39,962 bases of DNA from an uncultured bacterium (GTDB lineage Bacteria > Bacillota_I > Bacilli_A > RFN20 > CAG-826), in the NCBI GenBank assembly GCA_949296775.1, contig CASFQA010000008.1:1-39962 (forward strand), in the 5' to 3' direction. Shown here one piece after another: positions 1 through 39,962 of this stretch (position 1 is its first letter; every line of letters starts with the position of its first letter). The position numbers and the translations under genes were made by a program. The notes beneath the pieces were generated by a model, which saw only the letters and a list, made by a program, of their open reading frames with translations, was not told the DNA's origin and searched no databases.

Positions 1-247
1 TTCTTAAAGATTCAAGAGTAGGGAGTTTTCCATTATTTCCTTTGAGTCTTGATTCACCTTCTTTATAAGCAAGTTTGATAGCTTCTTTAATAGCATTAAC
101 GGTTTGTTCATCATCTTTTGGAATGATTAAGCATAAACTATATTTAGCATTGGCCTCATTTCCATTTGGATCATAAGGCTTAAATACATGAACGAATGAC
201 CATCTTGTATTTGGTCCCGTTACTACTTTTGTTGATTGATTATTCAT
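1..247 (-). CDS. DUF2815-family phage protein (3' end outside window)
   Basis: This is the first 82 codons of a leftward gene cut by the window edge. The protein starts [17 protein letters not shown] and continues with [23 protein letters not shown] and [10 protein letters not shown], a pattern I recognise from DUF2815. That is a phage early protein often found beside DUF2800 and the phage DNA polymerase, and thought to be a single-strand DNA-binding-like protein. An AAGGAGG ribosome binding site lies 9 nt before the ATG, inside the end of the upstream DUF2800 gene, so the two are co-transcribed. Family assignment comes from memory of sequence pattern. The C-terminus cannot be assessed. Confidence 0.7.
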
Positions 248-250
248 AAA

Positions 251-1393
251 TTATTTTTCCTCCTTGAATACATCAAAATCAGTATTCGCTAGGTTTAGCT
301 CTTCTCTTTTGTCACTTCTTAAAACAAGCGTCGGTTTGCCATGCGGCTTATTGACGTATTGTTCCAGAAGTGATTTGAATTTGGCTTTGCCTAGCTCTTT
401 TTCTATATCGGTGATCGAACGAAGTTTAGTGTCATAAGGATTGACGTTGTTTTCCTTTAAGACGTTTATGACGCTTCCTTCATCCGTGAACTTTCTGGTG
501 CTTCTACCCTCAACGAGCTTGAAGTTGACCCACTTCTTACCATCAAGAGCCTTAGCGACAGCAAAGTCCTTGATGTCATTTAGATATGAAGATATCTCAT
601 CTGCCTTAAGCAAGACTTCTTCGATCTCAATGTCGCTAAGCAAATTAGGGTTCCTGAATTCTTTATTTAAGATATCAAGGGCCACCTTGCTTCTTTCCTT
701 GCAGATTGCCCTAGCCTTGCAAAACCTGCACCAAGGACCGCTTCTGAATATCCCTTCGCCTTTGTCAGCAAGCTCGGCAGCTGGTTTTAGTACCTCTTCA
801 CCCCACTTAAGCAAATCGGCTTTGGTGGTTTCCCAAGTCGAGACGTTGCCGATTCTAGGTTGATAGATGGTTAGGATTATCTTCTCGAAATCATATAGGC
901 ATTCGAGTTCTTGGATTGCCCCTAAAGCATAGATTTTAAGCTGCGAATTTTCGGTGGCATCGACCTTGACCCCAAGCCCATACTTGAAGTCAATGATGTG
1001 AAGCGTCTTGTTCGTGGCGGCTAAGAAGTCGATGGTTCCGAATCCACCACCTACCCACTTGTCGTATGAAACTTGGTGTTCAACCATGACGTATGGAGCG
1101 TTTCCGCCATCCTCTTCTTTTAAGGCTTCAATTTGCTCCAAGGCGAACGAAACATAGGAATCGGTATATTCGTCCATTTCCTTATTGAAGATGGTAAGTT
1201 CTGGATACTCTAAGTTGATACCGATAGCCCTATTGAGTTTGTATTCCGCTAGGGCGTGCGCATTGCTTCCTTCTTCTGCATAGACCGAAGTCATATCTTC
1301 CATATCTTCAGTAAGCCTTGCGCTAGGCGGGCAATTGATCCACCTTTCAGAGGAACTTCCGCCTAATAGACAATGCAGTTTTTTATCTTCCAT
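251..1393 (-). CDS. DUF2800-family phage protein, Cas4/RecB-like PD-(D/E)XK nuclease fold
   Basis: A 380-residue protein of the DUF2800 family, common in Firmicute phage replication modules. The N-terminal segment SSSERWINCPPSARL (about residues 13-27) is typical of the family. A PD-(D/E)XK-like core is visible: GTIDF near residue 119, DFKYG near 135 and then QLKIYALGA. A later cysteine cluster (C-x2-C-x5-C in WCRFCKARAICKERS, near 223) resembles the Fe-S or metal cluster of Cas4/AddB-type nucleases. It is probably an exonuclease acting with phage recombination or replication. Its 3' end runs into the DUF2815 leader and its start overlaps the previous small gene by 11 bp, so it belongs to a tight leftward operon. 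Nuclease activity is inferred. Confidence 0.75.
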   Translation of the reverse strand: MEDKKLHCLLGGSSSERWINCPPSARLTEDMEDMTSVYAEEGSNAHALAEYKLNRAIGINLEYPELTIFNKEMDEYTDSYVSFALEQIEALKEEDGGNAPYVMVEHQVSYDKWVGGGFGTIDFLAATNKTLHIIDFKYGLGVKVDATENSQLKIYALGAIQELECLYDFEKIILTIYQPRIGNVSTWETTKADLLKWGEEVLKPAAELADKGEGIFRSGPWCRFCKARAICKERSKVALDILNKEFRNPNLLSDIEIEEVLLKADEISSYLNDIKDFAVAKALDGKKWVNFKLVEGRSTRKFTDEGSVINVLKENNVNPYDTKLRSITDIEKELGKAKFKSLLEQYVNKPHGKPTLVLRSDKREELNLANTDFDVFKEEK

Positions 1394-1655
1394 TGGCGAT
1401 GTCCCTCACACGGCTCAAGACTTCTTCATAGTGCTTTGGATCAAGTTCTGACAACTTATTGGCCCCAAAGCCGGTAATGATGTCTCTAATATCACTAGTG
1501 AAGCCTTTTCTAGCAAAAGATGTAAGTTCTGCACGGATTTCATCTAAAGTGATTGCGTTTTTCTCTTCCTTTTTCTCATTGAAATTAAGAAGATTTAAGG
1601 CTTCATCAATCTTGTTTTTGGCTTCTTCAAGAAGCTCGCTAATCTTTTGATTCAT
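1383..1655 (-). CDS. Small phage early protein, function unknown
   Basis: A 90-residue, mostly helical and charged protein (MNQKISELLEEAKNKIDEAL..., ending HYEEVLSRVRDIANGR). Proteins like this sit just upstream of DUF2800 in Firmicute phages and are sometimes given misleading ribosome-biogenesis names; I do not assign a function. The N-terminal half looks able to form a coiled coil. The C-terminal half, with TSFARKGFTSDIRDIITGFG, resembles a small ligand- or DNA-binding motif. AAAGAGGT precedes the ATG. It overlaps both neighbours by a few bases, consistent with translational coupling in the operon. Confidence 0.6.
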   Translation of the reverse strand: MNQKISELLEEAKNKIDEALNLLNFNEKKEEKNAITLDEIRAELTSFARKGFTSDIRDIITGFGANKLSELDPKHYEEVLSRVRDIANGR

Positions 1656-1770
1656 TTTTCTTTACCTCTTTTTCTTCTTCGTATGCGTCGCGGATAAGTT
1701 CTTCATCGCGCCAAGCTTTCCAGTCCTCTTCTTCGCTTGCATAGGAAGGCTTGCATTTAAAATCGTTCAT
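1639..1770 (-). CDS. Short acidic phage protein (43 aa), unknown
   Basis: A 43-codon reading frame beginning MNDFKCKPSYASEEEDWKAW and ending KKNESKD. It starts at an ATGA overlap with the stop of the upstream Cys-rich gene and has a GGAGG ribosome binding site 9 nt before the ATG. It ends just inside the next gene, which it overlaps. The end-to-end packing and the good ribosome binding site argue that it is real. No family recognised; it is rich in Glu, Asp and Trp. Confidence 0.55.
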   Translation of the reverse strand: MNDFKCKPSYASEEEDWKAWRDEELIRDAYEEEKEVKKNESKD

Positions 1771-1961
1771 CGTTTGTTACCTCCGCATTTACAGCCACCT
1801 GAGCAAGAACCAGAACAACCTTTGTTTTCGTTCTTTTTGTTTTTCTTGATAGCGACATCGACAACGACATCTTCAAGGTTCAATGAGAAGCGAAGTGATT
1901 TAGGTTTAGGTTCAGTCCCGAAAATGGCATTGAGTAATTTTTCTTGTTTGCTTTCTTCCAT
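1767..1961 (-). CDS. Small Cys-rich-tail phage protein, unknown
   Basis: A 64-residue protein with an N-terminal helical segment (MEESKQEKLLNAIFG), a central FSLNLEDVVVDVAIKK strand-like region and a Lys/Asn-rich linker. The end is Cys/Gly-rich: CSGSCSGGCKCGGNKR, with four Cys in eleven residues. The tail could bind a metal ion, but no standard zinc-finger spacing is present. TAGGAGGAAAC precedes the ATG. It is the first gene of the four-gene leftward run ending in DUF2815, unless the sigma-like gene upstream reads into it. Confidence 0.55.
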   Translation of the reverse strand: MEESKQEKLLNAIFGTEPKPKSLRFSLNLEDVVVDVAIKKNKKNENKGCSGSCSGGCKCGGNKR

Positions 1962-1991
1962 ATGTTTCCTCCTATCAATTAGTGAAGGTTC

Positions 1992-2025
1992 TAGATGCCC
2001 ACCGGTTGTTGAATTCGAGCATCTA
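1992..2025. repeat. 7-bp inverted repeat in the phage operon leader
   Basis: TAGATGC (1992-1998) and its exact complement GCATCTA (2019-2025) are separated by 20 nt, in the gap between the sigma-like gene and the Cys-rich gene. The gap holds no gene. The repeat could form an RNA hairpin in the leader of the downstream operon or be an operator. Short and unsupported by anything else. Confidence 0.25.
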
Positions 2026-2084
2026 CCGCCTTCATAACCTAAGGAGGTTTTGGATAGTGGTCGTCAACCAAAACTAATGTGTAT

Positions 2085-2615
2085 TTATGAATTGATTGAG
2101 TTCCAATATCCTTGGAGTTTTGCTCTCAAGTGCTCCTTTGCCTTTTCCCACTTCTTATGAGCGGCTTGCTTGGATATTCCTAAAGCACGGCCTATCTCAC
2201 TAAAAGAACAGGAATCAGCGAACATTCGAGCTACGACTTTCAGGTCTTCTGATGGCAAGGAGTCGATGGCTTCTTGCACCTTCTCTTCCTTTTCCATTCG
2301 TTCAGCATATTGAATTGGGGTTTCATCACTTGATGCAACTTCAATCCCGGCCTCTGCCAATTGTTCGATTGAGACCTTGTTCGGTTTCTTCGACCAAAAA
2401 TAAGAGCATTTGAAGCAATCCTTCTTGCACTTGATCTCAAAGCCACGTGAGCCAATGATCGTGCAATGATATTGCATCCTCTCGTAGTAATGGAGTCTCT
2501 CTTCGAATCGCTTCTCTTCGAGCATCCACTCTTCGAGGGTTGTCGGTGTTCTTTCGTCTCTACCGCCAAAAGAGGTATTGTGGCTTGTGCCACGATTGTT
2601 GAATTTTGTAGACAA
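2085..2615 (-). CDS. Sigma-70 region-4-like phage transcription regulator
   Basis: A 176-residue protein whose C-terminal third is a sigma-factor region-4-type helix-turn-helix: IDSLPSEDLKVVARMF, then SFSEIGRALGISKQAAHKKW and KAKEHLRAKL. The middle contains a Cys group (IKCKKDCFKCSYFW) that could hold a metal. It is probably a phage late or early-gene activator, or a sigma-like factor, for this leftward module. The only in-frame start with reasonable coverage is TTG at 2613-2615, and the frame is closed by a stop 27 bp further upstream. No strong ribosome binding site is visible, so the 5' end may be wrong or the gene may be slightly truncated at the junction with the defence genes. Confidence 0.6.
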   Translation of the reverse strand: MSTKFNNRGTSHNTSFGGRDERTPTTLEEWMLEEKRFEERLHYYERMQYHCTIIGSRGFEIKCKKDCFKCSYFWSKKPNKVSIEQLAEAGIEVASSDETPIQYAERMEKEEKVQEAIDSLPSEDLKVVARMFADSCSFSEIGRALGISKQAAHKKWEKAKEHLRAKLQGYWNSINS

Positions 2616-2761
2616 TTTGTTGTTCCAAGTATCGGAGCAACATCACCGTTAAGTTTTCTCGTCTACATTCCTCTCTCCGCCCGAACGGTTATCTAGAATC
2701 GAGGCGGAATTGTTAAGCTACGTCTAGCTTATGGTTAAAGTATAAATCGGGATTTTTTTAT

Positions 2762-2794
2762 ATTCTTTGGTACAACTTGGGTCATTCTTTGGTA
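2762..2794. repeat. Two 11-bp direct repeats, 22 bp apart
   Basis: ATTCTTTGGTA occurs at 2762-2772 and again at 2784-2794. The 22-bp period is about two helical turns, so a dimeric regulator could bind both copies on the same DNA face. They lie about 90 bp upstream of the -10 box of the HamA-like gene. Confidence 0.4.
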
Positions 2795-2878
2795 TCTTTT
2801 TGGGTATATAAAAATAAGTCCAAAAATGCGCTGTTTTTCGAATAAATACAGGCATTTAAAGACTTGAAAACACACTTA

Positions 2879-2887
2879 TGTTATAAT
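2879..2887 (+). promoter_or_regulatory. Extended -10 promoter of the Hachiman-like pair
   Basis: TG-T-TATAAT: a consensus -10 hexamer at 2882-2887 with the upstream TGn extension. There is no good -35 at 17 bp. The transcript would have a leader of about 55 nt ending in AAGGAA before the ATG. Confidence 0.6.
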
Positions 2888-2949
2888 AGAAAACAGGAAT
2901 TTATATAAACTTGCTTGACAAGTAAATTTGAATTGAAAGAAGGAATACA

Positions 2950-4425
2950 ATGTACAGATTCCGATTCGGTAATCTCTTTACGCTACTAGATGAAATCAAA
3001 CTGAAAAAATCTGGAAGGCTTGGCAGTCAAGTCAAACTTTATGCTGCACTCGTGAATCCCAATGATGATAGCGGTGTTTCTATAGACTCTGGAGACGTCG
3101 GCAAACTTGCTAAAGGTCAATTTAATCCAAGTGGCTATGTTCAGGAAATAATAAATAATCTATCAGTAAATGAATTGACTCAAAACTACTTATCAAATCT
3201 AATTCCTGCACTAAACCAAGCCATGTTAAAACCTCTTATTTTGGCTATCAAAAGCATTCTGGAATCCGATGCAACTATTTCACCTACACAAACATTTGCT
3301 GTGGACGATTGCAGAAAAGAATCGATAATAAACGACAATGTTATATTCCTAGCTAGATTGCTTGCATGTCTAGTCAAGGAGACGATAGGCCAACCAAATG
3401 ATAAATACGAAGGCGAAGAACTTCTTCCTAAGAAATATGTTGAAACATTTATCGATGACAACAGGATAGACAAAATAAAAATAGTAAATAAAGAGGAGGA
3501 TGTTTCTACTCCACTCGAAAAGACATTATTTACAAACACATTTAGCAGAATCTTTGAAGAAGTAAATCCAAATGGCTACTCACTTAACATCAGTAACACT
3601 AATAGATTCAAAGTTTTTGTGTTGGACATTTATAAAAAAGAAGGGTTCGAGACACAGCATCTTAGCGATTTCATAATAGAAAACATCGGTGCATATGTTC
3701 GCTCACGAAACTACGTCGCTAACTCTAAAGAGGAAGGAAATCCTTTTACTTTAGGCCATTATGCCATAAGAGAAATGAGAGCTAGGATAAAAGACAAAAC
3801 CGAAGCCTTTTCACATGTAATGACTTATACATTTATGGAGTCGGCGCTCCATGCTCCTAAGATATTCTCAGCCTATGAATTAGAACATAAATTATCTGGA
3901 GATAAAATATCAAAAATATCTGGTATTTATTTGTTACCTTATGGAAGCGTGGAAGGTTATGCCAACCAGCTTGTTTTCGGATCTTCAAACGTTAATAACT
4001 CCATAACTACTGCTATTGATAATGTTTTAGAAATAACTGCATATATTGACAAAAACGAATCCGAAATGAGAAGACATATCCATAACAATATCTTTCATTA
4101 TGGCAATAGCTTTAACGAAGATACCAAAGCCTATCTAAAAAGTGTTCTAATTCCAGATAGAAATGCATCGGTCCCTAAAATTAATTCGTTTGGCATTTTC
4201 TTTTCCTATTCTATAGATCTTTCCTCAATAGAAACAAACAATAAATATCAAATCAAAAAGGAAGTATGCGAATTGATAAACAAGGAAATTGAGCAGGCTA
4301 TTCCCTATATAGAAAGCAAAATCAAATCTATGGGACTAGACACTTATCCTTTCTATTTCTTCGTACTTCCACTTGCTGACGCCGAAAGGGCCTCGTCCGA
4401 AATAATGGACGAAGTATTAAGGTGA
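2950..4425 (+). CDS. HamA-like (DUF1837) defence protein with altered nuclease motif
   Basis: A 491-residue protein directly before a HamB-like helicase. Residues 1 to about 250 form a domain I do not recognise. The second half resembles the C-terminal domain of HamA/AbpA (DUF1837): HAPKIFS at 301-307, then SKISGIYLL at 321-329 and LVFGSSNV at 341-348, followed by a helix (AIDNVLEI) and a C-terminal DTYPFYFFVLPL strand. In studied HamA proteins this fold is a PD-(D/E)XK nuclease with an E-x-K pair. Here the equivalent place reads S-x-N, and the upstream Asp also seems absent. So the protein may be nuclease-dead or use other residues. Six bases separate it from the helicase, so the pair is an operon. 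Family assignment is by pattern, moderate. Confidence 0.55.
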   Translation: MYRFRFGNLFTLLDEIKLKKSGRLGSQVKLYAALVNPNDDSGVSIDSGDVGKLAKGQFNPSGYVQEIINNLSVNELTQNYLSNLIPALNQAMLKPLILAIKSILESDATISPTQTFAVDDCRKESIINDNVIFLARLLACLVKETIGQPNDKYEGEELLPKKYVETFIDDNRIDKIKIVNKEEDVSTPLEKTLFTNTFSRIFEEVNPNGYSLNISNTNRFKVFVLDIYKKEGFETQHLSDFIIENIGAYVRSRNYVANSKEEGNPFTLGHYAIREMRARIKDKTEAFSHVMTYTFMESALHAPKIFSAYELEHKLSGDKISKISGIYLLPYGSVEGYANQLVFGSSNVNNSITTAIDNVLEITAYIDKNESEMRRHIHNNIFHYGNSFNEDTKAYLKSVLIPDRNASVPKINSFGIFFSYSIDLSSIETNNKYQIKKEVCELINKEIEQAIPYIESKIKSMGLDTYPFYFFVLPLADAERASSEIMDEVLR

Positions 4426-4430
4426 TTTAA

Positions 4431-7043
4431 ATGGCGACAACAAGACAAAAAAGTTTCTTTGAGGATTTATTCGATGACCTTTCAAAGAATGATTATTTAT
4501 TAGAACTATATGATGAGTTATTACGAAATTACACCCGTTATATTTTCGGACGAACAATTGAGAAATTAGAAGACAAAAAAATCAAAGATTTATTGAGATT
4601 TGCAGAGATTTTATCCAATTCAATGGATGGAAACCATAAAATTTGGGCTCAGCAGATAGTAGCATTATTGGATAAATTAAATCCCAAAAATAACGAAATA
4701 GAAGATACCAAACGATATGTCTTGCTTTCATGCACGAATTTCAAAGGTCTAGGCAACGAGCTAACTCCTACCGGTGATTTTTTAGATGATGTCTCTAACG
4801 AAATAATCATGGATTCGCTAAAAATTCCTAATACCGAAAACGATCACTTCTTTTCAGAGCAAAAGGAAATCTACGACTCATTTCAAAAAGAAAGCTGCTC
4901 TTATTCTGCTCCTACTTCCATGGGCAAGTCTTTTGTCATGCGCATCTTCATCAAAGACCAAATCAAAAAAGGCTCCAATAAGAACTATGCGATTATAGTC
5001 CCTACTAAAGCCTTAATCAGCGAGGTCAAAAAATCGATTATTGAAGATATGGCAAGCGACCTTACTGAGCATGATTATCGAATAATAACAGCAGTTGGTG
5101 ATTTGGCATTGACCATCCCTCATAAATTCATATACGTAATGACGCCTGAGAGAATGCTATATCTAATAAACACCAAACCAGATCTTAAAATTGATTATCT
5201 TTTCATTGATGAAGCACACAAACTCTCTTCCAAAGATACAAGAAGTCCGCTTTATTACGACTTATTAGATAAAATCTCATCTCGTGAGCAACTTCCCTAT
5301 ATTTTCTTTTCCTCACCAAACATTCCTAATCCAGAGATTTATTTGAAGCTTATCAAAAACGCAAATTTAGAAAACAAGATCCATGTTTCCTTCTCTCCGG
5401 TTAGTCAGATCAAATATCTTATTGATTTGAAAAACGGCGGTTTAATAAGAGTTTTCAATGATTTTTCTAAGGAATTTATTCAAATAGGAAACCGAAGCTC
5501 AGCCATTAACCTGAACTCCATTATCGATGAAGTAGGCAAAAATAAGCAAAACCTAATCTATTGCTCTTCAATTGATAAGACGATGAAGGCAGCAAAAAAC
5601 TATGCTCAAAACCTACCTGACAAAACCAATCCTGAACTGGATAAATTGTCCAAAGATATAGCAACTGAAATACATAAGGATTATTTCCTAGTGAAGATAA
5701 TCAAAAAGGGTGTCGCATTTCACGTTGGATACTTGCCTGCTAACATCCGTTCACAAATAGAAAAATTATATAAAGACGGAGTCATTAATCATTTGTTCTG
5801 CACTTCCACTTTAATCGAAGGTGTCAACCTACCTGCTGATAATCTATTTATAACTAGTTATAAAGCTGGTACTTCTAGCTTTGATGAGGTTTCATTTAGA
5901 AATCTGATAGGTCGTGTCGGAAGAATCAAGTTCAACTTATTTGGAAATGTGTTTTTGATAACCCTTCGAGATGAAGCTGATAAAGATAAATCGCCAGAAA
6001 AATATTCAGAATTGCTAAAGACCGAAATACCTGAACAACAACTGTCGGCTGATGAAGTTCTTAGGCCAATAGATAAGCAAAGAATCGTAAAAGCGTTGGT
6101 TCACGAAGATTATGAAATCCTGTCTAAGCCTGATGACACGACTGCAAATAAATTCGAGATAATGCGAAAATTCCAGCTTATTCTCAAAAACGATATTCAA
6201 AGTGGCAACACATCTGCTGTAAGCGAATCTTTTAAAAACGAACTCTCGCCTGAGGAATTAAATGCAATTAAGTCAATAGATAAACCTGATAACAAAAGCA
6301 TTGATATATCACCAGATCAATATAGGAATTTAAGAGACTATATCAGCGATGGAAATTCCTACCCTGCTACTCATTTTAGCTATAACGAAATAGTCCATTT
6401 TTTAGAAAAACTTTCAGATATCTTCAAGTGGAGAGTTTACGAAAAGAAAACACTAGGAAACTGGGACTGGAATAAATATAGGCTTACTCACATCAAGTAT
6501 TACGCGACTTTATTACTTCATTGGATGCAAGGAGATAATCTAGCTTATATCATTAGAAGTGCCATTGAGTATAAAGAAAAACATAATGATACTGGAGTTT
6601 GGTTAAATAGTCATAAAATCGAGGAATACTATAATCCATACGATGAACAGCATAAAAACTACGTCATAGCCGATACTTTGAACTCACTAGATAAGGTTAT
6701 TCTTTTTAAGATTTCAAATTACTTCAGGGAATTCTCTACTGAGTATAAGAAAGTTAATAACATCGACGGAAGATTCCCTAACGATTGGTACGAATATGTC
6801 GAGTACGGAACAAACGACGATATTATCATCACGCTCCAACAATGTGGATTTGAAAGAGAACAAGCCCAATATATAAAATCACACGGTTATCTTGATCTAA
6901 ATACTCCTTCTTCTGTTGCTACTTTCACAATCAAAAAAGAAGAAATATTGAAATCAAGAGATGAAGATGTGGTTAATCAAGCTAAAGAAGCACTTATCAA
7001 TGTGCCTGAGCTATTTAAAGAAACTTTCTATTGTAATAATTGA
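4431..7043 (+). CDS. HamB-like superfamily 2 DEAD/DEAH helicase
   Basis: An 870-residue helicase. Motifs seen: Walker A SAPTSMGKS (159-167), MTPERM (motif Ib, 237-242), DEAH (260-263), FSSPN (motif III position, 293-297), CTSTLIEGVNLPA (motif V, 457-469) and NLIGRVGRI (motif VI, 491-499). This set and the size match HamB, the helicase of Hachiman anti-phage defence, which is thought to sense DNA ends or damage and release the HamA effector. The N-terminal 130 residues and the C-terminal third (after 560) have no motif I can name and probably contact HamA. It ends 9 bp from the convergent protease gene. The helicase call is firm; the Hachiman call depends on the partner. Confidence 0.75.
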   Translation: MATTRQKSFFEDLFDDLSKNDYLLELYDELLRNYTRYIFGRTIEKLEDKKIKDLLRFAEILSNSMDGNHKIWAQQIVALLDKLNPKNNEIEDTKRYVLLSCTNFKGLGNELTPTGDFLDDVSNEIIMDSLKIPNTENDHFFSEQKEIYDSFQKESCSYSAPTSMGKSFVMRIFIKDQIKKGSNKNYAIIVPTKALISEVKKSIIEDMASDLTEHDYRIITAVGDLALTIPHKFIYVMTPERMLYLINTKPDLKIDYLFIDEAHKLSSKDTRSPLYYDLLDKISSREQLPYIFFSSPNIPNPEIYLKLIKNANLENKIHVSFSPVSQIKYLIDLKNGGLIRVFNDFSKEFIQIGNRSSAINLNSIIDEVGKNKQNLIYCSSIDKTMKAAKNYAQNLPDKTNPELDKLSKDIATEIHKDYFLVKIIKKGVAFHVGYLPANIRSQIEKLYKDGVINHLFCTSTLIEGVNLPADNLFITSYKAGTSSFDEVSFRNLIGRVGRIKFNLFGNVFLITLRDEADKDKSPEKYSELLKTEIPEQQLSADEVLRPIDKQRIVKALVHEDYEILSKPDDTTANKFEIMRKFQLILKNDIQSGNTSAVSESFKNELSPEELNAIKSIDKPDNKSIDISPDQYRNLRDYISDGNSYPATHFSYNEIVHFLEKLSDIFKWRVYEKKTLGNWDWNKYRLTHIKYYATLLLHWMQGDNLAYIIRSAIEYKEKHNDTGVWLNSHKIEEYYNPYDEQHKNYVIADTLNSLDKVILFKISNYFREFSTEYKKVNNIDGRFPNDWYEYVEYGTNDDIIITLQQCGFEREQAQYIKSHGYLDLNTPSSVATFTIKKEEILKSRDEDVVNQAKEALINVPELFKETFYCNN

Positions 7044-7052
7044 TAAATTGTT

Positions 7053-7859
7053 TCAATGCTTATAAATTAATTTTAGTAAATCATCAAAAACTAGAAGTTG
7101 ATTTGCTTTAATAACAACTCCCAAGTGATTAGGTATAAAAGAATCATCTGAAAGTTTATAGGTGCTCGTTTCTATCTTTTCCACTTTTATTTCGTTGCCT
7201 ATAAAGTGTTTATATGTGCTTGATATAATTCCTAAAAATTTAAATCTTCTACCTAATGATAAAGAATTTTTACCATTTTGAAACAAACCGTTGCTATATA
7301 AATAAACGGGTGAACCACTAGAGCCACCATACACTGACGCATCGATTAAAAACAAAGGTTTTCCTTCAAAATTATACTTCACTGATGTTGCTGTGAGTCC
7401 TTTTCTTACAATCGGTTTATTATTAACTTTGTCATAAATCCAATCAGGATATCCAACAAAAATTACATCTTCGATATCAGATATGAAGCTATAGTCAGTT
7501 TCGCTTATTATTAAATCACGTGACAATCCTTTGAAAAATACATTTGTTCCTTGCATTTTAAGAGTATTAAGTAGTTTCCCAATAGGCAATACGCAAAGAT
7601 CGATATCAGAATTTGGGTGCATAATCCACTGCGATTCAAAATTATCAATTTTACTTACAATATGTTCGCCAATCAGTGATTCACCGGAAATGGCGTTTTT
7701 AACAACATGCTTATTTGTAACAATAGCAGGTATACATGTTTTATTTTGAGAATCAGTACAAAAATTAAAGAAAAATCCTGTACCACTTCCTTTAAATTGG
7801 TCAGATATCTTAGTTTCTATTCTTATAGTCGTGTTTAAAATTTCTTCATCTAAAGTCAT
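7053..7859 (-). CDS. Trypsin-like (S1-fold) serine protease, cytoplasmic
   Basis: A 268-residue protein with a chymotrypsin/HtrA-type catalytic set: GSGTGFFF at the start of the barrel, His in VTNKHVV (H51), Asp in NSDIDLCVLP (85 or 87) and Ser in GGSSGSPVY (S181). No signal peptide, membrane segment or PDZ domain is seen, so it is likely cytoplasmic. It is the last gene of the leftward restriction operon, 1 bp after the GIY-YIG gene. Stand-alone trypsin-like proteases of this kind recur in defence islands, where some act as effectors triggered by partner proteins. Whether it belongs functionally to the restriction genes or to the convergent Hachiman-like pair is open. Fold assignment is confident; role is inference. 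Confidence 0.75.
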   Translation of the reverse strand: MTLDEEILNTTIRIETKISDQFKGSGTGFFFNFCTDSQNKTCIPAIVTNKHVVKNAISGESLIGEHIVSKIDNFESQWIMHPNSDIDLCVLPIGKLLNTLKMQGTNVFFKGLSRDLIISETDYSFISDIEDVIFVGYPDWIYDKVNNKPIVRKGLTATSVKYNFEGKPLFLIDASVYGGSSGSPVYLYSNGLFQNGKNSLSLGRRFKFLGIISSTYKHFIGNEIKVEKIETSTYKLSDDSFIPNHLGVVIKANQLLVFDDLLKLIYKH

Positions 7860-7860
7860 A

Positions 7861-8538
7861 TTATTCTATCATCCCCAGTTCTTTCATCTTCTCTTCTCGC
7901 ATCTCGCCTAAAGTCTTTTTATTATCAACCAACCTCATGAGAGCATAAATTTGAATGGCTTTGCAGCCGAAGACATTAGCAGACATCGTTTCCCCTTTGT
8001 ATTCGACGTATTTTCCATCAAGTATTGTTGCTACTTCATCTGGGTGAGAAATAACACAAATCTTATCACCTGGTTTAACTAATCCTTGTTCGATCATCCA
8101 ATCCAACTTAGGAAGCTTAGTTTGAGTTCTTTTCGTTCTTATTTCTTCTGCTTCTTCTTCGTCTCTAATTTGTTTTGCGGATGGTTCAACCAAAACTAGA
8201 TGATCTTCTAATCCGTTTATCTGAGCAATGGTTTCAAGAATAGAATAAGCATCAGCAGGTGTCATATTATAAAATTCACGTTTTCTTGTCTTACCATCAA
8301 ACTCCTCAATACTTCTAAGATTAGGATTAAGCTTATCGATCATTTGATGCAGCTTCATGTCAGTGAGTCTTTTTGGAACTTCATAATAAGCATAAAGCCT
8401 AAAAGCAAAAGGAATACATTCACTCCTATTGAGTTCCTTTAGTCTTTTATTTACATCGTCTGCATATCCTATCTTCACATAGTCTGGGAACGATGGGTTG
8501 GTAAGTATGTAAATTACGCCTTGTGATTTAGTTTCCAT
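7861..8538 (-). CDS. GIY-YIG (T5orf172-type) protein with RAMA-like C-terminal domain
   Basis: A 225-residue protein. The N-terminal about 110 residues have the T5orf172/MUG113 form of the GIY-YIG nuclease fold: GVIYILTNPSFPDYVKIGYA, then VNKRLKELN and a conserved LHQMIDKL helix, ending at REFYNMTPADA. After a charged linker, residues about 143-205 (LDWMIEQGLVKPGDKICVI, then ATILDGKYVEYKGETMS and a final hydrophobic helix) look like a RAMA/DUF4357 module. That module is often attached to restriction and methylase proteins and is proposed to recognise modified DNA. The gene starts immediately after the methyltransferase stop codon, so they are co-expressed. A nicking or modification-sensing accessory of the restriction system is a reasonable inference. 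Confidence 0.7.
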   Translation of the reverse strand: METKSQGVIYILTNPSFPDYVKIGYADDVNKRLKELNRSECIPFAFRLYAYYEVPKRLTDMKLHQMIDKLNPNLRSIEEFDGKTRKREFYNMTPADAYSILETIAQINGLEDHLVLVEPSAKQIRDEEEAEEIRTKRTQTKLPKLDWMIEQGLVKPGDKICVISHPDEVATILDGKYVEYKGETMSANVFGCKAIQIYALMRLVDNKKTLGEMREEKMKELGMIE

Positions 8539-9510
8539 TTATTTATTTTCCTCTGCTTCATTAAAACCATCTATTGAACTTAAAGAATTTAAGAAATCTT
8601 CTATATTATCTACGATTACAAAATTAAACTTTTTATCGGAATTTATCTTCTGCATGTTTTCCAAATGTTTATTAAAATATGAAGATGTATTCTCGTCATT
8701 ATCAACTAAAATTGCATGGCGACCTTCCTCTATGCAAACTCTACCAGTAGTTCCACTTCCAGCAAAAAAATCTAAAACTATAGAGCCAGGATATGAAAGC
8801 GAACGGACAAATCTACGAATAATTTCAAGAGGTTTTTGCGTAGGATGGCCGACGCGTTCCAGTGAATTTCCGTTAAGCCTTCCTATTTCCCATACATTCG
8901 TAGGGTTTTTTCCTTTTTTTACATTCTCGGGAACTAAACGTGGATCTCTTAATGCTTTTTCTAATTCCTCTGGGGAATACTGCACTCTAACAGAATCTAA
9001 ATCAAAATAATATTTATCAGTTTTCACTAACCATATAGCTTCTTCATGCCTGTTTGCAAAATATCGGTGTGCAGACATACCATTTTTATAGTACCAGACA
9101 ATCGTATTTACTAATTTCCATTTAGTGAAATGACGACAATGATAAATGATTTCAGTTAAATCTCCAGACCTTTCGTCTCTAAATTGAGTCCCACCAAATA
9201 TAACAAGATTACCACTTTTAGTTAAAACTCTATAGGCCTCATCTAACCATGTCTTTGCCCATTCCATATAATTACCATAATTATCCCAATTAGCTAAATC
9301 CAAATTATATGGCGGATCAATTAAAATAAGTTGAACCGATTCGTCTGGTAATTGTTTTAATTGTTTAACACAGTCGTCGATTTTCAACAAAATCAAAGTT
9401 TTATCAGGCTTTTTAAAATCTATGCTACTTTTGTTTTTTAAATTTTCTTTATTGCTATGAAGAATTGATCTCAGAGCTGAATTTCTGTGTGATTTATTAT
9501 GAATTGCCAT
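8539..9510 (-). CDS. RsrI-type adenine-N6 DNA methyltransferase, predicted GAATTC
   Basis: A 323-residue beta-class DNA methyltransferase. The catalytic motif IV DPPYN comes first (LILIDPPYNL, about residue 63). The AdoMet motif DFFAGSGTTG is near the C-terminus, the order expected for the beta class. The sequence between them closely tracks M.RsrI as I remember it: NGMSAHRYFANRHEEAIW, KYYFDLDSVR, KGKNPTNVW and RLNGNSLERVGHPTQKP. M.RsrI methylates the inner adenines of GAATTC. This differs from M.EcoRI, although the neighbouring endonuclease is EcoRI-like. An AGAGG ribosome binding site lies in the 11-bp gap after the endonuclease gene. It protects the host from that enzyme. Confidence 0.88.
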   Translation of the reverse strand: MAIHNKSHRNSALRSILHSNKENLKNKSSIDFKKPDKTLILLKIDDCVKQLKQLPDESVQLILIDPPYNLDLANWDNYGNYMEWAKTWLDEAYRVLTKSGNLVIFGGTQFRDERSGDLTEIIYHCRHFTKWKLVNTIVWYYKNGMSAHRYFANRHEEAIWLVKTDKYYFDLDSVRVQYSPEELEKALRDPRLVPENVKKGKNPTNVWEIGRLNGNSLERVGHPTQKPLEIIRRFVRSLSYPGSIVLDFFAGSGTTGRVCIEEGRHAILVDNDENTSSYFNKHLENMQKINSDKKFNFVIVDNIEDFLNSLSSIDGFNEAEENK

Positions 9511-9521
9511 TAGTAAAACCT

Positions 9522-10355
9522 CTATTTTTTTGTAAGTTGTTTGAATAAATCTTTACCTAACATATTTAATGATGTTCTCGAAATATCAAGCATTACACGT
9601 ACCATTTCATCTTTATCCCATCTCTCTCCATTAGCCTGTGTGTAAATCGAAGTTGCCTGAAGCATTATCGTTCTGCCATTGCACAGAACATACTTATTTT
9701 TGCAAAGGTTAGTATTAAGTGGCATGCCATAATTGGCGGCTGTAAGCCTATCTAGTCGATTCAAAGCACCATTATTGTATGTTAATGTAATTTTTCGCCC
9801 ATCGGGTCTTTCAATTGTTACATCGTGAGTTAAAAAATTAGAACCTTCCAAAAACAAGACATAAGGAAAATGAGCTTCATTAAGCATAAAATTCGCTATT
9901 TCTGAGATATTCTTATGAGAACGTTCAATAGCATTCCCTGCAACCATTAAATCTTGGTCATTATTTTTGCCTACTAATATGCCTTTCCTTATATTTTCAA
10001 TATCTTTTCCTTGATGTTTCGCTTCTGAAACTAAAATAACTCTCCAATTTCCATAATCGTCTAAAACTTCGATTAAACCACCATCCGGCTTGATATTTGC
10101 ATTTTGAACAAACAATGTTTGTCCTAAAGATGGATCGATTTTTCTTAGCGCTTCATTAATTTCTTTTTTTGAAATTTCTGGTCTATAGCGAAAAGTAAGC
10201 ATTGGATATTCTTGCTCCAACAATGACTTAACGCCATACTGATTGTCAGAAACTTCTTTATCGTGAATTTGTGCCTCCTCACCGAAAATGCCAATTACTC
10301 CGTGGGAATGTTTATGCTGTTCAGTTAGTCTTCTCGATTGATTCTTTTTTGCCAT
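9522..10355 (-). CDS. EcoRI-family type II restriction endonuclease, predicted GAATTC
   Basis: Starting at the ATG that follows AGAGGTGAAGAGA, the protein has 277 residues, the same length as EcoRI, and it aligns with EcoRI as I recall it with almost no gaps. Catalytic residues fall at identical positions: D91 (NIKPDGG), E111 and K113 (SEAKHQGKD). The GAATTC-recognition region is conserved: LMVAGNAIERSHKNISEIAN with M137, N141, E144 and R145, and NRLDRLTAANYGMP with R200 and R203. It should therefore cut GAATTC. The longer reading frame from a GTG three codons upstream would start inside the ribosome binding site and is rejected. It follows an HTH gene by 17 bp and precedes the methyltransferase. 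The AT-rich base use fits acquisition by transfer. Confidence 0.93.
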   Translation of the reverse strand: MAKKNQSRRLTEQHKHSHGVIGIFGEEAQIHDKEVSDNQYGVKSLLEQEYPMLTFRYRPEISKKEINEALRKIDPSLGQTLFVQNANIKPDGGLIEVLDDYGNWRVILVSEAKHQGKDIENIRKGILVGKNNDQDLMVAGNAIERSHKNISEIANFMLNEAHFPYVLFLEGSNFLTHDVTIERPDGRKITLTYNNGALNRLDRLTAANYGMPLNTNLCKNKYVLCNGRTIMLQATSIYTQANGERWDKDEMVRVMLDISRTSLNMLGKDLFKQLTKK

Positions 10356-10372
10356 TCTCTTCACCTCTTTAA

Positions 10373-10567
10373 TTAATCATCTAATTTCATGCCGATCTCA
10401 TTGAAGAGAGCGACTAACTTTTTCTTGGTTTCCATGTTTGGTTCGAATTTGCCTCTTTCCCAACGAGAAATAGAAACAAAACTAACATTCAATATTTTAG
10501 CAAGTTCCTCTTGGGTTAAGAATTTTCTCTCTCGATACTCTCTAATCTTTTTAGCGTAATCAAACAT
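10373..10567 (-). CDS. XRE-family HTH regulator, C-protein-like
   Basis: A 64-residue single-domain Cro/C1-type helix-turn-helix protein: MFDYAKKIREYRERKFLTQ, then EELAKILNVSFVSISRWERG and a final KKLVALFNEIG helix. It is the first gene of the restriction operon, with GAGGTGACC as ribosome binding site. Controller (C) proteins of type II systems have this size, position and fold; they delay endonuclease expression until methylation is complete. The EcoRI and RsrI systems I know of lack such a protein, so this is a variation. It could also be a regulator captured from the surrounding mobile element. Operator not proven; candidate repeats lie just upstream. Confidence 0.8.
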   Translation of the reverse strand: MFDYAKKIREYRERKFLTQEELAKILNVSFVSISRWERGKFEPNMETKKKLVALFNEIGMKLDD

Positions 10568-10578
10568 ATGGTCACCTC

Positions 10579-10606
10579 ATTATCACTAAGCAGTATTTTA
10601 ACACAA
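10579..10606 (-). promoter_or_regulatory. Promoter of the HTH-restriction-methylase operon
   Basis: Read on the minus strand: TTGTGT (-35), 16-bp spacer, GATAAT (-10), then GAGGTGACC and the ATG of the HTH gene. The motif GTGA occurs twice, 11 bp apart, across the -10 and ribosome binding site, which could let the HTH protein autoregulate. Confidence 0.5.
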
Positions 10607-10675
10607 AATCATTACAATTTCGATATTTAAAGGAACTTTTATGAGATTTTTTATTAGAAAACGTAGGGGGTATCA

Positions 10676-10751
10676 TTTCTCTAGTAGGGTATCGTTTTTC
10701 TAGTAGAGAAACGTTTATCTAGTAGGCTTTCATTTTTCTAGTAGAACCAAA
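10676..10751. repeat. Four tandem 19-bp iteron-like repeats
   Basis: CTAGTAG begins at 10681, 10700, 10719 and 10738, an exact 19-bp period. Each unit has the form TTTnTCTAGTAG followed by seven variable bases. An inverted copy, CTACTAG, lies at 10792-10798. The conserved core with variable remainder looks like an array of protein-binding sites. It lies about 70 bp upstream of the restriction operon promoter and next to the tRNA-Leu 3' end. It could be a C-protein operator array, replication iterons or excisionase sites of the mobile element. Confidence 0.75.
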
Positions 10752-10798
10752 TTTTAAAAATCCGTATCCGTCGGTTTGAACCAAATTTTATCTACTAG
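10744..10798. repeat. 13-bp direct repeat flanked by inverted CTAGTAG
   Basis: GAACCAAATTTTA occurs at 10744-10756 and 10778-10790. The first copy is preceded by CTAGTAG and the second is followed by TCTACTAG, so the two heptamers face each other around the repeated 13-mers. It forms the tRNA-proximal end of the 19-bp array. Confidence 0.6.
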
Positions 10799-10890
10799 CA
10801 AAACGCCAAAAATTAAAAAAAGCCCGATTTCTCGAGCAAATATCGTTCATTTTGAGACCATTACTTTGTATCAAAATGTTAGTTATAAGA

Positions 10891-10975
<85 letters not shown>

Positions 10976-10985
10976 AGCGGGTGTT

Positions 10986-11014
10986 ATTATAGGCAGCCCC
11001 CTTTGGTAATTCAA
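10986..11014 (-). promoter_or_regulatory. tRNA-Leu promoter
   Basis: On the minus strand TTGAAT, 17-bp spacer, TATAAT, ending 10 bp before the tRNA 5' end. Confidence 0.75.
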
Positions 11015-11176
11015 ATACTTTTTGCCTTTGCGGGACCAGAGTAGCCCTTGACGTCGTTAGGGCTCGAAGCGTCGGAAGTTCGGTGGTTTCAGGTTTCGCC
11101 CTCATTGATTCCTTATGTTTGAAATGGTTCGACTCTTTCGAAACGTAAGCAATTGGAGTTGATTGCTTTGCCTAAA

Positions 11177-12616
11177 CTAGGCCAACTGGGGGAAAAATAG
11201 CATCGCCACCGAGAAATAGACAAGCAACGAGACGATATCCATGATGGTGGTGAGCAAAGGCTGGGCCAATAAGGCTGGGTCAAGGCGAAGGGCGGAAGCC
11301 GCTAGAGGCAAAAGGGAGCCGACGATCTTAGCCAAAGTGATGGCAATGAAGGCCGATAGGGCGACCAAGGCCGCGATCTTGGCCGAGGCGTCGAAAAACT
11401 CCAAAGTCCAGCAATTTCCGTTCCATATATTGGTCCCGGCGAAATCGGAATTGACGACGATGCCGGTGTATTGCTCCATCATGAACCAGCAGAAGGCGAA
11501 GACGGCGACGCAAAGGCCGACCAAAAGCCCGGACTTCAGTTCCTTGAACAAGACCTTGCCGACTTGCTTGGGACCGAATTCCTTCAAGGCCAACCCTCGG
11601 ACCATCAAGCCGGTCGTCTGCCCGCCCGAATTTCCCCCGGTATCCAATAAGGTCGGGATGAAGGCGGCCAAAATGGCCAAACTCGCCAGTTTGTCTTGGA
11701 AGAACGAGATGATGATGGAGGTGAAAGTCCCCAAAACGAGCAAGACGATGATCCAAGGGATGCACCGTTTGGCGTTGCCCCAGGTCGAAAGGGTCATATA
11801 AGGCTTCTCGGTCGGCTCCATGTTGGTCATCCGGGCGAAGTCCTCGCTGCCTTCCTCGGCCATGACATCGACCGCGTCGTCGATGGTGATGACGCCGACT
11901 AAGCGGTTGTCCTCATTCAAAACGGCGAGGGCGTTTAAGTCGTAACGGCGGAACAATTGGCCGACCTCTTCCTGATCGTCGCTGGTTTTGCAGTAAACCA
12001 CGTCCCGGTTCATGATCGAGGATAATGCGGTATTGGGTTCGGCGAAGATCAAATCGTCGAGGTCGACGGTCCCGAGGAAGCGGCGGGAGGAATCGCGAAC
12101 GAAGATGGTGTAGACCGTCTCGGCGTCCCGCCCTCTTTTCCGGATCTCCTCGATAGCCTCTTCAACCGAGCAATCATCGCGGAATTCCAAATATTCCGTC
12201 GTCATGATCGACCCGGCGGTATCCTCTTTGTAATTCAATAAGGCGTTTAGGTCTTTGCGGAGCTCCGGGTCGGCGGCCTTCATCACCCTTGAGGCGAGGT
12301 TGGCCGGCAGTTCCTCGATGGCATCGGTCACTTCGTCGGCCGGCTGGGAATTGATAAGCTCGACCAAGTCCTTGTCGGTCATCGCCCGAACCAGCTTTTC
12401 CTTATTGTCTTGGCTCAACTCTGTGAAGAAATCGGCGGATAAAGAAGGACCGACGGTCCGGAAAAGATAGATTAATTGCTCAGGGCTCAATTCGCTTGCC
12501 ATTTCCGCCAAATCGATGGACGGCACGGTCTTAAAAATTTCCAGCAAAGTCGCTTTATCTTTATTTTCGATGGCTTTTTGCAGGCTTTCTTGGGTGAATT
12601 TGCTATTCTCTTTCAT
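11177..12616 (-). CDS. mgtE: MgtE magnesium transporter/channel
   Basis: A 479-residue MgtE. It has an N-terminal superhelical domain (residues about 20-135, with LAEMASELSPEQLIYLFR), then paired CBS domains (about 135-260; DTAGSIMTTEYLEF and GVITIDDAVDVM). The C-terminal part has five membrane helices including the pore-associated GGNSGGQTTGLMVRGLAL. MgtE passes Mg2+ down the membrane potential, gated by Mg2+ binding to the cytosolic N and CBS domains. The start is supported by GGAGGG 8 nt upstream. The short divergent region to pduL has no M-box riboswitch, so control is probably by protein gating. It is the first core gene right of the island. Confidence 0.95.
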   Translation of the reverse strand: MKENSKFTQESLQKAIENKDKATLLEIFKTVPSIDLAEMASELSPEQLIYLFRTVGPSLSADFFTELSQDNKEKLVRAMTDKDLVELINSQPADEVTDAIEELPANLASRVMKAADPELRKDLNALLNYKEDTAGSIMTTEYLEFRDDCSVEEAIEEIRKRGRDAETVYTIFVRDSSRRFLGTVDLDDLIFAEPNTALSSIMNRDVVYCKTSDDQEEVGQLFRRYDLNALAVLNEDNRLVGVITIDDAVDVMAEEGSEDFARMTNMEPTEKPYMTLSTWGNAKRCIPWIIVLLVLGTFTSIIISFFQDKLASLAILAAFIPTLLDTGGNSGGQTTGLMVRGLALKEFGPKQVGKVLFKELKSGLLVGLCVAVFAFCWFMMEQYTGIVVNSDFAGTNIWNGNCWTLEFFDASAKIAALVALSAFIAITLAKIVGSLLPLAASALRLDPALLAQPLLTTIMDIVSLLVYFSVAMLFFPQLA

Positions 12617-12714
12617 CTTCTTTTCCCTCCTTTTGCCTGCCTAGTCTAGCCTACTCCAGGTGGAAGTAAAGGCTAAATGAAAGTAAAACTTTCACCCTTT
12701 CCCCCTTTTCGGCC

Positions 12715-12720
12715 TATAAT
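12715..12720 (+). promoter_or_regulatory. -10 box of pduL
   Basis: TATAAT, with TTTCAC at 12690-12695 as a possible -35 at a long 19-bp spacing. AAGGAAGGAAG follows as ribosome binding site. Confidence 0.55.
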
Positions 12721-12747
12721 GGCCTCCTGTAAAGAAGGAAGGAAGCA

Positions 12748-13437
12748 ATGGAAAACAAAATCCTAGTCGAAACCAGCGCCCGCCACATCCATCTCAATCA
12801 GGCGAGCTTTGATTACTTAATGGACGCCAAAGAGGGCGAGCACGCCGTCTTGAATGAGCGGAAGGCTTTGTCTCAGCCTGGCCAATATGTCTCCGACGTC
12901 CGGCTTAACCTCGTCGGCCCGGTCAACCCCAAAACCGGCAAGCCCCGGATGCTGACCAACGTTTCGATTCTCGGCCCCTTGAGAAAAGAGAATCAGATCG
13001 AAATCTCCGCCACCGACGCCCGGACCCTTGGGGTGAGCGCCCCCATCCGCCTTTCCGGCGACGTCAAAGGGTCGGCCCCGGTCAAGATCGTCAATCCGGC
13101 AAATGGCAAGGAATTGGAGCTTAGCGAAGGCGTCATCATCGCCAAGCGTCACATCCACATGACCCCGGAGGACGCCGAGGCCTATAACGTCAAGGATGGG
13201 GAGGCGGTCTACGTCGCCATCTCGACCCCTGAACGGGAGACCATCTATGGCGACACCATCATCCGCGTCTCCCCGAAATATTCGCTCGCCATGCATATCG
13301 ATACCGACGAGAGCAACGCGGCCAACGCCGGCGGGGAAGTGTATGGCGAGATCCTCTACGCCAGCGAATGCGGCTGCGATCACGAGGAAGGCCATTGCTG
13401 CCATGGCGAGGGCCATTGCTGCCATCACGAAGAATGA
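12748..13437 (+). CDS. pduL: PduL-type phosphotransacylase with Cys/His-rich tail
   Basis: A 229-residue phosphate acyltransferase of the PduL (PTAC) family, which interconverts acyl-CoA and acyl-phosphate. In fermenters without Pta it feeds acetate kinase for ATP. The duplicated barrel is evident: SARHIHLNQ (residues about 10-18) in the first half and AKRHIHMTPEDA plus AMHIDTDESNAA in the second. The His residues of these motifs are zinc ligands in the family. No N-terminal encapsulation peptide is present, so it is a cytosolic housekeeping form. Unusually, the last 22 residues are ECGCDHEEGHCCHGEGHC followed by CHHEE, dense in Cys and His. The stop overlaps the ATG of the next gene (ATGA), so they are coupled. 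Confidence 0.9.
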   Translation: MENKILVETSARHIHLNQASFDYLMDAKEGEHAVLNERKALSQPGQYVSDVRLNLVGPVNPKTGKPRMLTNVSILGPLRKENQIEISATDARTLGVSAPIRLSGDVKGSAPVKIVNPANGKELELSEGVIIAKRHIHMTPEDAEAYNVKDGEAVYVAISTPERETIYGDTIIRVSPKYSLAMHIDTDESNAANAGGEVYGEILYASECGCDHEEGHCCHGEGHCCHHEE

Positions 13438-13691
13438 AGACCCTCGTCTATAATCCGTCTAACGTCTGCTCACGCCGGTTCGAGATCGATTACGAGGACG
13501 GTAAGATCCTCGCCCTTCGGGTCGAAGGCGGGTGCCACGGGAACCTCCAAGGAATCGCCTCCTTGCTCAAGGGAATGGACATCGAGGAAGCGAAGTCCAA
13601 ACTCTCCGGCATCGTCTGCCGGGGGTCAAGGAACAAGCAGACTTCCTGCCCCGACCAAATCGCTAACGCCTTAGCGACCATCGCCGACTGA
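13434..13691 (+). CDS. TSCPD-domain protein (TIGR03905 family)
   Basis: An 85-residue protein starting at the ATGA overlap with pduL: MKTLVYNPSNVCSRRFEID, then VEGGCHGNLQGIASLLKG and CRGSRNKQTSCPDQIANAL. The TSCPD signature and three further cysteines match the small TIGR03905 family, related to a C-terminal domain of some ribonucleotide reductases and presumed to bind metal. Its function is unknown. Coupling to pduL suggests a shared metal need, but this is speculation. A strong terminator follows at once. Confidence 0.8.
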   Translation: MKTLVYNPSNVCSRRFEIDYEDGKILALRVEGGCHGNLQGIASLLKGMDIEEAKSKLSGIVCRGSRNKQTSCPDQIANALATIAD

Positions 13692-13715
13692 CTCCCCGAT
13701 TCCGGGGAGTTTTTC
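13691..13715 (+). terminator. Intrinsic terminator of pduL-TSCPD operon
   Basis: ACTCCCCG, loop ATTC, CGGGGAGT, then TTTTC. A perfect 8-bp stem overlapping the stop codon. Confidence 0.9.
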
Positions 13716-13744
13716 TTGCCTACCGGGAGGGGAGGGCATAGAAT
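13716..13744 (+). promoter_or_regulatory. metK promoter
   Basis: TTGCCT, 17-bp spacer, TAGAAT (13739-13744). Transcription would start near 13751, just before the riboswitch aptamer. Confidence 0.6.
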
Positions 13745-13763
13745 AGCCGCACTGCGAAACGCA

Positions 13764-13864
13764 GGCATCAAGAAGCGTCGTCATTTGGCGTAACCAGGAC
13801 GCTAGCAACTCCGCTATAGCGGTAAGTGCTCGCCATAGCTCCCCGTCCCCGGGAGAACGATGCC
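13764..13864 (+). promoter_or_regulatory. SAM-I-like riboswitch aptamer upstream of metK
   Basis: The leader can be folded as a SAM-I-clan aptamer. P1 is GGCATC (13764-13769) with GATGCC (13859-13864), followed by AAGA. P2 is GCGTC/GACGC (13775-13779 with 13798-13802) with inner TTGG/CCAG. Next come the conserved GCAAC (13804-13808) and P3 CCGC-TATA-GCGG (13811-13822). Then GTGCT and P4 CTCCC/GGGAG (13839-13843 with 13851-13855). The P2 loop GGCG (13787-13790) can pair with CGCC (13831-13834), the expected pseudoknot. Context (SAM synthetase next) fits. Several positions differ from the SAM-I consensus, so it is a variant; I could not run a covariance search. Confidence 0.65.
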
Positions 13865-13867
13865 GTT

Positions 13868-13919
13868 GGAAGAAAGCATAAACCTTCCTTACTCGGGTGG
13901 GATTTCGCCGGATAAGGAG
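13868..13919 (+). promoter_or_regulatory. Expression platform: ribosome-binding-site switch of metK
   Basis: The CCTTCCTTA tract (13883-13891) can pair upstream with GGAAG (13868-13872). It can instead pair downstream with TAAGG (13913-13917), which covers the Shine-Dalgarno TAAGGAG. The two pairings exclude each other, so the riboswitch probably controls translation. No U-run terminator is present. Confidence 0.55.
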
Positions 13920-13926
13920 ATATTTC

Positions 13927-15102
13927 ATGGACAAAGAACAATTCCTCTTCACTTCTGAGTCGGTCTCGGAAGGGCATCCTGACAAGGTATGCGACCAAAT
14001 CGCCGATTCGATCCTCGACGCCTGCTTGGCCCAAAACAAAAACGCCCATGTGGCTTGCGAGGTTTTCGCCACCACCGAATTCGTTTTGATCGGGGGCGAG
14101 ATTTCGGGGGTCAGCCATATTGATTACGAAGGAATCGCCCGCGACGTTTTGCGCCGTATCGGCTATACCTCGCCCGAACTGGGGATCGGGGCCGATAGTT
14201 GCCGGATCGAGGTAAGGGTCAAAGAGCAATCCCCGGATATCGCCATGGGCGTCCGAGCCGAGGATCGGCTCGATATGGGGGCAGGCGACCAAGGCATCAT
14301 GTTCGGCTACGCCACCAATGAATCGGATGGCTATATGCCCCTTCCGGTCACCATCGCCCACAAACTCGTCCGGGTGGCCACCTCCCTGCGCAAGGAAGGG
14401 GTCTTGAAATCGGCGCGTCCGGATATGAAAAGCCAAGTCACCATCGACTATACCGGTGAAAGCCCCCGGATACATACGATCCTTATGTCAATCCAGCATG
14501 ACCCGGACATCGACATGGGCAAATTCAAGGACGATGTCTACGAATTGGTCATGAAACCGGTGGCGGAGAGTTTCCGGCTAAACACCGACTTCCGGGTTCT
14601 CATCAACCCGACCGGCAGTTTCGTCATCGGCGGTCCGGCCGGCGATACCGGGTTGACGGGGCGGAAGCTCATCGTCGATACCTATGGCGGGGCCTCTCGC
14701 CATGGCGGCGGGGCTTTCTCGGGCAAAGACCCGTCCAAAGTCGATCGTTCGGCCTCCTATTACGCCCGCTATATCGCCAAGAATTTGGTCGCCGCCGGAG
14801 CGGCTGACCGGTTGGAGGTACAGCTAAGCTATGCCATCGGGGTCGCTAAGCCTTTGTCGATATCCCTATCGACCTTCGGCACCAAGCATTACGACGATCA
14901 CCTCATCCTTTCGGCCATCGAGCGGTTCTTCGACCCCCGTCCTTATTCCATCATCGAGCAATTCCATCTGACTTCCCCTTCCTTCCGTTACGCCGATACC
15001 TGCAATTACGGGGCCTTCGGGCGTCCCGACCTCGATTTGCCATGGGAAAAACTCGACAAGGTGGCGGAGCTCGAACGTTTCTTTAAGGCCAACGGCAAAT
15101 AA
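13927..15102 (+). CDS. metK: S-adenosylmethionine synthetase
   Basis: A 391-residue MetK, the usual length, making S-adenosylmethionine from methionine and ATP. Signature motifs: FTSESVSEGHPDK at the N-terminus (the methionine- and ATP-binding loop), GAGDQGIMFGYA in the middle and GGGAFSGKDPSKVDRS for the phosphate-binding loop. The start is the ATG after TAAGGAGATATTTC. A GTG ten codons upstream also opens this frame but lies in the switch hairpin and is rejected. It is monocistronic, between its riboswitch and a strong terminator. Its product is also the methyl donor for the island's DNA methyltransferase. Confidence 0.97.
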   Translation: MDKEQFLFTSESVSEGHPDKVCDQIADSILDACLAQNKNAHVACEVFATTEFVLIGGEISGVSHIDYEGIARDVLRRIGYTSPELGIGADSCRIEVRVKEQSPDIAMGVRAEDRLDMGAGDQGIMFGYATNESDGYMPLPVTIAHKLVRVATSLRKEGVLKSARPDMKSQVTIDYTGESPRIHTILMSIQHDPDIDMGKFKDDVYELVMKPVAESFRLNTDFRVLINPTGSFVIGGPAGDTGLTGRKLIVDTYGGASRHGGGAFSGKDPSKVDRSASYYARYIAKNLVAAGAADRLEVQLSYAIGVAKPLSISLSTFGTKHYDDHLILSAIERFFDPRPYSIIEQFHLTSPSFRYADTCNYGAFGRPDLDLPWEKLDKVAELERFFKANGK

Positions 15103-15130
15103 ATTGAATTGCCGGTTTTCCGGCGTTTTC

Positions 15131-15151
15131 GGGGCTAATAGCCCCTTTTTT
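15131..15151 (+). terminator. metK terminator
   Basis: GGGGC, loop TAATA, GCCCC, then six T. A second small hairpin (GCCGG-TTTT-CCGGC) lies just before it. Confidence 0.9.
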
Positions 15152-15245
15152 CGTCTTTCCGGTGTAAGGGCTTTCAAAAAGGGCTATTCCTTTTCGGAAA
15201 ATCCTTTAAAATAATGGCGTAAGCCCTTAGGAGGGGCAGAAAACA

Positions 15246-15791
15246 ATGAAATACCAAATTATCGGAAAGAACATCGATGTCACCGATTCTATTCGCGCCG
15301 ACATCGAAAAGAAGCTCTCCCGGATGGACAAGTACTTCGTCATCAACGACGATGTCCTTTGCCGGGCGGTGGTTCGGTCCTATTCGGTTGGGGCCAAAGT
15401 CGAGATCACCATCTTCACCAAACAGATGACCTTCCGGACCGAGGTCCGGGACAATGACCTTTACGCCGCGGTTGATTTCGCCATCGACAAACTCGAGGGG
15501 CAGATGCGGAAGCTCAAAACCCGGATGGATCGGACCAAAGAGGCCGATTCGCTCGGGAAAGCCCTGGCTTTCGAGAACTTCACCGAAGAGGAAGACGGGG
15601 AGGAAACCGTCGTCCGGACCAAATCGATCTACCTCGACCCGATGACCATCGACGAGGCCATCACCCGGATGGAGGCCTTGGGCCACTCCTTCTTCCTCTA
15701 TTTGGATGACGAGGACAATCAGGTCTCGGTCGCCTATAAGCGGCTCGATGGCGGTTACGGCGTCATCCAGGCCGAGAACCCGTTGAAATAG
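15246..15791 (+). CDS. hpf: Long-form ribosome hibernation promoting factor
   Basis: A 181-residue long HPF. The N-terminal about 100 residues (MKYQIIGKNIDVTDSIRAD, then VEITIFTKQ and DLYAAVDFAIDKLEGQMRKL) form the ribosome-binding YfiA/RaiA domain. After an acidic linker (EEEDGEE), the C-terminal domain has VVRTKSIYLDPMTIDEAI and MEALGHSFFLYLDDE, which dimerises and joins two 70S ribosomes into inactive 100S particles. It acts in stationary phase or starvation. AGGAGGGG lies 8 nt before the ATG. It stands alone between two terminators. Confidence 0.95.
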   Translation: MKYQIIGKNIDVTDSIRADIEKKLSRMDKYFVINDDVLCRAVVRSYSVGAKVEITIFTKQMTFRTEVRDNDLYAAVDFAIDKLEGQMRKLKTRMDRTKEADSLGKALAFENFTEEEDGEETVVRTKSIYLDPMTIDEAITRMEALGHSFFLYLDDEDNQVSVAYKRLDGGYGVIQAENPLK

Positions 15792-15810
15792 GCGGAAAAA
15801 ACGAATCTTG

Positions 15811-15833
15811 GGGCCGGGCGACCGGCCCTTTTC
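15811..15833 (+). terminator. hpf terminator
   Basis: GGGCCGG, loop GCGA, CCGGCCC, then TTTTCC. Confidence 0.88.
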
Positions 15834-15849
15834 CTTCACCCTATAGGGT

Positions 15850-15889
15850 GATATTGCTTGCAACTAGTCGCCTTCGCAAGCATAATATC
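15850..15889. repeat. Long hairpin upstream of an unknown two-gene operon
   Basis: GATATT-GCTTGC (15850-15861) and GCAAGC-AT-AATATC (15876-15889) form a 12-bp stem with a 2-nt bulge and a 14-nt loop. No T-run follows, so it is not a normal terminator. It could be an RNA structure in the leader of the next gene or a protein-binding site. Confidence 0.5.
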
Positions 15890-15975
15890 CCCCGTTAGCG
15901 GACTTTCTCACGCTATATGACTATACCCGTCGGTTGGATAGCCATCCGTTTATCAAGGAAAGAAAAGAAGAAAAC

Positions 15976-16839
15976 ATGAACCAAGTCAGCGAAGTCATCA
16001 CCACCCTTCTCCATTACAACGTCTCGATCCGGGACACCCTTGAGTACTGCCTCAAGAAGGAAACCTACGATCCGAAGCTGTTCAATGACAAGAAACGGGC
16101 GGTGTTAATCGAAGTCGACCAGCACACCCCGCTTAAAGACATCATCGATCACTCGGGGGAAAACGGCCAAAAGCTTGAGAAACTCATCCGCGATTTCCAC
16201 GAGGAAGTTTACGGCGATTCCTCCACCATCCTCCATCTTGCCGATGATGGGCTCCGGGTCGACCATAACCAGCACCTGCCGATCTATCGTGGGGTCCTCC
16301 CGATCCATGAGAACATCAATTCGATGATCGCCGGCATCGTCCGCGATGCCCAAGGCAAGGATCTCGATGTGACTGAGGCGGTCAAGGTTTGGAATGCCGA
16401 GGACGCCATGTTCCGCGGCGTCGCCTATTTGACCCTCACTAATGACCTCATCGCTTTGTTCAACGACTACAACAAAGCCCGTCAGGAAGCCAAGGGCGCC
16501 GAGTCCCCCTCGTCGAAATTCATCTCCAACGACATCCAGACCATCGTGAGCAACATCAACTTCGTCCGCTCCTCGGCCAAAGAGCACGATCTGGTCTATA
16601 AGAATATGGAAGATAAGATCGCCGCCTTGATGGAGATGATGACTGGCCGTCGCGATCTCCCGACCGGCAAGCGGTTCCCCGAGGTCATGAGGGAGACCAT
16701 CGAGACCATCCAGCTCTACGTCCGCGATGCCGAGGCCAGCTTCCGCGCCGTCTATGTTCCGTTGGTCAATGAGCTTCTCGCCCAGGTCAAGAAAGACCGG
16801 GAGGCTAAGGAAGCGGCAGAGAAGAACCCGCAGGCTTAA
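15976..16839 (+). CDS. Conserved-looking helical protein, function unknown
   Basis: A 287-residue soluble protein with no motif I recognise: MNQVSEVITTLLHYNVSIRD at the start, KLIRDFHEEVYGDSS near 70-85, a long helical middle (VWNAEDAMFRGVAYLTLTND) and a Lys/Glu-rich end. No signal peptide or membrane segment is seen. The first ATG with coding-like context is chosen; the upstream in-frame TTG lies in a small hairpin. Only AGAAG precedes it, so translation initiation may be weak. The membrane-protein gene follows after 5 bp, so the two probably act together. It is well expressed by codon use (GCC, ATC and GAC preferred), like the housekeeping genes around it. Confidence 0.7.
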   Translation: MNQVSEVITTLLHYNVSIRDTLEYCLKKETYDPKLFNDKKRAVLIEVDQHTPLKDIIDHSGENGQKLEKLIRDFHEEVYGDSSTILHLADDGLRVDHNQHLPIYRGVLPIHENINSMIAGIVRDAQGKDLDVTEAVKVWNAEDAMFRGVAYLTLTNDLIALFNDYNKARQEAKGAESPSSKFISNDIQTIVSNINFVRSSAKEHDLVYKNMEDKIAALMEMMTGRRDLPTGKRFPEVMRETIETIQLYVRDAEASFRAVYVPLVNELLAQVKKDREAKEAAEKNPQA

Positions 16840-16844
16840 TAACA

Positions 16845-17198
16845 ATGAAAGAGAATACGAAGAAAATAAGCAAAAAGGAAATCGTTTGGTATTCGATTTC
16901 GGGATTCATCGCCTTAGTCGGCCTCTTCTTCTTGATCTTAGGGATCGTGGGGGAGAACATCCCGGTCGTCTATTCGGAAAACTGGATCCTTTATAGCGAG
17001 CCCCTTTGGCTAAGCAATTGGTCAGGGATGGGGTATCGTTATTGGGGACTGATCCTCTTCTTAGCCGGATCATTGCTCGCCGTCGTCTGCTTGAGTGTCT
17101 TCGCTCGGGAGACCGATCGGGATTCCGAGCGGGCCTCGCGCCGGGCGCAGCGGCTTGGCATCGAAAAGGTCGAGGAAACCAAAGCGACCGAAGAGTGA
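16845..17198 (+). CDS. Two-helix membrane protein, unknown
   Basis: A 117-residue protein with a basic N-terminus (KENTKKISKKE) and two membrane helices: WYSISGFIALVGLFFLILGI near residues 15-35 and LILFLAGSLLAVVCLSVF near 69-86. A Trp/Tyr-rich loop joins them and a charged C-terminal tail is rich in Arg, Glu and Ser. By the positive-inside rule both ends are cytoplasmic and the Trp-rich loop is outside. It is co-transcribed with the preceding helical protein and may anchor it. No family recognised. Confidence 0.7.
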   Translation: MKENTKKISKKEIVWYSISGFIALVGLFFLILGIVGENIPVVYSENWILYSEPLWLSNWSGMGYRYWGLILFLAGSLLAVVCLSVFARETDRDSERASRRAQRLGIEKVEETKATEE

Positions 17199-17207
17199 TA
17201 TCCTTAA

Positions 17208-17233
17208 GGCGGTGGGGCGACCCGCCGCCTTTT
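17208..17233 (+). terminator. Terminator after the unknown pair
   Basis: GGCGGTGGG, loop GCGA, CCCGCCGCC (one G-U pair), then TTTT. It ends only 18 bp before the nitroreductase ATG, so that gene has either read-through or a promoter within the terminator region. Confidence 0.85.
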
Positions 17234-17251
17234 GCTTAGAGAGGAGAAAAC

Positions 17252-17767
17252 ATGGAAACGTTAGAATGCATCCGCAAAAGGCATTCGTGCCGGAAATTCA
17301 GCCCGTTGCCGGTCGATCGTGAGAAGATCGATAGGATCGTCGAAGCCGGGCTTCGCGCCCCCAGCGCGATGAATGGCCAAAAGGCCCATATCGCCGTCAT
17401 CACTAATAAGGAGAAGATTGCGTCCTTATCTAAGCTCAACGCCAAAATCATGGGGCGGGAGGGTACCGATCCCTTCTATGGTGCCCCGGTGGTGATGCTA
17501 GTTTATTGCGAAGCCGGACCCACCGCGGTCTATGACGGGTCGGTGTGCCTGGAGAACCTTTTGCTGGCCGCGACTTCACTTGGCTTAGGCTCGATTTGGA
17601 TCCATCGGGCCAAAGAGGAATTCGAATCAGCCGAGGGGAAGGAATTGCTCAAGCAGATGGGGATTCAAGGGGACTACGTCGGGATAGGCCACGCCTGCAT
17701 CGGCTATGTCGACCTCGAGCCTAGCCATAAAGAAATCAAGCCGGGCCGGGTTCTTTATATCGACTAA
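17252..17767 (+). CDS. Nitroreductase-family FMN flavoprotein
   Basis: A 171-residue nitroreductase-fold protein: LECIRKRHSCRKFSPLPV at the start (the RRSxRxF-type FMN phosphate-binding motif), GLRAPSAMNGQ (FMN contact), then VCLENLLLAATSLGLGSIWI and a C-terminal IGYVDLEPSHKE strand. It reduces quinones, nitro compounds or flavins with NAD(P)H; the substrate cannot be told from sequence. AGAGGAG precedes the ATG by 7 nt. It follows a terminator and is probably monocistronic. Confidence 0.9.
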   Translation: METLECIRKRHSCRKFSPLPVDREKIDRIVEAGLRAPSAMNGQKAHIAVITNKEKIASLSKLNAKIMGREGTDPFYGAPVVMLVYCEAGPTAVYDGSVCLENLLLAATSLGLGSIWIHRAKEEFESAEGKELLKQMGIQGDYVGIGHACIGYVDLEPSHKEIKPGRVLYID

Positions 17768-18049
17768 GCCCGGTCGGCTATCGGATCTTAATAAGGGATA
17801 CCGGCTTTCCATTCGCTTTTTTATGGCGAGTTGGTTCGCCTTGGCCCGGGCCAAATGGGAAAAAAGGATGATGACATGGGGTCTTATCCTATTTCCCTTC
17901 GCCGCCAGGGCAATTACTATCTAGCGGGAAGCAAAAGCGCTTACTCCCCTCGATTTTTAATTTCGATTATCCTTTTGTGTCTTTCGAGCCGGCCGCTTTC
18001 CGCGATTGCGAAGCAAACCGTGGGTTTATGATCCGGGCGCGGTCGGAAA
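17768..18049. other. Gene-free stretch between nitroreductase and tRNA-Ser
   Basis: No convincing gene. It contains a 5-bp hairpin (GGCGA/TCGCC near 17825-17840), immediately followed by a perfect 14-bp palindrome TTGGCCCGGGCCAA at 17841-17854 and a run of A. This may stop transcription from either side. The rest is featureless. Confidence 0.4.
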
Positions 18050-18080
18050 GAAAAACCCGACCGCGGCGTGCGAATCGGGC
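18050..18080 (-). terminator. tRNA-Ser(GGA) terminator
   Basis: On the minus strand GCCCGA and TCGGG flank a 14-nt loop and are followed by TTTTTC. Confidence 0.75.
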
Positions 18081-18091
18081 TTTGTTTTCGA

Positions 18092-18182
18092 TGGCGGAGG
18101 AACAGGGATTCGAACCCTGGCTCCCGGTTAAGAGACTACGAGCTTTCCAAGCCCGCCCCTTCGGCCACTTGGGTATTCCTCC
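18092..18182 (-). tRNA. tRNA-Ser (anticodon GGA)
   Basis: A 91-nt class II tRNA with encoded CCA: the minus strand starts GGAGGAATACCCAAGTGG. The anticodon loop carries TTGGAAA (GGA, reads UCC/UCU), with a long variable arm and the T-loop TTCGAAT. The acceptor GGAGGAA pairs fully with TTCCTCC. Confidence 0.95.
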
Positions 18183-18206
18183 GTTTTGCCCCGAAAGGCA
18201 ACGATG

Positions 18207-18235
18207 ATTATAGAAGAACGGGGGAGAATGCGCAA
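18207..18235 (-). promoter_or_regulatory. tRNA-Ser(GGA) promoter
   Basis: On the minus strand TTGCGC, 17-bp spacer, TATAAT. The -35 lies in one arm of the inverted repeat GCGCAAA/TTTGCGC (18230-18236, 18242-18248), which also sits just upstream of the divergent rluA-type promoter. A regulator binding there could touch both. Confidence 0.7.
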
Positions 18236-18253
18236 ACGAAATTTGCGCGCCCA

Positions 18254-18262
18254 TGCTATAAT
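18254..18262 (+). promoter_or_regulatory. Extended -10 of the RluA-type gene, leaderless
   Basis: TG-C-TATAAT ending 10 nt before the ATG, with no Shine-Dalgarno. The transcript would start 2-4 nt before the start codon. Confidence 0.7.
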
Positions 18263-18272
18263 CGTTTTTTGA

Positions 18273-19238
18273 ATGAAAGAAATCATCGTTAACCAGGCCA
18301 GCGACGGGCAAAAAATCGAGAAGTTCGTCCGAAAATACCTTTCGGAGGCCCCTTTGGGCTTTATCTACAAGTCCTTTCGCAAGAAGGACATCAAGATTAA
18401 CGGCCATTGGGTCAAAAAGGATGCCATCGTCCATGCTGGGGACGCCGTCCGGATCTACGTCACCGATCAGCAGCTTGAGGACTTCAAGAAACCCCGCCCG
18501 GTGACGGCTAAGCCTTTTCCTTACCCGATCGCTTATGAAGACGATGACGTTCTGATCGTCGATAAGCCAAAGGGGATTTTGACTTACGGGGATAAAACCG
18601 GCGTCCGGGAAACCCTTGGCAACGCGGTTCTCGATTATTTGTATATGGAAGGGAAATACGATCCTTCCAATGCCTCATTTACGCCATCCCCGGCCCATCG
18701 ACTCGACCGGAATACCTCAGGGCTTATCTGCTATGGCCTGACTGACGCCGGCTTAAAGGAATTGACCGACTTATTCAAGACCCGGCAAGGGGTCAGCAAG
18801 TATTATCTGGCCTTGGTTAAGGGGCGTTTCGACCATCCCACTGGCCGGATCGATATCCCCTTGGGGAAAGACGCCAACTCCGGCCGGGCTTTCCCTCTAT
18901 CCCTCGATAAGGGGGGCAAGGCCGCGGTCACTGAGTACGCGGTCGAGAAGGAAGTGGGGGATTTCAGCTTGGTCAAAGTCCATCTTTTGACCGGGCGGAC
19001 CCACCAAATCCGGATTCATTTCGCTTCGATCGGCCATCCTTTGCTTGGCGATGACAAATACGGCGATTTCGCTTTGAATCGCCTAATCAAAGAAAGAACC
19101 GGGCTCGATTATCAATTCCTCCATGCCTATCGGCTGGAATTCGGAACTCTTCATGGGGCGTTATCCGGCTTATCGGGGAAGGTTATTGAGTCCAAGCTTC
19201 CCGACAGTTTGGCGAAGGTCATTGATTTGCTATCCTAG
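18273..19238 (+). CDS. RluA-family 23S rRNA pseudouridine synthase
   Basis: A 321-residue pseudouridine synthase of the RluC/RluD group. An S4 RNA-binding domain covers residues about 10-70 (IYKSFRKKDIKINGHWVKKD). The catalytic domain has HRLDRNTSGL with the catalytic Asp, then YYLALVKG, the conserved LLTGRTHQIRIHF and GHPLLGDDKYG. It converts specific uridines in 23S rRNA to pseudouridine; which site cannot be decided. The start codon is fixed by the absence of upstream in-frame space beyond the promoter. It is probably translated from a leaderless mRNA. The pgm promoter follows the stop codon directly. Confidence 0.93.
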   Translation: MKEIIVNQASDGQKIEKFVRKYLSEAPLGFIYKSFRKKDIKINGHWVKKDAIVHAGDAVRIYVTDQQLEDFKKPRPVTAKPFPYPIAYEDDDVLIVDKPKGILTYGDKTGVRETLGNAVLDYLYMEGKYDPSNASFTPSPAHRLDRNTSGLICYGLTDAGLKELTDLFKTRQGVSKYYLALVKGRFDHPTGRIDIPLGKDANSGRAFPLSLDKGGKAAVTEYAVEKEVGDFSLVKVHLLTGRTHQIRIHFASIGHPLLGDDKYGDFALNRLIKERTGLDYQFLHAYRLEFGTLHGALSGLSGKVIESKLPDSLAKVIDLLS

Positions 19239-19246
19239 CGTAAGGA

Positions 19247-19252
19247 TATAAT
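19247..19252 (+). promoter_or_regulatory. -10 box of phosphoglucomutase gene
   Basis: TATAAT, with TTGATT at 19222-19227 (19-bp spacer). The leader would be about 15 nt and include GGAG. Confidence 0.6.
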
Positions 19253-19273
19253 TAACGGCGGAGCGTGTTAAAT

Positions 19274-20986
19274 ATGGACATCAACGAGAAATACCAGCGT
19301 TGGCTCGCGAGCCCTCGGGTCAGCGACGAGGATAAGCAAGTCCTCGCCGATATGGACGAGGAAGCGAAAGCCGACGCTTTCTTCAAAGACGCCGAATTCG
19401 GCACCGGGGGTTTACGGGGCGTCATGGGGCCCGGCACCAACCGGGTCAATGACCTAACCATCGCTCGGGTGACCGTCGCCTTCGGGCAGTTCCTTATCCA
19501 GACGGTGATTGAAGCCAAACGGCGGGGCGTGGTCATAAGCCATGACAATCGGATCAACTCCCGCCACTTCACCTTGCTTTCCTCGGGCATCCTCAACAAA
19601 ATGGGGATCAAAACCTATATATTCGACGATCTCCGTCCCACCCCGGAACTCTCCTTCGGCGTCCGTTATGCTAATGCCGCCGGCGGGATCATGATCACCG
19701 CCTCCCATAACCCCAAGCAATATAACGGCTATAAGGTATATGACGAGACCGGCTGCCAATTGGTGCCCGACGCCATCGCCCCGATGCTGAAGATCCTCGC
19801 CACCTTGCCCGATCCTCTGGATCTCTCCATCCCCGAGGACGAAAAGAAGGGCGAGCAAGTCATCTTCGGAAAGGAAGTCGATGACGAATACGTCCAGCTC
19901 GTCGAATCCTGCCAAGAGAACCCCGACCTCGACAAGAAGAACTTCAAAGTCATCTATACCCCCCAGCATGGGGCGAGTTTGGAAAGCGCCCTCCGGGTCT
20001 TCTCCGACTGCGGATACTCGATTATCCCGGTTAAGGAACAATGCGTTCATGACGGGGCTTTCGGCGGGACCAAATCCCCTAACCCCGAAGTCGCCTCGGC
20101 TTGGGAACTCCCGCTTAAGTATATGGAGGAGCATCATGCTGACCTCGCGGTCATGACCGACCCCGACGGCGATCGGTGCGGCTTGGCCTATCGGAGCCGC
20201 GAAGGGGATATCCGAAGGCTGACCGGCAATCAATCGGGGGCGTTGCTCATCGATTACCTGCTTAGCCAAAAGAAAGCCAAAGGCACCTTGCCTAGCGACG
20301 GGGTCATCTACGATACCATCGTCACCTCGAGCTTAGGGCGTGAAGTCGCCGCCTCCTACGGGGTCAAAGCCGAATCCTTCCTAACCGGCTTTAAGTTCAT
20401 CGGCGACCGGATCCACCATTACGAAAAACTCGGCCATGGCCCAACCTTCTTGTTCGGCTATGAGGAATCCTACGGCTGCCTCATCAAGCCCTTTGTCCGC
20501 GATAAGGACGGGGTTCAAGCCATCCTCCTTTATACCGAAATGGCTTTGTATCACCTCCGGAATGGCAAGCATCTTGACGAAGCCTTCGAGGAGCTGCAGC
20601 AACGGATCGGCTATCACTATACCTCGATGAACGACGCCTATTTCGAAGGGATGGAAGGGGCGGCCACCATGAAACGGCTGATGAACGAACTCCACGATGA
20701 GCCTTTGAAAGAACTCTCCGGCAAACCGGTCGCCGCGGTCGAGGACTACCTTAACGACGTCATCATCCACGCCGACGGGCGGAAAGAGCCGATCGTCGGC
20801 TTGCCTCCTTCCGACGTCTTGAAATACGTCTTCGCCGACCATTCGACCTTAGCCATCCGCCCCTCCGGCACCGAGCCGAAGATCAAATTCTACATCGAGA
20901 CGGTCGGGAAAGAGGAAAAGGGGCTTCAGGAGGAAGCGATTTCCCTTTATAAAGCCATCATGGCCCGTTTAGGGCTTAAAGCCTGA
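19274..20986 (+). CDS. pgcA: Phosphoglucomutase/phosphomannomutase (PgcA type)
   Basis: A 570-residue alpha-D-phosphohexomutase. All four signature loops are seen: the phosphoserine loop TASHNPKQYNGYK, the Mg2+ loop DPDGDRCG, the sugar-recognition loop GYEESYG and the phosphate-binding RPSGTEPKIKFY. The N-terminal FGTGGLRGVMGPGTNRVN is typical of the long PgcA/PGM2 type. It interconverts glucose-1-P and glucose-6-P for glycolipid, wall or glycogen precursors. ATG at 19274 is chosen because GGAG lies 10 nt before it; the GTG three codons upstream is too close. Its 3' end overlaps the convergent HAD gene by 11 bp. Confidence 0.95.
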   Translation: MDINEKYQRWLASPRVSDEDKQVLADMDEEAKADAFFKDAEFGTGGLRGVMGPGTNRVNDLTIARVTVAFGQFLIQTVIEAKRRGVVISHDNRINSRHFTLLSSGILNKMGIKTYIFDDLRPTPELSFGVRYANAAGGIMITASHNPKQYNGYKVYDETGCQLVPDAIAPMLKILATLPDPLDLSIPEDEKKGEQVIFGKEVDDEYVQLVESCQENPDLDKKNFKVIYTPQHGASLESALRVFSDCGYSIIPVKEQCVHDGAFGGTKSPNPEVASAWELPLKYMEEHHADLAVMTDPDGDRCGLAYRSREGDIRRLTGNQSGALLIDYLLSQKKAKGTLPSDGVIYDTIVTSSLGREVAASYGVKAESFLTGFKFIGDRIHHYEKLGHGPTFLFGYEESYGCLIKPFVRDKDGVQAILLYTEMALYHLRNGKHLDEAFEELQQRIGYHYTSMNDAYFEGMEGAATMKRLMNELHDEPLKELSGKPVAAVEDYLNDVIIHADGRKEPIVGLPPSDVLKYVFADHSTLAIRPSGTEPKIKFYIETVGKEEKGLQEEAISLYKAIMARLGLKA

Positions 20987-21761
20987 ATATCCGGCTAAGC
21001 TCCCAGGCTACGCCATCCTCGGCGTGGCCTTTTTCCGTTCGGGGGTAAGGGAGGGTGGTCAGGCTATCGGCCATGAGGTGGGGGTGACCGACCAAAGCGA
21101 GCATCGACTCATCGTTGGTTGAATCGCCGAAGGCATGGCAATCGCTTGCCTTTATCCCAAAATGGTTTAGCACCAAGGCCAGAGCTTGACCTTTGCTCAC
21201 GTCAATGCGGGTGATTTCGGAATAGGTTGAGGCGGTCCAGTGGCGGAAGCGGAAGCCCTTTTGCCCCTCGACGATGGATTTGAGTTTCTCGTCGTAACGG
21301 TGGGGGCAGCGGAATAAAGAGGCCATCAGGCCGCGCTTCGGGAGAATGACCTCTTCCCCGACTTTGACCTCCATCCCCTCGTAGGGGAAATAACGGGATA
21401 AATAGGCATCGCTGCGGAGGGCATAGATGACCGTTTCGCTTTCGAAGGCGCAGGAGGTGAGGAAAGAAGCGGCTTCTAGGTATACCGCCTTAAGCTTATC
21501 GGCGTCGAGGTCAAGGTAGAGCGAGGGCTCGCTGGTGGGGGAAAGGTAGACGGCCGCCCCGTTATAGCAGATAAGGGGGATATGCAGGCCTAATTCCGCG
21601 GCTAATTTCCTCATTCCCCTGCTCGGCCGCCCCGATGCCAAAATAATAAGGTAATCGGATGACAAAGCCCGCAAAACGGCCTTGGTTCGGCTGGTCAAGC
21701 GGCCTTTTTCGTTCAATAAAGTCCCATCGACGTCGACTGCGATGGCCCCTTTAAATTTCAT
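20976..21761 (-). CDS. Cof-type HAD phosphatase
   Basis: A 261-residue HAD-superfamily hydrolase of the Cof/YidA subgroup. Motif I is VDVDGTLL (nucleophile Asp), motif II LASGRP, motif III Lys in DVSKGQAL and motif IV AFGDSTNDESML. A type IIB cap lies between. Such enzymes dephosphorylate sugar phosphates, FMN or PLP; substrate unknown. It starts inside the end of trpS (11-bp overlap), so both are one leftward operon, and it ends overlapping pgcA from the other side. Confidence 0.92.
   Translation of the reverse strand: MKFKGAIAVDVDGTLLNEKGRLTSRTKAVLRALSSDYLIILASGRPSRGMRKLAAELGLHIPLICYNGAAVYLSPTSEPSLYLDLDADKLKAVYLEAASFLTSCAFESETVIYALRSDAYLSRYFPYEGMEVKVGEEVILPKRGLMASLFRCPHRYDEKLKSIVEGQKGFRFRHWTASTYSEITRIDVSKGQALALVLNHFGIKASDCHAFGDSTNDESMLALVGHPHLMADSLTTLPYPRTEKGHAEDGVAWELSRIFRL
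21006..21034 (+). terminator. pgcA terminator embedded in the convergent HAD gene
   Basis: GGCTACGCC, loop ATCCTC, GGCGTGGCC (one U-G pair), then five T. It lies 20 bp past the pgcA stop and within the C-terminal codons of the opposite-strand HAD gene. Confidence 0.8.
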
Positions 21762-22740
21762 CGATATCCAATAGCCCGACGGCTTTTTGAACCCGTTTGA
21801 GGGTTTGGTGGGCGATTTGCTTGGCTTTTTGGGCGCCTTCCCGCAAAACGGAGAGATATTCGCCCGATTCGCGGATTCGGCGATAGCGTTCCTGGAAGGG
21901 GCCGATCTCGTCGATCACCGCCTCGGCGACCGCTGTCTTGAAATCCCCATAACGGGCGGAGGCGAATTCGGCTTCGGCTTTTTCGATGCTCTCCCCTTTA
22001 ATCGAGGCGTAGATGGTCAATAGATTGGAGATGCCGGGCTTGTTTTCCTTGTCGAATTTCACTTCCGAGCCGGAGTCGGTTTTGGCCGACATGATTTTCT
22101 TTTTGATCAGAGAAAGGTCGTCTTTGAGGAAGATGTCGCCTTTCGGATCGGATTTGCTCATTTTGACGCTCGGGTCGGTCAAGGACATGATCCGGGCCCC
22201 GACTTTGTTCATCTGGTATTTCGGCTCGACCAACGCCTCGCCATAACGGGCGTTGAAACGCTTGACTAAGTCGCGGGTCAATTCGACGTGCTGGATTTGG
22301 TCTTCCCCGACCGGGACGACGTCGGCGTCGTATAAAACGATGTCGCTCGCCATTAGGACCGGATAGGCGAATAAGCCAAGCCCGATGGCGCTTTGCTTAA
22401 GCTTGGCGCTTTTGTCCTTGAACTGGGTCATCCGGGACAATTCGCCCATGTAAAGGTAATTTTGGAGGATGGCGTTCAATTCGGCGTGTTCGGAGACGCT
22501 CGATTGCAAAAAGATGGTCGTCTTTTTCGGATCGAGGCCGGAAGCGAGGTAGAAACTCGCCACGTCTTTGGTGTTTTCCCTAAGGAATTCCGGGTCGATC
22601 GGCAAGGTCAAGGCGTGGAGGTCGGCGATGAAGATGAATACCTCGCCGCTGTCCTGAAAGTCCTTAAAATGTTTTAACGCCCCGATATAGTTGCCCAGGG
22701 TTAGGTTTCCCGTGGGTTTGATTCCCGACAATATCCGCAT
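21751..22740 (-). CDS. trpS: Tryptophanyl-tRNA synthetase
   Basis: A 329-residue class I aminoacyl-tRNA synthetase. It has the TrpRS signature GIKPTGNLTLGNYIGA (HIGH equivalent GNYIG), then FIADLHALT, DQIQHVELTRD and the KMSKS loop VKMSKSDP. The ATG before RILSGIKPTG is chosen because GGAGG lies 7 nt upstream; the ATG two codons earlier is directly against that site. A promoter TTTCAC-17-TATAAT lies just upstream (22762-22790, minus strand). No T-box leader is present, as the leader is only about 15 nt. Confidence 0.97.
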   Translation of the reverse strand: MRILSGIKPTGNLTLGNYIGALKHFKDFQDSGEVFIFIADLHALTLPIDPEFLRENTKDVASFYLASGLDPKKTTIFLQSSVSEHAELNAILQNYLYMGELSRMTQFKDKSAKLKQSAIGLGLFAYPVLMASDIVLYDADVVPVGEDQIQHVELTRDLVKRFNARYGEALVEPKYQMNKVGARIMSLTDPSVKMSKSDPKGDIFLKDDLSLIKKKIMSAKTDSGSEVKFDKENKPGISNLLTIYASIKGESIEKAEAEFASARYGDFKTAVAEAVIDEIGPFQERYRRIRESGEYLSVLREGAQKAKQIAHQTLKRVQKAVGLLDIDEI

Positions 22741-22761
22741 GCTCATTCCTCCAAGCGCCTC

Positions 22762-22790
22762 ATTATAGGCCGATGGGGGGAGGAGTGAAA
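22762..22790 (-). promoter_or_regulatory. trpS promoter
   Basis: On the minus strand TTTCAC, 17-bp spacer, TATAAT, then a short leader with GGAGG. Confidence 0.65.
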
Positions 22791-22842
22791 AAAGTTTTCG
22801 CTATCGATCGGTTTTCTAATGAAAACCCTTTTGCCGGCGGTG

Positions 22843-22848
22843 TATACT
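22843..22848 (+). promoter_or_regulatory. -10 of spx-like gene, leaderless
   Basis: TATACT preceded by TG, ending 8 nt before the ATG. The bases between (TTCTTCGT) contain no Shine-Dalgarno. Confidence 0.6.
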
Positions 22849-22856
22849 TTCTTCGT

Positions 22857-23303
22857 ATGATCAAGGTGTACACCTCCCCGTCTTGTTCCTCTTGCCGGAA
22901 GGTCAAGAAATACTTCGACGACCATGGCATCCCCTATGAAGCGAAGGACATTTTCTCCGGCAAGCTCAGGACCGAGGATATCAAAGAGGTCATCGCCAAA
23001 TGCGAGAACGGCACCGACGACATCATCTCCAAGCGGTCGAAGATCGTCCAGGAGAACCACATCGACTTCGACGAGATGACCATCAGCCAGCTCATCGAAT
23101 TCATCAAAGCCCACCCATCGGTGCTCAAACGGCCGATCATCGTCGACGATCACCGAGTCCAGGTCGGCTACAACGAGGAGGACATCCTCGGCTTCGTCCC
23201 CAGAGCCCGTCAATTGGCCGAGCTCTTCTGCAATCCCGACGATTGCGAGAAATACCCTTTTTGCGAACATGCCCAGGATAAGATGGGCGGAAAGGACGAA
23301 TAA
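22857..23303 (+). CDS. spx: Spx/ArsC-family redox regulator
   Basis: A 148-residue ArsC-fold protein with MIKVYTSPSCSSCRKVKKYF at the N-terminus: the C-x2-C pair (Cys10 and Cys13) is the disulfide switch of Spx. RPIIVDDHRVQVGYNEEDI matches the Spx core near the position that contacts RNA polymerase alpha. Spx reprograms transcription under thiol stress. The C-terminal tail is longer than usual and has three extra Cys (FCNPDDCEKYPFCEH), which might add metal or redox sensing. The true start is the MIKVYT methionine; the 28-codon upstream extension runs through the promoter. It overlaps the next gene by 1 base. Confidence 0.88.
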   Translation: MIKVYTSPSCSSCRKVKKYFDDHGIPYEAKDIFSGKLRTEDIKEVIAKCENGTDDIISKRSKIVQENHIDFDEMTISQLIEFIKAHPSVLKRPIIVDDHRVQVGYNEEDILGFVPRARQLAELFCNPDDCEKYPFCEHAQDKMGGKDE

Positions 23304-24034
23304 TGAAATCCAACAAACTTCGAAGCCCAGTCTATATCATTTTCTTTCTTTTGGCTTTCCTTTTCTCTTTCTTGCTCATCGGTTACCAAGCCTATAACGG
23401 GGTGGTTGATTTCGTTAAGGCCAAGGACTTCGGCCTTGACGCGATGAAGGATTTCCTTACCACGATGGGCGTCGGGCTAGGGCTTACCCTTGGCGGTCTT
23501 ATCTTAATCGTCGCCTTCTTAACCGGGGTTTTCGCGAAATCACGGCCGGTCATCCTCTTAGCTTCGCTATTTTCCCTTTTGGTTTTCCTCCTTTCCGGGA
23601 TCGTCAACATCTTTGGCTCCGATTTCGCTCTTTATCGCGATACCCTTCTTTCCTTGGAATATTGGAAAACCGCCTTCAGTTCGGGATTCGACGGGCTTGC
23701 CGATCCTTGTCTGCTTTTGGGTTTCGCTTTGACCTTCCTCTTCGCCTTCTTCATGGTTTGCCTCCGTTATGAAGGGCCGCGGTCGGCTTTCTCGGTCGTT
23801 TTGGGCATCCTTGCCTTCGTCTTCGGCCTTGCCGGGACCGGCATCTGCTTGCCGTATTCCTCGCTTATCGAAGATCCCTCATCCCTTTCAAATCTCGAGA
23901 TCGTTTTCGACTTGCTCTCTCGTTTCGCCCCGGCTTTGATGGGGATCGCCGTCTTGGGGCTATCCTGCTATCGGCCGAAGCAAATCCCGGTCGAGCTCTC
24001 CGGCGGGAACGATTCGAAGGCGATTCGGATCTAA
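23303..24034 (+). CDS. Multi-pass membrane protein, unknown
   Basis: A 243-residue integral membrane protein with about six hydrophobic segments, including YIIFFLLAFLFSFLLIGYQA near residues 11-30, GLGLTLGGLILIVAFLTGVF near 58-77, ILLASLFSLLVFLLSGIVNI near 84-103 and two in the last third. The basic N-terminus (MKSNKLRS) is probably cytoplasmic. No family motif is visible. It starts in the stop codon of the spx gene (TAATG), so it is translationally coupled and may be part of a redox or envelope stress response, which is only an inference from position. Confidence 0.75.
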   Translation: MKSNKLRSPVYIIFFLLAFLFSFLLIGYQAYNGVVDFVKAKDFGLDAMKDFLTTMGVGLGLTLGGLILIVAFLTGVFAKSRPVILLASLFSLLVFLLSGIVNIFGSDFALYRDTLLSLEYWKTAFSSGFDGLADPCLLLGFALTFLFAFFMVCLRYEGPRSAFSVVLGILAFVFGLAGTGICLPYSSLIEDPSSLSNLEIVFDLLSRFAPALMGIAVLGLSCYRPKQIPVELSGGNDSKAIRI

Positions 24035-24049
24035 AAGACAAAACAATCA

Positions 24050-24075
24050 AAAAGCAGGCCGGCTGGCCTGCTTTT
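24050..24075. terminator. Bidirectional terminator
   Basis: AAAAGCAGGCC, loop GGCT, GGCCTGCTTTT: a symmetrical 11-bp stem with A and T flanks. It serves the spx operon on the plus strand and the CYTH gene on the minus strand. Confidence 0.92.
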
Positions 24076-24090
24076 CCTTTCCTTTGCGTT

Positions 24091-24663
24091 TTATTTCCCT
24101 AACGCTTCCATCGCCCGGCGGGTTTTGCTGGCTTTGGAGAAGGGGGCTTTGATCCCGTTTTTGTGGAACAGGGTCGAGAGGATGTTCTCGGCGCCGCCCA
24201 AGTTATTGTATTCGAATTCGATCTCGTAATCGGTTTTGCCCGAGTAGGTGTTCCTGTCGATCGAGAGGAGGCCGCCTTCGTATTCGACGTCGATCCGGTC
24301 GGTGGTCAAGGAGGTGAGGATCTTCAGCGATTCGATGTCGATGTCGAGCATCGTCAGGAAACGGACCAAATCGCCTTTGGGGAAGACGTTATGGTCGCGG
24401 AAATCCTCGAACTGGGCTTTGCTGATCGGGGTGTTCTTCTCCAGCAGCCCTTGGGATAAGGGGGTCTTGAGGGTCAATTCGTAGTTGCCGTCTTTTTCCC
24501 GGATCCGCAAGGCGATGCCTTCTTTGTTGAGGATCCGATCGTCGGAATCGATGTAGTAATTGGTTTGGGTGTAGCGGGGCGAGGAAGGGAAGAGTTTCGA
24601 CAGCTTCCGGTAATCGTCTTGGCTGACTAAGGCTTTGGCTTCGATTTCAATGGCGTTGCTCAT
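24091..24663 (-). CDS. CYTH-domain triphosphate tunnel protein (YjbK-like)
   Basis: A 190-residue CYTH protein starting with the diagnostic ExExK motif (IEIEAKALV, residues 5-13). Further conserved charged strands line the tunnel: GIALRIREKDGNYELTLK, VEYEGGLLSIDRNTYSG and TDYEIEFEYN. Family members hydrolyse inorganic triphosphate or other triphosphates; the Gram-positive YjbK group is little studied. GAGG lies 8 nt before the ATG. It is transcribed divergently from the EIIB-like gene, sharing an overlapping -10 region. Confidence 0.9.
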   Translation of the reverse strand: MSNAIEIEAKALVSQDDYRKLSKLFPSSPRYTQTNYYIDSDDRILNKEGIALRIREKDGNYELTLKTPLSQGLLEKNTPISKAQFEDFRDHNVFPKGDLVRFLTMLDIDIESLKILTSLTTDRIDVEYEGGLLSIDRNTYSGKTDYEIEFEYNNLGGAENILSTLFHKNGIKAPFSKASKTRRAMEALGK

Positions 24664-24681
24664 AAAAATTACCTCGTGTGG

Positions 24682-24688
24682 TATTATA
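24682..24688. promoter_or_regulatory. Overlapping divergent -10 boxes
   Basis: TATTAT (plus, 24682-24687) drives the EIIB-like gene. TATAAT (minus, 24688-24683) drives the CYTH gene. They occupy the same 7 bp, so RNA polymerase can serve only one direction at a time. Confidence 0.55.
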
Positions 24689-24719
24689 ACAAGGTATCGC
24701 CCAAGGAGTTAGGGAAACT

Positions 24720-25088
24720 ATGCTTATATCATTCAATCGCTTCCTCGAGGATTATGGCCTGTATTTGGCTCTCGGGGTGGTGGCTTTGATCATTATCGTC
24801 GTCTGCGCCATTGTTTTGCCGTATTACCTAAAGAGGAAAAAGGAAAAGCCGGCCCCCCGGCTGATCGACAAGACCGCTTATGTGACCGCGCTCGGGGGTG
24901 AGGCCAATATCCTTAGCAAAGAGCTGAAAGGCTCTAGGATAGTCCTCCGCCTGGCCGACCTAAGCAAAGTCGATAAGGAGAAACTGAAAGAAGCCGGGGT
25001 AGACGGCTTCATCATGATGAGCGATAAGCTGACCCTCGTCTTAAAAGGCGACGCCGAGACGGCTTATAAGACTATTTTCGGTGAGTGA
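24720..25088 (+). CDS. Membrane-anchored PTS EIIB-like domain lacking the phospho-Cys
   Basis: A 122-residue protein. One membrane helix (YLALGVVALIIIVVCAIVLP, near residues 14-33) is followed by a basic stretch and about 75 residues resembling the EIIB domain of glucose-type PTS transporters: VTALGGEANILS, then RIVLRLADLSKVDKEKL, KEAGVDGFIMM and LVLKGDAETAY. In active EIIB the loop after the NI motif carries the phosphorylated Cys before the TRLR motif. Here the place reads KGSRIVLRL with no Cys. It cannot therefore take part in phosphotransfer and may be a sensor or scaffold. AAGGAG precedes the ATG. It overlaps the convergent maf gene by 17 bp. Confidence 0.65.
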   Translation: MLISFNRFLEDYGLYLALGVVALIIIVVCAIVLPYYLKRKKEKPAPRLIDKTAYVTALGGEANILSKELKGSRIVLRLADLSKVDKEKLKEAGVDGFIMMSDKLTLVLKGDAETAYKTIFGE

Positions 25089-25620
25089 AGACGTGGGCTT
25101 TTAGGTCCTCAACGGGAAGCCCCATCACGTTGTGATAGCTGCCTTCGATTTTCTCGATCAAAGGATAATCGTCTTGGATTCCATAGGCCCCGGCTTTATC
25201 GAGCGGGCGGAACTTTTCGATGTATTCTTTTATTTGCTCGTCGCTGAGCTTATGGAAATAGACGTAGGTCCGAACCGACCGGGTGATCTCTTTCCCTTGG
25301 CCGATATAGCAGTAACCGGAGACGACGACCTGCTTTTGCCCGGCTTGGGCTTTGAGCATCGAAAAGGCTTCCTCTTCGTCTTTTGGCTTCCCCAAGACCC
25401 GGTTATGGAGGATGACGACGGTGTCGCAGGCCAAAACCTCGTCATCGGGGTGATCATTCAAAACCGCGTAGGCCTTCATCTTCGCTTCCTGCAACGGGGT
25501 TTGGGAAGGCGAGACCTGGAGAGAGGATTCATCGACTTCCGGCTTGACGATCGCGAATTGGTCGATAAGCGTCTTCAAAAGCGCTTGCCGACGCGGGGAA
25601 GAGGAGGCGAGGATGAACAT
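25072..25620 (-). CDS. maf: Maf/HAM1-like nucleotide pyrophosphatase
   Basis: A 182-residue Maf protein: FILASSSPRRQALL at the N-terminus, VDESS, EAKMKAYAVL, ACDTVVILHNRVLGKPKD (catalytic Asp and Lys) and DKAGAYGIQD. Maf proteins hydrolyse dTTP, UTP or modified nucleotides and have been linked to septum inhibition. The gene starts at the stop codon of rnj (overlap by one base) with GGAGG in the end of that gene, so it forms a two-gene leftward operon. Confidence 0.95.
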   Translation of the reverse strand: MFILASSSPRRQALLKTLIDQFAIVKPEVDESSLQVSPSQTPLQEAKMKAYAVLNDHPDDEVLACDTVVILHNRVLGKPKDEEEAFSMLKAQAGQKQVVVSGYCYIGQGKEITRSVRTYVYFHKLSDEQIKEYIEKFRPLDKAGAYGIQDDYPLIEKIEGSYHNVMGLPVEDLKAHVFTHRK

Positions 25621-27290
25621 TATTCGTCCTCCGACATGACGGCGACGAGGATCATCGGCCGCCGGCCGGTTTTCCTTTCGACGTATTTGGCGACGACGTT
25701 TTTGATTGCTTGCTTAAGCTCGGCGAATTCGTAATTCCCGCCTTCGACGATCTTCCGGGTTTCCTCTTCGGCCTTCATCTGGGCGTGGCGGACGACATGG
25801 GTTTGCTCAGAGGCCGAGAACCCTCGGGCGTAGACGATGGGGGCAACGAGCAGCCCCTTGTCCTTCCCGATGGTCAAGATGACGGTGATGAGCCCGTCGT
25901 TTTTCATGACGTCGCGGTCAGAGAGGATATTTCCGGAGATGCCGTCTAAGTCGTTGCCGTCGATGTAGACGTCGTCGGCGCTTATGTGGGCCCCGGTCCG
26001 GCGGACCTGGTGTTTGTATAGTTCGAGCATGTCGCCGTTTTCGCAAACGAAGACATGGTCATCCTTCATTCCCAGCTCTTTGGCGATCTCGCCATGGAGG
26101 ACCAGCATTCGATACTCCCCGTGGACCGGCATGAAGTAATGGGGCTGGGTCAGCCGCTGCATAAGGCGGAGCTCCTGACGCGAAGGATGGCCGGAGGAAT
26201 GGAGGGAGAAAGCCAAGGAATTCTGCTTGACGTCCGCCCCTTGCTTGACCAGGTTATTGACCAGCCGATCGACCAAAAGCCCATTCCCGGGAATCGGGTT
26301 GGAGGAGAAGATGACGGTGTCGCCGGGGATGATCGAGGTGTTGCGGTTATCGCCGGAGACGATCCGCGAGAGGGCGGCCATCGGCTCGCCTTGCGACCCG
26401 GTGCAGATGATGCAGATCTCGTTGAGCTTGTAGTTCCTTAACATCGTTTCCTCGACGATCGATGCATCGGGGATCTTGATGTAGCCGTATTCGCGGGCGA
26501 TCGACATGACGTTTTTCATCGAGCGGCCCAAAATGCATATTTTCCGTTTATGGGCGACCGCCACCTCGACTACCTGCTGGATACGGTTGATGTTGCTTGA
26601 GAAGGTCGAGACGATGATTCGCCCGGGGGCTTTCTCGAATATTTCCTCAACGCCTGAGCGGACGTTGGTTTCGCTTGGGGTATAGCCTTCTAGCTCGGCG
26701 TTGGTCGAATCGGCCATCAATAGGTCGACGCCCTCGCTGCCGAGGCGGGCCAATTTGTTGATCTCGAAATTGGGCCCGACCGGGGTCAAATCGATCTTGA
26801 AGTCGCCGGTTTCGATGATCCGGCCCTGCGGGGTGTCGATGCAAATGCCATAGGAATCGGGGATCGAGTGGGTGACTCGGAAGAAGGAGACGGTGAACTC
26901 ATCGCCGATTTTGATGACCGAGTCGGCGTCGTATTCGACGATCTTGACCGGGTCTTTGATCCGATTGTCCTCGAGTTTATGGCGAATCAGAGCCGCGGCT
27001 AGCCGCGGGGCGTAGATGACGGGGATGTAAATGGAGCGGACGAGGAAAGGGATGCCTCCGATATGGTCTTCGTGGCCATGGGTGATGAAGAGGGCCTTTA
27101 CCTTGCTCCGGTTGTTTTTAAGATAAGTGTAATCGGGGATGACGTAATCGACGCCCGGGAGATTGGCTTCCGGGAATCGAACGCCGGCATCGACCATGAT
27201 GAGCGAACGGTCGCCCTCGAAGCAGTAGGTGTTTTTCCCGACTTCCCCGAGCCCTCCGAGCGCGTAAATGCTAATAGGCGAATTGGTCAT
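25620..27290 (-). CDS. rnj: Ribonuclease J
   Basis: A 556-residue RNase J, full length, a 5'-3' exo- and endoribonuclease that drives mRNA decay and rRNA maturation in Firmicutes. The metallo-beta-lactamase site is intact: THGHEDHIGG (motif 2), TGDFKIDLTP, LLMADSTNAE and the beta-CASP part with STFSSNINRIQQ and SSGHPSRQELR, then PVHGEYRML. The C-terminal domain is about 100 residues. AAGGAAG lies 6 nt before the ATG. A cre-like sequence lies about 100 bp upstream. Only one RNase J is in this window; whether there is a J1/J2 pair is unknown. Confidence 0.96.
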   Translation of the reverse strand: MTNSPISIYALGGLGEVGKNTYCFEGDRSLIMVDAGVRFPEANLPGVDYVIPDYTYLKNNRSKVKALFITHGHEDHIGGIPFLVRSIYIPVIYAPRLAAALIRHKLEDNRIKDPVKIVEYDADSVIKIGDEFTVSFFRVTHSIPDSYGICIDTPQGRIIETGDFKIDLTPVGPNFEINKLARLGSEGVDLLMADSTNAELEGYTPSETNVRSGVEEIFEKAPGRIIVSTFSSNINRIQQVVEVAVAHKRKICILGRSMKNVMSIAREYGYIKIPDASIVEETMLRNYKLNEICIICTGSQGEPMAALSRIVSGDNRNTSIIPGDTVIFSSNPIPGNGLLVDRLVNNLVKQGADVKQNSLAFSLHSSGHPSRQELRLMQRLTQPHYFMPVHGEYRMLVLHGEIAKELGMKDDHVFVCENGDMLELYKHQVRRTGAHISADDVYIDGNDLDGISGNILSDRDVMKNDGLITVILTIGKDKGLLVAPIVYARGFSASEQTHVVRHAQMKAEEETRKIVEGGNYEFAELKQAIKNVVAKYVERKTGRRPMILVAVMSEDE

Positions 27291-27385
27291 AATAACTTCC
27301 TTGCTTAAACCCTATCCGTGAATATGGTTTGTTGCTTGCGAATGAAATATAACATAAATGAGGAGCCTGTAAACAGGGGAAAGGC

Positions 27386-27399
27386 TGAAAGCGCTTAAT
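27386..27399. promoter_or_regulatory. cre-like sequence upstream of rnj
   Basis: TGAAAGCGCTTAAT matches the CcpA operator core (TGAAARCG and CGYTT) but lacks the closing CA. The surrounding 27291-27472 stretch holds no gene. Confidence 0.3.
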
Positions 27400-27472
27400 T
27401 AAATTCGCTTAATCTGTTTCCTGTTTAACCCTAGGGAAGGGCGACGATAAACTTCGATAATCCGAGGCTTTG

Positions 27473-28015
27473 TCAGATCTCGATGGCGTCGCTGTAATCG
27501 ATCCCGGGGTCGCTCTTCCCGATATGGTCGTAGAAAAGGATCCCGCTTAGGTGGTCGATCTCATGCTGCAATACGATGGCTTCATAGCCTCTAGCCACGA
27601 TCTTCCGTTCTTTCTTCGCTAAATAATCATAGGCCTTGACGGTGATTTTATAGGCCCGGTACACCTTGCCCGGGTGGGGCTCATCGACCGAGAGGCAGCC
27701 TTCCCCGCCGGCAAGGTAGCATTGCCTAACCGAGGAGGCGATGATCTTGGGGTTGGCCAATAGATAGGCCACCGGGCCATCCTGATAATCGATATAGACG
27801 GCGATCATCTTCTTCTTAATCCCGATCTGGGGGGCGGCGAGCCCGACGCCCGAACGGACGCTTGGATGGGCCTTGAGGAATTCCTCGTCTTGGCTCTTTT
27901 TCAGATAATCGAGCATCGCCTCGAGGGTTTGGCTGTCTTCGCTTTGCAAAGGGATGGCCACCTGATCGCAGATTTCGCGGAGTTTTGGATTGGTGTCTTT
28001 GACGATTTTGAACAT
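27473..28015 (-). CDS. def: Peptide deformylase
   Basis: A 180-residue type II-like deformylase removing the N-formyl group from new proteins. All three motifs are present: GVGLAAPQIG, EGCLSV (metal Cys) and QHEIDHLSGILF (two metal His and catalytic Glu). The sequence ahead of motif 1 contains a longer insert (DYLKKSQDEEFLKAHPSVRS), typical of Gram-positive type 2 enzymes. The start chosen is the ATG before FKIVKDTNP. It lies 8 nt after an extended -10 box and has no Shine-Dalgarno, so the mRNA is likely leaderless. The six-codon upstream extension would overlap that -10 box. Confidence 0.95.
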   Translation of the reverse strand: MFKIVKDTNPKLREICDQVAIPLQSEDSQTLEAMLDYLKKSQDEEFLKAHPSVRSGVGLAAPQIGIKKKMIAVYIDYQDGPVAYLLANPKIIASSVRQCYLAGGEGCLSVDEPHPGKVYRAYKITVKAYDYLAKKERKIVARGYEAIVLQHEIDHLSGILFYDHIGKSDPGIDYSDAIEI

Positions 28016-28023
28016 ACAAAGCA

Positions 28024-28032
28024 ATTCTAGCA
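28024..28032 (-). promoter_or_regulatory. Extended -10 of def, leaderless
   Basis: On the minus strand TG-C-TAGAAT, ending 8 nt before the def ATG. Confidence 0.65.
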
Positions 28033-28050
28033 CCCCTAAGCCGACTAGGC

Positions 28051-28056
28051 TAAAAT
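28051..28056 (+). promoter_or_regulatory. -10 of ylbF-like gene, leaderless
   Basis: TAAAAT ending 9 nt before the ATG; no Shine-Dalgarno between. It is back to back with the def promoter, 18 bp away. Confidence 0.5.
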
Positions 28057-28065
28057 CTTGTTGCT

Positions 28066-28404
28066 ATGAATTCCTCTTTCGCCGCCGAACTTGTCCTCCT
28101 GCGCCTCGCCCTCGACGATTCGAAGGCTTTCCGGGATCTCGACACCGCCGAATCCTCCCTTAACGAGGAACCGGCCGCCAAGGAGGCTTATCGCGAGGTC
28201 GTTAGGATTGAAGAGAGGTTAAGCTTAAACCCAAACGACCCTTCTGTTGTATCCGAACTTTGGAAGGCGAAGAAAAAACTCGATGAACTGCCCTCCGCCC
28301 GATCTTATATGGCGGCTTATCTTGCTTACTGCGCCCTCATTGACAAGGTCAACGCCGTCCTCTTCTTCGGGGAAGGGCTATTGATGAGGTACAAGGGATG
28401 CTAA
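28066..28404 (+). CDS. YlbF/YmcA-family protein
   Basis: A 112-residue, all-helical protein with the YlbF pattern: AAELVLLRLALDDSKAFRDL near the start, SSLNEEPAAKEAYREV in the middle and ELPSARSYMAAYLAYCALID near the end. In Bacillus, YlbF (RicF) works with YmcA and YaaT to direct RNase Y processing and also affects competence and sporulation. The following genes rsmD and coaD are in the same order as in the Bacillus ylb cluster, which supports the call. It overlaps rsmD by 7 bp. Confidence 0.75.
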   Translation: MNSSFAAELVLLRLALDDSKAFRDLDTAESSLNEEPAAKEAYREVVRIEERLSLNPNDPSVVSELWKAKKKLDELPSARSYMAAYLAYCALIDKVNAVLFFGEGLLMRYKGC

Positions 28405-28943
28405 GGATCATCGGGGGCAAGCACCGTTCCAGGCTTATCAAGACCCCGGAACAAGGGACGGTCCCGACCAAAAACCGGGTTCGGGAAGCTTGCTTCTCGG
28501 CCTTGGCCCCTTATTTAAACGGGGCTAAGGTTTTGGATCTATTCGCCGGATCGGGGGCTTTGGGGATCGAAGCCTTATCGCGCGGAGCCAAAGAAGCGGT
28601 CTTCGTCGATAAAAATCCCGCCGCCTGCGCGATTATCAAAGATAACCTGACCTCTTTGAAAGAGATGGGGGAAGTGATTAACGACGATTACCTTAACGCT
28701 TTGGGAAGATTGTCCGCCTCAAGATTCGACCTCGTCTTCCTCGATCCCCCATATGCCGAGAAAAGCTATTACCAAACTTCGATCGATTACCTTCTTTCCC
28801 ATAATATGCTAAGCCCTTCCGCCGGCGTGGTCCTCGAATACGAAGGGGAGTTGGAACTCGATCGGTCGGGTTTTGCCAAAGCCAAAGATTACCGTTACGG
28901 GTACACCCGTTTATTGATTCTTCGAGAGGTTAAGCAACAATGA
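28398..28943 (+). CDS. rsmD: 16S rRNA (guanine966-N2)-methyltransferase
   Basis: A 181-residue RsmD: MLRIIGGKHRSRLIKTP at the N-terminus, RVREACFSAL, the AdoMet motif VLDLFAGSGALGIEALSRGA and the catalytic FLDPPYAEKSYY. It methylates G966 of 16S rRNA during 30S assembly. It starts within the last codons of the ylbF-like gene and ends in an ATGA overlap with coaD, so the three genes are coupled. GGTACAAGGG supplies a weak ribosome binding site. Confidence 0.95.
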   Translation: MLRIIGGKHRSRLIKTPEQGTVPTKNRVREACFSALAPYLNGAKVLDLFAGSGALGIEALSRGAKEAVFVDKNPAACAIIKDNLTSLKEMGEVINDDYLNALGRLSASRFDLVFLDPPYAEKSYYQTSIDYLLSHNMLSPSAGVVLEYEGELELDRSGFAKAKDYRYGYTRLLILREVKQQ

Positions 28944-29422
28944 AAAAAGCGATTTATCCGGGATCGTTCGATCCCATCACCAACGGCCATATGGATATAC
29001 TCAAGAGGGCTAGTCGGCTCTTCGACCACGTGACGATGCTTTTGGCCGTCAACCCGAACAAAAAAAGCGAGTTCACGGTGGAGGAACGGCTGCAGATGAT
29101 GAAGGAAGCGACCAAGGACATTGAAAACGTCGGCGTCGATTTTACTTCCGGCCTCACCGTCGAGTATGCCCGGAAAGTAGGGGCGAAGCACATTATCCGG
29201 GGGTTAAGGGCCGTCACCGACTTCGAATACGAGTTCCAGTTCGCCGCGGCCAATAGCTTCGTCGACTCCAATATCGATATGGTCTTTTTCATGGCTGGGA
29301 GCAAGACCAGCTTCATCTCCTCTTCGACCATCAATGAACTAAGAAAAAACGGGGCGGATATAACCCCGTTGGTTCCTGCTTCGGTTATCGAAGCCTATAA
29401 GAGGAAAGATCAGTCGAGATAA
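28940..29422 (+). CDS. coaD: Phosphopantetheine adenylyltransferase
   Basis: A 160-residue CoaD, exact family length, catalysing the fourth step of CoA synthesis (4'-phosphopantetheine plus ATP to dephospho-CoA). Motifs: IYPGSFDPITNGHMDIL (nucleotidyltransferase HxGH type), RGLRAVTDFEYEFQFA and the C-terminal ISSSTINEL. AGAGG precedes the ATG within rsmD. Its last 13 bp overlap the convergent laccase-domain gene. Product feeds the PduL step that uses CoA esters. Confidence 0.96.
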   Translation: MKKAIYPGSFDPITNGHMDILKRASRLFDHVTMLLAVNPNKKSEFTVEERLQMMKEATKDIENVGVDFTSGLTVEYARKVGAKHIIRGLRAVTDFEYEFQFAAANSFVDSNIDMVFFMAGSKTSFISSSTINELRKNGADITPLVPASVIEAYKRKDQSR

Positions 29423-29970
29423 GCGGTCGAGGCGTTGAGCTCGTTTTCGCCGCGAAGCTCGCTATAAAGCAAGTGGGGGTTCTCGAAGGTATCGTAGTCC
29501 CCGATTTTGATGTTCTCGATTTTGACCCCGAGCCGGCGGAGTTCGAGCACGACGAATAAAGGAAGGTCAAGGAAATCGACCCCGTCGGTCCGTTTGGCGG
29601 CGGCTTGGAAGCCATCATCAAGCAGCTGCTCGATGATTTTCCTCTCGACCGGGGTATGGGAGAAGGTCAGGCAAGGGCCGATGATGGCCACTAGATCCTC
29701 GCCCTTTAACCCGTAACTCACCAAAGTGGCCCGGAGATTATCCGAAAGCGATTTGGTTTCGATTTCCTCTTTGCCGATTTTGGCCGCCCCGATCATCTTC
29801 CCTTTGATCCCGAAGAAAAGCGGGACTTCATCATTGGCAAGGATGGTGAGTTTGGTGGCGGTGTCGGCGGTTGCGTAATAGGAATCGACGACGTGTTCGA
29901 TGTCTTTCTGCCCGGATTTGGTCGCGGTCAGGCAGTGGAGAGGGCCGCTGTTGAGTTCGATGTTTTCCAT
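29410..29970 (-). CDS. Laccase-domain (PgeF/YfiH)-like protein without catalytic residues
   Basis: A 186-residue protein whose C-terminal half follows the PgeF/YfiH fold: VAIIGPCLTFSHTPVE (aIGPsi motif), DFLDLPLFVVLELRRLGVK and a final HLLYSELRG (active enzymes end SyRR). In active enzymes the middle has an ADC motif and HAGWRG, which supply the Cys and His metal ligands. Here those places read LANDEVPLFF and AAKIGKEE, so Cys and His are gone. About 60 N-terminal residues are also missing. It is probably a pseudoenzyme or a decayed copy kept for another role. The reading frame is open with core-like codon use, arguing against recent decay. It is predicted leaderless. Confidence 0.55.
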   Translation of the reverse strand: MENIELNSGPLHCLTATKSGQKDIEHVVDSYYATADTATKLTILANDEVPLFFGIKGKMIGAAKIGKEEIETKSLSDNLRATLVSYGLKGEDLVAIIGPCLTFSHTPVERKIIEQLLDDGFQAAAKRTDGVDFLDLPLFVVLELRRLGVKIENIKIGDYDTFENPHLLYSELRGENELNASTAYLD

Positions 29971-29979
29971 ATCTTATTA

Positions 29980-29985
29980 ATAATA
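29980..29985 (-). promoter_or_regulatory. -10 of laccase-like gene, leaderless
   Basis: On the minus strand TATTAT ending 9 nt before the ATG; no Shine-Dalgarno. The local sequence is AT-rich, so the exact hexamer is uncertain. Confidence 0.4.
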
Positions 29986-30006
29986 AGACAAAGAAGGGTA
30001 TTAGAG

Positions 30007-30033
30007 CAAAACGAAAAGGGCCCGAAGGCCCTT
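30007..30033 (-). terminator. Terminator of the thioredoxin-like gene
   Basis: On the minus strand AAGGGCC, loop TTCG, GGCCCTT, then TTCGTTTTG. Confidence 0.85.
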
Positions 30034-30037
30034 GATG

Positions 30038-30937
30038 TTAACGGACGTAATCGTCGGAGAAGGGGTTGGTCGCGTCGGCGTCGGTGTGGTTCCACATGTC
30101 GAGGAGCAGGTCGGCCTTGGCGTTCTTGTCGTTGCCGGTGACCCCGAAGAGGACCTCGCTCACGCCGGGGCGGGAGTTCCGAAGGTCGAAGGCTTCCTCG
30201 GAGAAGTCGACGAGCAGGACGGTCGGGACCGCGAAGTTCGTGGTGTCGGCGTTGGTGAAGTTCTCGTAATCGGCGTCGCCGACCGAGGCGTTGATCTTAT
30301 AGGGGGCCTCATCCATGAGCCGTCCGCCCGCTTCGGGGAAGAAGTCGTTATCGGAGAACTTGTTGAGGTAACGGTTGAAGGCTTTCTGGCTCTCCTCGAG
30401 GTCGTAGTCGTCGTCGTTGGTCGAGGACTCGTCGGCGAAGATGGTGTACATCTTGAAGTCGCGCCCGTCGGTGGGGGAGTAGCTGCCCTTCCAGTTGTTC
30501 TGCAGGGTCTCGAAGCCCGGCTTGACGGCGTCGCAGTTGGCGCAGTCGTCGCCTTGGACGTAGACGAGGAAGAACTTCTCGCCGTACTCTTCGATCGGGT
30601 TGGCCTCGGAGGCTTCCATCGCCGCGAGGTAGGAGGCGTAGTCGTCGTATTTGTCGTCGAAGTTAGACCAGTCGTTGATGGCCTTGGTCAGCTTGTCGGC
30701 CGCGGTGTTGAACTCGTCGATTTCCTCATTCTCCCCTTCGAGGGTTTGCTGGTATTCGGCGAAGTAACGGGAGGCCGAGCCTAAGCCCCAGGATTCAACC
30801 CAGCTGGTGATCTTCGGGATCGAGAAGATGACGGCGAAGATGGCGCCGACGATAAGTAACGGCTGGACCCAAGCGGTTTCTTTGATCCACCGCCATAGTT
30901 TGGTGAAGAATCCGCCGATTGCTTTCAGAATATTCAT
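30038..30937 (-). CDS. Membrane-anchored thioredoxin-like protein with CxxC
   Basis: A 299-residue protein. After a Trp-rich cytoplasmic N-terminus there is one membrane helix (PLLIVGAIFAVIFSIPKI, near residues 26-43). The remaining part is acidic and presumably outside. A thioredoxin-like core is visible: FFLVYVQGDDCANCDAVKPG with the C-A-N-C redox pair and FAVPTVLLVDF with the cis-Pro. It resembles thiol-disulfide proteins of Gram-positive envelopes; partner unknown. The start is the ATG after GGAGGCAATCA; the 32-codon longer frame runs into the promoter. The stretch between the redox motif and the cis-Pro is longer than in thioredoxin and rich in Asp. Confidence 0.75.
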   Translation of the reverse strand: MNILKAIGGFFTKLWRWIKETAWVQPLLIVGAIFAVIFSIPKITSWVESWGLGSASRYFAEYQQTLEGENEEIDEFNTAADKLTKAINDWSNFDDKYDDYASYLAAMEASEANPIEEYGEKFFLVYVQGDDCANCDAVKPGFETLQNNWKGSYSPTDGRDFKMYTIFADESSTNDDDYDLEESQKAFNRYLNKFSDNDFFPEAGGRLMDEAPYKINASVGDADYENFTNADTTNFAVPTVLLVDFSEEAFDLRNSRPGVSEVLFGVTGNDKNAKADLLLDMWNHTDADATNPFSDDYVR

Positions 30938-30983
30938 TGATTGCCTCCGGAAAAGGACCTGTTTATTACTAAACAGCGCGTAA

Positions 30984-31012
30984 ATGATACCATCGGGCAA
31001 GTAGTGTCGCAA
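30984..31012 (-). promoter_or_regulatory. Promoter of the thioredoxin-like gene
   Basis: On the minus strand TTGCGA, 17-bp spacer, TATCAT, giving a leader of about 40 nt with GGAGG. Confidence 0.6.
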
Positions 31013-31072
31013 TAAAGAAATTATCGTTTTCAAAAACCCTATTTTCCCCTATATTTTCGCCTTCTATCTCCC

Positions 31073-31078
31073 TATAAT
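31073..31078 (+). promoter_or_regulatory. -10 of yitT-like gene, leaderless
   Basis: TATAAT ending 8 nt before the ATG. The bases between (GGCGGCGA) do not form a usable Shine-Dalgarno at proper spacing. Confidence 0.6.
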
Positions 31079-31086
31079 GGCGGCGA

Positions 31087-32136
31087 ATGAAAAGACGGAC
31101 AATCAAGTCGCGCGTCAGCGATTACCTATATGACCATCATGGGGTGAAGGAAACGCTCAATTGGACCTACGCCCTTTTCCTTTGCACGTTGTCGGCGATC
31201 GTCTTTACCATCGGTTATAAATTCTTCTTGGTCCCTCGAGACGTCATCGCCGAAGCCGATCACTTCCGGCTGGTTTCCGGCGGGGCATCGGGGGTCTCGC
31301 AAACTATTATCATGGCTTTGGAATTGATTCCGGGATCGTTCGCGGATTTAATCGAGGCCAACGAGGATTTCGTCTACTCTCTCCTCTATTTCTTAGTCAA
31401 TGTCCCGATCATTGTTCTGGCTTGGGTCGGGATAGGCAAACGCTTTACGATCATCACCCTCGTCAACATCGTCGAGATTTCCCTTTTCACCAACCTTTTG
31501 TCGATGGAATGGGTCGAGGAATATATCGTTGGCCCGGTTTCCCTTTTCGTCAGCAACTTCGGCGGCGGCATCATATCGCGGGCCATCTTCGCCGGGGTTT
31601 GCACCGGTCTCTCGAGCGCCTTGACCTTCAAAGTCGATGCCTCCAGCGGCGGGATCGACGTCGTCTCATATTACATCGCCTTGAAGAAATCCACTTTGGT
31701 TGGGAAGTACGCGGCCTATATCAACGGCTGCATCCTCATCGTCTATTCCCTATTGGCGGCCACCAAGATGGGGTGGGGCACTCAACAGGGGATGGAAGTC
31801 ATGTCCTGCGCCTTGTTCTCCATCATCTATCTGATCGTCTCGATGGTGGTCATCGACATGATCAATTTGCGGAACAAGAAGATGAAGATCGAGGTGGTCA
31901 CCGATAAACCGGAGTTGGTTCAGGTTCTGATGGCCAATATCCCCCACGGGGCGACGATCATCCACGGGGAAGGAGCCTTCTCCGGCCGCCCGAAGACCAT
32001 CATCGAGATGGTTATTTCCTCTTACGAAGTCAATCAGACGGTCAAGGTCATCCGGGAAACCGACCCGACCACCTTCGTCCAAGTCACTGAGCTGAAGCAA
32101 GTTTACGGCCATTTCTACATCAAGCCGATCAAATAA
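31087..32136 (+). CDS. YitT-family membrane protein with DUF2179 domain
   Basis: A 349-residue protein of the YitT family, widespread in Firmicutes. About six membrane helices are visible (for example YALFLCTLSAIVFTIGYKFF near 29-48), with the conserved RLVSGGASGVSQTI and FKVDASSGGIDVVSYYIA motifs. The cytoplasmic C-terminal DUF2179 domain (residues about 265-345) has KIEVVTDKPELVQVL and the IPHGATIIHGEGAFSG motif. Function is not established in the family; transport or ion homeostasis is suspected. Predicted leaderless start. It ends before the tRNA-Ser terminator on the other strand. Confidence 0.92.
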   Translation: MKRRTIKSRVSDYLYDHHGVKETLNWTYALFLCTLSAIVFTIGYKFFLVPRDVIAEADHFRLVSGGASGVSQTIIMALELIPGSFADLIEANEDFVYSLLYFLVNVPIIVLAWVGIGKRFTIITLVNIVEISLFTNLLSMEWVEEYIVGPVSLFVSNFGGGIISRAIFAGVCTGLSSALTFKVDASSGGIDVVSYYIALKKSTLVGKYAAYINGCILIVYSLLAATKMGWGTQQGMEVMSCALFSIIYLIVSMVVIDMINLRNKKMKIEVVTDKPELVQVLMANIPHGATIIHGEGAFSGRPKTIIEMVISSYEVNQTVKVIRETDPTTFVQVTELKQVYGHFYIKPIK

Positions 32137-32160
32137 AAGAAAACGAGCCGGTTGGCTCGT
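32131..32160 (-). terminator. tRNA-Ser(CGA) terminator
   Basis: ACGAGCC, 4-nt loop, GGCTCGT, followed on the minus strand by TTTTCTTTTATT. It probably stops the yitT-like transcript less well, as no T-run follows on the plus strand. Confidence 0.8.
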
Positions 32161-32170
32161 TGGTCTCTAC

Positions 32171-32262
32171 TGGCGGAGAAGCGGGGATTCGAACCCCGGC
32201 TGGAGCAGGGCCCCACTATCAGTTTTCGAAACTGACCCCTTCAACCGCTTGGGTACTTCTCC
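32171..32262 (-). tRNA. tRNA-Ser (anticodon CGA)
   Basis: A 92-nt class II tRNA with encoded CCA. The minus strand begins GGAGAAGTACCCAAGCGG. Anticodon loop TTCGAAA gives CGA (reads UCG). Long variable arm; the acceptor GGAGAAG pairs with CTTCTCC. Its promoter TTGCCC-17-TAAGAT (extended by TGA) lies at 32276-32304 on the minus strand. Confidence 0.95.
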
Positions 32263-32412
32263 AAGTAGCGGGCATATCTTATCACCGCGCCTAAGTTAGG
32301 GCAATGGGCAAAATTCCCGCGTTTTCATAGAGAAATAAAAGCCGCGCAAATCGGGGCATAAGCCCGCAAAAATCATATGGTTTTCGCGTTTTGGGCCAGC
32401 CAATTGAGCGTT

Positions 32413-32429
32413 CATCCTCATTGAGGATG
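32413..32429. promoter_or_regulatory. 8-bp palindrome, candidate operator
   Basis: CATCCTCA, central T, TGAGGATG: a perfect inverted repeat ending 22 bp before the -10 box of the degenerate GGDEF-EAL gene, i.e. over the -35 region. A repressor or activator dimer could bind here. Confidence 0.45.
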
Positions 32430-32447
32430 CCAATTTCGCCGCCTTTG

Positions 32448-32456
32448 TGCTATCCT
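32448..32456 (+). promoter_or_regulatory. Extended -10 of GGDEF-EAL-like gene, leaderless
   Basis: TG-C-TATCCT ending 9 nt before the ATG; no Shine-Dalgarno. Confidence 0.55.
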
Positions 32457-32465
32457 TCTTCCGCT

Positions 32466-34241
32466 ATGTGGGAGAAATTCATCGGCTACATAAGCGATAA
32501 TCTCGCCTCAATCTGCCTCTTCCTGATCTTAGGGGCGCTGTTTTTGTTCCTTTCGATCGCTTTCGTCATCTCGGAAGTCAAAGAACGGCGGTATCGGCTC
32601 AAGATGACCGACATGAAGAACGCGGTCGCCATCTATATCCTCGATATCGCCCATAACCAAGTCACCATGTTTCAGTCGAGCGATCTCTCCGACGTCTCTT
32701 CCTTCCCCCTCGGCGCCTTCTATTCCCAATTCAACCGCGATGAGCAGGGGAAGGTGAGCGATTGGATCAATTCCCTTATCGAAAAGGATTCGGAGGCTCC
32801 GGATTTCCTGGAAACCGATCCGCAGAACGATTCTCAGACCAGCCGCAAACAATATTACTATCTATTGCAGGTCGATCACGTCGAAGAGAAGAAACAACTC
32901 GTCCACCTTCAGCGCCATAAGATCCGTTATATGGTGCCGAAGAATTCCCCGGCGGGCTTCAAAGGGCTCTCCTCCTCCAAAGAGGTATTGGAGGCTTTGA
33001 ACAAATGCAAGCAGCGGGGCTTCACCGCCTGCTTCCGTTTCCAATATCGGAAACTCGCCGACAAGGACAAGCCGATCGAAGCGCTTATCTTCGGCTATAT
33101 CAAACGCATCCTTTATGGGTTAAGCGAGGGGCGGCGGTATCTGCTCGAAGCCTCGGGCAACGAACTCTTGGTCATCGATTTGAAGAACTCGGCCAAAGCC
33201 AACGCGATGTATTTCATCAAATCGGCCCTAAACGCCATCAACCGTTATCTTTCCCTTAAAGGCTATTTGTCGAAGATCGATTCCCGGGTCGGCTTAGTCG
33301 GCCATCAATATTTCAGCGAAGGCGTCCCCTCCGATGATCCCGATGGCAAAGCCGGAGGCGAGGCGATCTTAGACTACGCGATGAAAACCGCCCAAATCGC
33401 CTTCGAGGACGAAAAGACGATCCTGGTTTACGATAAAAGGCGGCGCTCGTTCAACCCGCTTAGGGATATGGCTTATCGGACCGAGGTCGAACGGATCATT
33501 TCCGATAAGCGGCTTAAATACGAATTCCGTCCGGTCTATGGGGTGAAGAAAGGGAAGGTCATCGGCTATTTGACCAAAGCCACCCCGGTCGACACTTACT
33601 TCGATTCCTTGGAAGAGCTGAAGGAATACGCGATGCGGACCGATGATTTAGGGCACCTATTCTCCACCATCGCCCGCAACACCATGCCCTTATTCGTCAA
33701 TCAGCGTTCCGATGAATCCCAAGCCCTTTTCTTTCCTGTCAAAACCATCGAGCGGCCCTATATGCTCACCACCTTCGCCAAGATGCCTAAGGCCAAGAAC
33801 TCCCATATCGTCTTCCTGTTCAACGAAGCCGACGTCAAAGCCGCCTTCGATCCCTCTCACCCCCAGCAAGTCAACGACGATATGAACGCCATCCGGGCGA
33901 AGGGCTACCACGTGGCCTTAGAGCTCAACGACGGCGAACTAGGGCTCCCGACCTCGGTTTACGATGCTTATGACTTCTTCGTCTGCGACTTCAATTTCGC
34001 CGGGGCGGCCAGAGGGATGGACGCCCTTGTGCGGAGCCAACTCCACGTCATGGTCGAGAAGCTGCTCCATTACAATAAGCCGATCATTGCCAATGACATC
34101 GAGGGGTGGCCCTCGGTCGAACTGTTGGTTCGCAGCGGGCTGTCCTACATTTCCGCCGAATGCTTCGCCCCCTATTCGGAGATGATTCAGCCGATCAGCT
34201 CGAAGTCGAGCAAACGGATTGCCGATTATCTGATCAAATAA
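32466..34241 (+). CDS. Membrane protein with degenerate GGDEF and EAL domains
   Basis: A 591-residue protein. One membrane helix at residues about 15-37 (LASICLFLILGALFLFLSIA) leads to about 150 uncharacterised residues. Then comes a region shaped like GGDEF (about 200-330). EGRRYLLEASGNELLVIDLK stands where active cyclases have GGDEF, here SGNEL. The last 240 residues resemble an EAL domain. FRPVYGVKKGKVIGYLTKA occupies the substrate motif, with LTK in place of EAL. ANDIEGWPSVELLVRSGLSY fits the late EAL motif. Metal-binding Glu and Asp are largely lost, so neither c-di-GMP synthesis nor hydrolysis is expected. A scaffold or ligand-sensing role is possible. The ATG start is preferred to a TTG 25 codons upstream. 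Confidence 0.6.
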   Translation: MWEKFIGYISDNLASICLFLILGALFLFLSIAFVISEVKERRYRLKMTDMKNAVAIYILDIAHNQVTMFQSSDLSDVSSFPLGAFYSQFNRDEQGKVSDWINSLIEKDSEAPDFLETDPQNDSQTSRKQYYYLLQVDHVEEKKQLVHLQRHKIRYMVPKNSPAGFKGLSSSKEVLEALNKCKQRGFTACFRFQYRKLADKDKPIEALIFGYIKRILYGLSEGRRYLLEASGNELLVIDLKNSAKANAMYFIKSALNAINRYLSLKGYLSKIDSRVGLVGHQYFSEGVPSDDPDGKAGGEAILDYAMKTAQIAFEDEKTILVYDKRRRSFNPLRDMAYRTEVERIISDKRLKYEFRPVYGVKKGKVIGYLTKATPVDTYFDSLEELKEYAMRTDDLGHLFSTIARNTMPLFVNQRSDESQALFFPVKTIERPYMLTTFAKMPKAKNSHIVFLFNEADVKAAFDPSHPQQVNDDMNAIRAKGYHVALELNDGELGLPTSVYDAYDFFVCDFNFAGAARGMDALVRSQLHVMVEKLLHYNKPIIANDIEGWPSVELLVRSGLSYISAECFAPYSEMIQPISSKSSKRIADYLIK

Positions 34242-34244
34242 GCG

Positions 34245-34250
34245 TATATT
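34245..34250 (+). promoter_or_regulatory. Possible -10 of proS
   Basis: TATATT, 20 nt before the ATG, with GAGG in the short leader. Confidence 0.4.
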
Positions 34251-34270
34251 AAGCGCGAAAGAGGTTAACT

Positions 34271-35710
34271 ATGGGAAAACAAGCCAACAAAAACGAAGCC
34301 ATCACCAGCCGGGACGAGAACTTCGCCCAGTGGTACACCGATGTGTGCAAAAAAGCCGAGATGATGGATTATTCCTCGGTTAAGGGATTCATCGATTACC
34401 TCCCTTATTCCTATGCCATTTGGGAGGAGATCCAAGCTTACCTTAACAAGCGGTTTAAGGAAAACGGGTCGAGCAACGTCTACTTGCCGATGATCATCCC
34501 CTCCTCTTTGTTCAATAAGGAAAAAGACCATATCGAAGGGTTCGCCCCCGAGACATTGGTGGCGACGGTTGGCGGTGGGGAGAAGCTTGCCGATCCGCTC
34601 ATCATCCGCCCGACCTCGGAAGTCCTTTTCTCCGATATGTATAAACGGCTCGTCTCTTCCTATCGCGACCTTCCGAAAATCTATAACCAATGGTGCTCGG
34701 TCGTCCGCTGGGAGAAGACCACCCGTCCCTTCCTCCGGGGGGCGGAGTTCCTTTGGCAGGAGGGGCACTGCCTTTTCGAGACCGAGGAAGAAGCGTGGAA
34801 TAACGCCAAGAACATGCTGAAGGTCTATGATGACCTCGGCAAGGATTTGCTGGCCATCCCCTTCGTCAAGGGCATCAAAACCGATCATGAGAAATTCGCC
34901 GGTGCGGTCGCGACCTATACCATCGAGGCTTTGATGCATGATGGGAAAGCGCTGCAATCCGGGACCACCCATTACCTAGGCCAAGGGTTCGCCGATGCCT
35001 TCGGGATCCATTTCCTGGGCCGGAACAATAAACTCGAAACCCCCCATCAGACCAGCTGGGGCGTCTCGACTAGGCTGATCGGGGCCATCATCATGGTCCA
35101 TGGCGACGACAATGGGTTGGTTTTGCCGCCCCGGGTCGCCCCGATCCAGGTGGTCATCGTCCCGATCCGCCAAGACGCGGAAGGCATCCTCGACAAATGC
35201 CGTGAGATCAAAACGACTTTGGAGAAGATGGGCCTCCGGGTTAAGCTCGACGACACCGATCACACCCCGGGTTGGAAGTTCGCCGAATGGGAGATGAAAG
35301 GGGTTCCGCTGCGGCTGGAACTCGGGCCTCGCGATTTGTCCGCGGGCACCATCTGCCTGACCAAACGGGTCAACGGGGAGAAAAAAGTCGCCCCGATCGA
35401 GGAGATTGAGAAAGCCATTCCCTCATTGCTTGACGAAATCCATGAGGACATGTATCAAAAAGCCCTTGCCTTCCTTAATTCCCATATCCGGGAAGCCCAC
35501 GATATCGAGGAGCTGAAAGCCATCCTCGACCAAGGGGGCTATGCCAAAGTCAATTGGTGCGGCGACGAGGAGTGCGAGCTGAAGATCAAGGAACTTACGG
35601 CCGGGGGGACCGCCCGCTGCATCGCCGAGGGGGAGGATCCGTTCGCGCCTACTTGCCCGGTCTGCGGCAAGAAAGCCTCGAAAGTCGTCTATTTCGCCAA
35701 GGCGTATTAA
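34271..35710 (+). CDS. proS: Prolyl-tRNA synthetase, archaeal/eukaryotic type
   Basis: A 479-residue class II ProRS of the short type-3 form without the bacterial editing insertion. Motifs: GFIDYLPYSYAIWEEIQ (motif 1 region), RPTSEVLFSDMY, RWEKTTRPFLRGAEFLWQEGH (motif 2) and SWGVSTRLIGAIIMVHGDD (motif 3). The anticodon domain begins at APIQVVIVPI. The C-terminal zinc-binding domain has VNWCGDEEC and CPVCGKKASKVVYFAKAY, with the terminal Tyr conserved in this type. This form is found in some Firmicutes and Mollicutes, which fits the host guess. The T-box class of leader is absent. Confidence 0.96.
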   Translation: MGKQANKNEAITSRDENFAQWYTDVCKKAEMMDYSSVKGFIDYLPYSYAIWEEIQAYLNKRFKENGSSNVYLPMIIPSSLFNKEKDHIEGFAPETLVATVGGGEKLADPLIIRPTSEVLFSDMYKRLVSSYRDLPKIYNQWCSVVRWEKTTRPFLRGAEFLWQEGHCLFETEEEAWNNAKNMLKVYDDLGKDLLAIPFVKGIKTDHEKFAGAVATYTIEALMHDGKALQSGTTHYLGQGFADAFGIHFLGRNNKLETPHQTSWGVSTRLIGAIIMVHGDDNGLVLPPRVAPIQVVIVPIRQDAEGILDKCREIKTTLEKMGLRVKLDDTDHTPGWKFAEWEMKGVPLRLELGPRDLSAGTICLTKRVNGEKKVAPIEEIEKAIPSLLDEIHEDMYQKALAFLNSHIREAHDIEELKAILDQGGYAKVNWCGDEECELKIKELTAGGTARCIAEGEDPFAPTCPVCGKKASKVVYFAKAY

Positions 35711-35715
35711 TTCCT

Positions 35716-35744
35716 TTGGTAGATTCAATCTAATGTTGTATTAT
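35716..35744 (+). promoter_or_regulatory. tRNA-Ser(GCU) promoter
   Basis: TTGGTA, 17-bp spacer, TATTAT, ending 10 bp before the tRNA. Confidence 0.7.
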
Positions 35745-35754
35745 TAGCCGGCAC

Positions 35755-35846
35755 GGAGGCGTACCCAAGAGGCCGAAGGGGGCAGGTTGCTAACCTGTTA
35801 GGTCGGGTTTCCCGGCGCTCGGGTTCAAATCCCGACGCCTCCGCCA
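35755..35846 (+). tRNA. tRNA-Ser (anticodon GCU)
   Basis: A 92-nt class II tRNA with encoded CCA. It begins GGAGGCGTACCCAAGAGG. Anticodon loop TTGCTAA gives GCT (reads AGC/AGU). Long variable arm; T-loop TTCAAAT. Confidence 0.95.
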
Positions 35847-35859
35847 GCGAAATGAGAAC

Positions 35860-35887
35860 AGCGATTCCTTGCCGGAGTCGCTTTTTT
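35860..35887 (+). terminator. tRNA-Ser(GCU) terminator
   Basis: AGCGATTCC, short loop, GGAGTCGCT (one U-G pair), then six T. Confidence 0.88.
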
Positions 35888-35899
35888 CGTCCCCGTCTG

Positions 35900-35908
35900 T
35901 GATATCCT
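35900..35908 (+). promoter_or_regulatory. Extended -10 of GNAT gene, leaderless
   Basis: TG-A-TATCCT ending 6 nt before the ATG; no Shine-Dalgarno. Confidence 0.55.
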
Positions 35909-35914
35909 TTGGCC

Positions 35915-36430
35915 ATGATTGAAATCAAGCTGATCGAAGACCCCTCATCGATTGACCTCACCCCCGATGCTTTCAAGGTATTTGGAAAGCTGGTTCCCTC
36001 TTTGCTTAATGGGGAGTGGGGCTATCGGGTCGTTTATTACCCCGAAGCGGAAGCGAAAGAAGAACGGTTTCCGAAAGAAGACTATTCCGCCTATGATAAG
36101 GGGATATTTATTGGGGCCTATGAAAAGGCGAAGCTGGTCGGGTTGGGGTTGCTATTGCCTGGCGATTTCGCCTATATGTATTTATCTGACCTCGAGATTA
36201 GGAAAGAATATAGGGGCCAAGGGATTGGCTCATCGATCATTGAAAAAGCGAAAATCATTGCCAAAGACAAAGGTTTTGCCGGGATTTACACCTTTGCCCA
36301 AGACAATAACTTGGCTGCTTGCCTATTCTATCTTCATAATGGATTCCGCCTCGGCGGCGTCGACAGCGAGCTTTACCGCCATACCCCGCAGGAAGGGAAA
36401 ACGGATATCGCCTTCTACCTTGATTTCTAA
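35915..36430 (+). CDS. GNAT N-acetyltransferase, streptothricin-acetyltransferase-like
   Basis: A 171-residue GNAT. Motif A, which binds acetyl-CoA, is LEIRKEYRGQGIGSSIIEKA (R-x2-G-x-G form). Motif B is TFAQDNNLAACLFYLHNGF, followed by RLGGVDSELYRHTPQ. The C-terminal part (QxNNxxACxFYxxxGF, then LGGxDxxLY) resembles streptothricin acetyltransferases, which inactivate that antibiotic by acetylating its beta-lysine. Many relatives act on other substrates, so resistance is not claimed. An ATG is chosen six bases after the -10 box; the TTG two codons earlier is rejected. Confidence 0.8.
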   Translation: MIEIKLIEDPSSIDLTPDAFKVFGKLVPSLLNGEWGYRVVYYPEAEAKEERFPKEDYSAYDKGIFIGAYEKAKLVGLGLLLPGDFAYMYLSDLEIRKEYRGQGIGSSIIEKAKIIAKDKGFAGIYTFAQDNNLAACLFYLHNGFRLGGVDSELYRHTPQEGKTDIAFYLDF

Positions 36431-36773
36431 CTTGAGTGGCGAAGTCTTCGATAAACGCCGATTTAGCAAAATATCGTCTGAAAAAATCTTTAAGCAAAAA
36501 TGCAGAAGCGGCGCCCTTCTATCGTAGGCGCAGCCTCGTCTTTCTCGACAAGGTAAACGATCGATTCTAAACTCTTTTCTGCCTTCCCGGGGTTCTGAGG
36601 AGCAATCATCTAAAGCTGACGGTCTTATCTTTCTTTCCCACTTCGAGGCATTCATCGAATCGGGCCTATCCTTATGGTTTATTTGATTTCAAGATAATTA
36701 CGACCCTATACGCCATGCTCGTTCTTTCGATATACGTGAAGACGGCTGCAAGACAATAGTCTATGATATCGGC
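36431..36773. other. Gene-free stretch after the GNAT
   Basis: 343 bp with no convincing gene on either strand and patchy composition. A short hairpin GCGCC/GGCGC lies near 36511-36531. Otherwise it contains only the -10 of the next gene. It may be a decayed gene, but no family resemblance is visible. Confidence 0.4.
36762..36767 (+). promoter_or_regulatory. -10 of DUF898-like gene, leaderless
   Basis: TATGAT ending 6 nt before the ATG; no Shine-Dalgarno. Confidence 0.45.
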
Positions 36774-37853
36774 ATGCATGGCTACGGGGAGAAGTTCGAA
36801 AAGGCGGTGAAGCGGGTTTGCCGGATGCACGTCCGACTCCGTATCCTCTTTTCGGCAATGGGCATCCTATTGCTCTATCTCTGCATCCCGGTTATCCACG
36901 CCGCTCGGGGCGAAACGCCGCTTTTCGATAAACTGAGCCGGGAATGGAATCTCTACCTCGGGTTGATAATGCTGGGGGTCGGATTGATCGTCATCCTCTT
37001 TTCCTTAGTCTATCGCCTTCCTTCGATCATAGTCTATCTCCGGGTGAAGGAACGGACGATCCTCATATCCCAATACACCGACGGCAAGGATAAGGCGACG
37101 AAGAGGCGATGGGTGAGACTCCGCCGTTCCAATAAGCCGAAGGAAATAATCAGCTTAGCCACCTCCTATTGGGTTTTGGCCAATCGCTTCGCCGGGAAAG
37201 GGAAAAGGAAGGAGGGCGACAGCCGTTTTGATGGGAAGGTCTATCAGAAGTTCCTCTACTCCCTTTTGGTCTTTTCCATTTGCCTGGTTTCCCTTTTCCT
37301 TCTTTTCCCAGTCGCCTATATCCTTTTATCCAAATGGGATGCCAAGCATACGGTATATGACGGCAAGCGGCTTTCCTTCGACGGCGCTTATGGCGACCTG
37401 TTCAAACGGTGGTTCGTCTTTTACGCTTTGATCATCCTGACTTACGGCCTTTTCATTTTCCTGCTTCCCCGCCGGCTGGAGATTTGGCGTTATCGCCACA
37501 CCCATATCGAGGGGGAGGCCCCTTGCCTTGGCGGGACTTGGAGAGGGAACCTTATCATTGGCATGCTTTTCACCGGGGCCTGCAACCTCTTCAACATCCT
37601 GACCCTTAATCTTTTGCACCCCCTCGTCAAAGCCTGGAAGACCAAATACAACCAGAAACGGGTTTACCTAGACGGCAGCAAATTGGTGTTTGACGGCAAT
37701 TGCCTCCAATTTCTCGGCAAGTGGATCTTTTGGATGCTTCTTTGCCTGCTCACCTTGTTCGTCTTCGCCTTCTTCATCGATATCTGGATGAAGAAATGGA
37801 CGGTGCAGCATACCCATCTGGATGAGGAAAGACGACAAATCCCGGTTATTTAG
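36774..37853 (+). CDS. DUF898-like (YjgN) multi-pass membrane protein
   Basis: A 359-residue membrane protein with about six helices, for example LRILFSAMGILLLYLCIPVI near 22-41 and LIMLGVGLIVILFSLVYRL near 64-82. Three similar short soluble strands separate pairs of helices: KHTVYDGKRLSFDGAYGDLF, RHTHIEGEAPCLGGTWRGNL and KRVYLDGSKLVFDGNCLQFL. This repeated xHTxxDGxxLxFDGxxxxLF pattern before a helix pair is typical of DUF898/YjgN proteins, whose function is unknown. The cytoplasmic N-terminal part has a basic stretch (KDKATKRRWVRLRRSNKPK). Predicted leaderless. Confidence 0.65.
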   Translation: MHGYGEKFEKAVKRVCRMHVRLRILFSAMGILLLYLCIPVIHAARGETPLFDKLSREWNLYLGLIMLGVGLIVILFSLVYRLPSIIVYLRVKERTILISQYTDGKDKATKRRWVRLRRSNKPKEIISLATSYWVLANRFAGKGKRKEGDSRFDGKVYQKFLYSLLVFSICLVSLFLLFPVAYILLSKWDAKHTVYDGKRLSFDGAYGDLFKRWFVFYALIILTYGLFIFLLPRRLEIWRYRHTHIEGEAPCLGGTWRGNLIIGMLFTGACNLFNILTLNLLHPLVKAWKTKYNQKRVYLDGSKLVFDGNCLQFLGKWIFWMLLCLLTLFVFAFFIDIWMKKWTVQHTHLDEERRQIPVI

Positions 37854-38033
37854 TCAAGTTTTGCTTTTCGTTCTTTGCTTTTTGAATGCAACGATTCGGT
37901 TTTTCTAAGTTAAGGGTTTTCTTCATGCGATTTCCTTCCAAAGCAAAAGTAGGGTCTTGGATTCGTTTTGGGGATCCTCCTTTGACGGGTAGGCAACTTA
38001 AAGCCGATTTTGCTTCTTATTCTCGCCATTGCT

Positions 38034-38042
38034 TGCTATTCT
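38034..38042 (+). promoter_or_regulatory. Extended -10 of SGNH hydrolase gene, leaderless
   Basis: TG-C-TATTCT ending 6 nt before the ATG; no Shine-Dalgarno. Confidence 0.6.
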
Positions 38043-38048
38043 ATTTAT

Positions 38049-38819
38049 ATGAAAATCAAAGACTATTTGCTCCGTCCCGGGGAAAAACCCCTCGACGTGA
38101 TTAAGCCCGACTGTGGCTTTCTTTCCATCTTCAAAACCGTCGGCATCATCGGCGGTTCGGTCTCTTCCGGGGAGTTTGAGAGCCGGGAAAGCGGGAAAAC
38201 CGGTTACCACGATTTCCATCCTTATTCCTGGGCCCATTACCTCGCCACGGTGACCGGGTCCGATTATCGGGTCTATGCCCGGGGCGGGATGACGGCCGAG
38301 GAATATTACAAGACCTGGGCCGATCAATTCGGCTTCTGGGAACCCCGCCAAGCCTACATCCTGATGCTCGGCGGCAATGACCTTTTCACCTATCCCCGGG
38401 GCATCGGCAAAGCCGAAGACGTCGACCTTGAGCATCCCGAGAACAACGATGAGACCTATATCGGCTATATGGCCCGGGTGATGTCGAAACTGAAATCGGT
38501 TCAGCCGGATTGCTACCTTTTCGTCATCGGGCCTTTGATGAAGCTTGAGCCCGGACGGAAGGAAATATGCGACGAGGCCTATTCTGAGCTAAGCAAACTC
38601 TGCGGGCGTTATTCTCGCGCCTATCACCTCGAGCTCGCCAAATACGGCTTTTATTACGACGAGGATTGGAACGACAACTTCAAGATGGGCGGCCACCCCA
38701 ATCCAATGGGCTATGTGATCATGGCCCAAGCCATCGGGAACTATATCGATTACCTGATTCGGGCCAATCCGAACGAATTCAAGGAAGTCGCTTTCATCGG
38801 CACCCCTTACCGATATTGA
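38049..38819 (+). CDS. SGNH/GDSL-family hydrolase
   Basis: A 256-residue SGNH hydrolase. Block I is IGGSVSSGEFES with the nucleophile Ser, block II is ARGGMTAEEYY (Gly), block III is LMLGGNDLF (Asn) and block V is MGGHPNPMGY (His). The usual D-x-x-H of block V has a Gly-rich sequence before the His and no Asp three residues earlier, so the catalytic Asp may come from elsewhere (EDWNDN is close by). No signal peptide is seen, so the enzyme is intracellular. Likely an esterase or deacetylase of sugars or lipids; substrate unknown. The ATG chosen lies 6 nt after the -10 box. The 13-codon upstream extension would cross it. Confidence 0.85.
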   Translation: MKIKDYLLRPGEKPLDVIKPDCGFLSIFKTVGIIGGSVSSGEFESRESGKTGYHDFHPYSWAHYLATVTGSDYRVYARGGMTAEEYYKTWADQFGFWEPRQAYILMLGGNDLFTYPRGIGKAEDVDLEHPENNDETYIGYMARVMSKLKSVQPDCYLFVIGPLMKLEPGRKEICDEAYSELSKLCGRYSRAYHLELAKYGFYYDEDWNDNFKMGGHPNPMGYVIMAQAIGNYIDYLIRANPNEFKEVAFIGTPYRY

Positions 38820-38851
38820 TTGGCTTTTCGTTTGGGGAAGTTTTTTTGCGC

Positions 38852-38860
38852 TGCGATAAT
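38852..38860 (+). promoter_or_regulatory. Promoter of ABC exporter gene, leaderless
   Basis: TG-C-GATAAT ending 8 nt before the ATG, with TTGGGG 17 bp upstream (38832-38837). No Shine-Dalgarno. Confidence 0.6.
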
Positions 38861-38868
38861 CCGGGTCT

Positions 38869-39962
38869 ATGGCAAAGGAAAGCGGACGAACCTCATTCTC
38901 TTGCCTAAAAGGCAAGTATTGGCAGGTTTTCGGCGCCCCGATGATGAAGATCATCGAATGCGCGAGCGAAATCTGCGTCCCTTTCATCGTCCGTTCGATC
39001 ATCGATGACGGTTTATCCCAAGATGGGTCGCATTATGGACAGACGAGTTACATACTTTTTCTCTGCTCGCTGGTCTTGCTTTTCGCCCTCGTCGGTTTTG
39101 CCTTCACCATCTTGACCCAATACATCGCTTCCCGGGTCTCGACCGATTATGGCCACGATCTCCGACGGGACGTCTATTCCCAGCTGTCTTCTCTTTCTCC
39201 ATCCGAGATCGATCGATTTGGGCGGAGCAAAGCCCTTAATCTCCTCTCCAGCGATTCCTTCGCTTTGCAGAACGGGCTTTTCATGTTCATGCGGATCTTC
39301 GTCCGCTCGCCCTTCATCATCATCGGCTCGATCATCGCGAGCTTCGTCCTTAATCTTTACGCTGGCCTAGCGGTCGTTTCGGTTTTGCTGCTTTCGGCCT
39401 TATCCGTCAGCCTAATTTTGTCGCTTACCCCCAAAAAATACGGGGCCGTCCAAAACTCGCTCGACAAATTGACCTCGTTTGGGGAAGACGGGATCTACGG
39501 GGCAAGGGTCATCCGGAGCTTCAATAAGCAGAACGATGAAATCAGCTTGTTCAGAAAGGAATCCGCCGCCTATCAGGTCCGTTCCGATAACGTCGCCAAA
39601 ATCAACGCCGTTTTGAACCCTTTGAGCTTCGCGCTTATAAACCTCGCCGTCGTCGCGGTTTTTTACCTCGGCTCATTTCAATTCGAACTATCGGGTTTGT
39701 CGGCGGGGAGCATCGTCGCCATCATGGGGCTATTGACCCAGTCCTTGGCTTCGCTTATGTCCATTTCCCGACTCGTCACCTCTTTGTCGAAAGCCTATGC
39801 CTCGAAGAAACGCCTTGATCAATTTTTAGGGCTCAGCTCCTCCATCCAAGACGGAAAAAAGCCCCTCCCCGAGGTCAAGGAGGGCGAGCCCCTGCTCGAG
39901 GCCAGGCAGGCCTGCCTCTCCTACGGGGGCGAGTCATTGGCCCTCGACCACGTCGACTTCCT
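38869..39962 (+). CDS. ABC exporter, fused permease-ATPase (3' end outside window)
   Basis: 364 codons of a type 1 ABC exporter half-transporter. After a short N-terminus (MAKESGRTSFSCLKGKYWQV) comes the membrane domain with about six helices: PMMKIIECASEICVPFIV, YILFLCSLVLLFALVGFAF and later SPFIIIGSIIASFVLNLYAG. The conserved coupling segment FGRSKALNLLSSDSFALQNG and GIYGARVIRSFNKQ (intracellular loop 2) are typical of YheI/LmrA-like multidrug exporters. The nucleotide-binding domain begins near ACLSYGGESLALDHVDF and is cut before Walker A. A partner half-transporter is expected downstream. The start is placed 8 nt after the -10 box. Confidence 0.85.
   Translation, partial: MAKESGRTSFSCLKGKYWQVFGAPMMKIIECASEICVPFIVRSIIDDGLSQDGSHYGQTSYILFLCSLVLLFALVGFAFTILTQYIASRVSTDYGHDLRRDVYSQLSSLSPSEIDRFGRSKALNLLSSDSFALQNGLFMFMRIFVRSPFIIIGSIIASFVLNLYAGLAVVSVLLLSALSVSLILSLTPKKYGAVQNSLDKLTSFGEDGIYGARVIRSFNKQNDEISLFRKESAAYQVRSDNVAKINAVLNPLSFALINLAVVAVFYLGSFQFELSGLSAGSIVAIMGLLTQSLASLMSISRLVTSLSKAYASKKRLDQFLGLSSSIQDGKKPLPEVKEGEPLLEARQACLSYGGESLALDHVDF

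Follow-up and report, generated by a model that had tools for sequence, protein, structure and literature searches.

What is the strictly periodic repeat array that lies between an EcoRI-type restriction operon and a tRNA-Leu gene in an uncultured bacterium of the Bacilli? The window analysed here is a whole contig of 39,962 nt, and anything to the left of its base 1 is missing. An earlier note had described a CTAGTAG array with exact 19-bp steps, joined to a 13-bp direct repeat and an inverted CTACTAG, had read it as protein-binding sites, and had offered three possible roles for it: a controller operator, a set of replication iterons, or accessory sites for recombination. The description itself was confirmed throughout. 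CTAGTAG starts at 10681, 10700, 10719, and 10738, the direct repeat GAACCAAATTTTA occupies 10744-10756 and 10778-10790, and the inverted copy, CTACTAG, lies at 10792-10798. The first four copies below were placed by sequence and left-end comparison; the fifth is kept in 54 of 73 left ends.

10738..10744, + strand: outward-facing copy 1, closest to the tRNA
10719..10725, + strand: outward-facing copy 2
10700..10706, + strand: outward-facing copy 3
10681..10687, + strand: outward-facing copy 4, innermost
10792..10798, - strand: inward-facing copy of the 7-mer (CTACTAG on the + strand)

Among 100 first-order Markov copies of window 1-10890, none contained a 7-mer four times at constant spacing; the best result, three evenly spaced 7-mers, was seen in one copy of the 100. 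Within its own genome, the doublet pattern of the array occurs only at this site, and the window's other three tRNA genes, all tRNA-Ser, stand without an array. Because the doublet recurs with nearly unchanged 12-nt spacers in 13 of 96 genomes searched (own genome counted), the array is, judged by its sequence, not a product of chance. The search of relatives for the array and its neighbours, which the earlier note had recommended, located it in other genomes behind tRNA or tmRNA genes and with differing cargo.

The array is the inner, subterminal part of a conserved block of approximately 230 bp that reaches the tRNA at 10892 and starts exactly after the CCA of tRNA-Leu, a setting that the earlier note does not mention. 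In the window, this left end runs from 10892 down to about 10670, behind the CCA of tRNA-Leu(gag) as called by ARAGORN. Its parts follow in a fixed order: CA-TCTTATAACTAACATTTTGATAC, a terminator-like hairpin, the inward copy of the 7-mer, and the outward copies.

10891..10975, - strand: tRNA-Leu(gag), the docking site (ARAGORN; left-end start at offset 0)
10868..10890, - strand: left tip TCTTATAACTAACATTTTGATAC, an imperfect inverted repeat of the right-end tips (alignment; consensus of 86 left ends)
10814..10837, - strand: terminator-like hairpin GCTCGA-GAAA-TCGGGC plus T run (left-end comparison)

A perfect 6-bp stem with a tetraloop and T run is found in 61 of 83 left ends, and 99% of cells in the hairpin are paired, with covariation not clearly beyond that of shuffles. 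Array statistics were taken from the 73 left ends whose sequence extends over 300 nt or more, and these yield the unit consensus GGTATCGTTTTTCTAGTAG. Three or more outward copies are present in 39 of these. Not all surviving left ends retain the array: 17 of the 73 have no outward copy and 19 have no inward copy. The first outward copy stands at +142 from the insertion point in 32 of the 56 left ends having one, and the 112 copy-to-copy steps measure 19 bp in 86 cases and 20 bp in 22. A fixed phase to the insertion point, with about two helical turns per step, would point to a recombination complex, and we read the array as the putative binding sites of such a complex. Of the three roles proposed earlier, that of recombination accessory sites fits these fixed distances.

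Docking was scored on a duplicate-free set, from which nine loci had been dropped before counting (L074, L082, L085, L108, L109, L110, L120, L125, and L132); the same set was used for the pairing, array, HTH, hairpin, and consensus counts. The tip is included in 86 left ends, and 51 of these start at offset 0 from the CCA of a tRNA or tmRNA gene called by ARAGORN. The targets are nine tRNA isotypes plus tmRNA: Leu (15), Trp (12), Ser (8), Arg (4), tmRNA (3), Thr, Met, Pro, and Ala (2 each), and Lys (1). A further 20 lie directly behind the right end of another element, that is, in tandem. The program placed the remaining 15 in neither class; by eye, five of them follow tRNA 3' ends (L073, L106, L111, L116, and L131), and several others follow diverged right ends. 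Most loci were found with a pattern starting with CA, and the CA is therefore not independent evidence. The neighbouring tRNA was rightly presumed to serve for attachment, but the array belongs to a family using many tRNA genes.

The family lives in little-studied gut bacteria. The core pattern was found in 73 stretches of a species collection (84,980 species), representing 50 assembly prefixes by our own count; by title, these are Bacilli-type metagenome assemblies, with one Clostridia, one Eubacteriales, and many labelled only "bacterium". Across the order, 75 of 279 genomes contain the 107-nt left end, as do 54 of the 150 good genomes; these figures count weak partial matches as well. The genome of the window itself carries two more intact-looking left ends, at tRNA-Arg and tmRNA, plus one diverged copy. 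Comparison with close genomes of the same genus revealed differing content at one tRNA-Ser and no clean empty site.

Two more copies, also facing outward, are found in right ends, whose tip is similar to the tRNA T-loop. They finish with GTATYAAnnCGATAGCACAAAGACA (...GCACAAAGACA), and 38 of 41 end in CA, the other 3 in TA. Where elements stand in tandem, the joined tips form an imperfect inverted repeat of 23+2+23 bp with CA in the middle, a layout judged by eye. When the outer ten bases of the right tip were compared with the tRNA T-loop region, register 0 was the best of 21 offsets (0.403 vs. <=0.326); over the whole 22 nt compared with tRNA ends, register 0 was not the best (0.274, against 0.321 at +5). 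The match of the outer ten bases may thus be taken as a modest signal. A hairpin followed by a T run was seen by eye after some right ends (L035, L080, L103, and L117), which is what the displaced terminator of a tRNA or tmRNA gene would be expected to look like.

Both ends were found within one locus for 22 elements, of 966 to 4,766 bp; of the 23 intervals initially paired, one in L047 (12.5 kb) was judged to be falsely paired and was excluded. Cargo differs among these two-ended elements and often consists of defence genes. Scans of hand-picked proteins, one or a few per cassette kind, covered 20 proteins by Pfam and 10 by PADLOC: the Pfam matches include DUF1016/YhcG, HipA, Schlafen-AlbA, RhuM, MutH-like, an iron ABC permease, and GNAT, among others, and eight of the ten PADLOC queries match defence or candidate-defence models. 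One larger element, about 8.9 kb long and extending across L097 and L101, has a type I restriction system as cargo. We saw no recombinase in any of the 22 two-ended elements.

Evidence of movement comes from the same cassette at different sites. For example, one cassette stands at tRNA-Thr (L051, 9870 to 11985) and at tRNA-Arg (L126, 5211 to 7306) in different genomes; the two copies are 97% identical, and the identity begins within the CCA, stops at the last A of the right end, and does not extend further. Likewise, a MerR-hydrolase cassette is found at tmRNA (L043), at tRNA-Ser (L087 and L047), and in tandem (L117), with 95-98% identity. In another pair (L060, 1367-3766, and L071, 981-3493), the ends can apparently be exchanged, since the cargo is 98% identical and the left ends are 86% identical.

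In the window, 2950-10364 forms a dense defence block of Hachiman HamA/HamB, PDC-S45, PDC-S57, and EcoRI-type restriction-modification genes.

10373..10567, - strand: small XRE-type HTH gene, cargo (PF01381, 7e-13; similar gene in 8 of 64 elements)
9522..10364, - strand: EcoRI-type restriction endonuclease, cargo (PF02963, 2.5e-136)
8539..9510, - strand: N6/N4 DNA methylase, cargo (PF01555, 1.5e-55)
7861..8538, - strand: T5orf172 protein, PDC-S57 (domain and defence model match)
7053..7859, - strand: trypsin-like protein, PDC-S45 (domain and defence model match)
4431..7043, + strand: HamB helicase of Hachiman (1e-297), membership in the same element uncertain
2950..4425, + strand: HamA of Hachiman (domain and defence model match), membership in the same element uncertain

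Window 1-2615 holds phage early genes (an ssDNA-binding/annealing protein, a DUF2800 exonuclease, and a sigma-like regulator) with a GC content above that of the defence block. No right end was found for the window's element, the only likeness being an insignificant one at 2836-2851.

Our main reading, to which we assign a probability of roughly 0.75, is that a mobile gene cassette has its left end here and that the array, in a subterminal position, provides its predicted protein-binding sites. More broadly, we read the family as an integron-like cassette system whose members would be moved in trans. A cassette would leave as a circle whose ends are joined over 23+2+23 bp in the order right tip-CA-left tip. 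A recombinase acting in trans would be directed by the CTAGTAG copies, phased at 19 bp, that lie at the two ends (on the left four outward and one inward, on the right two outward), and strand exchange would take place at the CA. One conserved half of the target may suffice, either the T-arm of a tRNA gene with its CCA or a similar right end. Because the left end brings its own terminator, the tRNA transcript should still stop after insertion.

Which enzyme might move the cassettes was approached through four recombinase and transposase families. Serine recombinases (PF00239) occur in 36 of the 75 genomes with cassettes and in 85 of the 204 without (intersection counted by hand), and none was found in G000, G117, G268, or G271. 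The Y1 transposase is present in 3 of 39 cassette genomes and 9 of 24 others; for the IS110 DEDD transposase, the figures are 9 of 39 at E<=0.001, with 5 over the cut-off, and 9 of 24. All three were rejected as the cassette enzyme, as none is associated with cassette presence. Tyrosine recombinases are limited to two proteins of about 300 aa in 7 of 13 cassette genomes; this pair falls into diverged Xer-like groups in a tree from which 5 of 33 rows were left out (three with no frame and two partial) and which, with the L050 protein, has 29 rows. In the near-complete genomes G117, G268, and G271 (the last a single contig), a search of the four families yields no candidates but the pair. Additional tyrosine recombinases, in G041, G061, G083, G105, G119, and G000, were also set aside, having no full left or right end beside them.

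A 267-aa tyrosine recombinase is the only recombinase kind found before a right end (L050 and L101). It was rejected as the cassette enzyme and is more likely an hsdS invertase, because pieces of hsdS adjoin its gene in L101 and L182. A type I restriction cassette with extra hsdS pieces is seen in L101 (799-4738, with L097) and in L182, and its 267-aa recombinase is near-identical across families; the protein is likely an hsdS invertase travelling in the cassette. For the cassettes themselves, we infer movement in trans at the CA by the Xer-like pair, a helper, or another enzyme.

The alternative that survives best holds that the cassettes are satellite-like hitchhikers of a helper phage, ICE, or plasmid, which supplies the recombinase and is absent from most genomes. 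The serine recombinase counts above agree with this, in that no resident dedicated recombinase tracks the cassettes, and trans-mobilised elements are common (PMC11389934). However, the left end is absent from 50,697 phage and 72,556 plasmid records, the exact end and array patterns have no match in viral contigs, and full ends are missing beside the extra tyrosine recombinases examined. A helper is thus a genuine possibility, if short of a probable one.

Somewhat unlikely, to our minds, is the more specific proposal that a host XerC/XerD-like pair moves the cassettes and that the array provides its accessory sites. IMEX elements and the CTX phage use Xer in this manner, and the proposal draws on the genomes in which the pair stands alone, among them the three that are also without serine recombinase, Y1, and IS110 matches. 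Against it, the junction is only weakly like a dif, by eye and relative to a general dif sequence rather than these genomes' own. Furthermore, the Xer overlap is 6 bp, from which heterologous junction bases would be expected, and none was seen.

It is improbable that the ends are just the usual attachment sites of prophages whose integrase has been lost and from which tRNA use was inherited. The 3' ends of tRNA genes are standard phage targets, and phage early genes do lie at window 1-2615; yet the two-ended elements of 1-5 kb contain no phage genes that we could see, stand in tandem, and occupy many tRNA types with one shared end sequence, whereas the identity between a phage attachment site and its target is usually longer. 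Controller proteins bind repeats, and about 110 bp separate the array from the HTH gene downstream of it, as would suit an operator through which the small HTH protein controls the EcoRI-type operon. This role from the earlier note does not fit and is very improbable: the array is not the private operator of a gene that occurs in just 8 of 64 elements, its place and phase are unchanged with unrelated cargo of all kinds, and it keeps a fixed distance from the tRNA end rather than from a start codon. The other role, a replication iteron set serving as the element's origin, is least credible of all, because the iteron-like direct repeats with constant spacing are accompanied by no replication-initiator gene seen in the 22 two-ended elements and two copies lie at the opposite end too.

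The reading as the left end of a mobile cassette invites comparison with known systems. Integrons are the main known case of cassette capture by bacteria, and the likeness to integron cassettes and CALINs is considerable: small cargo cassettes, exact junctions, no internal recombinase, tandem arrays (20 of 86 left ends), and, as proposed here, movement in trans. In contrast to the single-strand hairpin of integron attC sites, three joined ends gave no significant single-strand fold (z -1.26, -0.68, and -1.63). No integron integrase was found, 7 of 13 cassette genomes holding only the Xer-like pair, and where an integron has one attI, these cassettes dock at many tRNA and tmRNA genes. With tycheposons and other tRNA islands they share cargo and insertion at the 3' ends of several tRNA genes (51 of 86 at offset 0). 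Tycheposons, as described (PMC10872708), are 4-200 kb long and possess a tyrosine recombinase, whereas the 22 elements measured here are 1-5 kb with none seen. One end sequence, moreover, serves all nine isotypes and tmRNA, unlike in tRNA islands. The parts resemble both, yet defining features of integron cassettes (an attC-type fold and an integrase) and of tRNA islands (a tyrosine recombinase of their own) were looked for and not found.

Like IMEX, the cassettes encode no recombinase and could use host XerCD, but IMEX elements insert at dif and these insert at tRNA ends. As in MITEs and other trans-mobilised elements, the ends alone would suffice, with the enzyme acting in trans; the cassettes differ in their protein-coding cargo, site-specific docking, and phased arrays of predicted binding sites. 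The attachment site of a large serine integrase has a 2-bp core and half-sites of about 25 bp, a layout that the joined tips share by eye (23+2+23, CA in the middle), but the corresponding PF00239 gene is not associated with the cassettes. The same is true of an IS200/605-like Y1 or an IS110-like DEDD enzyme acting in trans.

No description of this system was found in the open-licence literature searched, and there is a real chance that the family is of a new kind; in style it looks akin to the integron, and it appears to be unreported. That it amounts to a second natural cassette-capture system beside the integron, with iteron-bearing ends, many tRNA and tmRNA docking genes recognised via their shared T-arm and CCA, tandem stacking, and movement in trans, possibly by the host Xer pair, is a tentative proposal to which we give slightly less than even odds. 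If true, enzyme-less shuttling of defence and other genes into tRNA genes would explain gene gain by small gut Bacilli. The ends also offer exact landmarks for annotating cassettes in many uncultured genomes, and they pose a clear question, namely what protein, from the host or from a helper, binds to CTAGTAG and cleaves at the CA.

Several smaller observations accompany these results. In G105, a partial left-end match of 19 bits (L211, 2303-2341) lies a few bases after tRNA-Phe and near a tyrosine recombinase. Behind a tRNA-Trp in genome G028, an insertion of approximately 1.45 kb is found within a left end (L204, 9811-11267). Finally, L044 (8150-10201) and L202 (6529-6600), behind tRNA-Trp and tRNA-Ser, possess other tips with terminator hairpins of their own and may represent further left-end families.
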